Part shown: one piece after another, positions 1 through 45,068 of the stretch
How the letters are laid out: every line of letters begins with the position of its first letter
Numbering within the stretch: position 1 is the first letter of the stretch
Virus record (IMG/VR): IMGVR_UViG_3300037508_000925
Location: 1-45,068 of that record
From: a virus
Length of the DNA stretch: 45,068 nucleotides
Strand: one strand, 5' to 3'
Program-made: the position numbers and the translations under genes
The notes under the pieces: model-generated
Database searches by the model: none
Seen by the model: only the letters and a program-made list of their open reading frames with translations
What the model was told of the DNA's origin: nothing

Positions 1-52
1 GCCAATAAATAAACCTAGACCCAATCCGTTCTATATTGTACCTACTGGTTAA
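1..52 (+). CDS. 3' end of an upstream gene (partial)
   Basis: The frame beginning at base 2 is open and reads PINKPRPNPFYIVPTG before a TAA at 50-52. That stop overlaps the ATG of the next gene (TAATG), the same tight junction seen throughout this operon. Only 16 residues are visible, too few to name the protein. From its place just before the hub gene it is probably another baseplate protein; that is inference. Confidence 0.6.
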   Translation, partial: PINKPRPNPFYIVPTG

Positions 53-1320
53 TGTCTGCAGAAAATAGTTTTGAATATGGTCAGTTTAAATTAAAACTTC
101 TCAAATCAAGTTCCAATCTTACGGAAATTAATTTGGGATCAAATTCTATTTCCAGTTTTTCATTATATGAAAATGTGATGTCTCCTGGAATGACTGCTAA
201 CATTGTGTTTGGGGCAGTAGATATTCTTGGTTCAAATGGTCTTGAATTATATGGTGGGGAAGAGTTAACTGGTTCTATAAGAGTTCCTGAATTTCCTGAA
301 ACAGAAATCAGAATTTCTTTTAGAGTCAGAAGTATGCAAGTCATAAAGCAATCAAACAAAAGTGTTTATAATTTAGAATTAGTCTCATTTGAAACACTTA
401 AGAATGAAGTTGTTAGAATACCAAATAGATTTGATGGTAATATAGCCACTAGTGTAGAAAAAATATTCAAAGCTCTTGGTAGTAATAAAAATATAAAAAC
501 AGAAGCAACATCGAACAAATATTCTTTTATAGGAAATAACAAAAGACCATTTGATTTGTTTACATTTTTAATGCCAAAGGCAGTATCATCTGGTGAGAAA
601 AAATCACCAGGATATTTTTTCTTTGAAACCCAAGATGGATTTGTTTTTAAAAGTATTAACACGCTTTTAAAGGGATCTAATGATACATTAATTTACACTC
701 AAGATGAAGCAAAGGTTGAAAAAAATGCTGGAGAAAAATATAGAATTTTGACTTCTTATGTTCAAAAAAACAATGACATCTTGAATTCATTAAGACTTGG
801 AATGTATTCAAACAATAACTTCTTTTACAATTTGTATACTAATGAGCCAAAATTTGTTGACTATAAACTACAACAGAAGTATAATAAAGAGATAGAAACC
901 TCAGCACAAAAACTAACAGAAACATATCCACCATTACCAGGAAACATACAAGAATTTCCCTCTAGATATTATGTTAGAACTTTAGATGTTGGGAATCTAG
1001 ATAAAACTGGCAAGCTGAGTACGGATACAATGTATCCAGATCTACCTAAATATCAATCAGAAGCTGTGGTAAGATACAATCTTCTATTTTCACAAGTGTT
1101 GAAAATTACTATTCCATGTAATCCATCTTTAAGAGTTGGTCAAGTAATAGAATGTAGAATTCCAGAATCAGCTTCCACTTTGAAAAACAAAAGTTATGAG
1201 TCTCAAAATACAGGTCGTTATATGATATCTGCTTTATGTCATGCATTCGCTGGTAAACAATGTTATACTAGTCTTGAATTAATTAGAGATTCTTACGAAA
1301 TTAAAACTCAGATAGCATAA
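52..1320 (+). CDS. Baseplate hub protein, T4 gp27-like
   Basis: A 422-aa protein, close to the 391 aa of T4 gp27. It is predicted to form part of the central baseplate hub that connects the tail tube to the spike. The N-terminal part (LNLGSNSISSFSLYENV-like strands, then a GAVDILGSNGLELYGGEEL segment) has the beta-rich look of hub proteins of the gp27/late-control-D class. The C-terminal part (around LRVGQVIECRIPES and GRYMISALCHAF) resembles the closing beta domain of those proteins. The gene lies two genes before the gp5-like spike, its expected partner. The start overlaps the previous stop. The family is assigned from overall character and context, not from a catalytic motif. Confidence 0.65.
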   Translation: MSAENSFEYGQFKLKLLKSSSNLTEINLGSNSISSFSLYENVMSPGMTANIVFGAVDILGSNGLELYGGEELTGSIRVPEFPETEIRISFRVRSMQVIKQSNKSVYNLELVSFETLKNEVVRIPNRFDGNIATSVEKIFKALGSNKNIKTEATSNKYSFIGNNKRPFDLFTFLMPKAVSSGEKKSPGYFFFETQDGFVFKSINTLLKGSNDTLIYTQDEAKVEKNAGEKYRILTSYVQKNNDILNSLRLGMYSNNNFFYNLYTNEPKFVDYKLQQKYNKEIETSAQKLTETYPPLPGNIQEFPSRYYVRTLDVGNLDKTGKLSTDTMYPDLPKYQSEAVVRYNLLFSQVLKITIPCNPSLRVGQVIECRIPESASTLKNKSYESQNTGRYMISALCHAFAGKQCYTSLELIRDSYEIKTQIA

Positions 1321-1321
1321 A

Positions 1322-1534
1322 ATGGAAAACATCGAAGCACACATCAAAAAAGATAAAGAGATACTTGAAGATCCCACGGTATCTCCACAAATGCGTCGTC
1401 ACATTGAGGGTGAACTTGAAGAATTAAAATCCTATCAAGAACGTCATCCTGAAGATACGCATGATCCAACTCCACTTGAACTTTATTGTGATACAAATCC
1501 AAACGCTCCCGAATGTAAAATTTTTGAAGACTAA
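1322..1534 (+). CDS. cp12: CP12-like Calvin-cycle regulatory protein
   Basis: A 70-aa protein. In cyanobacteria CP12 is a small disordered protein that ties GAPDH and phosphoribulokinase into an inactive complex and so turns down the Calvin cycle. The C-terminus reads PLELYCDTNPNAPECKIFED: a C-x8-C pair (Cys56, Cys65) with the acidic YED/FED-type tail that enters the GAPDH active site. Residues 29-38 (EGELEELKSY) sit where CP12 carries its AWDxVEELQAE helix. The N-terminal cysteine pair of typical cyanobacterial CP12 is absent. It lies inside the baseplate hub operon, one base after the hub gene, and its TAATG junction overlaps the spike gene, so it is probably made late with structural proteins. 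Binding to host GAPDH is inferred from family knowledge. Confidence 0.78.
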   Translation: MENIEAHIKKDKEILEDPTVSPQMRRHIEGELEELKSYQERHPEDTHDPTPLELYCDTNPNAPECKIFED

Positions 1535-3645
1535 TGTTTCTTGATCAATCTTCCAATCAATTAGTTAAAACACACTATCTTGGAAGAGATGGTTTTGTAT
1601 GGTGGCTTGGAGCTGTTTCAGTTCCTGCATCTTCCAAATCAAGCACATCAAATCTTCCTGCAAAGAAAGACAAAGAACCTCTATATTACAATAGAGTAAA
1701 GGTAAGAATTTTTGGTTACCACACTAAAGATGGTGGTAAATTACCAGACACTGATTTGCCATGGGCACATATTTTAGTTCCACCTGGAACTGCAAATGGT
1801 GTACTTTCGCAAGGACAGGCACATCAATACAAAGGTGGAGAAACTGTATTTGGATTTTTCTTAGATGGTGATGATGGGCAGCAACCTGTCATTGTTGGAT
1901 CTTTGTATAAAGGATCTGACATTAGAGATAAAATTAGCACCACACAAGTTGTTCAGCAACAAAGTTCTGAATTTTTATCAGTAAGCCCTGGTGAATTGGG
2001 GCAGCATCAAATACCTGTAGGAAATAATACTCCAGGTGGACAAAATGTTATAACGGGTGTAGGTAGTTCTACTAATGCTGGAATATCTACGGCACAATCC
2101 AAGAGTGGAATCGAAGATAAAGCAAGACAGAAACCACAGTTTTGTACATTAGCTGATAAAAAGTTTGCAGCTACCAGTGATATAAAATCTAATCCACCAA
2201 ACATATGTAAAACTGATAAAGTTTCTAAGATTGAAGATTTCTTAGAAGATTTTATTAATAGGATGGAAGGATATCAAGCTTACGCTAATTTATATGTTGG
2301 AGGAATTTCTAATAAAATTGGAAACATAGAAAGTGAAATAAGAGAATCTGCAATGTTAATATCTAGTGTCTTTACTGACATGGTTAAGTGGGGAATGAAA
2401 TGGTTATTTGATTACATATCCAAAAAGATGGATAATTTAATTGCAGACTTGTTTCCAAAACCAAAACAAAATGCTGCAGGTCAAGTTGTAAGAACTTATC
2501 TGTCAACCATCTATTGTTTGTTTAAAAAATTCATTAAAAAAATTCTTACATATGTTATCAATCAATTAAAAGCTTTAGTTGGTCAAGTGTTAGGAACTAG
2601 TGTTTGTTTGATTGAAAACTTTGTCGGGCAAATGCTATCCAGTATGTTTAACTCATTGTCTGATGCAATCGGTCCAACGTTACAGCAGTTAAGTAATTTC
2701 TTAGGTGGAGCTTTGGGAAATGCAAGTGATATTCTTACTCAAGCAATGAATGCAGTTGGCTTTATTAAAGGCTTGCTTAATTGTGAAGAAAGAAACTGTA
2801 AACCTCCTCAAAAATTTACTACAAGATATGGCCCTTCGCAAAAAGAAATTGATAACTTTAATAAGATTTTAAAGAAAGCTGGTTCTGGAGGACTAAAAAA
2901 TCTTAGAGATGATCTTTATAGAGATCTTGGATTGGAAGGAGTTGATCTTCAATTTGGAAGTTGTACACCTGAAGTTTTACGTTGTGGCCCTCCATCAATT
3001 GCTATTCTTGGCGGCGGAGGAAATGGAGCATCTGCCCTAGCAATTGTTAACAATGTTGGTCAAATGATTGGGGCATCTATTTTGAGTGGCGGGTCTGGAT
3101 ATTTTGCGCCACCTTATATTTCTATCATAGATTCTTGTAACAATGGTGAAGGTGCAAAAGCAACTGCAGTTGTTGAAAATGGTCAGGTATCTAGAATATT
3201 AATTACTGAACCTGGATCTGGGTATTTAAATGGACAAACATATCAAGAGATAGGTTCTGAACCAGTTGAAATTTCATCTGATAATAATAATGATACAAAT
3301 TCAAATTCATATGTAACACAATTAACAAACGTTGATGTCGATAATATTGGATTGGGTTACGGAGATGGCACATCTGTTCTTGTAATTCCAGGAGATAACG
3401 ATATTGGTCAAGTAACTTTACCTGAATTTGATTTATCTTTTGGTCCAAATGGATCTGTCACAGGAGTAACAATTACTAAACCTGGATATGGATTCACACA
3501 GATACCAGAAATTTTATTAATTAGTTTGTCTGGTGCAGGAGCTACCTTAAAACCAAGCTTTAAATTTATTCAGGTAAATAAAGAAGAAGAAGGAGAACTT
3601 GGAGTCGGTAGAGTGGTTAAAGTCGTCGATTGTGTACAAAAATGA
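1534..3645 (+). CDS. gp5: Baseplate spike/hub protein, T4 gp5-like
   Basis: A 703-aa protein. Residues about 18-130 form the OB-fold domain of gp5/VgrG spikes: FVWWLGAV, then NRVKVRIFGYHT, DLPWAHILVPPGTANG and GGETVFGFFLDGDDGQQPVIVGSLY. In T4 this domain sits on gp27. I do not recognise the lysozyme domain that follows in T4 gp5. Residues about 225-420 are instead largely helical and hydrophobic. The C-terminal third has at least three Gly/Ser-rich beta units (GGSGYFAPPYISI, PGSGYLNGQTY, KPGYGFTQIPEIL) that look like a repeated small beta fold. The final ATGA overlaps the needle gene. Spike role is well supported; the middle and C-terminal functions are not clear. Confidence 0.8.
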   Translation: MFLDQSSNQLVKTHYLGRDGFVWWLGAVSVPASSKSSTSNLPAKKDKEPLYYNRVKVRIFGYHTKDGGKLPDTDLPWAHILVPPGTANGVLSQGQAHQYKGGETVFGFFLDGDDGQQPVIVGSLYKGSDIRDKISTTQVVQQQSSEFLSVSPGELGQHQIPVGNNTPGGQNVITGVGSSTNAGISTAQSKSGIEDKARQKPQFCTLADKKFAATSDIKSNPPNICKTDKVSKIEDFLEDFINRMEGYQAYANLYVGGISNKIGNIESEIRESAMLISSVFTDMVKWGMKWLFDYISKKMDNLIADLFPKPKQNAAGQVVRTYLSTIYCLFKKFIKKILTYVINQLKALVGQVLGTSVCLIENFVGQMLSSMFNSLSDAIGPTLQQLSNFLGGALGNASDILTQAMNAVGFIKGLLNCEERNCKPPQKFTTRYGPSQKEIDNFNKILKKAGSGGLKNLRDDLYRDLGLEGVDLQFGSCTPEVLRCGPPSIAILGGGGNGASALAIVNNVGQMIGASILSGGSGYFAPPYISIIDSCNNGEGAKATAVVENGQVSRILITEPGSGYLNGQTYQEIGSEPVEISSDNNNDTNSNSYVTQLTNVDVDNIGLGYGDGTSVLVIPGDNDIGQVTLPEFDLSFGPNGSVTGVTITKPGYGFTQIPEILLISLSGAGATLKPSFKFIQVNKEEEGELGVGRVVKVVDCVQK

Positions 3646-4217
3646 GCATAGATCTAGACATAAAAAATAATTATAGAATAGATGGTGGAAATACTTTACC
3701 CATTCATGGTAAAGTAAATTATTCTATGATCTGTAAAAATGGTGATGGTGAAATTTATGGAGAGAATGATGGTCGAAATGTAAAAGTTGTTAGTGGATTT
3801 TCTTGTGAAGTTGTTGGAACAGAGCTTCCACCAAACTCTGATGCAAATCAACCATACGTTCCTGCAAAATGGATTCGTGCCGCAAAAGGCGATATTATGA
3901 TTGAAGCTCCTTCTGGAACTTTATATTTAAACGCAAGAAATGTAGTCATAAATGCTTCAGGTCCTGAAACTGATAATGAATCTAATGGAAATGTTGATAT
4001 CATCGCAACAAATGATATTAATTTGACATCATCTGATACCGTTAAAGTTGCAGCTACAAATATAAGTATGAGTGCAAGTTTGGCTATGGATTTGGCAGGA
4101 AAATCCTTCTTAAATATTGCTGGTAGTATGTCAACTGGTGGGTCAACGATAGATTTGTCCAGAGGCATTCTTGGTGCAACAAATAGTATTTTAAAATCAT
4201 TAACTGGCATAGGATAA
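3642..4217 (+). CDS. Beta-helical needle protein, gp5 C-terminal-like
   Basis: A 191-aa protein starting at the ATG inside the ATGA overlap with the gp5-like gene. An in-frame ATG twelve bases upstream is possible but lies inside the previous gene. Residues about 80-165 are a string of short alternating strands (GDIMIEAPSGTLYLNARNVV, NVDIIATNDINLTSSDTVKV, ISMSASLAMDLAG). This rhythm is typical of the intertwined triple beta-helix that forms the membrane-piercing needle of gp5/VgrG spikes. In T4 the needle is the C-terminus of gp5; here it appears to be a separate chain, which fits the different C-terminus of the gene before it. The role is inferred from fold character and position. Confidence 0.65.
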   Translation: MSIDLDIKNNYRIDGGNTLPIHGKVNYSMICKNGDGEIYGENDGRNVKVVSGFSCEVVGTELPPNSDANQPYVPAKWIRAAKGDIMIEAPSGTLYLNARNVVINASGPETDNESNGNVDIIATNDINLTSSDTVKVAATNISMSASLAMDLAGKSFLNIAGSMSTGGSTIDLSRGILGATNSILKSLTGIG

Positions 4218-4221
4218 TATT

Positions 4222-5166
4222 ATGAATTTTCCATCTTTAGGTGTAGAAAACAATTTTCATGTTGGATTGTCAGATCCAACATTCATTCCCAAAAATCCAT
4301 TAGCACTTCCAGGTCTTGCAACAATTAACGGGCCTTTAATTGTTGGTGGGACATTGGTTGATGGTATTATGGGGCCTGCTTTCCCCAAAACATCAGTAGT
4401 AAATATTATTCCATCTCTTAACGCTGTTGGAACAGCGTTAAAAATCAGTGCGTTAGGTGATGGGATTGCCCCGTTTCCTGGAATTGGTTTGCAAGTCAGT
4501 GCTACAAGTCATAATATTATTGCAAGTAGCATCACAACATTGACAAGTCCAACGACAACAATTAAAGGATCATTGGTTGATGTTCTTGCACCAACTTTTG
4601 TAAAAACATTATTAAATGTTAATGGTGTATTTTTTGTTGAGAAAATCGCAACATTTAAAAATGCAGTTTTTACGGGAACCGTTACTGCAAATGCAAGAAT
4701 TACTGCTAATGCTGGCATAACTGTAACTGGTTTGGGTGATGTTACAACGGAAGTTAATCTTGCCAAAGCGTTGCCTGCTAAACCATTTGATATTCCACAT
4801 CCTTCAAAATCAAATCATAGACTGAGACATGTTGCAATTGAAGGTCCAGAAATTGCTGTTTTTTATAGAGGAAAATTGGACGGAGAACATATCATTAAAC
4901 TTCCAGAGTATTGGAAAGATCTTGTTGATGAAGATAGTATTACAGTACAATTAACTGCATGGAAAAATTCTGATTCAACTTTGTATGTAAAAAATATTAA
5001 TGCACACGAAATTGTTATTGGATCTGAAAAGTTAACCAAAGTTTACTGTCATTATACTGTGTTTGCTGAAAGAAAAGATTTAGATAAATTAGTAGTAGAA
5101 TACGAAGGAACTTCGGTAAAAGATTATCCTGGTCAAGATTTTATAGGTATTAATAATGGCAACTGA
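4222..5166 (+). CDS. Baseplate/tail structural protein with fibre-like domains
   Basis: A 314-aa protein. The first 180 residues are rich in short hydrophobic and threonine strands (TTLTSPTTTIKGSLV; TGTVTANARITANAGITVTG) like the beta-rich shafts of tail proteins. From residue 193 comes a distinct domain, HPSKSNHRLRHVAIEGPE followed by VFYRGKL and IKLPEYW, a sequence type I associate with C-terminal domains of cyanophage fibre and structural proteins but cannot name. It starts four bases after the needle gene and overlaps the next gene by 11 bases. A position next to the spike suggests a baseplate or short-fibre part. Its exact role is unknown. Confidence 0.5.
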   Translation: MNFPSLGVENNFHVGLSDPTFIPKNPLALPGLATINGPLIVGGTLVDGIMGPAFPKTSVVNIIPSLNAVGTALKISALGDGIAPFPGIGLQVSATSHNIIASSITTLTSPTTTIKGSLVDVLAPTFVKTLLNVNGVFFVEKIATFKNAVFTGTVTANARITANAGITVTGLGDVTTEVNLAKALPAKPFDIPHPSKSNHRLRHVAIEGPEIAVFYRGKLDGEHIIKLPEYWKDLVDEDSITVQLTAWKNSDSTLYVKNINAHEIVIGSEKLTKVYCHYTVFAERKDLDKLVVEYEGTSVKDYPGQDFIGINNGN

Positions 5167-5893
5167 ACAATCAAAAAGAACAATCAGCTCACTAAACGAT
5201 AAAATTAGTGAAAACAATTTAGCTATTGATTCTATTACTCCATTAATTCCTCCAGTTGAAGATAAGATCAATGATTTTCTTCCTTCAATCCAGGCGTTTG
5301 ACAATCAAATTATTGCAATTAATGCACAAATACAAACAAAACAAGCCCAGATCGTTAGTATAGGTGCAACAGCTCAATCTGTGGTTGGTTGTGGAACAAC
5401 AACAACGACAACAGTTAATCGTGATCTATTGCAGGCAAATACTTGGAACATAAACACGTCATCTTATAATGGCGACCAGCCATATGGAAATATTACTGCA
5501 ACTACGTTGACGACAAATAATAGCGGCATAGGATCTTTTAATGTTTATACTAACAGTGGTGGAGCATCTCTTGGCACATATTATTCCTTAACTGGGCCTG
5601 GTTATTTGACAGGAACTAATGGGATCGCCACAGTAACACCAACAGCATCAGATAACGCTACATGTACTGCATGTAAAACTGCTATTGCAACATTGGAAAG
5701 TGAAATAAATTCATTAAGATCACAAGCATCTGCATTGATAACAACTGCAAATACTTTGAAGGGAGAAAGAACTGAATCTGAAATCAGACGTTATGGTTTG
5801 AGAAAAGGCATTGAGCAACTTCAAGCAGATACTGCAAGAGTAGGTTCAGTTCTAACCATCTTGACAGATCCAAGCAATGATGCTATAATTTAA
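5156..5893 (+). CDS. Coiled-coil structural protein, unknown role
   Basis: A 245-aa protein not recognised as a named family. Residues about 8-72 and 172-235 look like coiled coils (heptad-like SSLNDKISENNLAIDSI; TLESEINSLRSQASALITTA). Between them lies a Thr/Asn/Gly-rich beta segment with a TTTTTT run and a CTACK motif. Two coiled coils around a beta domain suit a trimeric virion part. It closes the baseplate operon. Its last 30 bases hold a full-consensus sigma70 promoter, which marks the border with the tRNA block. Confidence 0.5.
   Translation: MATEQSKRTISSLNDKISENNLAIDSITPLIPPVEDKINDFLPSIQAFDNQIIAINAQIQTKQAQIVSIGATAQSVVGCGTTTTTTVNRDLLQANTWNINTSSYNGDQPYGNITATTLTTNNSGIGSFNVYTNSGGASLGTYYSLTGPGYLTGTNGIATVTPTASDNATCTACKTAIATLESEINSLRSQASALITTANTLKGERTESEIRRYGLRKGIEQLQADTARVGSVLTILTDPSNDAII
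5861..5889 (+). promoter_or_regulatory. Perfect consensus sigma70 promoter inside a gene end
   Basis: TTGACA (5861-5866), a 17-base spacer and TATAAT (5884-5889) match the bacterial housekeeping consensus at all 12 positions. It lies in the last codons of the coiled-coil protein gene and faces the small gene at 5954 and the tRNA block. Transcription should begin near 5896. It would let host RNA polymerase read the tRNA cluster independently of late baseplate transcription. Confidence 0.85.
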
Positions 5894-5916
5894 GAGTCCG
5901 TGTGAAGGAATGCGTT

Positions 5917-5934
5917 GGGGGAAGAAATTCCCCC
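5917..5934 (+). other. Leader hairpin with GAAA tetraloop
   Basis: GGGGGAA-GAAA-TTCCCCC is a perfect 7-bp stem closed by a GNRA-type loop. It lies about 20 bases after the predicted start of the 5861-5889 promoter and 20 bases before the next ATG. No U-tract follows, so it is not a classic intrinsic terminator. It may stop readthrough from the baseplate operon, be a processing site, or protect the RNA 5' end. Confidence 0.6.
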
Positions 5935-5953
5935 TCCCCAATCATTGAATCTT

Positions 5954-6124
5954 ATGAGACCAGAAACTAGAAAATCAATGGAAATGCTGTTTAATGCAAA
6001 ATGGAACTTGCCAAAAGCAGCGGAACATGCTAGACTTACCAACAAGGAAATGAAAATTACTTTTAACGAGTATTGCAATTTCCATCCCCCGATTTATGGG
6101 GTTGACAACCAAGAGAATACCTGA
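5954..6124 (+). CDS. Small conserved-looking cyanophage protein
   Basis: A 56-aa protein starting at ATG 5954 (MRPETRKSMEMLF). A TTG 39 bases upstream is also open but lies in the leader hairpin, so the ATG is preferred. It is mostly helical, with MEMLFNAKWNLPKAAEHARL resembling a helix-turn-helix-like pair, and ends in NFHPPIYG. Function unknown. Its 3' end contains the promoter for tRNA-Leu. Confidence 0.6.
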   Translation: MRPETRKSMEMLFNAKWNLPKAAEHARLTNKEMKITFNEYCNFHPPIYGVDNQENT

Positions 6125-6130
6125 TAGAAT
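6102..6130 (+). promoter_or_regulatory. sigma70-type promoter for tRNA-Leu
   Basis: TTGACA (6102-6107), a 17-base spacer and TAGAAT (6125-6130, five of six). Predicted transcription starts near 6137, six bases before the mature tRNA-Leu. A short hairpin, CCCC-gatttat-GGGG (6087-6101), ends just before the -35. The promoter overlaps the end of the small gene before it. Confidence 0.8.
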
Positions 6131-6137
6131 TCTCTTG
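6110..6137. repeat. 9-bp inverted repeat across the tRNA promoter -10
   Basis: CAAGAGAAT (6110-6118) and ATTCTCTTG (6129-6137) are exact reverse complements ten bases apart. The pair covers the spacer, the -10 element and the predicted start of the tRNA-Leu promoter. It could be a repressor operator or a hairpin at the 5' end of the precursor. Which of the two cannot be told from sequence. Confidence 0.6.
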
Positions 6138-6142
6138 TTCAC

Positions 6143-6225
6143 GGGCGTATGGTGAAATTGGTAAACACAACTGACTTAAAATCAGTCGGGAGTCTCCCTT
6201 GTCGGTTCAAGTCCGACTATGCCCA
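6143..6225 (+). tRNA. tRNA-Leu (UAA anticodon)
   Basis: Complete cloverleaf of 83 nt. The acceptor arm GGGCGTA pairs with TATGCCC (one G-U), with A as discriminator. The anticodon arm CTGAC-TTAAA-style loop has TAA. A long class II variable arm (CGGGAG...CTCCC) identifies leucine, and the T arm has GTTCAAGTC. The CCA end is not encoded. It would read UUA, a codon suited to the AT-rich phage genes. Confidence 0.93.
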
Positions 6226-6227
6226 TT

Positions 6228-6275
6228 ACCAAAATTGACTTTTGGTTTCAAAAATGGGCGGAAAAAAATCCCGCC
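6228..6275. other. Two hairpins between tRNA-Leu and the next gene
   Basis: ACCAAAA-ttgac-TTTTGGT (6228-6246) is a perfect 7-bp stem three bases after the mature tRNA end. A second stem, GGCGG...CCGCC (6257-6275), has a nine-base A-rich loop. On the reverse strand the second is followed by a T run and could terminate; on the forward strand it is followed by A. The first may be a processing or exonuclease stop at the tRNA 3' end. Confidence 0.5.
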
Positions 6276-6302
6276 AAAAAAATGCCAAAAAGGTTTTTGG
6301 TA

Positions 6303-6310
6303 TCTAAATA
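6303..6310 (+). promoter_or_regulatory. Possible weak T4-like late promoter
   Basis: TCTAAATA differs from the T4 late element TATAAATA at one base and lies 18 bases before the ATG of the 89-aa gene. The match is short and the region is AT-rich, so chance is likely enough to keep confidence low. Confidence 0.3.
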
Positions 6311-6327
6311 ACAAAAAGAATAAAGTT

Positions 6328-6597
6328 ATGAAATACCGTATTGATGCTGCATATTGCTGGTACAATAAGGGAACTCAAATAGTTCTAATGTATTTCATAA
6401 ATCATGTTCCTTTTACATTTGATGAACTTCCAGATGAATCAATTTATGATCTGGATCTTATAGAAGTAGCAGACAAAGAAAGACGTTACGAACCAGAGGA
6501 TTTGTATAAAACATCATTCTATTTGATTGATGAACAATGCCATCCAATGTTATTTGAACTTGAACTGGAAAATCCAGAATGTCTGCCACAAGATTGA
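6328..6597 (+). CDS. Acidic 89-aa protein of unknown function
   Basis: Starts at ATG 6328 (MKYRIDAAYCWYNKGTQ). The open frame extends upstream into tRNA-Leu but that part cannot be coding. The protein is compact, with alternating strand and helix (QIVLMYFINHVPFTFDELPDESIYDLDLIEV) and many acidic residues. It sits between tRNA-Leu and tRNA-Thr, with tRNA-Thr starting two bases after the stop. No family recognised. Confidence 0.6.
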   Translation: MKYRIDAAYCWYNKGTQIVLMYFINHVPFTFDELPDESIYDLDLIEVADKERRYEPEDLYKTSFYLIDEQCHPMLFELELENPECLPQD

Positions 6598-6598
6598 T

Positions 6599-6672
6599 GC
6601 CTGAGTAGCTCAGCTGGATAGAGCAACGGTTTTGTAAACCGTAGGTCGTCGGTTCAAGTCCGACCTTGGGCT
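6599..6672 (+). tRNA. tRNA-Thr (UGU anticodon)
   Basis: Complete 74-nt cloverleaf. The acceptor GCCTGAG pairs with CTTGGGC (two G-U pairs). The D arm contains GTAGCTCAGCTGGATAGAGC. The anticodon stem ACGGT/ACCGT holds TGT in the loop TTTGTAA, and the T arm has GGTTCAAGTCC. No encoded CCA. Confidence 0.93.
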
Positions 6673-6797
6673 TTAGTAGTCGCTAGGCACATAGCCTAGA
6701 AAGACGCTAAAGGGTACAACAAGGAACGTTGTATTAAACAAAGAGTCCCCTATGCCACATCGTAGATTATCGTCGGTGGATACTCTTGCCCTCCTCT
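6673..6797 (+). ncRNA. Structured RNA candidate between two tRNAs
   Basis: This 125-base gap holds no plausible gene but has ordered pairing. (a) A long interrupted hairpin: TTAG 6673-6676 with CTAA 6707-6710, GTC 6679-6681 with GAC 6703-6705, and CTAGGC 6683-6688 with GCCTAG 6694-6699 around loop ACATA. (b) TACAAC 6715-6720 with GTTGTA 6728-6733 and a seven-base loop. (c) AAGAGT 6741-6746 with ACTCTT 6782-6787, enclosing CCAC 6755-6758 with GTGG 6776-6779. It does not fold as a tRNA. T4 also has stable RNAs of unknown function within its tRNA cluster, so an analogous RNA is plausible. Confidence 0.45.
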
Positions 6798-6870
6798 GGG
6801 GAATTAGCTCAGTTGGTAGAGCATCGCCTTTGCAAGGCGGGTGTCAGGAGTTCAAGTCTCCTATTCTCCA
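6798..6870 (+). tRNA. tRNA-Ala (UGC anticodon)
   Basis: Complete 73-nt cloverleaf. The acceptor GGGGAAT pairs with ATTCTCC (one G-U), with A as discriminator. The D arm contains TAGCTCAGTTGGTAGAGC. The anticodon stem CGCCT/AGGCG holds TGC in the loop, and the T arm has GAGTTCAAGTCTC. It is the last tRNA before the fibre region. No encoded CCA. Confidence 0.94.
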
Positions 6871-6873
6871 TGA

Positions 6874-6881
6874 TATAAATA
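6874..6881 (+). promoter_or_regulatory. T4-type late promoter TATAAATA
   Basis: An exact TATAAATA, the late-promoter element of T4-like phages read by polymerase carrying the gp55-type sigma factor and the sliding clamp. It lies four bases after tRNA-Ala and 33 bases before the first giant fibre gene. Confidence 0.85.
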
Positions 6882-6905
6882 AACCATAATAGCTCCTTTA
6901 TGGTT
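6882..6905 (+). other. 8-bp leader hairpin of first fibre gene
   Basis: AACCATAA (6882-6889) and TTATGGTT (6898-6905) form a perfect stem with an eight-base loop directly after the late promoter. It would sit at the 5' end of the late transcript, as stabilising or translation-controlling hairpins do in T4 late genes. Confidence 0.5.
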
Positions 6906-6913
6906 ATATTTCC

Positions 6914-9900
6914 ATGCCTTTAAGCAGATTAGAGAATTTCTTAAAGAACACTGATGGTAACATTCTATACGTCAATCCATCAGATTTAGATGCCACAGAT
7001 AGTATTGAAAACCAGGGTAATTCTTTAACCAGACCCTTTAAAACAATTCAGAGAGCTTTACTTGAAGCGGCAAGATTTTCATATAATATTGGTCAAAATA
7101 ACGATAAATTTGATAAGACCACAGTTTTAATTTATCCTGGAACTTATACAATTGATAATAGACCAGGATTATCAGCAGCAAGTGTTGGTGGAAATGCACA
7201 ATATAGAGACATCAATGGCAATCTAGGCACTTTAACAGAACTTACAAATACTTCTAATTATGACATTGAAGATCCTTCTAATGTCTTATACAAATTTAAC
7301 TCAACTACAGGTGGTGTAATTGTTCCTAGAGGAACATCAATTGTTGGATTAGATCTTCGTAAAACTAAAATTCGTCCAAAATTTGTTCCTGATCCCACAA
7401 ACGCAGGAATTACTAGCACATCAATCTTTAAAATTACTGGTGGTTGTTACTTTTGGCAATTTTCTGTATTTGATGGTGATCTGAATAATTCAGTTTATTA
7501 TGATTATGTTGGAAATACAAAAACTCCAACATTCTCTCACCACAAACTTTCAGTATTTGAATATGCTGATGGTGTAAATGGTGTTGGTGTTGGAACATCA
7601 TCTGCATATAGTGATTTGCAGATGTATTATTATAAAGTTGCTCAAGCTTATGGTGATAGCTCTGGTAGAGCAATTAATGATTTCCCATCAAATCTTGACT
7701 TTGAACCAAATACTCCAGAATTTAAAATCGTTGGTGCTTTAACTGCAAATGATATTGGTATTTCCAGCGCAACTTATGCTGGCAACTTAATCACAGTTGA
7801 CACATCAACAGCTCATGGATTAAACATTGATGATCCAATAAGAATTAGTGGCTTTACTTCTACATCTTATAATGGTTCTTATACTGTAGTTGGTGTTGCA
7901 AGTGCGTCCAGATTCCAATATAGATCAAGTGCTACACCCACAGGAACAGGTGTTTTACTAAATGGTGGTGAAAAACTTGTAGTTGAAGCTGATAATGTAA
8001 GCGGAGCATCTCCATACATTTTCAACTGCAGCATGAGATCTGTTTTTGGTATGAGCGGATTAAATGCCGATGGTGCAAATGCAACAGGATTTAAGTCAGT
8101 TGTTGTTGCACAATTTACTGGCATTAGCCTTCAAAAAGATGATAATGCTTTCGTAATTTATGACAAAACTTCGGGAACTTATCAAGACGAAAATACAACT
8201 GCAGAATCAAATAGACCTTTACATTTAAATTCAAGAGCAATTTATAAGCCAGAATATGCAAATTATCATGTTCGTGCTGCTAATGGTGCATTTATTCAGT
8301 GCGTTTCTATCTTTGCTATTGGTTATGCACAGCATTTCTTAGCAGAATCTGGTGGTGACCTATCAATTACCAACTCTAACTCTAACTTTGGTGCAAAATC
8401 TTTAGTATCTAGAGGATATAGAGCAGAATCATTTGATCGTGATGATGTAGGTTACATTACTCACGTTATTCCTCCTAAAGATAATGATTTAGTAATCGAT
8501 CCCGTTTCTTGGGTTTCATTAGACGTTGGTTTATCAACATCAACCGCAGGTGTTGGAACAACTGCAAGAATGTATTGCTATGATTTTACAGATCCTGACA
8601 ATGCACCACCATACGTTTTAAGTTCTTATAGAATTGGTGCTAAAAATGATGAACTCTTAAATGTACTTGTTTCTACAGGATCTTCTGAAGTAGCTGTAAC
8701 TGCTCCAGTGTTGATGCCAACTCCCGATTCTACTGACGGGCCTTCTGGTGAAAAGAGCTATAGAATTATTCGTGTTGGTGCTGCTAATAGCATTACTTCT
8801 AATAATACTTTAAATCTAGAATCAAATCATCAACTATTCACTGGAGAATCTGTAAGGGTATTCACTGACAATGGTGCAATGCCAGATGGTCTTGAAGCTG
8901 ATACGTTATATTATGCAATTACTGGAGGGCTGTCTGCAAACCAAGTTCAATTGGCAAAGAGTTTCAACGATTCTATTACTGGAACTCCTATTCCAATTAC
9001 AATTAGCAATAATAAAGGTGGTTTATTAACTCTTGTAAGTAGAGTATCTGATAAGACACCTGGAGATTTTGGTCACCCAATTCAATATGATACAACTAGA
9101 AAAAATTGGTATATTACATCTTCAAATAATCCAACAAGAAACAGAATTCACACCAACTTCATAACATATAGACAATTTTTAACAGATTCAAGTTCCAAAA
9201 CATATATCGAAAGAAGACCAGATACCAGAAATGTTCAAGACAGAATCTATAGATTTAGATATGTAATTCCAAGAGAATATGGTACAACAGCAGCAAATGC
9301 TAAACCACCTTCAATTGGTTACATCATCCAAGAGTCTAAGACTGTTGGTGTCAATAATGCATCAGAATTCTCTTCAGTAACGAATTCAATTCAAAAGAGA
9401 AATACTAGAATTATTCATAGTGTATCGCATGACCAATCTGCAGGAATTTGTACTGTTGTAACTGAAAATCCTCATAAATTTAATATTGGTGATAAAATTA
9501 AAATTAATAAAGTAAAGAGTGCTAATAATCCAGTTGGAGCTGCTAACTCTGGATTTAATGGTGTATTCCCTGTCGTTGGGATTACAAGTGATAAAGGATT
9601 CACAATTAATCTTTCTTCAACTCCAGGTGCTTATATCAATGTATCTTCAACAAGAAATGAAAATCTGCCAACAGTATCAAGAGATGCATTTAGAAATACC
9701 TATACAATTTATACAATAGATACCATTCAAGAACAAGTCTTTAATAAAGCTGATGGTGTTTATCATATAACATGTATCGCTAATAACGTTTCACCAACGG
9801 ATTCATATTTTGCAGGGGATAATTATTCTCAAAACACTGGAAATCTTTATCCAACAAGAGATAGGGATAATTATGAAGATGATCCTGAAGCAGCAGTAAG

Positions 9901-12900
9901 TTATTCATCAAATGAAAAGTTAGGTAAAGTTGTTGTTGGAAATAGAAAGCATAGTTTAACTAGAGAAACTGTAGAAACTTTCTTAAGAGATACTAGAATT
10001 GGTGTTGCAATTACAAATGCACAACATACATCTGGAGTTACTACTTATTATACGGATATCCAGCATAACTTAAATTCAATTAGAAGACTTTCTATCACTG
10101 GATTTGGAACTAATTACGGTTATTCTGGTATTGCAACTGTTCTCTATAATGCGTCTTTAATTGGTATTGGAATTACTGGACAAGGTGCAACTGTTAATAT
10201 TTCAGTAAGTGCTGCTGGTACTATTAATGGAGTAACTCTTGTAGATGGTGGATCTGCATATGGTGTTGGTCAAACTATGACCGTTGTTGGTGTTACCACC
10301 AGAGCAAGTTGGCGAGCAGCCGTTGTAAGAGTAGAAGAACTTAATAATAATGTTGGAGATACTTTAACTGTTGTTGGTGTTGGAACAACAGGAAATCGTT
10401 ACTATAGTGCTTACAATGGATTATTCAGAATTTCTGGTATTTCAAGTTCTAGATCTGTTACTGTAACTTCTTCAGTTAATCCTGGAATTTATACTTCATC
10501 TTCTGGTTTCCTTTATTTAAATGATGAGACTAAAGATATTACCAATATTCAATATACCAATTCAACTTCAGGAATTGTAACTGTAACAACATCTTTTGCA
10601 CATGGTCTTTCGGTTGGAAATAGATTTACAATCGTAGGATCTGCACAAACTGTATTCAATGGTAACTACACTGTTGACGAAAGATTGGGAGTTACAAGTT
10701 TTACTTTCTATAGAGGTGCTGGATTTAATACTGCATCATTTACTGGTGGTAGTGTGTTCTTACTCAGAGATTCTGTTGGATCTCAAAATGCAACAAGTAA
10801 TGCTGTCGATGAGCATCTTGCAAGCAGAATGATTCCATTCTATTCTGGAATTGGAACTGTTTCTTCTTCAGGAATTACGACTACTGCAAGCACAATTACT
10901 TTACAAAATATTGTTGGTGTTAATACTGGCGATTATTTACAAGTAGATAACGAAATTATTAGAATTTCAGGTGGAATTAATACTTCAACAAATACTGCTT
11001 CTATTCTTAGAGGTTTATTTGGAACGAAGGCAGAATCACATGATGCTGCATCAATTGTTAGAATTGTTGACGTAGTTCCAACAGAACTCAGAAGACATAG
11101 TATTATCCGTGCTTCTGGACATACTTTTGAATACGTTGGTTTTGGTCATGGTAATTATTCAGTATCCTTCCCACAAAGACAAGATAGAAATCTTACCAGA
11201 GAAGATCAATTATTAACACAATCAAGTAATCAAGATGGAGGTACATCTGCTTATACTGGAACAAATGATGCTGGTGAATTTTATATCGGCAACAAGATTA
11301 TTGATCCTGTAAGTGGTAAAGAAGTTTCGATTAATATTCCAACTGAAACTTATATTGGAGAAACGGATTCTAGCCTATCAGTAAGTTTTGATGATGTAAC
11401 GATTGCAAATACATTACAAGTTAATGGTGGCGCTGGAAACTTCCAGTCATCGGAATTTAGAGGTCCTATAAACATCTATAAGAAGGTAACTTCTAACTCC
11501 TCTGATGGCATTGAAGCAATTCAATTCTTAATGAAAGGAAATGCTTCTCAAACAAGATCAATCACAGTTGGTATTTCAACACCAACAAATGCTGGAACTC
11601 AAGGCGACGCTGTTTTTTCTACGGGAACGATTGCTGGAGGATATGCTGGTTGGGTTAACATTGGATCAAATAACTGGAGAAGATTTGGTTTAGTAAGCAG
11701 AAGTGCTAATTCCAATTTAGTCACACCAGATCAAATTGGTATCAATACCATCACGCCAAGAGATTTGGTTGACATTAGAAATGGTGGTATTGTTGTTCAG
11801 CAACTTAGAGTAACTGGTATTGTTACATTTGATAACGGTGGTCTATTCAATGATATTACATTTGGTACAATTGATTGTTTGGGTGTTTCAACATTCCGTG
11901 GAAATATTGAACAGACTGTAGGAGTTGCAACATTCCCCAATTTAAGAACTGCGGGAATTGGAATAACTAATTTGAGTGTAACTGGAATTGCTACGTTTAG
12001 TGGTAGTGCTAATAATATTCAGCAAACTGCAGGAACAGCAGAACTTAATAGATTGAGAGTTTCTGGTGTCACCACATTTGTTCAAAATGTTGTTGCTGAT
12101 ACTTTAAATCCAACTACATTAAATGTAAGTGGCATTTCTACATTACCATTCCTGAATAATACTAACACTGTTCATACAGGAATCACCACATTTAATAATA
12201 GTGGCAACAATATTGTACAGAGTGCAGGTACTGCGGCACTTAATCGTCTTACAGTCGCTGGTGTCTCCACATTTACTGGTCAGTTAAATGCTGGTACAGT
12301 TAGTGCAACACAATATAACGGAGCACTTCAATACAGCATTGGTGTTTCTGGTGCATTAACAATCACAAATAGCACTGCATTTAATAATAGTGAAAGTAAG
12401 ACAATCAATCTCAATGCAACGTCAGCTAATACTGCAAACTTTGTTGTTCAACGTGACGCTTCTGGAAACTTTAGTGCTGGAACTATTACTGCAACAACTT
12501 TTAGCGGTTCATTAACAGGCAACGTTACTGGTAATGTAACTGGAAATGTAAATGGAAATTCTACAACTGCAACAACAGCAACAAATGTGGTTGGTACAGC
12601 AAATAGAATTCTCTATAATAACGGAACAAATACAACAACTACAACATCAAATCTGACTTTCGATGGAACAAATCTAAGTTGTGCTGGCGATATTACGGCA
12701 TTTGCCTCTGACATTAGACTGAAAACAAATATTAAACCAATTGAAAATTCTCTTGATAAAGTTTGTAAGTTGCATGGATTTACTTATAATTTCAATGATC
12801 TTGCATATAGCTTAGGACTTACTTCAACTCAAAGAATCGCTGGTGTGTCTGCACAAGATGTTTATGCAGTTCTTCCTGAGGCTGTTAAACCAGCACCTGC

Positions 12901-13006
12901 AAATCCTGATTACATGACGGTTCAATATGAAAAACTCGTTCCACTTCTTATTGAAGCAATTAAAGAATTGTCCGATAGATTAGAGAAATTAGAAACCAGA
13001 GGTTAA
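6914..13006 (+). CDS. Giant tail-fibre protein with S74 chaperone (2030 aa)
   Basis: Residues about 18-90 (GNILYVNPSDLDATDS, RPFKTIQRALLEAA, TVLIYPGTYTID) look like a right-handed beta-helix (pectate-lyase-like) module. It recurs in the other two giant fibres. The middle is long and beta-rich. From about residue 1630 it turns into repeats of the type VTGIATFSGS-NNIQQTAGTAELNRLRVSG. The last 99 residues (from about 1932) are a Peptidase_S74 intramolecular chaperone, beginning SDIRLKTNI with the catalytic Ser and Lys. That domain trimerises the fibre and then cuts itself off. A late promoter lies just upstream. It is probably a long or side fibre; which one is not clear. Confidence 0.8.
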   Translation: MPLSRLENFLKNTDGNILYVNPSDLDATDSIENQGNSLTRPFKTIQRALLEAARFSYNIGQNNDKFDKTTVLIYPGTYTIDNRPGLSAASVGGNAQYRDINGNLGTLTELTNTSNYDIEDPSNVLYKFNSTTGGVIVPRGTSIVGLDLRKTKIRPKFVPDPTNAGITSTSIFKITGGCYFWQFSVFDGDLNNSVYYDYVGNTKTPTFSHHKLSVFEYADGVNGVGVGTSSAYSDLQMYYYKVAQAYGDSSGRAINDFPSNLDFEPNTPEFKIVGALTANDIGISSATYAGNLITVDTSTAHGLNIDDPIRISGFTSTSYNGSYTVVGVASASRFQYRSSATPTGTGVLLNGGEKLVVEADNVSGASPYIFNCSMRSVFGMSGLNADGANATGFKSVVVAQFTGISLQKDDNAFVIYDKTSGTYQDENTTAESNRPLHLNSRAIYKPEYANYHVRAANGAFIQCVSIFAIGYAQHFLAESGGDLSITNSNSNFGAKSLVSRGYRAESFDRDDVGYITHVIPPKDNDLVIDPVSWVSLDVGLSTSTAGVGTTARMYCYDFTDPDNAPPYVLSSYRIGAKNDELLNVLVSTGSSEVAVTAPVLMPTPDSTDGPSGEKSYRIIRVGAANSITSNNTLNLESNHQLFTGESVRVFTDNGAMPDGLEADTLYYAITGGLSANQVQLAKSFNDSITGTPIPITISNNKGGLLTLVSRVSDKTPGDFGHPIQYDTTRKNWYITSSNNPTRNRIHTNFITYRQFLTDSSSKTYIERRPDTRNVQDRIYRFRYVIPREYGTTAANAKPPSIGYIIQESKTVGVNNASEFSSVTNSIQKRNTRIIHSVSHDQSAGICTVVTENPHKFNIGDKIKINKVKSANNPVGAANSGFNGVFPVVGITSDKGFTINLSSTPGAYINVSSTRNENLPTVSRDAFRNTYTIYTIDTIQEQVFNKADGVYHITCIANNVSPTDSYFAGDNYSQNTGNLYPTRDRDNYEDDPEAAVSYSSNEKLGKVVVGNRKHSLTRETVETFLRDTRIGVAITNAQHTSGVTTYYTDIQHNLNSIRRLSITGFGTNYGYSGIATVLYNASLIGIGITGQGATVNISVSAAGTINGVTLVDGGSAYGVGQTMTVVGVTTRASWRAAVVRVEELNNNVGDTLTVVGVGTTGNRYYSAYNGLFRISGISSSRSVTVTSSVNPGIYTSSSGFLYLNDETKDITNIQYTNSTSGIVTVTTSFAHGLSVGNRFTIVGSAQTVFNGNYTVDERLGVTSFTFYRGAGFNTASFTGGSVFLLRDSVGSQNATSNAVDEHLASRMIPFYSGIGTVSSSGITTTASTITLQNIVGVNTGDYLQVDNEIIRISGGINTSTNTASILRGLFGTKAESHDAASIVRIVDVVPTELRRHSIIRASGHTFEYVGFGHGNYSVSFPQRQDRNLTREDQLLTQSSNQDGGTSAYTGTNDAGEFYIGNKIIDPVSGKEVSINIPTETYIGETDSSLSVSFDDVTIANTLQVNGGAGNFQSSEFRGPINIYKKVTSNSSDGIEAIQFLMKGNASQTRSITVGISTPTNAGTQGDAVFSTGTIAGGYAGWVNIGSNNWRRFGLVSRSANSNLVTPDQIGINTITPRDLVDIRNGGIVVQQLRVTGIVTFDNGGLFNDITFGTIDCLGVSTFRGNIEQTVGVATFPNLRTAGIGITNLSVTGIATFSGSANNIQQTAGTAELNRLRVSGVTTFVQNVVADTLNPTTLNVSGISTLPFLNNTNTVHTGITTFNNSGNNIVQSAGTAALNRLTVAGVSTFTGQLNAGTVSATQYNGALQYSIGVSGALTITNSTAFNNSESKTINLNATSANTANFVVQRDASGNFSAGTITATTFSGSLTGNVTGNVTGNVNGNSTTATTATNVVGTANRILYNNGTNTTTTTSNLTFDGTNLSCAGDITAFASDIRLKTNIKPIENSLDKVCKLHGFTYNFNDLAYSLGLTSTQRIAGVSAQDVYAVLPEAVKPAPANPDYMTVQYEKLVPLLIEAIKELSDRLEKLETRG

Positions 13007-13010
13007 AAAA

Positions 13011-14048
13011 ATGACCGTACAACTTGTTACTAATCCAGTAACTTCATCAGGATCTATTTCTTTTAGTGAATTGAGAACTAAAATTAAAGAAACTGGTTCT
13101 GGATCTGTTTCTTTAAGTGAATTGTATAGAAATGGAACATATGTACCAACTGCGTCAACTAATGGAGCTGTTCCTACAAGTGGGACTATCTCTGCGAGCA
13201 AATTTTATGGTGTGAATGTTTCTATAACTGCCAATGTTACGAATGTGGAAGAAAATTTAGATCCATCTTCCGCAAGTGTTTTTTCTACAGATTATACGAC
13301 TGCAATTAGAAAAACAATTAATGTAAATGGTTCTATTATTTCACAAAATACTAATCCAGCATTAAATATACCATCTGGCGCTGGTTCTACCATTAGAATA
13401 CAATTAACTAGTGGTGGGATTTTTGGTCATCGTGCTACATCTGTTGGTGCTGGAGGCGGCGGAAATGGTGGAACTGGCGGTGCTGGTTCTGCTGGACAAT
13501 TAGCATTGAGAACCCTTTCAAACATTCAAATTACAGGAACTGGAGCTTCTATTGCTGGTGGTGGTGGATCAGGAGGAGGAGGCGGCGGCGGCGGTCAAGA
13601 GGGCGGCGGCGGCAGAAATAAAAGAGGATTTTCGTGTGACTTTGCTGGTTGGCAATATTGTGAATCTTGTGATAGTGGTGTAGGAGGTGGTAGTGATAGT
13701 GGAGGATCTGGTGGAAATGGAGGAGCTGGACAAGGATATTCTTGGAATGGTTCTACTTTAACTCTCAACACTGCTGGTGCTGGAGCTGCTGGATTTAATC
13801 CTGGAAATGGCGGTGGCGCTGGAGGAACTGGCGGCTCAGGCGGCGGTTGGGGAACTGCAGGAGCTGCAGGTGCTAATGGTAGTGCTGGCGGTCAAGGTCC
13901 TGGCGGAAACTGCCAAGGAGGTGGTGGAGGATCTGGCGGCGGAGCTGGAGGTTCTGGAGGTTCTTCTGGAGGTTCTATTGAAGGATATAATCGTGTTGTT
14001 TCTATAGAAAGCACAGCTGTATTAGCTGGAGCAACATCAAATAATTAA
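13011..14048 (+). CDS. Glycine-rich adhesin-like receptor-binding protein
   Basis: 345 aa, four bases after the S74 fibre. Residues 1-70 contain two SxSxSEL repeats (GSISFSELRTKIKET; GSVSLSELYRNGTY). After a beta segment, residues about 145-325 are extremely glycine-rich, with GGxGG runs broken by a Cys-rich insert (CDFAGWQYCESC). This resembles the stacked polyglycine-helix adhesin gp38 of phages such as S16, which caps the fibre tip and contacts the host receptor. The gene order, fibre then adhesin, is the same as gp37-gp38. The resemblance is in composition and position only. The Gly codons are mostly GGA/GGC/GGT runs prone to slippage. Confidence 0.6.
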   Translation: MTVQLVTNPVTSSGSISFSELRTKIKETGSGSVSLSELYRNGTYVPTASTNGAVPTSGTISASKFYGVNVSITANVTNVEENLDPSSASVFSTDYTTAIRKTINVNGSIISQNTNPALNIPSGAGSTIRIQLTSGGIFGHRATSVGAGGGGNGGTGGAGSAGQLALRTLSNIQITGTGASIAGGGGSGGGGGGGGQEGGGGRNKRGFSCDFAGWQYCESCDSGVGGGSDSGGSGGNGGAGQGYSWNGSTLTLNTAGAGAAGFNPGNGGGAGGTGGSGGGWGTAGAAGANGSAGGQGPGGNCQGGGGGSGGGAGGSGGSSGGSIEGYNRVVSIESTAVLAGATSNN

Positions 14049-14944
14049 ATTACTCCATAAGAAGCTATAACTTCCAATCTAACACGATCAGTTTTATTAA
14101 TTTTTAATTTAATATAACCTTTTCTTCTTTCAAAAGATTCCCAAGAAAGGAATTCCTGTGCTGTCGTTTGGTCTAATAAATTTTCATTTATTAGTACATT
14201 ACAAGTAAAGTTGAATATATCATCTTTAGCATCATGAACTATTGGATAGATGACAATTTCAAATTCTTTAAAATCTACTTTTGATTGTGTTAATTTAAAA
14301 TTTAATTTTAAGTTTTCTTTTGATAAGATTGGCTTTAATTTGTAAATAATTTCATTTAAATCAAATTTATCTTGATTTGTTTCTGTAATAGTATACAATT
14401 CGCATAAATTTTCAATAATGTGTTTATCCCTATCAAATTCTGCTGTTGGATATTCATGACAAAGTAAATGATTATATAATTTATTTGTATGAAATCCTAA
14501 TCCATTTAAATAATTATCACTTTCTCCATCAAAACAATTGAGACAAGAATTTAAAAATCTTTTATAATATGGATTCCATTCATCAAATACACTTTTTATT
14601 TCATTTCTAGTATCTAAACTTTCATCATAACTATTCTCTAATAGAGTAGTATTGAAACTATAAGATTTTTCTACAAATGTACAATTTTCATAAAAATCAT
14701 AAATTCCTTGTGATCTTTCTTTAAATCTTTCACTCATTAATTTAGAGTTGTCAAAATGACCATTATCAAGAAAAGTTACAGATACAATTTTATGAGTGTT
14801 GGTAGTAAAATTTTTTTCAATTAAAACTCCAGATGGTGGATTAATAATTTCCTCCAAAGCCTTAACTTCTTCTACAATATCATTGCTTAGTAATGTATTA
14901 TATTGATTTGTGTTTAAAGATGATATTAATTTATCTGCAAACAT
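14045..14944 (-). CDS. Reverse-strand protein of unknown function (299 aa)
   Basis: Not recognised. It is Asn/Asp/Glu-rich with low glycine, unlike the fibres around it. There are two Cys-containing stretches (LNSCLNCFDGE at about 131-141) and a central LGFHTNKLYNHLLCHEYP segment with several His. Its 3' end overlaps the adhesin gene by four bases, tail to tail. It lies 31 bases downstream of the DUF6445-like gene and is probably co-transcribed with it. The pair interrupts an otherwise forward structural region and is therefore likely a later insertion. Confidence 0.6.
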   Translation of the reverse strand: MFADKLISSLNTNQYNTLLSNDIVEEVKALEEIINPPSGVLIEKNFTTNTHKIVSVTFLDNGHFDNSKLMSERFKERSQGIYDFYENCTFVEKSYSFNTTLLENSYDESLDTRNEIKSVFDEWNPYYKRFLNSCLNCFDGESDNYLNGLGFHTNKLYNHLLCHEYPTAEFDRDKHIIENLCELYTITETNQDKFDLNEIIYKLKPILSKENLKLNFKLTQSKVDFKEFEIVIYPIVHDAKDDIFNFTCNVLINENLLDQTTAQEFLSWESFERRKGYIKLKINKTDRVRLEVIASYGVI

Positions 14945-14975
14945 TTTTCAACTATGTGATTGTAAAGTATTTAGA

Positions 14976-15698
14976 TTAATTCAGGAAACCAACCAAGCCA
15001 ATTCTTTTTGTATCCTGATACCATTCTTTTTCAATATAGGCACTGTGAAAAATATACGATGGATACATTACAAACCTATTATATTTCATTTCAATATGCT
15101 GTATTAATTCCCAGATTGAGGGATCAATTTGCCTAGAATCTAAAATTGTGCTATAATTATTTTGAGAAGTTTCTTTTACATAATTATCAAATTTGTGATA
15201 AGATTCTGTTTTCTTAAAATCTGAATCCAAATACTCTACATTCACATCAGATTCAGATTCAATGTGTTTATAAAAATTTGTTCCTCCATAACAATCTTCA
15301 GGATTGTTGAGATAGATTTGAAATGCCGATAAAGATTGATCGACATGAGGTAAGATGGAAGTATATTTGCAAGGCATACCTCCTTCAAATAAATTAAATT
15401 GGAAACTTACTTTATTATTGTGAAATGTATCAAAATAATTATCGCTTAGATATTTTGATGTAGTTGTGATTTGATCAAACTTTAAATTTGTAATTGAAGT
15501 CCAACCAGGACTTCCATTTTTATTTGCTGGTGTTTTTTCAAATAATTGTTTACTGGCAATTTGCTGCAGATCTTCAGGATTTTTTAGAAAATTGTCAATA
15601 ATTAAAATCTTATGATTGGTGTTTGGTATAGTAATTATTTGCAGCTCTAAGTTATCATTTATACAAATCAAATCAGTATCAACAAAATTAAAATTCAT
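14976..15698 (-). CDS. DUF6445-family, 2OG-Fe(II) oxygenase-like protein
   Basis: A 240-aa protein. It opens with KILIIDNFLKNPEDLQQIA, the usual start of DUF6445 proteins. It then has an iron-binding HVD motif (His118, Asp120 in ILPHVDQS), GGTNFYKH at 138-145, and the C-terminal block KYNRFVMYPSYIFHSAY with the distal His218, followed by Arg232 that could hold 2-oxoglutarate. Members are often found near flavin-dependent halogenases in bacteria, and a halogenase homolog lies at 39185-40705. Substrate unknown. It is the first gene of the leftward pair. I could not identify a clear promoter in the 113 bases to the next fibre gene. Confidence 0.7.
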   Translation of the reverse strand: MNFNFVDTDLICINDNLELQIITIPNTNHKILIIDNFLKNPEDLQQIASKQLFEKTPANKNGSPGWTSITNLKFDQITTTSKYLSDNYFDTFHNNKVSFQFNLFEGGMPCKYTSILPHVDQSLSAFQIYLNNPEDCYGGTNFYKHIESESDVNVEYLDSDFKKTESYHKFDNYVKETSQNNYSTILDSRQIDPSIWELIQHIEMKYNRFVMYPSYIFHSAYIEKEWYQDTKRIGLVGFLN

Positions 15699-15742
15699 GT
15701 TAAAATGCTCGTTTAACTATATAGAGCTTAATTTTTCTCCCA

Positions 15743-15750
15743 GATAAATA
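15743..15750 (+). promoter_or_regulatory. T4-type late promoter GATAAATA
   Basis: Seven of eight bases of TATAAATA, 62 bases upstream of the 2177-aa structural gene, in the divergent gap after the reverse-strand pair. A small inverted repeat, CAGTA-CA-TACTG, follows about 15 bases later. The strand reversal makes a new late promoter necessary here. Confidence 0.65.
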
Positions 15751-15811
15751 AGTCATAGTATAGTGGCAGTACATACTGTCCTAAGGTTTATACCACGGAG
15801 AAATAAGGCAC

Positions 15812-18800
15812 ATGTCCACGCCAATCAGAATTAAAAGATCTGCAGTTCCTGGTAAAGTCCCAACAACTACAGATTTACAGCTAGGCGAGTTAGCTATTAA
15901 TACTTATGATGGTAAAGCTTATTTAAAAAAAGATGTAAGTGGAACAGAATCAATTGTTAACGTTGGTGGTGGGTATCCTGGAAAAACATACTACGTTTCG
16001 GAAACTGGTTTAGATACAAACGACGGGGAAAATATTTCAAGTGCCTTTCTTACAATTAAGAAGGCTTTATCTGTATCAACTATTGGCGATACAATCGAGA
16101 TTTCTTCTGGTACTTTTACTGAGATATTTCCTTTAACTGTACCCGCTGGTGTCATTGTACGTGGTAAAGGATTACGTTCAACAATCATTCAACCAACAGC
16201 AGGAACAGAAAGACTTGACTGTTTCTTACTGAATGGTGAAACAACAGTTGAAGAATTAACAGTTACTAATTTCTACTACAACTCATCAACTGATACTGGT
16301 TATGCATTTAGATTTGCTCCTGGAATGGTTACTACCACCAGGAGTCCTTATGTTCAGAGAGTCACTGTACTCACACGAGGTTCGGTAACAACTGCATCAG
16401 ATCCTTATGGATTTGATACTCCAGATAATTATCCCACCACAAAAGTTGCTGGTCGTGGTGCATTAATTGATGGTAGTGTAGTTTCTTCAGCTACTTTAGA
16501 ACCAGCAATTCTTTTCAATGAAGCTACATTCATTACTCCAAACCAAACTGGTCTTAAGATGACCAATGGTGCAAGAGCTGAATGGGTTAACTGTTTTACT
16601 TATTTTTCCAGTGTTTCCATTGATGGTGTTTCTGGATCAGTTGGTGTTGGCAGTACAGCAGGTGCAACTCTAAAATTTGCTGGTCTCACCACATCAATTT
16701 CACCAAACTATGTTATTAAATATTATCAAGGTGGCCCAGCAGTAGCCATTGGTACTGTTACTTCGGTTGATGGTGCTTATGTAACCATTAGTGGAAAGGG
16801 TTCTGGCATCTTCAATGCGGTTGGAATTGGATCAACACAAGATGTTAGAATTTTCCAATCAAATGGAACTACTCAGGTTGGTACTGCTAGCACAATTCTT
16901 TGGGCAGACTATCAAAAATTTGGTGCAGATTTAAGAGCAATCGGTGCTGCTGCTAATTTTGGTACGATTGGTGTTCGTGGTGATGGAGCTGGTGTACAGC
17001 TAAGATTATTTGGTTATAACTTTGGTTGTGTTGGTTCTGGAAAAACATTTACACAAGATCCAACATTAACAGTTAGATCTAATGAAGCTGTACAATTGAA
17101 TGGTGGTCGTGTATTTTTCCAGTCTGTAGACCAGTTAGGCAACTTTAGAGTTGGTAATATTTTTGAAATTAGTCAAGAGACTGGGGCTGTTTCTCTTGCA
17201 AGTACAAGTGATATCAATATTGCAGGCACTGCAACGATTCAAAATCTTAATGTAATTGGTGTATCTACTTTTGGTAGCACCATTTTACATACTAATTCAA
17301 ATTATACTACAAATCAGACTACTTATAACTTAATCAATAGTGCTGCTGGTGCTGTTAACTTTGCGGGTGCTGGTACGAGTATTGTTATTGGTGCAACTAC
17401 AGGCATCACTACAATTAGAAATTATAGAGTTAATTTAAGTGGTGGTCAAGATTCTTTTACCACAACAGATGGAACATTAGTTGTTGCTGGTGGTGTTGGA
17501 ATTAGTAGCAATTTAAATGTTGGCAAAGATTTTAGAGTAACTGGTGTTTCAACGTTTGTATCTCCAGTTAGATTAGATTCTTCACTAAGAGTTGCTGGCG
17601 TTTCTACATTTGTTGATGATGTAGAATTTATTGATCATATTAGAGTTACGGGTGTCTCTACATTCAGTAATCCTGTGATGATTAACAGTAACTTAAATGT
17701 TACTGGAATTACTACTACTGGAAACTTTAGAGTTACAGGCATCTCCACATTAACTGGAAATGTTCAACTTTCAAATAATCTTCAAGTAACTGGAATTGCT
17801 ACATTCTCCAATACTATTAGTCATAACTCACAATTATTCATCACCAATCAATCAACATATAGATTTATTGATACGACAACCACTACAGTTACTGCATTTG
17901 GTAATGCAACAAGCATTGGTATCGGTTCTACTAATGCTACATTAACCTTAAGACCTTCAACCGTAGTTGGTACTAATGCTACTCAAACTTTATACAATAC
18001 GGTAGCAACGACTGTCAATGCTTTTGGTGAAGCAACTACTCTTGGTATCGGTTCAACTAATGCCACATTAACTTCAAGACCTTCAACCGTAGTTGGTACT
18101 AATGCTACTCAAACTTTATACAATACAGTAGCAACGACTGTCAATGCTTTTGGTGCTGCTACATCAGTGAATATTGGTGCTAATAGTGGCACATTTACAT
18201 TAGGCAATCCAACACTTGTTGGTACTCAAGCAACTCAAAATGTTTATAACACTGTAGCAACTACAGTAAATGCTTTTGGTGCTGCAACATCACTTAATCT
18301 TGGTGCTGCCACAGGAACTTTAACGGTTGCTAATCCAACAGCAACGTTTAGCAATGCAACAACCGTTAATATTAATGGTGCTAATCCAACAATTGCAGGA
18401 TCAAGCGTAGGTACTTTATCTCTATTCAATGGCAATTTAACAACAGTTAATGCTTTTGGTGCTGCTACTAATATTCTTTTAGGTGCAACAACTGGTGTTA
18501 CCACAATTAGAAATGTAACATTTGCACTTCCAAATGCAACTACTTTATCGATGGATGGGGCAAACCCAACCATTTCTGGCACAAGCACTGGCACACTCAC
18601 ATTATTCAATACAAATTTAACTAAAGTTAATGCTTTCCAGGCAGCAACAGACAACGTATTATTTGCAACCACAGGTGTTACAACAGTAAGAAATAATCTT
18701 TCTGTTACTGGTACGCTTACTGCAGGTAATTTTACAACTGCTGGTATTGCAACATTTAGTGGAAGTGCAAACAATATTAATCAAACTGCTGGCACTGCTG

Positions 18801-21800
18801 CTCTCAATAGATTAACTGTTGCTGGAGTATCAACATTTACTGGGCAATTAAATTATGGAACAGCTTCTGGCACAACTTTAAACAATACTGGAACTGCAAC
18901 ATTTAATAATGTTAGTGTAACTGGAGTTCTAACTGCACCAACAGTTATTTCCTCTGCTGCAGGTAGCTTTACTCAAGTAAATGTAACTGGCATTGCAACA
19001 ATTGCTAATTTTACAATTAGTAGTGGCATCATTACAGGACCTTCTGCAATTGTTATTGATCCTGCTGGTGTTGGTGATAATACTGGTTCTGTTAGAATCA
19101 AAGGTGATTTATTTGTAGATGGCACACAAACAGTTATCAACTCAACAGTAGTTGAAACAGGTGATAAACTTGTTGGATTGGGAACAACAGCAATTGAAGT
19201 CATAGTATTAAAAACAAATGTTAATTCATCAATCGGTTCTAGCATAATAACTGGAATATCTACAAGTTTTATACAAGTTGGATATGCAGTAAGTACTAAT
19301 TCTACAGTTGGTGGCGGAAGTTCAGTCGTTAGTATTGGTTCTAGTGTAGTAACTTTAAGTTCAAATGTTAGTGCAAATACTGATTTAACATTATCAAATG
19401 TTACAATTGGAATTTCAACTAACTTATTAAGTGGAATATCTACGTCTGGTATTATTGTAGGAGCAGCTTTATCAGCAATTGAATTTTCTGCAAATACTTT
19501 TGTTTCTTCTATTGGAGTTGGTACAGTTTATTTTGCACCAAATTCTACAAACGTTGGAGTTGCAACAACAAGTGTTACATTTACTAATAATGGTGTAATA
19601 TATTTTACGGATTTATTCAGTGGTGATTATATCTCAGATGGCGGAGGTATTCTATTATATGGAAAAACAAATAAAACATTCACTTGGATTGATAATACAG
19701 ATTCTTGGACTTCAAGTGAACATATAGATTTAGCATCTGGAAAAGTTTATAAGATTGGTGGAACTCAAGTTTTATCCTCTACAACTTTAGATATTAATAC
19801 TGTAAATGCAACAACTGGAAACATTACAAATATCAATGGAACCAATGCAACATATACCAACGTAAATGCAACTGAATTAAGAACTACTAATTTCAATACT
19901 TCAGGAATTGGTACAATTGTTACATTTACTGCAACTGATATAAATGCAGTTGGCATATCAACATTGCCTACTTTAAATTCTAGTAACGCTACAATACTGG
20001 TGGCGGGAATTACAACAGCAAATATTCAAATTGGTATAGTTACTACTGGAACAATACAAACACTCAATGTTCCTACAGAAGCAACATTTAAAGTAATTAA
20101 TAATGCAAATATTTCTGGTATAACTTCAATTAATTCTGGTATCGTTACAGACTTAATTGTTGGAGTTTCAAGTGTTACAACATTACGTGCAAATTCTGGT
20201 ATTATTACAGGATTAACTGTTGAAAACTCAAATACCACTGGTATTGCAACAGTAAATTATTTTGTAGCTAGCAATTCCACAATCACAGGAATTGCAACAA
20301 TTAATACTGGCATTATTACAACATTAACAGCATCAAGAGCAGAATTAACTCAATCCAATGTTGGAATATTAACTGCAAATGTTGGATTTATTACGCAATT
20401 TAGTGCGTTAAGTGGAATTATTACCTCTTTATACACAACTGGTGTTGGCACAATATCTACTCTTTATGTTAATTCTGGAATAACAACAAGATCTACAATT
20501 ACTGATTTAGATGTTACTGGCGTTGGATCTTTCGGGGTAATTGCAAATGTTAATACCCCCACAGGTCTTTCAACAATTGGACATTTAACTGGTACAAATA
20601 TTAATTATAGCGGTATTGCTACAATTGGAACTTTAATCGCTGGATTAACAACAATCACAACTTTAAATGTTACTGACATTTCATCACTTCCAAATCTTTA
20701 TGGTTCTGATATTCAATACACTGGAGTTAGTACATTAACTAATGTAAGAGGAACCAATCTTTATTATAGTGGATTATCAACTGCAGTAAACTTTAATAGC
20801 ACTGATACGATTGTTTCAGGTGCAGCTTCTATTACTACATTACGTGCTAATGTTGGAATCATAACAAACTCTGTTTGGACTGATGGTTATTCTGCAGGTA
20901 TTACGTCAGTTGCAACATTTAGAGCAAATAGTGGAATTATTACAACATTAACAGTAGCCAATTCAACACAAGGATATCTTATTGGTACTGACATTTATTA
21001 TAGTGGAATTGGTAGCATCAGTACGTTTAGAACCAATGTCGGATTTGCCACGTTCTTAAGTGGAACTAATTTAAGTTATACTGGAGTATCAACTGTAGTT
21101 TCATTTAATGCAACTGATGTAAATGTATCGGGCACTACTACAATTTCTACATTATTAATTTCACCAAATAATCAATTAACGTATTTGAGTAATGGTGTAA
21201 ATCTAGCATTTAGCGGAATTGGTACTATTAATACCTTAAGATCTAATGTTGGTTTTATTACAACATTATCTGGAACTAATTTAAATTATAGTGGCGTTGG
21301 CACTGTTGGATTTGTTAATGCTACAAATATTAACAGTTCAGGTGTTACAACTACTGTTAACTTTAGAGCTACCAATATTAATGCTAGTGGTATAACAACA
21401 ACATTAACATTACTTGTAAACCAAGTAACATCAAACGCAACCTTTAGCCGTTATACTTCAACTGCTGCGATTGTAAGTGGAGTATCATCCATTACAACGT
21501 TACGTGCCAATGTTGGAATTATAACAAATTCTACAGCAACAAATTTAAACGTTACTGGAATTGGAACAATTGTTACACTGGTGGCAACCAACTTACAAGT
21601 AACGGGTGTTGGTACGATTGTTACATTAAATGGTACTAATTCTAACTTCACTGGTGTATCCACATTTAATGAATTAAGAGCAACATCAATTATTACTGAT
21701 GCGTTAGATTTGAGTGGAACTGCAATTAACTTTACTGGTATTGCAACATTCAACACATTGTTCTCAACAAATGGAACAATTGAATTTTTAAGAGGTACTA

Positions 21801-22345
21801 GCACAAACTTTACTGGCATTAATACTTTAGGCACAATTTACAATGTTGATATTAATAGCACTGGATTTACTACAACTAGAGGATTGCATGTTGGTGTTGG
21901 CGGAACTATATTAACTGCAACTAATGTAAGTGGAATTGGTTCTGTTGGCATTAATACCACTTCAGCAAAACATGCATTGCAAGTTTGGGGTGAGTTTGGA
22001 ATTAATGGAAATACCATTGTTGGAACAATTTCAACAACAAGAAACAATAATTCGGCTGTAAAAGTTCATACTTCTTTAGGTAGAGATGAATTTAGAACAG
22101 TAGAATATACAGTTCAAGCTTCGATTGGAAATACCCATCAAGTTACTAAAATTCTTTCTATTCATGATGGAGTAACTGCTTACAATTCTGAATATTCTAA
22201 TATTTCTACTGGGGTTGATGTTGCAACTTATGATGTTCAAATTGATAACACAGTTCCACCAGGATTTATTGCTCTTGTTGTAACCCCAGTTTCTAACGTT
22301 GGAGTAACCACAATCGTTGTTAATTATACCGCCACCAGAATATAA
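15812..22345 (+). CDS. Giant repetitive tail-fibre/structural protein (2177 aa)
   Basis: Starts at ATG 15812 (MSTPIRIKRSAVPGKVPTT). The first 50 residues contain LGELAINTYDGKAYLKK, a common N-terminus of phage structural proteins. Residues about 55-140 (KTYYVSETGLDTNDGE, TIKKALSVS, IRGKGLRSTI-like VIVRGKGLRSTIIQP) are the same beta-helix module as in the other giant fibres. About 500-1900 consists of short VTGVSTF-type repeats, including an exact-period 126-base tandem block. There is no S74 domain. The end carries a different closing domain (VGINTTSAKHALQVWGEFGI, then HQVTKILSIHDGVTAYNSEY). It is probably a virion fibre or its partner. Confidence 0.72.
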   Translation: MSTPIRIKRSAVPGKVPTTTDLQLGELAINTYDGKAYLKKDVSGTESIVNVGGGYPGKTYYVSETGLDTNDGENISSAFLTIKKALSVSTIGDTIEISSGTFTEIFPLTVPAGVIVRGKGLRSTIIQPTAGTERLDCFLLNGETTVEELTVTNFYYNSSTDTGYAFRFAPGMVTTTRSPYVQRVTVLTRGSVTTASDPYGFDTPDNYPTTKVAGRGALIDGSVVSSATLEPAILFNEATFITPNQTGLKMTNGARAEWVNCFTYFSSVSIDGVSGSVGVGSTAGATLKFAGLTTSISPNYVIKYYQGGPAVAIGTVTSVDGAYVTISGKGSGIFNAVGIGSTQDVRIFQSNGTTQVGTASTILWADYQKFGADLRAIGAAANFGTIGVRGDGAGVQLRLFGYNFGCVGSGKTFTQDPTLTVRSNEAVQLNGGRVFFQSVDQLGNFRVGNIFEISQETGAVSLASTSDINIAGTATIQNLNVIGVSTFGSTILHTNSNYTTNQTTYNLINSAAGAVNFAGAGTSIVIGATTGITTIRNYRVNLSGGQDSFTTTDGTLVVAGGVGISSNLNVGKDFRVTGVSTFVSPVRLDSSLRVAGVSTFVDDVEFIDHIRVTGVSTFSNPVMINSNLNVTGITTTGNFRVTGISTLTGNVQLSNNLQVTGIATFSNTISHNSQLFITNQSTYRFIDTTTTTVTAFGNATSIGIGSTNATLTLRPSTVVGTNATQTLYNTVATTVNAFGEATTLGIGSTNATLTSRPSTVVGTNATQTLYNTVATTVNAFGAATSVNIGANSGTFTLGNPTLVGTQATQNVYNTVATTVNAFGAATSLNLGAATGTLTVANPTATFSNATTVNINGANPTIAGSSVGTLSLFNGNLTTVNAFGAATNILLGATTGVTTIRNVTFALPNATTLSMDGANPTISGTSTGTLTLFNTNLTKVNAFQAATDNVLFATTGVTTVRNNLSVTGTLTAGNFTTAGIATFSGSANNINQTAGTAALNRLTVAGVSTFTGQLNYGTASGTTLNNTGTATFNNVSVTGVLTAPTVISSAAGSFTQVNVTGIATIANFTISSGIITGPSAIVIDPAGVGDNTGSVRIKGDLFVDGTQTVINSTVVETGDKLVGLGTTAIEVIVLKTNVNSSIGSSIITGISTSFIQVGYAVSTNSTVGGGSSVVSIGSSVVTLSSNVSANTDLTLSNVTIGISTNLLSGISTSGIIVGAALSAIEFSANTFVSSIGVGTVYFAPNSTNVGVATTSVTFTNNGVIYFTDLFSGDYISDGGGILLYGKTNKTFTWIDNTDSWTSSEHIDLASGKVYKIGGTQVLSSTTLDINTVNATTGNITNINGTNATYTNVNATELRTTNFNTSGIGTIVTFTATDINAVGISTLPTLNSSNATILVAGITTANIQIGIVTTGTIQTLNVPTEATFKVINNANISGITSINSGIVTDLIVGVSSVTTLRANSGIITGLTVENSNTTGIATVNYFVASNSTITGIATINTGIITTLTASRAELTQSNVGILTANVGFITQFSALSGIITSLYTTGVGTISTLYVNSGITTRSTITDLDVTGVGSFGVIANVNTPTGLSTIGHLTGTNINYSGIATIGTLIAGLTTITTLNVTDISSLPNLYGSDIQYTGVSTLTNVRGTNLYYSGLSTAVNFNSTDTIVSGAASITTLRANVGIITNSVWTDGYSAGITSVATFRANSGIITTLTVANSTQGYLIGTDIYYSGIGSISTFRTNVGFATFLSGTNLSYTGVSTVVSFNATDVNVSGTTTISTLLISPNNQLTYLSNGVNLAFSGIGTINTLRSNVGFITTLSGTNLNYSGVGTVGFVNATNINSSGVTTTVNFRATNINASGITTTLTLLVNQVTSNATFSRYTSTAAIVSGVSSITTLRANVGIITNSTATNLNVTGIGTIVTLVATNLQVTGVGTIVTLNGTNSNFTGVSTFNELRATSIITDALDLSGTAINFTGIATFNTLFSTNGTIEFLRGTSTNFTGINTLGTIYNVDINSTGFTTTRGLHVGVGGTILTATNVSGIGSVGINTTSAKHALQVWGEFGINGNTIVGTISTTRNNNSAVKVHTSLGRDEFRTVEYTVQASIGNTHQVTKILSIHDGVTAYNSEYSNISTGVDVATYDVQIDNTVPPGFIALVVTPVSNVGVTTIVVNYTATRI
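17921..18298 (+). repeat. Tandem 126-bp (42-aa) repeats in the 2177-aa gene
   Basis: Units begin at 17921, 18047 and 18173, with a more diverged fourth from 18299; the period is exactly 126 bases. Units 1 and 2 are nearly identical (IGSTNATLT-RPSTVVGTN, then ATQTLYNTVATTVNAFG). Unit 3 keeps the layout with many changes. Such units can be gained or lost by slippage or unequal recombination without breaking the frame. Confidence 0.85.
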
Positions 22346-22348
22346 ATA
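22341..22348 (+). promoter_or_regulatory. T4-type late promoter TATAAATA
   Basis: An exact TATAAATA overlapping the stop codon of the 2177-aa gene and 36 bases before the start of the 2701-aa gene. Exact matches at both this fibre and the first one support real late control. Confidence 0.85.
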
Positions 22349-22383
22349 ACTGAAGCAAATTAACGCAAAGGGGATAGTGAACC

Positions 22384-25300
22384 TTGGCTGATCAGAACTT
22401 TAGAGTTAAGCATGGTATCTCTATTGATACCAACAGATTAGTAGACGTAAACAGGAATATTAATGCTGGTGTAACCACATTTGCACACACTAAAGTAACA
22501 GGAATTACCACTGTTGGTATTATTTCTGCTACTAATGGCGCTGGCGGAATGGGAATTGTTACATTCCAGTCACAAGTTGCAATTGAAAGTGGTGCTCAAA
22601 GAATTACAATCGCTCCACCAAGTCAAGCAGCAGGATTTGTTTCTTCTTATAATTTAACTCTTCCAGCTAAAGCTGGTACTGATGGTCAAGTTTTAACATA
22701 CGGACCAAATGGTATTTTGGGATTTAATACCAATGGTCTTTATGAAAACCGCTATTATGTTTCATCTGCAAATGGTAGTGATAGTTTTGATGGTAGATCA
22801 AAACCATTTGCATCGATTAAAAAAGCAGCACAGGCAGCATCATTTAGGTCATTCCAATTGCCTGGAGGTCGTTATTTAGATGCTGGTAATTTACTTGCTT
22901 TAAACAAAGAATTTATTAAACAAGAAGTAGTAGGATTTATTACTGCAACTTATCCCGCTCTTATTGGTGATCCTCAATTTGGTGATGGAACTAAATGTAG
23001 ACGAGATACTGGATATATTGTTGATGCAATTGTTTATGACTTGTCTTATGGAGGTAACTCAAAATCAGTAGAGGCAGGTCTTGCATATTGGAATGCTGGA
23101 ACTTCTTATGTTGTAGGAGAAACACAAGAAACTATCGCAGCATATCGTTATATTAATACTCTTGCCAGATATGTTGTTAATAATGTAGCAATTTCAACTT
23201 CATATCAACTACCAACTTTTGCAACTTCACAATCATTTGATCTTACAATTGCATATGATGCAACTTGTGGAACTGGTGTTTCTTATAGTGCTGATTGTTG
23301 TGCAGACGTATTATCCGCAATTGGATCTTATGTTGGCATTGTGACCAGCATCATTGGTATTGGTACAACAGCTGCTCCTGCCGTAACATTACCATCTACA
23401 CTTTCAAAACCAATTGCAATTATTGTTGAAGCGGGTGAATATGTTGAAGACAACCCAATTCTTCTTTATGAAGACGTTGCCGTTTTGGGTGATAACCTTA
23501 GAAACACTATTATTCGTCCTCAAAACGCAGGAAAAGATTTATTCAGAGTAAGGAATGGTTGTTATGTAACCAACTTTGCCATGAAGGACAATGTTGACGC
23601 TGCAGGTGTTCCTTTATTTACATTTGATAATGCCGTCGCATATGATGATCCTTCAGATGCATTAACTAGCAGAACTGGATATGCAGTAAAGACCACACCA
23701 ACTAGAATTACCAGATCGCCATATATTCAAAACTGTTCTATCCTTTCTTTCTTAGGCGCAAACGGCATTCTTGTTGATGGATCTAAAGTTACGTCACCAA
23801 ACGTTGCCATTGTTCCTGAAGAAGGAGAAAATCCAGTAGCAGGAGCACAACCAGAATTTGGTAAATCGATGGTTGCTGCTGCGTTTACCATGGTTTCTTT
23901 TGGTGGTATTGGTTGGCGTGTTATTAATGATGGCTATTCTCAGGTAGTTTCTTGTTTCCAAATTTTCTGTAAATATGGTTCATTTGCACAGTCTGGTGGA
24001 TATCTATCGATTACTAACTCGGCAACCAACTTTGGATTATTTGCTCTAAGATCGACTGGATTTAGTCAAAATTCATTTACATTTGACCGTGGTAGAATTG
24101 CTGCAACAGGTACTTCTGGTGGATTACAAACACTTAGAGTTGTTGGTTTGGGTAGAACTGATCAGGATCTCTATGTTACGAGATTTTTCAATAATGCATT
24201 ATCTGATTTAACATCTAATTTTAAACCAGTTGTTACACAAGCTACATTAAACCCTGCCGTTGGTGTTAACACAGTAACAGAACGTATTACTATTGCTGGG
24301 CATCCTTTCATACAGGGAGATACTGTTCTGTATATTGGTGATGAAAATGCAGCACCAAGAGTTGTTATTGAAGGTCTCGTAAGTGGAACACAATATTACT
24401 TAAATTATATTGATGCAAATACATTTACTTTATATGAAGATAACAGTTTTACAAGATTAGTTGATTTAAAATCATCTCCAACAGGAATTAATACTTTCCA
24501 AAAAGGTAATATAGAATTTTTTGCCTCAGAAATTGTTGACGCTCATAATTCTTATCAGGTCATTGGTATTGCCACTACTGGCGGCGCAGCACAATTTGTT
24601 TCTGGTAGACAAGTATCTCAAACAGTTACTGGAGGAACTGCTGTAGGTTATGCTGTTACTTACAATAGCACTACAAGACAACTTTTAGTCTCTGTTGAAT
24701 CTTCTGGCGGAATAAGACGATTCTTTGGTGTTTCTGGTGGAGCAAATGGTCAAATAGCAGACCATAAAGGATCTCCAACCAGTTATTACACAACATCAGT
24801 TGCTGGGGTAACAACGTACTATACAATTGAAACAAAAATTGCCTCTACTCCAGATGGAACAGTAATTAGTGGTGTTGCTAATCTTCCAGAAACTTATTAT
24901 TGCCATTTCCACAGACCTTCTATTGTAAACTCATCTGGTCATACTTGGGAATATTCTGGTTCTGGAACAGATTATAATGCGTTACCACAAAACGGTGGAA
25001 GAACTGATGTTGCTACTGAACAGGTATTTTCATTGGGTGGTCGAGTTTACTCTTCTGGAACCAATGAACTTGGTGACTTTAAAGTTGGTAATTTTATTAC
25101 AGCATTCAACAGAACTGGTAACATTATCTTCAACAACAAAGTTACAATTGGTCAGTTAGATTCTCTTAGATTGAGTCTTTCTGGTGGTGTTGCAATTGAA
25201 CAATTCTCTACTGATATTGGATTAGGAGATAATGAAGTTGGTGGAGCCGCAAACAGTAAAGTTTCAACACAATTAGCTGTTAGAACATTCTTAAACAATA

Positions 25301-28300
25301 GACTAGGAAATGTTATTGATAAGACAGTTTCTACCAATGCAATTCCTAGTGCAATTGTTCAATTAAATGCTACTGGACAAATTAACGCAGATCTAATTCC
25401 ACCAAAAGTTGTTAATTACTACAGAGCTAATGCTGGTGGTGGTAGAACAGAACTTGTTGATCAAATTCCAGCCATTAATGTTTTACAGGGTGATACTGTT
25501 CTTGAGCCTGGGCAGGGTTATGTTCTAATTAGTGATGTTTATGGTCAATATTTAAAACTTTCAAGCAATACTGCAAATTATAAGTATACCAATGGCGACA
25601 CAGTAATCAGTGCAGGAAGTGCTGGTGGCGCAATTGGTATTGTAACAGCACCAACTTCTGTAGGCTATGGTACAACAGGTCTTGTTAAAGGTGTTCTCTT
25701 AAATGTCTCCATTACTAATGGAGGTTCTGGCTATACAAATCCAGGTCTTTATACTTGTGTTCTTGATGCCAGCACAGGAATTGGTACAAGTGCAAGAGCC
25801 GCAATCACTGTTGGAGGAGCTGGAACAGTCACATCTGTTGATATTGAATATGGTGGAAGATATTATGCTAACGGTGATATTGTTACAATTAATAATGCAA
25901 GTTTACTTGGGGGAAGAAGTGGAGGTGCAAACTTCTCTGCAACAGTCGGCAGCAGTAGCATTGAAACCCGCCTATACTTAAGATTGACCAATAACCAAAA
26001 ATTCACAGGATCCTCAGCGTTCCCAGATTATATTCAAGATGGAAATGCGGTTGGAGTAGGAACAAGCTTAAACTTATATTATCAAGTTAATTTTAATCCT
26101 ACTGATGTAACCACTGGCGGTGACATTGATTTCGTAAACGATAGAATTATTGTTGGCGTGACCACGTTAACAGATGGAGATCCTGTCATTTATTATGCAA
26201 ATGGTGGAAATGTTATCAATGATTTGACATCTGGAGTTTCATATTTTATTAAACGTGTTGGTGTTTCTTCTGTAGAACTTTATACAACTTATGCACTATC
26301 CACAAAATTAGATTTAAACACTAGTGGAACTGGAACACATAGTTTAGTTAGAGCTGGAGTTAATACTTCTAAGGATGCAATTATATTTGAAAAGCATACA
26401 TTTAATACTGGCGATGCTGTTAAAGTTAGTGGATCTGCACCAACTGGTGTAACAACAGGCAACTTCTACTATATTGGCTCTAAGACAACCAATTCATTTA
26501 CTCTACATGATTCTAGAGCTGATGCAGTCGCTTCAATTAATGGAGCAACATTTAGTGCCGTAGGACTTACTTCAAGTTCTGTTGGAATTATGACGTTTAC
26601 TTATCAAAACGTCACTTATAATGGTACAGTAAACACTTCATCAAACCTTGCAGATAATTATACAATTCTTGCTTCTGGTCTCATTGATGCATCTAACATT
26701 TCATCAGGAACAATTTCGCCATCAAGACTTGGAAGTGGAACTGCAAACTCTGATACTTTCTTAAGAGGTGATTCTGTTTTTGAAAAGGTAGTTAAATCTG
26801 TCGGAATTGCAACCACTGAACCAATTTCGGCAACAGGATCTTCTTTTGATGCAGCTCCTGGTGGGGTTGGAGTTAATACTTATTATGGTAAAGTTAATCT
26901 ATCTTTAAACCGTGTTGCTGCAACATTAGATACTTATTCAACCCTGGGTGTTGCTAAATTTAAAAACTCTACATTTGGTATAACGGCAAATGGAGAAGTA
27001 ACAATTAAGAGTTCTGCCACTGGAGATGTTGATGCCGCAACTCTTGGTGGTCAGGCAGGGGCATATTATCTGGATCCGAATAACTTTACTGCATCGATCC
27101 CAGTATCTAAGGGTGGAACTGGACTATCAGCTCTTCCACCAGTAGGTTCTATTCTTCAAGGTAATGGAACCTCTTATGATCTTGTAACTTCTCCAACATT
27201 ATCTGGAACATTAACCTTAACTGGAGCTGGTAATTTTGTTGCTGTTGGTGCTGCTATTACAAACGCCAATATTACAGGATTTGGTACTGTTGCTAACCTA
27301 GGCTCTACAAATGCTACAATTAGTGGCATTGCAACATTTAGTGGAAGTGCGAGGAGTATTAATCAAACTGCAGGTACTGCAGCACTTAACAGATTAACTG
27401 TTACTGGTGTCAGCACATTTACAGGACAGGCAAATTATGGTGTACTTTCTGGAACTACTATAACAAATACTGGTACGGCTGCACTCACAAATCAAACTGT
27501 TTCAGGAGTTTCGACATTCAGTGGTTCTGGTAATAATATTAACTGCACCAATGGCACACAAGTATTCAACAGAGCCGTATTTGCTGGTATTACAACTTTC
27601 CTTGATCAGGTTAACGTTGGTGTTGCCAACTACACAACGGCAACAGTTGGTGGAACTTTAACAACACAAAACTTTGTTGTTACTGGAGTGAGCACTGTTG
27701 GTAGATTGCAAGCTAGTGATGGTGTAACTGCTGCTAGTGTTAATGTTTCTGGTGCAACTACAATTGGCACATATTTACAAGTTGGTTCTGGATTAAATGT
27801 CACTGGTGTTGCTACGTTCTTAAGCAATGTAAGATTGTTAGACAATGATATCTTATCGTTTGGTAATGGTAATGATCTTTCAATTTATCATGATGCATCG
27901 AATTCTTATATTGATGACTCTGGAACGGGTGATCTGTATATTAGATCTAATGCAATTAGGTTGCAAAAATATACTGGTGAAACTTTTGCAACATTCCTTG
28001 CTGATGGAGCTGCAACTCTTTATTATGATAATGGAATTAGATTTGCCACCACAATTGATGGCACACAAACAACAGGTACAGATGTATCAGATAACCTAAG
28101 AGTTACAGGTGTTGGTACTTTCAGTGGTTCTGATAATAGCATCCAACAATCTGCAGGCACTGCAGCACTCAACAGATTAACTGTTGCTGGAGTTACTACG
28201 TTCTCAGATAATGTAAATATTAGTAATGGTAATTTAATTTTATCAGATCCAGATAATAATTTACAACAGACACAAGGTACTGCAGCATTAAACAATCTAA

Positions 28301-30489
28301 CAGTTGCGGGTGTTACTACTGTAGGATCTCTGTTCTTTACCTCTCTGGGTGGTAGTGCTGGAGCAACTTTACCATCAATTATTAACACAGATATTACAGT
28401 TTCTGGTGTTGCAACATTTAGTGGTTCTGATAATAATATTCAACAAACTGCTGGCACTGCTGCATTAAACAGACTTACTGTTACTGGAATATCTACATTT
28501 TCAAATGCAATTAGTGTTACAGGAACAATTACAGGCACAACTCTTGCTGGTAATTTAAATAATGCTCTAACAATTTCTTCTCCTCTTACAGGAACTTCTT
28601 ACAATAACTCTGCCGCTGTTACCTTAGGTATCAATGCTACCAGTGCCAATACAGCAAACTATGTTGTTCAGCGTGGTGCATCTGGTGAATTTACCGCTGG
28701 AGCAATCACAGCAACTGGATTAACACTCAATGGCGGTGGTTCAACAACTTCTGCACAATTAACATTCAGTGGGACAACAAATAATTGGATTACATTTGGC
28801 GCTACTGGTGTTGCTGCTCCTGCATTTACAACAAGAAGTCTTGGTACAAAAGTCGTTTATTTCACTGGTCTCAGCGGATCTAGTGCAGACTATGCAGCAG
28901 GTATTGAAAGTAGTACATTATGGTATTCAGTTCCAACTACCTCCCAACAATTTAGATGGTACGGAGGAACAACTCTTGCTGCTACCTTAACAGGTGCTGG
29001 CGTATTCACTGCAGTTGGAACAGTTCAAGGTACAAGATTAATTTCCACGATTGCAACAGGTACTGCTCCATTAACAGTTACTTCAACCACTCAAGTTTCC
29101 AATCTTAACGCTTCACTTCTTGAAGGTTATGCAACAGCAACCGCAAATACTGGAAATACTATTGTAAGACGTGATGCTTCTGGTAACTTTACTGCTGGTA
29201 CTATTACTTCTTCACAATTAACATGCACTGGAAACATATTACAAACTACGGGAGGGTCTTTCCATAGAATTGCATATACCTCGGCAGATAATAGTTATTC
29301 TGCAACAATGTGGTGGAATGGACTTGTTCTTGGAAATAACGGAACCAATTTTATTGTTGCTGGCAGAACAAATGGAGGTGGTTCACTTGCTTTCTATGTT
29401 AATAATACATCAGATCTTACAAGTAATACAACTCCAGGTGGAACACTTGCATTAACATTAGCAAGTACAGGAGCTGCTACATTTGGTTCCACGGTTTCTG
29501 CTACTACTTATACTTCTACAGTTGCAACAGGCACTGCTCCATTAACAGTTACCTCCACAACTCAGGTTACAAACCTGAATGCACAATATCTTAATGGGTT
29601 GTTATCAGCAACAGCAAATACGGCAAATACAATTGTTTCTCGTAATGCTTCTGGTAACTTCAGTGCTGGTACAATTACTGCTACATCATTCTCTGGCTCT
29701 CTTGCCAACACATTAACTTTAAATACATCTGGAACTGGTCTTTCTGGTTCTACTACATTTAATAACTCTGGAGCTGCTACATTTACTGTAACATCCAATG
29801 CAACTTCAGCAAATACTGGTTCAGCGATTGTTGCTCGTGATGCCTCTGGTAACTTTAGTGCTGGTACAATTACTGCAACATTGAGTGGAACTGCAAGTAA
29901 TGTTACAAGCATCTCTAGCGCAACTGGTGGTTCTTATACCTGGACATCAACAAACTACTTCCGATCAAACCTAGGATCGACATCAGGATCCCTCAGCGAT
30001 CCCCCACTACAAGCATATTCCACTGGAAGTAATGCTGCCTTCATGTCTTTCCATCGTGGTGGAAGTTTTGCAGTTAACATGGGTCTTGACTCTGATAACG
30101 TCTTGAGAATTGGTGGATGGTCTGCATCTGCAAACCGTTTCCAACTTGATATGAGTGGTAATGGTACTTTTGCGGGTACAGTTACTGCAAACTCTGATAT
30201 AAGACTTAAGAAAAATATTTTCACAATTGAAAATGCTCTTGATAAAGTTCTTAATCTTCGTGGTGTTGAATTTGATCGAATTGATTCTGGTGAACACCAA
30301 ATGGGTGTTGTTGCACAAGAAATTGAAGAAGTCATTCCATTCCTTGTACGCGAAGACAATACTGGAACTAAATCTGTTGCTTATGCTAATATGGTTGGTC
30401 TTTTAATTGAAGCAATTAAAGAGCAAAATGTCCTTATAAATAATTTACAGACTGAGGTAAAACTCTTAAAAACAAAATTAGGAGAATAA
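22384..30489 (+). CDS. Giant tail-fibre protein with S74 chaperone (2701 aa)
   Basis: The start is a TTG at 22384 (MADQNFRVKHGISIDTNR), preceded by AAGGGGATAG as ribosome site; no ATG or GTG is better placed. Residues about 118-150 (ENRYYVSSANGSDSFDGRSK, FASIKKAAQ) start the beta-helix module shared with the other giant fibres. The middle holds VSGVATFSGS-NNIQQTAGTAALNRLTV repeats and blocks around DASGNFSAGTITAT. From about residue 2604 there is a Peptidase_S74 chaperone (SDIRLKKNI, then GVVAQEIEEVIPFLV), ending in a coiled coil. It is the longest gene in the window and a main candidate for host binding. Confidence 0.8.
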   Translation: MADQNFRVKHGISIDTNRLVDVNRNINAGVTTFAHTKVTGITTVGIISATNGAGGMGIVTFQSQVAIESGAQRITIAPPSQAAGFVSSYNLTLPAKAGTDGQVLTYGPNGILGFNTNGLYENRYYVSSANGSDSFDGRSKPFASIKKAAQAASFRSFQLPGGRYLDAGNLLALNKEFIKQEVVGFITATYPALIGDPQFGDGTKCRRDTGYIVDAIVYDLSYGGNSKSVEAGLAYWNAGTSYVVGETQETIAAYRYINTLARYVVNNVAISTSYQLPTFATSQSFDLTIAYDATCGTGVSYSADCCADVLSAIGSYVGIVTSIIGIGTTAAPAVTLPSTLSKPIAIIVEAGEYVEDNPILLYEDVAVLGDNLRNTIIRPQNAGKDLFRVRNGCYVTNFAMKDNVDAAGVPLFTFDNAVAYDDPSDALTSRTGYAVKTTPTRITRSPYIQNCSILSFLGANGILVDGSKVTSPNVAIVPEEGENPVAGAQPEFGKSMVAAAFTMVSFGGIGWRVINDGYSQVVSCFQIFCKYGSFAQSGGYLSITNSATNFGLFALRSTGFSQNSFTFDRGRIAATGTSGGLQTLRVVGLGRTDQDLYVTRFFNNALSDLTSNFKPVVTQATLNPAVGVNTVTERITIAGHPFIQGDTVLYIGDENAAPRVVIEGLVSGTQYYLNYIDANTFTLYEDNSFTRLVDLKSSPTGINTFQKGNIEFFASEIVDAHNSYQVIGIATTGGAAQFVSGRQVSQTVTGGTAVGYAVTYNSTTRQLLVSVESSGGIRRFFGVSGGANGQIADHKGSPTSYYTTSVAGVTTYYTIETKIASTPDGTVISGVANLPETYYCHFHRPSIVNSSGHTWEYSGSGTDYNALPQNGGRTDVATEQVFSLGGRVYSSGTNELGDFKVGNFITAFNRTGNIIFNNKVTIGQLDSLRLSLSGGVAIEQFSTDIGLGDNEVGGAANSKVSTQLAVRTFLNNRLGNVIDKTVSTNAIPSAIVQLNATGQINADLIPPKVVNYYRANAGGGRTELVDQIPAINVLQGDTVLEPGQGYVLISDVYGQYLKLSSNTANYKYTNGDTVISAGSAGGAIGIVTAPTSVGYGTTGLVKGVLLNVSITNGGSGYTNPGLYTCVLDASTGIGTSARAAITVGGAGTVTSVDIEYGGRYYANGDIVTINNASLLGGRSGGANFSATVGSSSIETRLYLRLTNNQKFTGSSAFPDYIQDGNAVGVGTSLNLYYQVNFNPTDVTTGGDIDFVNDRIIVGVTTLTDGDPVIYYANGGNVINDLTSGVSYFIKRVGVSSVELYTTYALSTKLDLNTSGTGTHSLVRAGVNTSKDAIIFEKHTFNTGDAVKVSGSAPTGVTTGNFYYIGSKTTNSFTLHDSRADAVASINGATFSAVGLTSSSVGIMTFTYQNVTYNGTVNTSSNLADNYTILASGLIDASNISSGTISPSRLGSGTANSDTFLRGDSVFEKVVKSVGIATTEPISATGSSFDAAPGGVGVNTYYGKVNLSLNRVAATLDTYSTLGVAKFKNSTFGITANGEVTIKSSATGDVDAATLGGQAGAYYLDPNNFTASIPVSKGGTGLSALPPVGSILQGNGTSYDLVTSPTLSGTLTLTGAGNFVAVGAAITNANITGFGTVANLGSTNATISGIATFSGSARSINQTAGTAALNRLTVTGVSTFTGQANYGVLSGTTITNTGTAALTNQTVSGVSTFSGSGNNINCTNGTQVFNRAVFAGITTFLDQVNVGVANYTTATVGGTLTTQNFVVTGVSTVGRLQASDGVTAASVNVSGATTIGTYLQVGSGLNVTGVATFLSNVRLLDNDILSFGNGNDLSIYHDASNSYIDDSGTGDLYIRSNAIRLQKYTGETFATFLADGAATLYYDNGIRFATTIDGTQTTGTDVSDNLRVTGVGTFSGSDNSIQQSAGTAALNRLTVAGVTTFSDNVNISNGNLILSDPDNNLQQTQGTAALNNLTVAGVTTVGSLFFTSLGGSAGATLPSIINTDITVSGVATFSGSDNNIQQTAGTAALNRLTVTGISTFSNAISVTGTITGTTLAGNLNNALTISSPLTGTSYNNSAAVTLGINATSANTANYVVQRGASGEFTAGAITATGLTLNGGGSTTSAQLTFSGTTNNWITFGATGVAAPAFTTRSLGTKVVYFTGLSGSSADYAAGIESSTLWYSVPTTSQQFRWYGGTTLAATLTGAGVFTAVGTVQGTRLISTIATGTAPLTVTSTTQVSNLNASLLEGYATATANTGNTIVRRDASGNFTAGTITSSQLTCTGNILQTTGGSFHRIAYTSADNSYSATMWWNGLVLGNNGTNFIVAGRTNGGGSLAFYVNNTSDLTSNTTPGGTLALTLASTGAATFGSTVSATTYTSTVATGTAPLTVTSTTQVTNLNAQYLNGLLSATANTANTIVSRNASGNFSAGTITATSFSGSLANTLTLNTSGTGLSGSTTFNNSGAATFTVTSNATSANTGSAIVARDASGNFSAGTITATLSGTASNVTSISSATGGSYTWTSTNYFRSNLGSTSGSLSDPPLQAYSTGSNAAFMSFHRGGSFAVNMGLDSDNVLRIGGWSASANRFQLDMSGNGTFAGTVTANSDIRLKKNIFTIENALDKVLNLRGVEFDRIDSGEHQMGVVAQEIEEVIPFLVREDNTGTKSVAYANMVGLLIEAIKEQNVLINNLQTEVKLLKTKLGE

Positions 30490-30490
30490 T

Positions 30491-30664
30491 ATGGCAGTAG
30501 TAATCGGAGCTGGTGGTGGCGCAGTTTTCTTTCAAAATGATACAACTGTTACTGCAGATACCACCGTTGATACTTCAAAAAATTGGGCGAGTGTTGGTCC
30601 AATTACCATCCAATCTGGCGTAACCGTCACAATAAATAGCGGTGCAACTTGGGCTGTATTGTAA
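30491..30664 (+). CDS. Short beta-rich structural peptide (57 aa)
   Basis: Starts one base after the stop of the 2701-aa fibre (MAVVIGAGGGAVFFQNDTT). The remainder alternates Thr/Val strands (VTADTTVDTSKNW, GPITIQSGVTVTINSGATW), a pattern of small beta-helical virion proteins. It stands between the giant fibre and the three tip-chaperone modules and is probably part of the same complex. Function otherwise unknown. Confidence 0.65.
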   Translation: MAVVIGAGGGAVFFQNDTTVTADTTVDTSKNWASVGPITIQSGVTVTINSGATWAVL

Positions 30665-30680
30665 ATAATTAAAAAGAATT

Positions 30681-31235
30681 ATGAGTACTTTAAGAACTAA
30701 TCAAATTCAAACTACTGGCGGAGCAATCTTAGTAGATTCCACAGGTGGAATCATCCAGGTTGTTCAAAGATTGAGCAATGCTTATGGAGAAATTTCAACT
30801 CCAGCAATGCAAAATAATAATAATGATGTTCAAGTTCCTGATTATTATGTTGACATTACCACTAAAAGAACAAATTCTAGAATTTTGGTGATGATGAAAA
30901 ATAAACTATATGGACCAAACCAACAGCACCAATATGTTGATATTAAACGAAGTGTAAGTGGTGGTGGTTTTACAAGTTTGGTTACGACTTATAGAACTGA
31001 TGCGACCATAGATACTTTTTCTGGTATTCACGCAAATGCAGGTGGTGCATTTGAAGGCGACTATTGGACACAAATAATAGACACTCCTAATGTTGCTGCT
31101 GGAACAACATTGAGATATCAACAATTCTATGGATCTTGGGCAGGAGGAATTATGGACTATGGTGGATGGGATACTCTTCAAAATGTCAATGCTCGTGGAT
31201 TAATTGTAATGCAAGCCATGGAAATTGTTGCATAA
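30681..31235 (+). CDS. MSTLR-type fibre-tip-like protein, module 1
   Basis: A 184-aa protein. It begins MSTLRTNQIQTTGG, an N-terminus shared with the genes at 31614 and 32440; at DNA level the first 15 bases are identical in all three. That part probably docks to a common fibre or baseplate site. The remainder is a beta-rich domain with aromatic ends (YWTQIIDTPNV, FYGSWAGGIMDYGGWDTLQ), which differs between the three copies, as expected for the receptor-facing part. It is followed at once by a small chaperone-like gene. The adhesin role is inferred. Confidence 0.6.
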   Translation: MSTLRTNQIQTTGGAILVDSTGGIIQVVQRLSNAYGEISTPAMQNNNNDVQVPDYYVDITTKRTNSRILVMMKNKLYGPNQQHQYVDIKRSVSGGGFTSLVTTYRTDATIDTFSGIHANAGGAFEGDYWTQIIDTPNVAAGTTLRYQQFYGSWAGGIMDYGGWDTLQNVNARGLIVMQAMEIVA

Positions 31236-31248
31236 ACTGGAGGGAACT

Positions 31249-31614
31249 ATGTTAGATTATAATAGAGTTAAAAATAAAGGAGGAAGCGTCTCAATTGGAG
31301 ATGCTCTTCAAAGTTTAAGACCTGGGGCTCTTTGGGCACATCAAGGATCTCTTGAAACTTTAGAGTGGAGAGAGCCTCCTGTTTGGGAAGGTGGGCAAAA
31401 AAGACCAAAAAATGAAGAAATTATAGAAGAACGAAAAAGATTACAAAAACAATATGATAATTATAAGTATAAATTTGATAGAGCAGAGGAATATCCAGAT
31501 TTTTCTGAGTACTTAGATGGTCTTGTAAAAGGAGACACGGAACAAATGCAGGCATATATAGATGCATGTCTTGCAGTAAAAGCAAAATATCCAAAACCAG
31601 AGGGTGTTGAATAA
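31249..31614 (+). CDS. Tail-fibre assembly chaperone-like protein, module 1
   Basis: A 121-aa protein starting at ATG 31249, preceded by a strong GGAGGGA ribosome site; an upstream ATG overlapping the earlier gene lacks one. It has the layout of small phage tail-fibre chaperones: LRPGALWAHQGSLETLEWREP near the N-terminus, a charged helix (EEIIEERKRLQKQY), and a C-terminal YPDFSEYLDGL...VKAKYPKPE block. Its stop overlaps the ATG of module 2. Family assignment rests on this layout and on its place after a tip-like gene. Confidence 0.55.
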   Translation: MLDYNRVKNKGGSVSIGDALQSLRPGALWAHQGSLETLEWREPPVWEGGQKRPKNEEIIEERKRLQKQYDNYKYKFDRAEEYPDFSEYLDGLVKGDTEQMQAYIDACLAVKAKYPKPEGVE

Positions 31615-32081
31615 TGAGTACTTTAAGAGTTGGAGCAGTACAAAATGTCGCAACAACAGGACTTCCTGATGGAGTTAGATTGTTGTATGCCGCAGGTTTT
31701 ACTGGATCAAATAGAACTTTGAATGGAGATAGTGGATGGGTTTCTCATATAAGCGGAAGTTTTTCCCCATCAAAAATATCTAATGTTTTGGTTACTGCAA
31801 CTTTTAGTATGACTTATGAATCAGGTGCTGTACAATCAGTATGTAGACTTTTGGTAGATGGAAATGATTATGGTGGATTTTGTTTTTCTAAACAATCTAC
31901 TGCTAATCAGGGATCAAGTGCTTCTGGAACTTGGCATTTTCCTGCAGTAAATGCAGGGGCTCATACCTATGATCTCCAAGTAAGAAACACTCAAGGTGGC
32001 ACTACTTGTATATTAAATTATTGGGATGCTGGTCTAGGTGACGGCTACTCTAGAGACACAATATTTTTTCTTTATCAATAA
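31614..32081 (+). CDS. MSTLR-type fibre-tip-like protein, module 2
   Basis: A 155-aa protein opening MSTLRVGAVQNVATTG. The first 18 bases are identical to those of module 3. The body (LLYAAGFTGSNRTLNGD, KISNVLVTATFSMTYE, WHFPAVNAGAHTYDLQVRN) is a predicted beta sandwich, different in sequence from modules 1 and 3. It starts inside the stop of the module 1 chaperone, which suggests translational coupling. Confidence 0.6.
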   Translation: MSTLRVGAVQNVATTGLPDGVRLLYAAGFTGSNRTLNGDSGWVSHISGSFSPSKISNVLVTATFSMTYESGAVQSVCRLLVDGNDYGGFCFSKQSTANQGSSASGTWHFPAVNAGAHTYDLQVRNTQGGTTCILNYWDAGLGDGYSRDTIFFLYQ

Positions 32082-32083
32082 CT

Positions 32084-32443
32084 ATGGACAAAATTTTATA
32101 CAACAAAGCAATTCAAAATGTTTTACCCGAAGTTGGGTTTTCAATTGAAGGAACAGATTATTCTACACTAGGATTTAATACTGGTGCGTCTACTTCTGAT
32201 GGGACGGCAATCTATTCTTGGACAAAAGATGAAAATTATTCTGGGCCAACAGAAGAACAAATTCTCGCAGAATATAACAAATTAGCTGCAGAATATGAAT
32301 TAAATCAATATCAAAGAGATCGTGCTGTTGAATATCCATCCATTCAAAATCAATTAGATCTTCTTTACCATAAAGGTTATGACGGATGGAAAGCAGAGAT
32401 AAATAAAATTAAAGAGAAGTATCCAAAATCTGAAGAATTATGA
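32084..32443 (+). CDS. Tail-fibre assembly chaperone-like protein, module 2
   Basis: A 119-aa protein. The N-terminal half (AIQNVLPEVGFSIEGTDYST) and the helix TEEQILAEYNKLAAEYELN are followed by YQRDRAVEYPSIQNQLDLLY and KINKIKEKYPK-type residues, the same closing pattern as the module 1 chaperone (YP-(5)-LD-L and VK/IK-KYP). Its end overlaps module 3 by four bases. Likely helper for folding the neighbouring tip protein. Confidence 0.55.
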   Translation: MDKILYNKAIQNVLPEVGFSIEGTDYSTLGFNTGASTSDGTAIYSWTKDENYSGPTEEQILAEYNKLAAEYELNQYQRDRAVEYPSIQNQLDLLYHKGYDGWKAEINKIKEKYPKSEEL

Positions 32444-32970
32444 GTACTTTAAGAGTTAATAATATACAAAATACTTCTGGACAACCCAATTTGGGGAAAA
32501 TTCTTCAAGTTGTGCGTGCGATACAGCCAGATGTGTTTACTTCTTCAAATGCTGATGGCACATGGCAAGATACGCCAGGAATGTCTGCCACAATTACACC
32601 AAGAAATACTAGCAGTCAAATTATTGTAATGGTAAGTTTAGGAAAAGTTGGAGGATTAAATAATAATGCGTTTAGAATTTTAAGAAATGGAACAGCATGG
32701 GATGTTGGTGTTTCTGCTGGTTCCAGACAAAGAATAAATTTTTCAGATTCCAACCAAGGAAGAGATGCCAACCATAGTGGATCTATGGCTTGGATGTCTG
32801 TAGATAGTCCAGCTACTGCCTCGGCAATTACATATCAATTGCAGCATATGCCAGAAAACGTTAGTGGTCAAGTGTTTAGATTAAACAGATCTTGGAATAA
32901 TACTGATGCTACTCAAGGTTATAATGGATCTGCAGCATCAACAATTGTTTTAATGGAAATCGGAAACTAG
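32440..32970 (+). CDS. MSTLR-type fibre-tip-like protein, module 3
   Basis: A 176-aa protein opening MSTLRVNNIQNTSGQ. The body (GKILQVVRAIQPDVFTSSN, MSATITPRNTSSQIIVMVSL, AFRILRNGTAWDVG, ITYQLQHMPEN) is a beta sandwich of a type common in phage tip proteins. The ITPRNTSSQIIV block recalls ITTKRTNSRILV in module 1, so 1 and 3 may share ancestry beyond the docking end. Confidence 0.6.
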   Translation: MSTLRVNNIQNTSGQPNLGKILQVVRAIQPDVFTSSNADGTWQDTPGMSATITPRNTSSQIIVMVSLGKVGGLNNNAFRILRNGTAWDVGVSAGSRQRINFSDSNQGRDANHSGSMAWMSVDSPATASAITYQLQHMPENVSGQVFRLNRSWNNTDATQGYNGSAASTIVLMEIGN

Positions 32971-32981
32971 GAGATTGTAAA

Positions 32982-33338
32982 ATGGACATTGCACATGCGA
33001 TTTATGCATTATATCCAACCGCAAGATGGTCTTTACTTGGAGATGATTATGATAATTTAGAATGGGATGAAAATAATACTATTCCTAAACCAAGTATAGA
33101 AGAATTAGAATTAAAATTAGAAGAATTAATTGCCGCTGAGCCAATGAAATGGTTGAGAGAGCAAAGAGACAGAAAACTAGTGGAATGTGATTGGACTCAA
33201 GGAGAAGATGTTCCTGATGCAATCAAAACTAAGTGGAGAACTTACAGACAGCAATTAAGAGATTTGCCATCTTTAGTAAGTCCTAGCATAGAAAATGGTG
33301 TTTTAACTGGATTTGATTGGCCCGAAATTCCACAATAA
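32982..33338 (+). CDS. Tail-fibre assembly chaperone-like protein, module 3
   Basis: A 118-aa protein with a GGAGATT ribosome site. It has LYPTARWSLLGDDYDNLEW, a helix PSIEELELKLEELIAAEPM, then RDRKLVECDWTQGEDVPDAIKTKW and YRQQLRDLPS, ending in FDWPEIPQ. The CDWTQ...YRQxLRDLP...WP ending is typical of phage tail-assembly chaperones of the XkdW/DUF4376 kind. It is more classical than those of modules 1 and 2, so this module may have come from a different source. Confidence 0.65.
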   Translation: MDIAHAIYALYPTARWSLLGDDYDNLEWDENNTIPKPSIEELELKLEELIAAEPMKWLREQRDRKLVECDWTQGEDVPDAIKTKWRTYRQQLRDLPSLVSPSIENGVLTGFDWPEIPQ

Positions 33339-33357
33339 AATTTAATTTAAAAAATTT

Positions 33358-33921
33358 ATGAAAATTATTGATTTTATAGGCATTTGGGAAAATGCTTTGT
33401 TTAAAGAAGATTGTGAAAAATTAATACAGCATATTGAAAATACTCAAAAACAAAAATCATTTAATAAATCCACATTAATAAGAAAAGATCTTCATTGTAG
33501 TTTATCTCATGATGAAGATCTTGCTATTAAAATAAATGAAAAACTAAATTATTGTTTAGATGAATATACAAAAGAATACAGTGCTCTATTAGAATCTGAT
33601 TATTCTAATCCAGAAATTAAGTTACAAAAAACAGAACCTTGTGGTGGATATCATGCTTGGCACTGTGAAAATGTAGGAATTAATTTTTGTTTTAGAGGTT
33701 TAGTTTGGATGATTTATCTCAATGATGTTCCTGGAGACGAAGGAGAGACTGAATTTTTATATCAAAAACTTAGAGTTAAACCAGAGCAAGGTAAATTATT
33801 AATTTGGCCCGCAGGATTTACACATACTCATAGAGGAAATCCTGTATATACTCAAAACAAATATATTGCAACAGGTTGGTTTTATTATGCTCCTGAAGGT
33901 GGTATTATAATTCAATCATAA
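33358..33921 (+). CDS. 2OG-Fe(II) dioxygenase
   Basis: A 187-aa protein of the prolyl-hydroxylase-like class, which uses iron, oxygen and 2-oxoglutarate to hydroxylate a substrate. Motifs: GGYHAWHCE with His102 and Glu104 (an HxE in place of HxD), WMIYLNDVPGDEGETEFLYQ in the core, LLIWPAGFTHTHRGNP with the distal His156 or His158, and Lys168 in NKYIATGWF as the likely 2OG anchor. It follows the last tip module after 19 bases and precedes a strong terminator. Substrate unknown; a virion protein or host protein is possible. Confidence 0.8.
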   Translation: MKIIDFIGIWENALFKEDCEKLIQHIENTQKQKSFNKSTLIRKDLHCSLSHDEDLAIKINEKLNYCLDEYTKEYSALLESDYSNPEIKLQKTEPCGGYHAWHCENVGINFCFRGLVWMIYLNDVPGDEGETEFLYQKLRVKPEQGKLLIWPAGFTHTHRGNPVYTQNKYIATGWFYYAPEGGIIIQS

Positions 33922-33947
33922 AAAAGCCCCTCATTTGAGGGGCTTTT
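33922..33947. terminator. Bidirectional intrinsic terminator
   Basis: AAAAGCCCCTC-ATTT-GAGGGGCTTTT is a perfect 11-bp hairpin with A/T ends in both directions. It begins one base after the stop of the dioxygenase gene and ends two bases before the stop of the leftward 54-aa gene, so it closes both convergent units. Confidence 0.93.
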
Positions 33948-33949
33948 GA

Positions 33950-34114
33950 TTACCAACCATGAACTTCTTCATCTTCTTTGATTGAGACAAATACGTTTTC
34001 GTCTCCTTCAAGTTTAAGAAGATCGTGCCAATCGATTTCTTGCGGATCTAGATCATCATAAGCTTCCAGATCAAGCACAATACGATACCGAGTTTTTTGG
34101 ACAAGAGTAGACAT
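33950..34114 (-). CDS. Small acidic protein (54 aa), unknown
   Basis: Reads MSTLVQKTRYRIVLDLEAYD and continues DLDPQEIDWHDLLKLEGDENVFVSIKEDEEV. It is highly acidic and likely one beta-hairpin plus helix. An AGGA ribosome site lies just before the ATG. It is the second gene of the short leftward unit and runs into the shared terminator. Function unknown; acidic early phage peptides often bind host proteins or mimic DNA, which is only a possibility here. Confidence 0.65.
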   Translation of the reverse strand: MSTLVQKTRYRIVLDLEAYDDLDPQEIDWHDLLKLEGDENVFVSIKEDEEVHGW

Positions 34115-34137
34115 GGTGGAATCCTCGTGACTTACCC

Positions 34138-34344
34138 TTATATAGTAGCAGAGTCGTCTGAATCTGTCAAGTCTTCTGGCAAACCGAGATTTTGAAGAAC
34201 TTCCTGCTGCTTAATGTATAATTTCAAATAACTTTTTGCAGCGTTAATAGCCTCATCATGATCTAGTTGATCAATAATTCTTGCTTGAGACTCATATTGA
34301 AACATTCTATCAATTGAATCTAGTTGAATTTTATCTGGGTTCAT
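34138..34344 (-). CDS. Small helical protein (68 aa), unknown
   Basis: MNPDKIQLDSIDRMFQYESQ, then helices rich in Asp, Ala and Leu (DHDEAINAAKSYLKLYIKQQEVLQNL). First gene of the leftward unit, with its promoter at 34389-34417 and a start 45 bases from that promoter's -10. No family recognised. Confidence 0.6.
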   Translation of the reverse strand: MNPDKIQLDSIDRMFQYESQARIIDQLDHDEAINAAKSYLKLYIKQQEVLQNLGLPEDLTDSDDSATI

Positions 34345-34347
34345 GAC

Positions 34348-34376
34348 TTGACACCTATATTAAAGTGTGATAGGAT
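34348..34376 (+). promoter_or_regulatory. Rightward sigma70-type promoter
   Basis: TTGACA (34348-34353), a 17-base spacer and TAGGAT (34371-34376). Predicted start about 34383, with the ATG of the first operon gene at 34399. It drives the operon that contains the nuclease and the Mom-like gene. Confidence 0.75.
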
Positions 34377-34388
34377 GGAAATGTTCAC

Positions 34389-34417
34389 ATCATAACATAT
34401 GGACGGATTTGTGTCAA
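34389..34417 (-). promoter_or_regulatory. Leftward sigma70-type promoter facing the rightward one
   Basis: On the reverse strand, TTGACA (34412-34417), a 17-base spacer and TATGAT (34389-34394, five of six). Predicted start about 34382, next to the start of the rightward promoter. The two polymerase footprints must overlap, so only one can be occupied at a time. The -35 lies within the coding region of the 71-aa gene. Confidence 0.75.
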
Positions 34418-34614
34418 CTACAGGCGAATGGGCAGCTGTTCCGTTCGGAAAAGAATATATGGTTATCTATAAAGGTAGACAAGATTCTGTTCATGCTACC
34501 CTAGAAAAAGCCAAAGAATACATTAAGAAAGCCAAATCAAAAACTGGCACAAAGGGACGCCGTACTGTCAAACGTGCTTCTAAAATAAAAGGACTAGAGC
34601 AATTTATGGAATGA
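34399..34614 (+). CDS. Small basic protein (71 aa), unknown
   Basis: MDGFVSTTGEWAAVPFGKEY, a small beta part (MVIYKGRQDSVHATLEKAKEYI), then a strongly basic tail (KKAKSKTGTKGRRTVKRASK). The tail suggests nucleic-acid binding. First gene of the nuclease operon. No Shine-Dalgarno is obvious; the leader is only about 16 bases. Confidence 0.6.
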   Translation: MDGFVSTTGEWAAVPFGKEYMVIYKGRQDSVHATLEKAKEYIKKAKSKTGTKGRRTVKRASKIKGLEQFME

Positions 34615-34618
34615 TGCA

Positions 34619-34792
34619 ATGGATTTTACTGAACAGGAATGCGATTATTTACTTGACGCATTAAAAGGTTACATTAGAACCTGTAGAGAATGGAATTGTG
34701 GAGACGAATTTGACGTAGATACAAAACCATATTCTAAACTGGTTAAAAAAATTGCTGATTATTCCCTCAAAACATTTTATGAATCAAACTGA
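34619..34792 (+). CDS. Small protein (57 aa), unknown
   Basis: MDFTEQECDYLLDALKGYIR, then TCREWNCGDEFDVDTKPYSK and a helix KLVKKIADYSLKTF. Three Cys are present but not in a zinc-finger layout. It overlaps the nuclease gene by 14 bases. Function unknown. Confidence 0.6.
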   Translation: MDFTEQECDYLLDALKGYIRTCREWNCGDEFDVDTKPYSKLVKKIADYSLKTFYESN

Positions 34793-35342
34793 TGCTCTTT
34801 TAATTGAATCAATTCTTCATCCAATTAAACAAAAAACTGTGATGAAGATTTACTCTAATCTTCGTAGTGCAAATCTAAATCTTATTAAAGATGCAATCCC
34901 AGAAGTTCTTATCTGGGCAACATTTGAAAAAACATTTACTACATGTCTTGGATATGCATTGCAAGAGATAGCAGAAACGTGTGGAAACAATGTTAGAAAC
35001 ACTGACAAAAAGCAAAGAAAAGTTTTAGGAATTGATCTATCAATTAATGAAGAATGGGAGGGTCAACTAAAGGCAAATAAAAATACCCAAACAGGAACAC
35101 ACAAAAATGACTCCATTCAAAAACTTCTTCAAACAACCATTGATCATGAAACGAAAGCTTTTTTTGCTGTTGCTTTTGGTGAGTCTTTTGACTACACACG
35201 GGACAGCATCAGATACATTGGAGGTGAAGCCTTCTGGTCATGGATTGGTATTGATTACACCCAGTTACGTGATATAATTGTAAAAGTAGCAAAAGAAACA
35301 GCAGATGAAGTCAAACATGCTTATGGATATGTTTTACGGTGA
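34779..35342 (+). CDS. Putative PD-(D/E)XK restriction-type endonuclease
   Basis: A 187-aa protein starting at ATG 34779; an upstream in-frame ATG at 34752 lies deep in the previous gene. An N-terminal helical part leads to TFEKTFTTCLGYALQEIAE, like the helix that carries the first acidic residue in type II restriction enzymes. Then come GIDLSINEEWEGQLKANKNT and QTGTHKNDSIQKL. Asp86, with Gln96-x-Lys98 and nearby Glu94, fits a variant PD-(D/E)XK metal site, and NTQTG-like stretches often follow it. It overlaps the Mom-like gene by 38 bases. Likely cleaves DNA lacking the modification; the cut site is unknown. The fold is inferred from motif pattern, not proven. Confidence 0.55.
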   Translation: MNQTDALLIESILHPIKQKTVMKIYSNLRSANLNLIKDAIPEVLIWATFEKTFTTCLGYALQEIAETCGNNVRNTDKKQRKVLGIDLSINEEWEGQLKANKNTQTGTHKNDSIQKLLQTTIDHETKAFFAVAFGESFDYTRDSIRYIGGEAFWSWIGIDYTQLRDIIVKVAKETADEVKHAYGYVLR

Positions 35343-35952
35343 TGAAGATTATACATCACATAACGTAAAACAATTCGTTGTTACACCAACCACACTACAA
35401 ACTGTCAGAGATTTTATTGAAACTTGGCATTATTCTGGCAATGTAAATGGATTGCGTGTATCGAATGCATTTGCACTTCTTGCTGACAATAACATTATTG
35501 GTGGCATGATCTATGGGTCAATGGGAATGGCAAATGTGTGGAAAAAGTATGTTTCTTCTGAAGATAAGATTGTAGAACTTCGTAGACTTTGTTGCATTGA
35601 TAAAACACCAAGAAATACTGAAAGTTATTTCATTGGTAAAACATTGCGATGGATGAAGAAGAACACAGACTTTGAAGTTGTCATTTCTTATGCTGACAGC
35701 TATCATGGTCATTGTGGTACAATCTACAAAGCATCAAACTTTGAATATCATGGCATGACCGCAAAAGGACGTTTGATTGAGTATAATGGTAAAACATACC
35801 ACGATAAATCAATCAGAACTTATCATGAAAATAAGTTTGGTGTGAAGAAATTGAAACCCTTTGCACAAAATCTTAAAGATGCCTTAGAACGAGGTGATGC
35901 AAAGTACATAGATACACCAGGGAAACACATTTACATCTACAAGTTAAAATGA
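35305..35952 (+). CDS. mom: Mom-like DNA modification protein
   Basis: Up to 215 aa. The start may be 35305 or the in-frame ATGs at 35317, 35323 or 35329. Phage Mu Mom changes adenine to a carbamoylmethyl form that blocks many restriction enzymes; it has a GNAT-related fold. Matching blocks: ETWHYSGNVNGLRV (39-52), a GGMIYGSM core, VELRRLCCIDKTPRNTESYF (90-109) and SYADSYHGHCGTIYKASNF (128-146), the most typical part of the family. Overlap with the nuclease gene before it implies coupled expression. Likely protects phage DNA from that enzyme, from host restriction or from both. The chemistry on DNA is inferred from the family. Confidence 0.8.
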   Translation: MKSNMLMDMFYGDEDYTSHNVKQFVVTPTTLQTVRDFIETWHYSGNVNGLRVSNAFALLADNNIIGGMIYGSMGMANVWKKYVSSEDKIVELRRLCCIDKTPRNTESYFIGKTLRWMKKNTDFEVVISYADSYHGHCGTIYKASNFEYHGMTAKGRLIEYNGKTYHDKSIRTYHENKFGVKKLKPFAQNLKDALERGDAKYIDTPGKHIYIYKLK

Positions 35953-36113
35953 CTGATTCAATTTCCAAACGTACTGATGCAATTGATCTTATGATTCAAG
36001 ATCTTCTTACTCGCCATTTTGACATTCGCAACAGTGCTAAGAAACTTGGTTGTGAGAAAGAATTAGATCAACTCAAAGAACAACTATTAACCTATTTGCA
36101 TGAGTTACGGTAA
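35949..36113 (+). CDS. Small helical protein (54 aa), unknown
   Basis: ATGA overlap with the Mom-like gene. Reads MTDSISKRTDAIDLMIQDLL, then RHFDIRNSAKKLGCEKELDQ and a Leu-rich helix. The second half looks like a coiled coil. Its stop (TAATG) overlaps the next gene. No family recognised; tight linkage to the Mom-like gene makes a part in the same process possible. Confidence 0.6.
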   Translation: MTDSISKRTDAIDLMIQDLLTRHFDIRNSAKKLGCEKELDQLKEQLLTYLHELR

Positions 36114-36349
36114 TGGAAATTTATTACTACACATTATTCACATTATTTGCAGTTATCTGCATAATGATGGTCATTGATCCTAATGTTGGAGTTTATATTG
36201 ATCTATTGGCAAAATTCGTTAAATCCAGATTCACACGAGCATATATGATGGTTTGGTTACATCCAAAAAACCCTATTTTTAAGTATAAAGTGTGGAGACG
36301 TTCTATGAAAATGGCAGAAGAATTAAGAAGGGAATATGATAACAAATGA
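36113..36349 (+). CDS. Small membrane protein (78 aa)
   Basis: One clear membrane span at about residues 3-22 (IYYYTLFTLFAVICIMMVID), a second weaker apolar stretch around 24-36, then a basic tail (WRRSMKMAEELRREYDNK). Probably in the host inner or thylakoid membrane with the tail in the cytoplasm. Function unknown. Its end overlaps the next gene by 14 bases. Confidence 0.6.
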   Translation: MEIYYYTLFTLFAVICIMMVIDPNVGVYIDLLAKFVKSRFTRAYMMVWLHPKNPIFKYKVWRRSMKMAEELRREYDNK

Positions 36350-36890
36350 CTATCTTGATTACATGTTTAAGATCCCAATCGTACATCTGACAGCACGAAA
36401 CTGGGATCTTAAAAAGTCTATTTTGTTGGACATGATGAATAAAACTCAAATTGAATTATCTGAAGAAGATGTTCAATCTGATTATCATACACAACAAGAT
36501 AACAATGAAAGTGGTAAACATAATACAGAGATAGAACATTTATTTAAAGAAGAAATAAATTTATTTTGCAATCAACTCAATTTTATTGAATATCGTGTTG
36601 TAATGTCATGGTTTGAAACTGCATCACAGGGAAATTATCATGGGATTCATAATCATGGGTTGGTAGGATATAGTGCTGTGTGTTTTATTGATTATGATAA
36701 AGAAGAACACACAGCAACCCAATTTGTTTCACCCTTTAATAATTTTCTTACAGGACATGCCTTACATTATTCTCCACAAGTTGACGAAGGATCGTTAATA
36801 TTTTTCCCAGCAACTATTCTTCACCATACTGAACCAAACAAATCAACAAAAGAAAGAAAAATATTATCTTTTAATATCAATGTTAAATGA
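36336..36890 (+). CDS. 2OG-Fe(II) oxygenase-like protein (TIGR02466/PF13759 type)
   Basis: A 184-aa protein. Motifs: NYHGIHNHGLVGYSAVCFID with His105-x-His107, TQFVSPFNN, then DEGSLIFFPATILHHTEPN with His163/His164 as distal iron ligand and Arg174 for 2-oxoglutarate. This layout (H-x-H, F-x-x-P, FP-x-x-L-x-H, R) is that of the putative 2OG-Fe(II) oxygenase family common in T4-like cyanophages. Start at ATG 36336 behind AGAAGGGAA. It is one of two iron enzymes in tandem. Substrate unknown. Confidence 0.7.
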   Translation: MITNDYLDYMFKIPIVHLTARNWDLKKSILLDMMNKTQIELSEEDVQSDYHTQQDNNESGKHNTEIEHLFKEEINLFCNQLNFIEYRVVMSWFETASQGNYHGIHNHGLVGYSAVCFIDYDKEEHTATQFVSPFNNFLTGHALHYSPQVDEGSLIFFPATILHHTEPNKSTKERKILSFNINVK

Positions 36891-37344
36891 TATTCACAAA
36901 CACCAGTTTTTGGGTAAGATAGAGTTTCCCACACTTACATGGGATGAGGTTATCTTTAATTTCAATAAGAATGTAATTGAAGATGCTGACTATAAAATCA
37001 TGAATAACTTTGGGTTTGTGACACATCAAACAAGACATAATAAAAAGGTGTGTGCAGTCGGTGAAGAACTACAGAAACTATTTCCAACGAATAACATATC
37101 TGCACATCTTTATGTAAGTTTTCTAGAAATTAGCGAAACGTTTGGTAGACATAATGATTATCAACATGTATTCTTTTGGCAGTGTATTGGTATCACACAA
37201 TGGACTGTATGGGATGATAAAGAATATACATACAATTTGATGCCTGGGGAATTATTATACATTCCTGTAGGAATAGATCATGATACCAAACCAATCACTC
37301 CTAGAGCTGGAGTATCTTATGGCATTGAGCTTGACAATGATTGA
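36880..37344 (+). CDS. Cupin/JmjC-like iron oxygenase homolog
   Basis: A 154-aa protein overlapping the previous gene by 11 bases. Motifs: FGRHNDYQHVFFWQCIG with His91-x-Asp93, WTVWDDKEYTYNLMPGELLY as cupin strands, and IPVGIDHDTKP with His134, then Arg142. These are the expected iron ligands of a JmjC/cupin-4 hydroxylase, though the protein is short. It may act on the same target as its neighbour. The promoter for the next operon lies in its last codons. Confidence 0.65.
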   Translation: MLNDIHKHQFLGKIEFPTLTWDEVIFNFNKNVIEDADYKIMNNFGFVTHQTRHNKKVCAVGEELQKLFPTNNISAHLYVSFLEISETFGRHNDYQHVFFWQCIGITQWTVWDDKEYTYNLMPGELLYIPVGIDHDTKPITPRAGVSYGIELDND

Positions 37345-37359
37345 GTTATGTGCTAACCT
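37331..37359 (+). promoter_or_regulatory. sigma70-type promoter
   Basis: TTGACA (37331-37336), a 17-base spacer ending ATGTGC, and TAACCT (37354-37359). The -10 is poor, but the same ATGTGC-TA context occurs in the promoter at 41464, which suggests a shared promoter type. It faces the gene at 37381. Confidence 0.5.
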
Positions 37360-37380
37360 TATTCAGTCGGCTTTCCCATT

Positions 37381-37545
37381 ATGACTACCTACCAAATGCT
37401 TCTTGATACACTGTCCACGCATCTGTTTAAGATGTGGCAGTCTGGTCATCGTAAAGAGACTTGGAATGAAGAAAACGCACGAGAGATTGCAAGACTAATT
37501 TTGCATGATGTTGAGATGTTTAAAATGATGCAACAGGACAAATGA
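37381..37545 (+). CDS. Small helical protein (54 aa), unknown
   Basis: MTTYQMLLDTLSTHLFKMWQ, then SGHRKETWNEENAREIARLI and a Met-rich tail (EMFKMMQQDK). Two or three helices, no membrane span. First gene after its own promoter; ATGA overlap with the next. Confidence 0.6.
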   Translation: MTTYQMLLDTLSTHLFKMWQSGHRKETWNEENAREIARLILHDVEMFKMMQQDK

Positions 37546-37751
37546 ATACTAGCACAAAATTTCCTTATGATGGATTCTCTTATCGTTTGGAACTTAATGA
37601 AACTCCTATACGAGTATGTTGGTTTCAGTGTGAAGAGCATGTAGATAAGTATATTCAATTACATAAATTAAAAGCAAAAGATTATGTCAAAGAAACCAAA
37701 TCTATGGAGACTGTGGGCAAAAAGCCTGGGAGAAAAAGTAGGAAAAAATGA
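37542..37751 (+). CDS. Small protein with basic tail (69 aa), unknown
   Basis: Opens MNTSTKFPYDGFSYRLELNE, then RVCWFQCEEHVDKYIQLHKL, a compact alpha/beta part with two Cys. The end is strongly basic (GKKPGRKSRKK) and could bind nucleic acid or ribosomes. It overlaps the next gene by 68 bases in another frame, a long overlap for this region. Confidence 0.6.
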   Translation: MNTSTKFPYDGFSYRLELNETPIRVCWFQCEEHVDKYIQLHKLKAKDYVKETKSMETVGKKPGRKSRKK

Positions 37752-37917
37752 CAGAGAAGCAGACTACATTGCTGGTATACGGAGCTTTATACTTTTCACT
37801 TATCTCATTACTAATATTTTTATCGTTGCGGGGGTAATCAGACATTGGAATGATGAACCAACAAACTACTACATCGTACCCATATCATGTCCTAGACCCA
37901 ACAACTCCATGGTATGA
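37684..37917 (+). CDS. Small membrane protein (77 aa)
   Basis: A basic N-terminus (MSKKPNLWRLWAKSLGEKVG) is followed by NDREADYIAGIRSFILFTYL and ITNIFIVAGVIRHW, one membrane span at about residues 31-52. The C-terminus is polar and ends in CPRPNNSMV. Both the long overlap upstream and that with the next gene are out of frame. Function unknown. Confidence 0.6.
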   Translation: MSKKPNLWRLWAKSLGEKVGKNDREADYIAGIRSFILFTYLITNIFIVAGVIRHWNDEPTNYYIVPISCPRPNNSMV

Positions 37918-38026
37918 ATGGCTCTGTTATTGTGAGATATGTTACCAGTTAGAAGTTTCAGGTCAACCAAACTGGAATCGTTTTATGAGATACAGAAATT
38001 ATTTAAAGGAAATTGGAGTATTATGA
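37850..38026 (+). CDS. Small Cys/Trp-rich protein (58 aa)
   Basis: Starts at ATG 37850, or at 37853 because the first two codons are both ATG. MMNQQTTTSYPYHVLDPTTP, then WYEWLCYCEICYQLEVSGQP and NWNRFMRYRNYLKEIG. Three Cys within five residues (CYCEIC) could bind metal. The overlap on both sides and the compact aromatic core argue that it is real. Function unknown. Confidence 0.55.
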   Translation: MMNQQTTTSYPYHVLDPTTPWYEWLCYCEICYQLEVSGQPNWNRFMRYRNYLKEIGVL

Positions 38027-38238
38027 GTGAACAACATTGGTTTTACAGAAAGTGGGGTCTTAATCAAGAAACTCCTATGGATGAAGTTTATGAAAGACTT
38101 GCTGCTCTTGAAGATAAAGTTAAAAGGTTAGAAGAAGAGAATGTGGAGACAAGTAACGAACTTTATCGTATGGAAAACTCTCTTGATGCTCGTATAGATA
38201 TTATCGTAGAACATTGCAAAATTGATCAAAATGTATGA
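38023..38238 (+). CDS. Coiled-coil protein (71 aa)
   Basis: Starts at ATG 38023 in the stop of the previous gene; a longer frame upstream is a shadow. MSEQHWFYRKWGLNQETPMD, then a strong coiled coil (VYERLAALEDKVKRLEEENV, ETSNELYRMENSLDARIDII). Probably oligomeric. Function unknown. Confidence 0.65.
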   Translation: MSEQHWFYRKWGLNQETPMDEVYERLAALEDKVKRLEEENVETSNELYRMENSLDARIDIIVEHCKIDQNV

Positions 38239-38404
38239 ACTCGACGACTTTGAAAAATCTCTTGCCCACTTCGGCACGAGGGTGGATATCATCATTGCTC
38301 TTGAAATGGGAGGAAAAATTGATTCTATTGCCGCTTACAAAGAGATTAAAGCAGAACTCAAAGAACTTAAGCGAGCAAAGAAGCAATACAGTAAGGACAT
38401 GTAA
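38231..38404 (+). CDS. Small helical protein (57 aa), unknown
   Basis: MYELDDFEKSLAHFGTRVDI, then IIALEMGGKIDSIAAYKEIK and a Lys-rich tail (AELKELKRAKKQYSKDM). Its ATG lies eight bases before the previous stop. The whole gene overlaps the N-terminal extension of the zinc-ribbon frame, so only one of the two can be under full protein selection here. Confidence 0.6.
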   Translation: MYELDDFEKSLAHFGTRVDIIIALEMGGKIDSIAAYKEIKAELKELKRAKKQYSKDM

Positions 38405-38522
38405 TAAATGTGGGGAGACCAAACCCCTTGACAAAAATCACTATCAGGTGGTAAAATGCTTTCGTAGTGGGTTGTCTTACTACTGCAATGAATGCAACAA
38501 ACCCAAACCTAGAGAAGATTAA
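38328..38522 (+). CDS. Zinc-ribbon protein with uncertain start
   Basis: The clear part is the last 47 residues: VRTCNKCGETKPLDKNHYQ, then VKCFRSGLSYYCNECNKPKP, with two CxxC pairs that would hold one zinc. This resembles small phage zinc-ribbon or HNH-related fingers. No ATG, GTG or TTG lies close before it. The nearest is TTG 38328 (64 aa); ATG 38235 would give 95 aa. Both run through the previous gene in another frame. Internal start, frameshift from the 57-aa gene, or a decayed start are all possible. The promoter for the next gene lies inside it. Confidence 0.5.
   Translation: MPLTKRLKQNSKNLSEQRSNTVRTCNKCGETKPLDKNHYQVVKCFRSGLSYYCNECNKPKPRED
38428..38457 (+). promoter_or_regulatory. sigma70-type promoter inside the zinc-ribbon frame
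   Basis: TTGACA (38428-38433), an 18-base spacer and TAAAAT (38452-38457, five of six). A GGGG...CCCC hairpin ends right before the -35, as in the tRNA-Leu promoter. It faces the AbrB-like gene at 38525. Confidence 0.65.
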
Positions 38523-38524
38523 TT

Positions 38525-38983
38525 ATGGACTTTGACTACAAAAAGTATTCGCTTGAAAAACTTGAAGAGTGGGTACACGATGCTATGAGTAGTGATGCAT
38601 CACCTCACGAAATCTATTCAACCATTCGTGAAGTTGTTCGTGAAAACTATAATTATCACAGAGAACAAGTGAGTCGTGCATATGGACTTCTTGAACTTTT
38701 GAGTGGTCATCGTCCTGTTGCAGATACAGATATGGAGAAAGCAAAACAGGAATACTTGGAATCTATACATCCAGATGTTCCTGATGATGAGCCAATTGTT
38801 TTACAGAAAAAATGGATTATGCCTGTAGAAGAAGTAATGGACGAAGACACTTATGAAATAAATTATGCCATCACATTCCCACAAGATTTGCTAGATCAAA
38901 CTGGATGGATGGAAGGTGATCAACTTGAATGGATTGATCGTGATGATGGATCATTTCAACTAAGGAAGGTAAACGATGATTAA
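38525..38983 (+). CDS. Protein with AbrB-like C-terminal domain (152 aa)
   Basis: The N-terminal 90 residues are helical (YSLEKLEEWVHDAMSSDASP, IREVVRENYNYHREQVSRAY). The end, YEINYAITFPQDLLDQTGWM then EGDQLEWIDRDDGSFQLRKV, has the form of the AbrB/MazE swapped-hairpin fold (FP-x-x-LL...GW-x-x-GD-x-L-x-W). Such domains bind DNA as dimers, so it could regulate transcription. The charge here is acidic, which is unusual for DNA binding. Driven by its own promoter; it overlaps the next gene by eight bases. Confidence 0.6.
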   Translation: MDFDYKKYSLEKLEEWVHDAMSSDASPHEIYSTIREVVRENYNYHREQVSRAYGLLELLSGHRPVADTDMEKAKQEYLESIHPDVPDDEPIVLQKKWIMPVEEVMDEDTYEINYAITFPQDLLDQTGWMEGDQLEWIDRDDGSFQLRKVNDD

Positions 38984-39185
38984 AAGACTTAAAAGAAAAG
39001 TATCAGCAACTCGCATGACATTTCTTTCTGTGGCATGTGTTGTTGCTCTTGGAAACACACTCACTGGATGGAGTGTAGTTTCTTGGGTATTGTGGATTCC
39101 ACCTATTGCACTATCTCTTGCTGCAATTACTGGTGTTTGTCCATTTAAGATTATTTGGGAAAAACTTGGATTTGCAAAAGACTGA
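38976..39185 (+). CDS. Small membrane protein, DUF2892-like
   Basis: A 69-aa protein with a basic start (MIKRLKRKVSATR), two membrane spans (about 15-30 TFLSVACVVALGNTLT and 35-54 SWVLWIPPIALSLAAITGVC) and the ending ITGVCPFKIIWEKLGF. A TG-x-CP motif after the second span is a mark of DUF2892 proteins. Function unknown. The stop overlaps the halogenase ATG (TGATG). Confidence 0.6.
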   Translation: MIKRLKRKVSATRMTFLSVACVVALGNTLTGWSVVSWVLWIPPIALSLAAITGVCPFKIIWEKLGFAKD

Positions 39186-40705
39186 TGCATATCTGTGTAA
39201 TCGGAGATGGTGCTGCTGGTCTTATGATGGCAAACTTTTTTGCCTCTAAAGATTACGTTCAAAAATTGACACATATTGGTTCATCAAAGATTCCTTCCAT
39301 AGGAGTTGGTGAATCTACCACATTATTGTTTGAAGAATTGCATCGTTCTTTTGATTATGATTTTAATTCATTCATTAGAGAATCTGACGCTTGTGTAAAA
39401 ACTGGTGTCATGTACTCTAATTGGAGTAAAAATGAGTTTCTTCATTATTTTAAAGTACCGAAAACATATCAAAGATTTGGAGTAAACTTTTTAGAATATT
39501 GTAACTCTTTAGGCAATAAAGATCCTGATATTTTTATTCATGATTTAATTGCTCACAATTTATATCATGGTGTAAAACAAAATAAAATACCTGTAAGAAA
39601 AAAGAATTCTTTTTATGGAAGTTCATGGCACTTTGATGCAGGTAAGTATATTGCATATCTTAAAAAGATATTAACATCTAGGTGGAATAATGTTACAATT
39701 TTTGATGACATTGTAATTGATTGCAATTTTAAAGATGATGGATTGATTGACTCTATAGTATTAGAATCAAATCATGTTATCAAAGCAGATTATTATGTCA
39801 TAGCCACGGGAAAATCAAAGAAAACTTCTGATATTTTTAAAATACAATATCAAGACTTGAGTGATATTCTATTAACTGATAAAGCATTATTCTTTCCAAA
39901 ATCATATAAAGATAAAAGAAAGGAAATGCATCCATATACCATTGCGAAGACAATGAAGAATGGGTGGAGATGGATTACACCAACATGGTCTAGAATAGGA
40001 ACTGGATATGTATTCAGTTCTAAGCACATTTCTGTAGAACAAGCTATTGAAGAATTCCAACAAGATATTGGTGATAATACTATTATACCAAATGTTGTTG
40101 ATTTCCACCCAAAATATAGCATTAAATCATTTAATAAAAACTATGTAACTCTAGGTATGTGTAATGGGTTCTTAGAACCTCTAGATGCTCCTGGATTGTC
40201 TATTTCTTGTTCTCTATCAATTATGTTGGATACGATGTTTGATGGTGGTCAATACTACCATAGCATTGTAAATAAAACCTATGACTATGATCTTGATTAT
40301 TTGAATAGTTTTGCTCAACATTTTTATCGAGGTTGGACTGCTTTCATTTTAACTCAATATAAAACTTGTCATAGATCTGATACACAATTTTGGGTAGATC
40401 ACAAAAATGTAAAATTTGATTACCTTGAAGAACTATTGGATGATTTAAATACTGATACAAATTATAGTCGTGGAATTGTTCCCATGATGGAACAATTTGA
40501 TTGTAATGATAGTTTTTCTGATATGTTAGAAGCATTTAAAATAAATTTAATAACAATGCTTCAAAATACAATTGCCTCAAGAGACATACAATGGAAAACA
40601 AATACACCAGTAGTTCCATCACAATATGATGATCCATGGTATAATAGTGTGGATCACTACGATTTTTTAGAAAACATTCGTAATTTTAATGGAGATTTAA
40701 CATGA
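39185..40705 (+). CDS. Flavin-dependent halogenase homolog
   Basis: A 506-aa protein of the tryptophan-halogenase family, which uses FADH2, oxygen and halide to halogenate aromatic rings. The start at ATG 39185 puts the FAD-binding GDGAAG at residues 7-12. Then IPSIGVGESTT (36-46), SDACVKTGVMYSNW with Lys72 at the place of the catalytic lysine (Lys79 in PrnA), and the family signature GWRWITP (260-266), where the usual Ile before Pro is Thr. FLEPLDAPGLS (329-339) stands for the FxEPLExTG block. All core motifs are present, so activity is plausible. A flavin reductase is not seen nearby. Substrate unknown: free tryptophan, a peptide or a host pigment pathway. Confidence 0.85.
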   Translation: MHICVIGDGAAGLMMANFFASKDYVQKLTHIGSSKIPSIGVGESTTLLFEELHRSFDYDFNSFIRESDACVKTGVMYSNWSKNEFLHYFKVPKTYQRFGVNFLEYCNSLGNKDPDIFIHDLIAHNLYHGVKQNKIPVRKKNSFYGSSWHFDAGKYIAYLKKILTSRWNNVTIFDDIVIDCNFKDDGLIDSIVLESNHVIKADYYVIATGKSKKTSDIFKIQYQDLSDILLTDKALFFPKSYKDKRKEMHPYTIAKTMKNGWRWITPTWSRIGTGYVFSSKHISVEQAIEEFQQDIGDNTIIPNVVDFHPKYSIKSFNKNYVTLGMCNGFLEPLDAPGLSISCSLSIMLDTMFDGGQYYHSIVNKTYDYDLDYLNSFAQHFYRGWTAFILTQYKTCHRSDTQFWVDHKNVKFDYLEELLDDLNTDTNYSRGIVPMMEQFDCNDSFSDMLEAFKINLITMLQNTIASRDIQWKTNTPVVPSQYDDPWYNSVDHYDFLENIRNFNGDLT

Positions 40706-40932
40706 CACTAGGCAAACAGGTAGAAGAATCAATGAAAGAAGCAGAAGCTAATCTTCGCAACGCTTTAGCATTTGCTGCTAGAACAGAACGTCCAATGGTA
40801 GTTTCTGTCATTGCTGATTTGATTAGTCGTATTGAATCGGTGATGTCCACTGATTCATTGTTGGATAAACTTGAAAACCGTAAACCAGGAGATTCTGGTT
40901 TCCTTGGCAATTTCTTTCACAAAGATGACTGA
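40702..40932 (+). CDS. Small helical protein (76 aa), unknown
   Basis: ATGA overlap with the halogenase. MTLGKQVEESMKEAEANLRN, then ALAFAARTERPMVVSVIADL and SRIESVMSTDSLLDKLE, ending in GDSGFLGNFFHKDD. Mainly helical and amphipathic. Co-transcribed with the halogenase and possibly linked to it. No family recognised. Confidence 0.6.
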   Translation: MTLGKQVEESMKEAEANLRNALAFAARTERPMVVSVIADLISRIESVMSTDSLLDKLENRKPGDSGFLGNFFHKDD

Positions 40933-41335
40933 ACTTAAGAAAATACTGCAAGACTGGTGGAACTCTGATAGTTTTAAAGAAATGCAAAAAATGCATGAAG
41001 AAGATCTGCAACGAGCAGTAGGAAAATACCATATGTTGTCTGAAAATGACAAGATTGATATGGTAAATGCAATCTGTCATATTATGTGTCAGGCAGAACG
41101 ACGAGGAACCAGTCATCGTGGGTTAATGAATGAACTTGGCATTTATCCATCTGGATTCTGGATTGATGATCTTATGACAGTTCACAATGCTTTGTGGATG
41201 GAATTCCAAAGTGAAGAGGTAAAGAACTATAAAGCTGAAACCTTAAGGAAAGATGTGGATCTCTTGCAATCCCTAGATAGTAATGTAAAGTTAGGAAGTC
41301 CTAACACGGAGGTCTCACATGACTCTAACGAATGA
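40925..41335 (+). CDS. Helical protein (136 aa), unknown
   Basis: Starts at ATG 40925 in the end of the previous gene; the longer upstream frame is a shadow. MTELKKILQDWWNSDSFKEM, then MLSENDKIDMVNAICHIMCQ and HRGLMNELGIYPSGFWIDDL, with LMTVHNALWMEFQSEE near the end. Soluble and helical. Its 3' end overlaps the next gene by 17 bases and contains that gene's GGAGG ribosome site. Confidence 0.65.
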   Translation: MTELKKILQDWWNSDSFKEMQKMHEEDLQRAVGKYHMLSENDKIDMVNAICHIMCQAERRGTSHRGLMNELGIYPSGFWIDDLMTVHNALWMEFQSEEVKNYKAETLRKDVDLLQSLDSNVKLGSPNTEVSHDSNE

Positions 41336-41480
41336 AGAATGGAATGAAATGATCACACTTAAAAATGCGATCAACGATTATCCTGCCAGTGTACATCCTG
41401 ATAAGATGGAACGGTTCACTGAACTCTTCGTTAGAAGCCTAGAAGGAAAATCTGATGTACGGGTTGACAGTCCTCGTTAG
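41319..41480 (+). CDS. Small helical protein (53 aa), unknown
   Basis: A perfect GGAGG at 41308-41312 precedes ATG 41319, one of the few strong Shine-Dalgarno sites here. MTLTNEEWNEMITLKNAIND, then YPASVHPDKMERFTELFVRS. Two helices. The last codons carry the promoter of the next gene. Confidence 0.65.
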   Translation: MTLTNEEWNEMITLKNAINDYPASVHPDKMERFTELFVRSLEGKSDVRVDSPR

Positions 41481-41492
41481 ATGTGCTACCAT
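41464..41492 (+). promoter_or_regulatory. sigma70-type promoter opening the early block
   Basis: TTGACA (41464-41469), a 17-base spacer ending ATGTGC, and TACCAT (41487-41492). Same -10 context as the promoter at 37331. Predicted start about 41499, with ATG at 41515. Confidence 0.65.
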
Positions 41493-41514
41493 CACTCTGT
41501 TCTTTATTTAAGAC

Positions 41515-41649
41515 ATGCACGAATCCACCCTCGATCTTTTCTGCCATCACGAAGCCGAACGATGTGCTATGATGCTGGAGCAAGCCGCAGCTGAGGCTGA
41601 GGTCACTGTTGACTATTACATGGAGGAATTTCTTCTCGATGACGCCTGA
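41515..41649 (+). CDS. Small acidic protein (44 aa), unknown
   Basis: MHESTLDLFCHHEAERCAMM, then LEQAAAEAEVTVDYYMEEFL and LDDA. Likely a single helix pair, His/Cys near the start, acidic end. It overlaps the next gene by 11 bases. Codon use shifts here to more C and G in third positions than in the fibre region. Confidence 0.55.
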   Translation: MHESTLDLFCHHEAERCAMMLEQAAAEAEVTVDYYMEEFLLDDA

Positions 41650-41767
41650 CACTCTTAATTTCAACGGAGATGCTACTACCATCATTGGTTTTGTTGGTGT
41701 TGTTTCGACGTTCATTATTCTTGTTACCGTTTTTCGTTCTTACTTTAACTCTCCTTATCGCAAATGA
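41639..41767 (+). CDS. Single-span membrane peptide (42 aa)
   Basis: A polar N-terminus (MTPDTLNFNGDATT), a membrane span at about 15-32 (IIGFVGVVSTFIILVTVF) and a basic tail (RSYFNSPYRK) placing the C-terminus in the cytoplasm. ATGA overlap with the next gene. Function unknown. Confidence 0.6.
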   Translation: MTPDTLNFNGDATTIIGFVGVVSTFIILVTVFRSYFNSPYRK

Positions 41768-41997
41768 AGTACCTGTACATTATTAACTATTGGGTTCCGT
41801 TCCCTGCTTCTGAATACGGTGGTGTAGTTTCTGTTGTTGCAGAAGATGATCAAGAATGTTATAACCTAGTTGTAGAGTACGATAATGAATATTATCCTGA
41901 ACATTACCCACAAGCTATGGAGAATATTCAAAAGGCTCAAAAGTTTCTCCTTGCAGAAGAACAAGAAAGCCGTGTTGTTGACTCCTTTACAACCTAG
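41764..41997 (+). CDS. Small acidic protein (77 aa), unknown
   Basis: MKYLYIINYWVPFPASEYGG, VVSVVAEDDQECYNLVVEYD, then a helix after a Tyr-rich stretch (NEYYPEHYPQAMENIQKAQK). Predicted alpha/beta fold. Overlaps the membrane peptide gene. No family recognised. Confidence 0.6.
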   Translation: MKYLYIINYWVPFPASEYGGVVSVVAEDDQECYNLVVEYDNEYYPEHYPQAMENIQKAQKFLLAEEQESRVVDSFTT

Positions 41998-41998
41998 T

Positions 41999-42196
41999 AT
42001 GAAAGATGATCTAGTTGACATGACTGACTACGTTACCAACTGCCTCAAATGGGCACAGGAACGTATGGTTGATCTTATGATGGATGAACGTGCAGAAGAT
42101 GCTATTGCATTGGGTGCAGAGTTCTTGGCATGGGCTGATGAATCTGAGGACACTATCTACTGTTCTCCAGATTTCTCCAGCTACTATGACACTTGA
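41999..42196 (+). CDS. Small acidic helical protein (65 aa)
   Basis: Starts at ATG 41999 just after the previous stop; the upstream part of the frame is a shadow. MKDDLVDMTDYVTNCLKWAQ, ERMVDLMMDERAEDAIALGA, then EFLAWADESEDTIYCSPDFS. Strongly acidic. Its stop lies inside the palindrome at 42187-42206. Function unknown. Confidence 0.6.
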   Translation: MKDDLVDMTDYVTNCLKWAQERMVDLMMDERAEDAIALGAEFLAWADESEDTIYCSPDFSSYYDT

Positions 42197-42206
42197 AAAA
42201 CTGTCA
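42187..42206. repeat. 20-bp palindromic element, copy 1
   Basis: TGACACTTGAAAAACTGTCA, with arms TGACA/TGTCA. It shares 16 of 20 bases with the element at 43417-43436, and both lie at the end of a gene just before a GC-rich hairpin. Likely an operator or an RNA element of the early block. Confidence 0.55.
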
Positions 42207-42211
42207 CAAGG

Positions 42212-42238
42212 GGGGATGGCAGGCTGCTGGTCATCCCC
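42212..42238 (+). other. GC hairpin before a possible -10
   Basis: GGGGATG (42212-42218) and CATCCCC (42232-42238) form a perfect stem with a 13-base loop, directly followed by TATATT. It lies between the 65-aa gene and the gene at 42288 and may end one transcript or shape the start of the next. Confidence 0.55.
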
Positions 42239-42287
42239 TATATTGATCTCATGAGGCACAGAGCCTCACCACTTCGCTTTTCCAACC

Positions 42288-42758
42288 ATGGGCACTCGCT
42301 CTCGCATCGGCATCGAACTTCCTGATCACAGCGTTGTTTCCGTCTACTGCCACTGGGATGGTTATCCCGAGTTCAACGGCAAAAAACTGGTTCAACACTA
42401 CCAAAACCGTGAAGATGTGCAAGAATTGATTGATGGCGGCAGTATGTCATCTCTTCGCACTCGTACTTCATGGAGCAGTGGTGCTTGTCTTCGTGATGAA
42501 GCTGGTGAGCTTATCACTGATGATGAAGGTTTTATCATGTCCGAAAATGATCGTGATCCTCAACCGCAGTATTATAGTGAGCGTGGTGAAGATGAATCTC
42601 CTGTTCACACGACTTTTGATCAATTTGTCTCTGACAACTGTGGTGAGGAATATGCTTACATGTATGATCTGAATGGTAACTGGAAAGCATTCAAGCTTGC
42701 TGGCTACGACAATAAGATTGTTGAACGGGTTGACATCCCTGGCTATGTGACTGTATAA
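42288..42758 (+). CDS. Conserved-type phage protein (GTRSRIGI family), 156 aa
   Basis: MGTRSRIGIELPDHSVVSVY, then CHWDGYPEFNGKKLVQHYQN and LIDGGSMSSL. The block SRIGI...SVYCHWDGYPE...HY...LI-GG is one I recall in many phage and some bacterial proteins of unknown function. The C-terminal half is acidic (DRDPQPQYYSERGEDES). The leader has TCCAACC before the ATG, no Shine-Dalgarno, and a small GAGGC...GCCTC hairpin. The promoter of the next gene lies in its last codons. Confidence 0.65.
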   Translation: MGTRSRIGIELPDHSVVSVYCHWDGYPEFNGKKLVQHYQNREDVQELIDGGSMSSLRTRTSWSSGACLRDEAGELITDDEGFIMSENDRDPQPQYYSERGEDESPVHTTFDQFVSDNCGEEYAYMYDLNGNWKAFKLAGYDNKIVERVDIPGYVTV

Positions 42759-42759
42759 T
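42730..42759 (+). promoter_or_regulatory. Consensus sigma70 promoter with operator-like palindrome
   Basis: TTGACA (42730-42735), an 18-base spacer and TATAAT (42754-42759): both boxes are perfect. TGTGAC (42746-42751) and GTCACA (42760-42765) flank the -10 as exact inverted arms. A repressor bound there would block the polymerase. Faces the gene at 42823. Confidence 0.85.
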
Positions 42760-42822
42760 GTCACAAGGAACGGCAGCGCCTCAAAGACTCCATTTGTTGT
42801 TTTACATTCGTTGTTTTTTACC

Positions 42823-43056
42823 ATGCGTACCTTTAACTTCACTGGTTCTTCTGCTATCGTTGACAACGGTATCACTGTGACCAACAACCGTGCTAACATT
42901 GTCTTCAAGGGCAATCGTGAGTATGTCTACGAAATCACCGATCCTGCCTCCTTCATGGTGCAGCTGGAAGGTGAAATCGCTGACCAAAATGGTTCTGTTG
43001 GTCGTTTTGTTAACACCGCTCTGAAAAACGAACTGCTGAAGCCCATTACTGTGTGA
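42823..43056 (+). CDS. Small beta-rich protein (77 aa), perhaps KTSC-like
   Basis: ATG 42823 is preferred over a TTG at 42811. MRTFNFTGSSAIVDNGITVT, ANIVFKGNREYVYEITDPAS, then VGRFVNTALKNELLKPI. The order V-x-F-x-G...YVYE...S-x-G-x-FVN-x-x-L recalls the KTSC domain (tyrosine/valine strand pair, then GxFxNxxI), but the match is loose. Driven by the perfect promoter upstream. Confidence 0.55.
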   Translation: MRTFNFTGSSAIVDNGITVTNNRANIVFKGNREYVYEITDPASFMVQLEGEIADQNGSVGRFVNTALKNELLKPITV

Positions 43057-43063
43057 TTTGATT

Positions 43064-43081
43064 GGGGGGATTATTCCCCCC
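43064..43081 (+). terminator. G6/C6 hairpin after the 77-aa gene
   Basis: GGGGGGA-TTAT-TCCCCCC is a perfect 7-bp stem eight bases after the stop, followed by TTCTCATACCTTT. The weak T-rich tail fits a poor terminator. It is also one of a set of similar hairpins in this block. Confidence 0.55.
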
Positions 43082-43106
43082 TTCTCATACCTTTGCCGTA
43101 AGTTCC

Positions 43107-43247
43107 ATGAACGCCAAACAAATCAAAGCGGAAATGTCCCGCATTCAAACTCTCCTCAAGCACAATCTTTCTCTTGAAGAACGTGAAATGCTTGAAGAAG
43201 ATTATGAAGATCTCCGTCAAGAACTTATCGAAGTTACCTGCTATTGA
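43107..43247 (+). CDS. Coiled-coil peptide (46 aa)
   Basis: ATG 43107; the frame continues upstream through the hairpin but that part is unlikely to be coding. MNAKQIKAEMSRIQTLLKHN, then LSLEEREMLEEDYEDLRQEL. One helix-turn-helix hairpin, acidic in its second half. Function unknown. Confidence 0.55.
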   Translation: MNAKQIKAEMSRIQTLLKHNLSLEEREMLEEDYEDLRQELIEVTCY

Positions 43248-43249
43248 AA

Positions 43250-43414
43250 ATGACTCACTTCACTGATCGTCCTAACATCGAAGAAATGACTGAAATGATG
43301 TACCGTGATGAACTTGAAGAACTGCTGGAATCTGACGATTCACAGTGGGATCTGAACATGGATGATGAATCAAATGATTTTGAATCATATCTTGGGTCAA
43401 CCTACGACTACTGA
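43250..43414 (+). CDS. Very acidic small protein (54 aa)
   Basis: MTHFTDRPNIEEMTEMMYRD, ELEELLESDDSQWDLNMDDE, SNDFESYLGSTYDY. More than a quarter of the residues are Asp or Glu and only two are Arg. Such composition occurs in DNA-mimic proteins of phages that block host DNA-binding enzymes, but no family is recognised. Directly followed by the palindrome at 43417. Confidence 0.6.
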   Translation: MTHFTDRPNIEEMTEMMYRDELEELLESDDSQWDLNMDDESNDFESYLGSTYDY

Positions 43415-43416
43415 TG

Positions 43417-43436
43417 TGACACTTATATAACTGTCC
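43417..43436. repeat. 20-bp palindromic element, copy 2
   Basis: TGACACTTATATAACTGTCC, three bases after a stop codon and three bases before a GC hairpin. Same layout as copy 1 at 42187-42206, with TGACACTT and AACTGTC fully kept and the middle changed. The AT-rich centre could itself serve as a -10. Confidence 0.55.
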
Positions 43437-43439
43437 ACT

Positions 43440-43466
43440 GACCCCTAGGCAGCCTGTTTAGGGGTC
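43440..43466 (+). terminator. 8-bp GC hairpin after the palindrome
   Basis: GACCCCTA (43440-43447) and TAGGGGTC (43459-43466) with an 11-base loop, followed by TTATAGTATCTT. Probably ends the previous small operon, and TATAGT right after it may be a -10 for the gene at 43498, though I see no matching -35. Confidence 0.6.
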
Positions 43467-43497
43467 TTATAGTATCTTCAGTTGATTCCCACCAACC

Positions 43498-43905
43498 ATG
43501 CAAAACACCACCCTCACAGCTGAAAAGATCGCAGATTACGCTGTAATGCTGTGTGACGCACTGTACATGAACCTGAAAGATTATCAGATTCGTGCTCACC
43601 AGCGTTCGATTCAAAATGAGATCAACATGGATTATCATCAACAAAAGATTGATGAAATCAAGAACCATGGTGTTGATGTGGAGTATTATATTGTGAGTGG
43701 TAAAAAGTATTTTAAGATTGTGATGCGTGATTCTGGCGGTCAGAAGTCGGCTCATGCTTTTGTGGACAAGACCACTGGAGAGGTCTACAAGCCCGCCAGC
43801 TGGCGAGCACCTGCCAAGCATGTACGCTACAACCTGCTCAACCAGAAGCAGCGTGAATGGCTGTATGAGAACGCTGACTGGTCTGGAGGCTATCTTTACA
43901 TGTAA
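43498..43905 (+). CDS. Conserved-type phage protein (135 aa), unknown
   Basis: MQNTTLTAEKIADYAVMLCD, a helical N-terminal half, then EYYIVSGKKYFKIVMRDSGG and SAHAFVDKTTGEVYKPASWR, APAKHVRYNLL, ending ENADWSGGYLYM. The block YFKIV...SAHAFVDK-x-TG-VYKPASW...DW-GGYLY is one I have seen in many phages without known function. Its leader carries ACCAACC-ATG and no Shine-Dalgarno. The gene ends two bases before a perfect promoter. Confidence 0.7.
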   Translation: MQNTTLTAEKIADYAVMLCDALYMNLKDYQIRAHQRSIQNEINMDYHQQKIDEIKNHGVDVEYYIVSGKKYFKIVMRDSGGQKSAHAFVDKTTGEVYKPASWRAPAKHVRYNLLNQKQREWLYENADWSGGYLYM

Positions 43906-43907
43906 GC

Positions 43908-43936
43908 TTGACAGGGGGCTTCCAGCCCCCTATAAT
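43908..43936 (+). promoter_or_regulatory. Perfect sigma70 promoter with a hairpin as spacer
   Basis: TTGACA (43908-43913) and TATAAT (43931-43936) are both perfect, 17 bases apart. The whole spacer is an inverted repeat: GGGGGCT (43914-43920), TCC, AGCCCCC (43924-43930). It can end the gene that stops at 43905 as an RNA hairpin and still act as the spacer DNA for the next gene. Confidence 0.88.
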
Positions 43937-43961
43937 GACGTTGTTCACCACTGAACCAACC

Positions 43962-44120
43962 ATGATTGCCGACACCACCACCGATGCCCAGCTGCGCCAC
44001 ACAATCATCAAAAGTGTGGAACAGATGGATCTTCGTCTGTTGCAACGCATTGCTTATGAATGTCGTTGTGAAGAAATGGGCATTCGCCCTGATGGTTGGA
44101 AACTCTATCCTGAAGAATGA
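43962..44120 (+). CDS. Small helical protein (52 aa), unknown
   Basis: ATG 43962 with ACCAACC before it. MIADTTTDAQLRHTIIKSVE, then QMDLRLLQRIAYECRCEEMG and IRPDGWKLYPEE. Two helices and a short tail. Its TGATG junction overlaps the next gene. Confidence 0.6.
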   Translation: MIADTTTDAQLRHTIIKSVEQMDLRLLQRIAYECRCEEMGIRPDGWKLYPEE

Positions 44121-44206
44121 TGAACATTGTTGATCTGTCCATGCTTGCCACCTTTTTACTTTTGGTTGGTGGTATTGTATTCTTCTTCAAAGCAATTTAC
44201 CGCTGA
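44120..44206 (+). CDS. Single-span membrane peptide (28 aa)
   Basis: MNIVDLSMLATFLLLVGGIV, then FFFKAIYR: almost all of it is one membrane span with a short basic end. It starts in the stop of the previous gene and is followed three bases later by another ATG, so translational coupling is likely. In size and form it resembles the one-span low-molecular-weight subunits of photosynthetic complexes, but no specific match is seen. Confidence 0.55.
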   Translation: MNIVDLSMLATFLLLVGGIVFFFKAIYR

Positions 44207-44209
44207 ATC

Positions 44210-44386
44210 ATGAAACCTTATCCTCTTGGTTACGACAATCCCTACATCATTCGTGGCATTGTGGGCACATCACGTTGGGGATTGTATGATCGGCAATCTT
44301 ATCAAAAGATTGCGGAATTTCCTAATCAATTTCTTGCCTACGATGCTCGTCGTGCTATTTTGAAAACACAGGGTTACAACGCATGA
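44210..44386 (+). CDS. Small protein (58 aa), unknown
   Basis: MKPYPLGYDNPYIIRGIVGT, SRWGLYDRQSYQKIAEFPNQ, FLAYDARRAILKTQ. Pro/Tyr-rich start, then strand and helix. ATGA overlap with the next gene. No family recognised. Confidence 0.6.
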   Translation: MKPYPLGYDNPYIIRGIVGTSRWGLYDRQSYQKIAEFPNQFLAYDARRAILKTQGYNA

Positions 44387-44532
44387 AAACTTACCACTGG
44401 TTCTTTCTTGTGATTGCCATTCTGATGTGGAATGGCATGTTGATCAAACGTGATCAAGAAATGTTCAAGGCATATGATAAAGTCTGTGCCGAACTTCCTG
44501 CGTCTCATCCCGACTGCCGTTACGCCAAATGA
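44383..44532 (+). CDS. Membrane-anchored peptide (49 aa)
   Basis: MKTYHWFFLVIAILMWNGML forms a signal-anchor span, then a soluble part (IKRDQEMFKAYDKVCAELPA, SHPDCRYAK) with two Cys that could form a disulfide outside the cytoplasm. Overlaps the next gene by four bases. Function unknown. Confidence 0.6.
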   Translation: MKTYHWFFLVIAILMWNGMLIKRDQEMFKAYDKVCAELPASHPDCRYAK

Positions 44533-44747
44533 CAATTTCTCCTGAAAAACAAAAACAACTTGAAGAAACCGCAGTAATGATCGGTCAGATTTTGGGTAAG
44601 TTGATCGGCGGCATTGTTGCAAATGCGATCATTGCTGGTATCATCTATGCAATTCTTGCACTGATGATCGGTCTTTCTGTCACCTATCTGCAAGTGTTTG
44701 GTGCAATTCTTCTTCTTGACTTTATCAAAGCATTTATTAAAAAATGA
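44529..44747 (+). CDS. Two-span membrane protein (72 aa)
   Basis: A polar start (MTISPEKQKQLEETAVM), then a long apolar region with two spans at about 20-40 (ILGKLIGGIVANAIIAGIIY) and 41-62 (AILALMIGLSVTYLQVFGAI), and a basic tail DFIKAFIKK. Small size, position and Gly-rich spans allow a holin-like role, but nothing proves it. ATGA overlap with the secreted protein gene. Confidence 0.6.
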   Translation: MTISPEKQKQLEETAVMIGQILGKLIGGIVANAIIAGIIYAILALMIGLSVTYLQVFGAILLLDFIKAFIKK

Positions 44748-45068
44748 AAAAGTTTCTGATTCTTGCATCTCTTCTGCTAACCACACCTGCATTTGCAACA
44801 CCAGAAAAACAAAAAGATTATCGTCCGTTTCGATATGAAACCCCATGTATGTTGGAACAAGGTCTAGCAACTTATCCTGATGTTTGTGTGGTGATTGAAA
44901 CTCGTGAATCTGGTGGTGCTCTTCGCACTCGTAACATTTACTCCAATAAACATGGATTGACCATCAAAGGTCGCTTTGATAAAGAAAAAGGATACATGAC
45001 CTGGGATAGTCACAATAAGTTTGAATATAAATGGGAATATAAGGTTGGTGGTACTGCCGACCCTGGTG
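44744..45068 (+). CDS. Secreted protein, 3' end beyond the window
   Basis: At least 108 residues, cut by the window end. A clear Sec signal peptide, MKKFLILASLLLTTPAFA, with a cleavage site after AFA. The mature part (TPEKQKDYRPFRYETPCMLE, then YPDVCVVIETRESGGALRTR) has two Cys and looks beta-rich (HGLTIKGRFDKEKGYMTWDS). It is probably exported to the periplasm. Grouped with three membrane proteins just upstream, which suggests a shared role at the host envelope. Family unknown. Confidence 0.65.
   Translation, partial: MKKFLILASLLLTTPAFATPEKQKDYRPFRYETPCMLEQGLATYPDVCVVIETRESGGALRTRNIYSNKHGLTIKGRFDKEKGYMTWDSHNKFEYKWEYKVGGTADPG

Follow-up and report, generated by a model that had tools for sequence, protein, structure and literature searches.

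Few restriction-modification systems use a mark other than methylation, and for Mom-type modification our literature searches gave only a prediction: Mom proteins of jumbo phages with a fused REase-fold domain were predicted to act as restriction-modification units (PMC7824862, section 3.4.7). Pairs of a restriction-modification cutter and its protector are also encoded by giant viruses such as melbournevirus and the chloroviruses (PMC7253447). In melbournevirus the cutter is transcribed before the modifier, and since host DNA is not degraded, co-infecting rivals were suggested as the target (PMC7253447). In phage Mu, mom is preceded by com, which overlaps it by 80 nt and codes for a small translational regulator.

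The window analysed here is a stretch of viral DNA of 45,068 nucleotides (positions 1 to 45,068 of IMG/VR record IMGVR_UViG_3300037508_000925). It contains an operon with overlapping genes for a putative nuclease (nuclease A) and a Mom-family protein. Related loci are referred to below by L numbers. The features of the locus are as follows:

34348-34376, plus strand: sigma-70-type (early-type) promoter TTGACA-17-TAGGAT ahead of the operon (consensus match and alignment of relatives)
34389-34417, minus strand: divergent promoter-like site TTGACA-17-TATGAT, for an opposite-strand 68-aa gene (consensus match only)
34399-34614, plus strand: 71-aa basic protein, conserved ahead of the pair, but only within the window's clade
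34619-34792, plus strand: 57-aa ORF, non-conserved, found in L001-L003 and L005 only
34779-35342, plus strand: nuclease A, 187 aa, predicted EcoO109I-like restriction-endonuclease fold, with invariant D86, Q96, K98 and G149..F152-W153
35305-35342, plus strand: 38-nt overlap of the nuclease end and the Mom start, kept in both nuclease families (A and B, see below) with few exceptions
35305-35952, plus strand: Mom-family DNA modification protein, 215 aa, matching Pfam PF25680 and phrog_1384
35949-36113, plus strand: 54-aa ORF after Mom, non-conserved, found in L001, L002 and L005 only

The locus resembles the jumbo-phage units in joining a Mom-family modifier to a restriction-fold nuclease, and the same protective logic is proposed for both. 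Unlike those units, which are typically one fused protein, it consists of two overlapping genes in T4-like cyanophages; other differences are the EcoO109I-type fold, exchange of the nuclease and signs of mobility. With com-mom of Mu it shares the Mom family with its conserved HYS, PRNxES and SxAD blocks and an upstream gene overlapping mom, whereas Mu has no nuclease at that place. Melbournevirus is the closest functional parallel, although the protector of the giant-virus systems is an adenine methyltransferase (PMC7253447). The pair itself can be found in Synechococcus phage DSL-LC03, whose record (OR003938) labels the two products 'type II restriction endonuclease' and 'Mom-like'; Mom is unmentioned in the main text of the DSL-LC03 paper. 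Searches of the literature available without subscription found no description of the cassette. The concept is already predicted (PMC7824862) and the pair already annotated (DSL-LC03); what appears to be new is the EcoO109I fold and a cutter slot that allows exchange.

An earlier note on this DNA had given the same coordinates for the nuclease and Mom reading frames and the same 38-nt overlap, and had listed the three small reading frames (71 and 57 aa upstream, 54 aa downstream); all of these are present. Its suggestion that the small genes may be helpers does not hold, as the 57-aa and 54-aa frames are missing from most relatives. The 71-aa gene was not found in the L137-L153 contexts, which are the neighbourhoods of more distant nuclease-Mom pairs; since it stands next to the pair in the window's clade only, it is not part of the cassette. 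Position 34348, with which the earlier note began the locus, is the first base of the sigma-70-like promoter. The -35 box of this promoter is identical in six aligned relatives and the -10 box is variable. Early expression of the nuclease-Mom operon would be consistent with such a conserved promoter. The cassette flanks include two 2OG-Fe(II) oxygenase genes and one JmjC-like gene (33358-33921, 36336-36890 and 36880-37344 of the window).

The modification gene linked to the cutter codes for Mom, a member of the GNAT acyltransferase superfamily, and not for a DNA methyltransferase. Its identity, proposed earlier from the blocks VELRRLC, PRNTES and SYADSYHGHCGTIYKASNF, is confirmed: the blocks are present, and the matches to PF25680 (E=3.2e-36, 125.3 bits against a cut-off of 27.1) and phrog_1384 (E=8.8e-59) are unambiguous. 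Residues H42-Y43-S44, E91, R94, P102, E106-S107, S128, A130-D131 and N145-F146 are invariant, Mom of Mu included. Purifying selection acts on both genes: NG86 dN/dS is about 0.03-0.11 for Mom and about 0.06-0.22 for nuclease A, values that are rough because dS is near saturation.

The earlier note had also taken the 187-aa product for a putative nuclease on account of Asp86, Gln96 and Lys98. These residues (D86, Q96-L97-K98) are invariant in 13 homologues with identity down to 47%, as are G84, T103, G149 and F152-W153; N102 is replaced by T in two of the 13. The more distant homologues were collected using a cyanophage Mom as bait, which led to the divergent L025 upstream of another Mom gene and then to six more. 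These distant sequences were decisive for structure prediction: the model built on seven close homologues was unusable (pLDDT 44), and the addition of L025 and L138-L143 raised pLDDT to 85.6 (pTM 0.83, 13 homologues). A Foldseek search of the PDB with this model gave EcoO109I (1WTD; E=1.7e-4, probability 1.00, TM-score 0.65 by query length) as the only match below 0.001. Independently, profile-profile alignment (hhalign) of the nuclease A family with 19 PF14511 (EcoO109I) proteins from bacterial genomes had a probability of 92.9% and a score of 53.8, the maximum of 100 column shuffles being 22.0. The alignment is colinear at the invariant positions GxD, K, N and G..FW. Since the predicted fold and the profiles agree, nuclease A can be regarded as an EcoO109I-like nuclease, and its fold as that of a restriction endonuclease. 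The direct match to PF14511 (17.7 bits) is under the Pfam gathering cut-off of 22.5, which makes it a distant relative of EcoO109I rather than a filed member of the family.

EcoO109I itself is partnered by a methyltransferase. Nuclease A shares its fold and key invariant positions and differs in a shorter N-terminal part and in having Mom as partner. The Gln at a catalytic place where Asp or Glu would be expected counts against a restriction enzyme; it is no objection, however, as Q, S or A occupies the place of Gln96 in PF14511 proteins. PDB sequence searches with nuclease A alone or as a profile gave chance matches only. No homologues were detected in the genome_contigs and plasmids collections, nor, in a search run without a positive control, in 297 genomes of one phylum. 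A degenerate catalytic-motif scan recovered only the nuclease A family in viral contigs and mostly chance matches in bacteria, and a PF14511-derived alignment found no EcoO109I-type relatives in viral contigs.

Nuclease A is followed by an overlapping Mom gene in all 18 contigs with downstream sequence, so that the linkage proposed in the earlier note is kept in related genomes. The 18 comprise ten IMG/VR contigs and phage DSL-LC03, which belong to the window's clade, and seven more distant contigs; two further contigs end inside the nuclease gene and are not counted. A second nuclease-like family, nuclease B, has the invariant motif D94...E103-Q-K105. It was first seen upstream of Mom in L026, later in ten more contigs, and is Mom-linked in 11 out of 11. 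In total, Mom is linked to nuclease A or B in 29 of 29 contigs. Almost all A and B loci have an overlap of 38 nt (L144-L147 and L149 do so if counting begins at an ATG located three bases before the tabulated start); L005 and L006 read one codon further, and L150-L152 differ. Nuclease and Mom are separate overlapping genes in every locus, never a fusion. A relation of nuclease B to EcoO109I is not supported, its score of 16.5 being under the best shuffle (23.5); against nuclease A its profile score is weak (28.6 vs 22.2 for the shuffle). As it has no recognised fold, its putative identity as a nuclease is based on motif and position.

The gp62-regA-hsp20 locus permits a direct comparison, since it carries nuclease A in L142 and nuclease B in L026 and L146. 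The flanks and Mom of L142 match those of L026 and L146 at 71-75% nucleotide identity, and the nuclease reading frame forms a break: blastn matches cover the left flank and end at the nuclease or before it; they begin again about 10-15 nt ahead of the nuclease stop codon and then cover Mom and the right flank. In the cassette-free loci of DSL-LC03 (which carries a nuclease A-Mom pair in its genome) and Sf-CH8, hsp20 directly follows regA. Matches of L142 to these two break off past regA and return beyond Mom, which places the two breaks just outside the cassette on either side. From these break positions it follows that the cassette was inserted as a unit and the cutter was exchanged separately. 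The Mom tree mixes the A and B labels: L142 lies inside a B group at 95/81 support, and several A/B exchanges are needed. These comparisons give the locus the look of a mobile cassette in which Mom is the constant part and the cutter occupies a slot open to exchange, which is what one would expect of a restriction-modification unit.

We consider the nuclease-Mom pair to be probably a phage-borne, self-marking restriction cassette with Mom as the protector. Mom would attach a bulky group of acyl type to adenines in the DNA of its own phage, as expected from its family, and the EcoO109I-fold nuclease would cut DNA lacking this mark, whether of a co-infecting phage or of the host; the mark would block cleavage. 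The 38-nt overlap may couple translation, so that cutter and protector are made together. The cassette would move as a unit among cyanophages, its cutter being replaceable by a different nuclease-like gene while Mom stays. The earlier reading of the pair as restriction-modification with a non-methyl mark is strengthened in this respect by the restriction fold and the Mom linkage, and loses the small genes as helpers. On balance we also favour the fuller version, a mobile restriction-modification cassette with a Mom-type bulky adenine mark, in which constant Mom and cutters of at least two families serve T4-like cyanophages against rivals or the host.

Several observations count against a restriction cassette. 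The cutter gene lies ahead of the protector gene. The EcoO109I site RGGNCCY occurs in carrier phages at about the expected frequency (18 found vs 14.9 expected); they do not avoid it and would need protection there. If this specificity were kept, some sites would offer Mom no adenine to block, except at N.

The genomic contexts of the pair vary (psbA/psbD, regA-hsp20, lysozyme and others) and other phages lack it at the same site. This is what could be expected if the nuclease were a homing-type or selfish endonuclease cutting cassette-free genomes in mixed infections, with Mom as cargo or an anti-restriction function. Directly next to Mom, L015 has an HNH gene and L036/L037 have a zinc-finger gene that looks like HNH but lacks Pfam confirmation; both point the same way. 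We find this unlikely, because the predicted fold matches a type II restriction enzyme, relatives 70-75% alike occupy different sites and Mom is present in every one of the 29 contigs. Two nuclease families with the same overlap and the same partner fit a cutter and its protector better than independent homing.

In ten other annotated phages, as in the eight strongest loci of two bacterial phyla, Mom genes mostly have no nuclease next to them, and no restriction enzyme was seen among the neighbours of the bacterial and prophage Mom genes in these eight loci. The pairing is therefore frequent in one cyanophage group and not general to Mom. The S-SSM7 group of cyanophages has Mom but neither nuclease A nor nuclease B, which also counts against a restriction cassette. 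Such stand-alone genes agree with Mom guarding by itself against host restriction, the nuclease being an unrelated enzyme of host DNA degradation or recombination that shares the operon; several nucleases act on host DNA in T4-type phages. Against this, a merely shared operon would hardly account for linkage in all 29 contigs, for a near-constant overlap with both families or for exchange of the nuclease while Mom is kept in place, and we regard it as quite improbable. That the nuclease is modification-dependent (type IV-like) and attacks marked DNA of other phages, Mom providing a compatible self mark, is very improbable: virus-encoded enzymes of this kind exist (HHPV4I, PMC10101028), but the nuclease A model shows one compact domain, without an extra reader domain of the SRA or winged-helix kind, and its match is a conventional type II enzyme.

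If the self-marking restriction cassette is indeed a restriction-modification system, it would point to a way in which cyanophages might distinguish their own DNA from foreign DNA. It consists of two small genes, and the natural pairs with differing cutters and closely similar Mom proteins allow one to ask whether one Mom protects against two cutters.

Other genes accompany Mom elsewhere. A ParB-like gene lies directly upstream of Mom and overlaps it in Microbacterium phages (L165, 1278-2430), and the same arrangement was seen by eye in two Bacillota genomes (L180, 879-2097; L181, 980-2100); the ParB-like gene is the second partner to recur beside Mom, here in hosts that are unrelated. In Pantoea phage Phynn (L159, 1064-2337) a DNA methyltransferase gene is located just upstream of Mom, and in L027-L029 a gene for a radical SAM/SPASM protein takes this position.

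In 165 kb of DNA from nuclease-A phages (the window and the DSL-LC03 segments L168, L013, L169 and L155), the tetranucleotide CCGG was found once where 65 were expected; it is scarce in controls too (14 found vs 43 expected). Finally, positions 42233-43965 of the window are GC-richer (about 45% vs 35%), 83% identical to DSL-LC03 and contain long ORFs on both strands.
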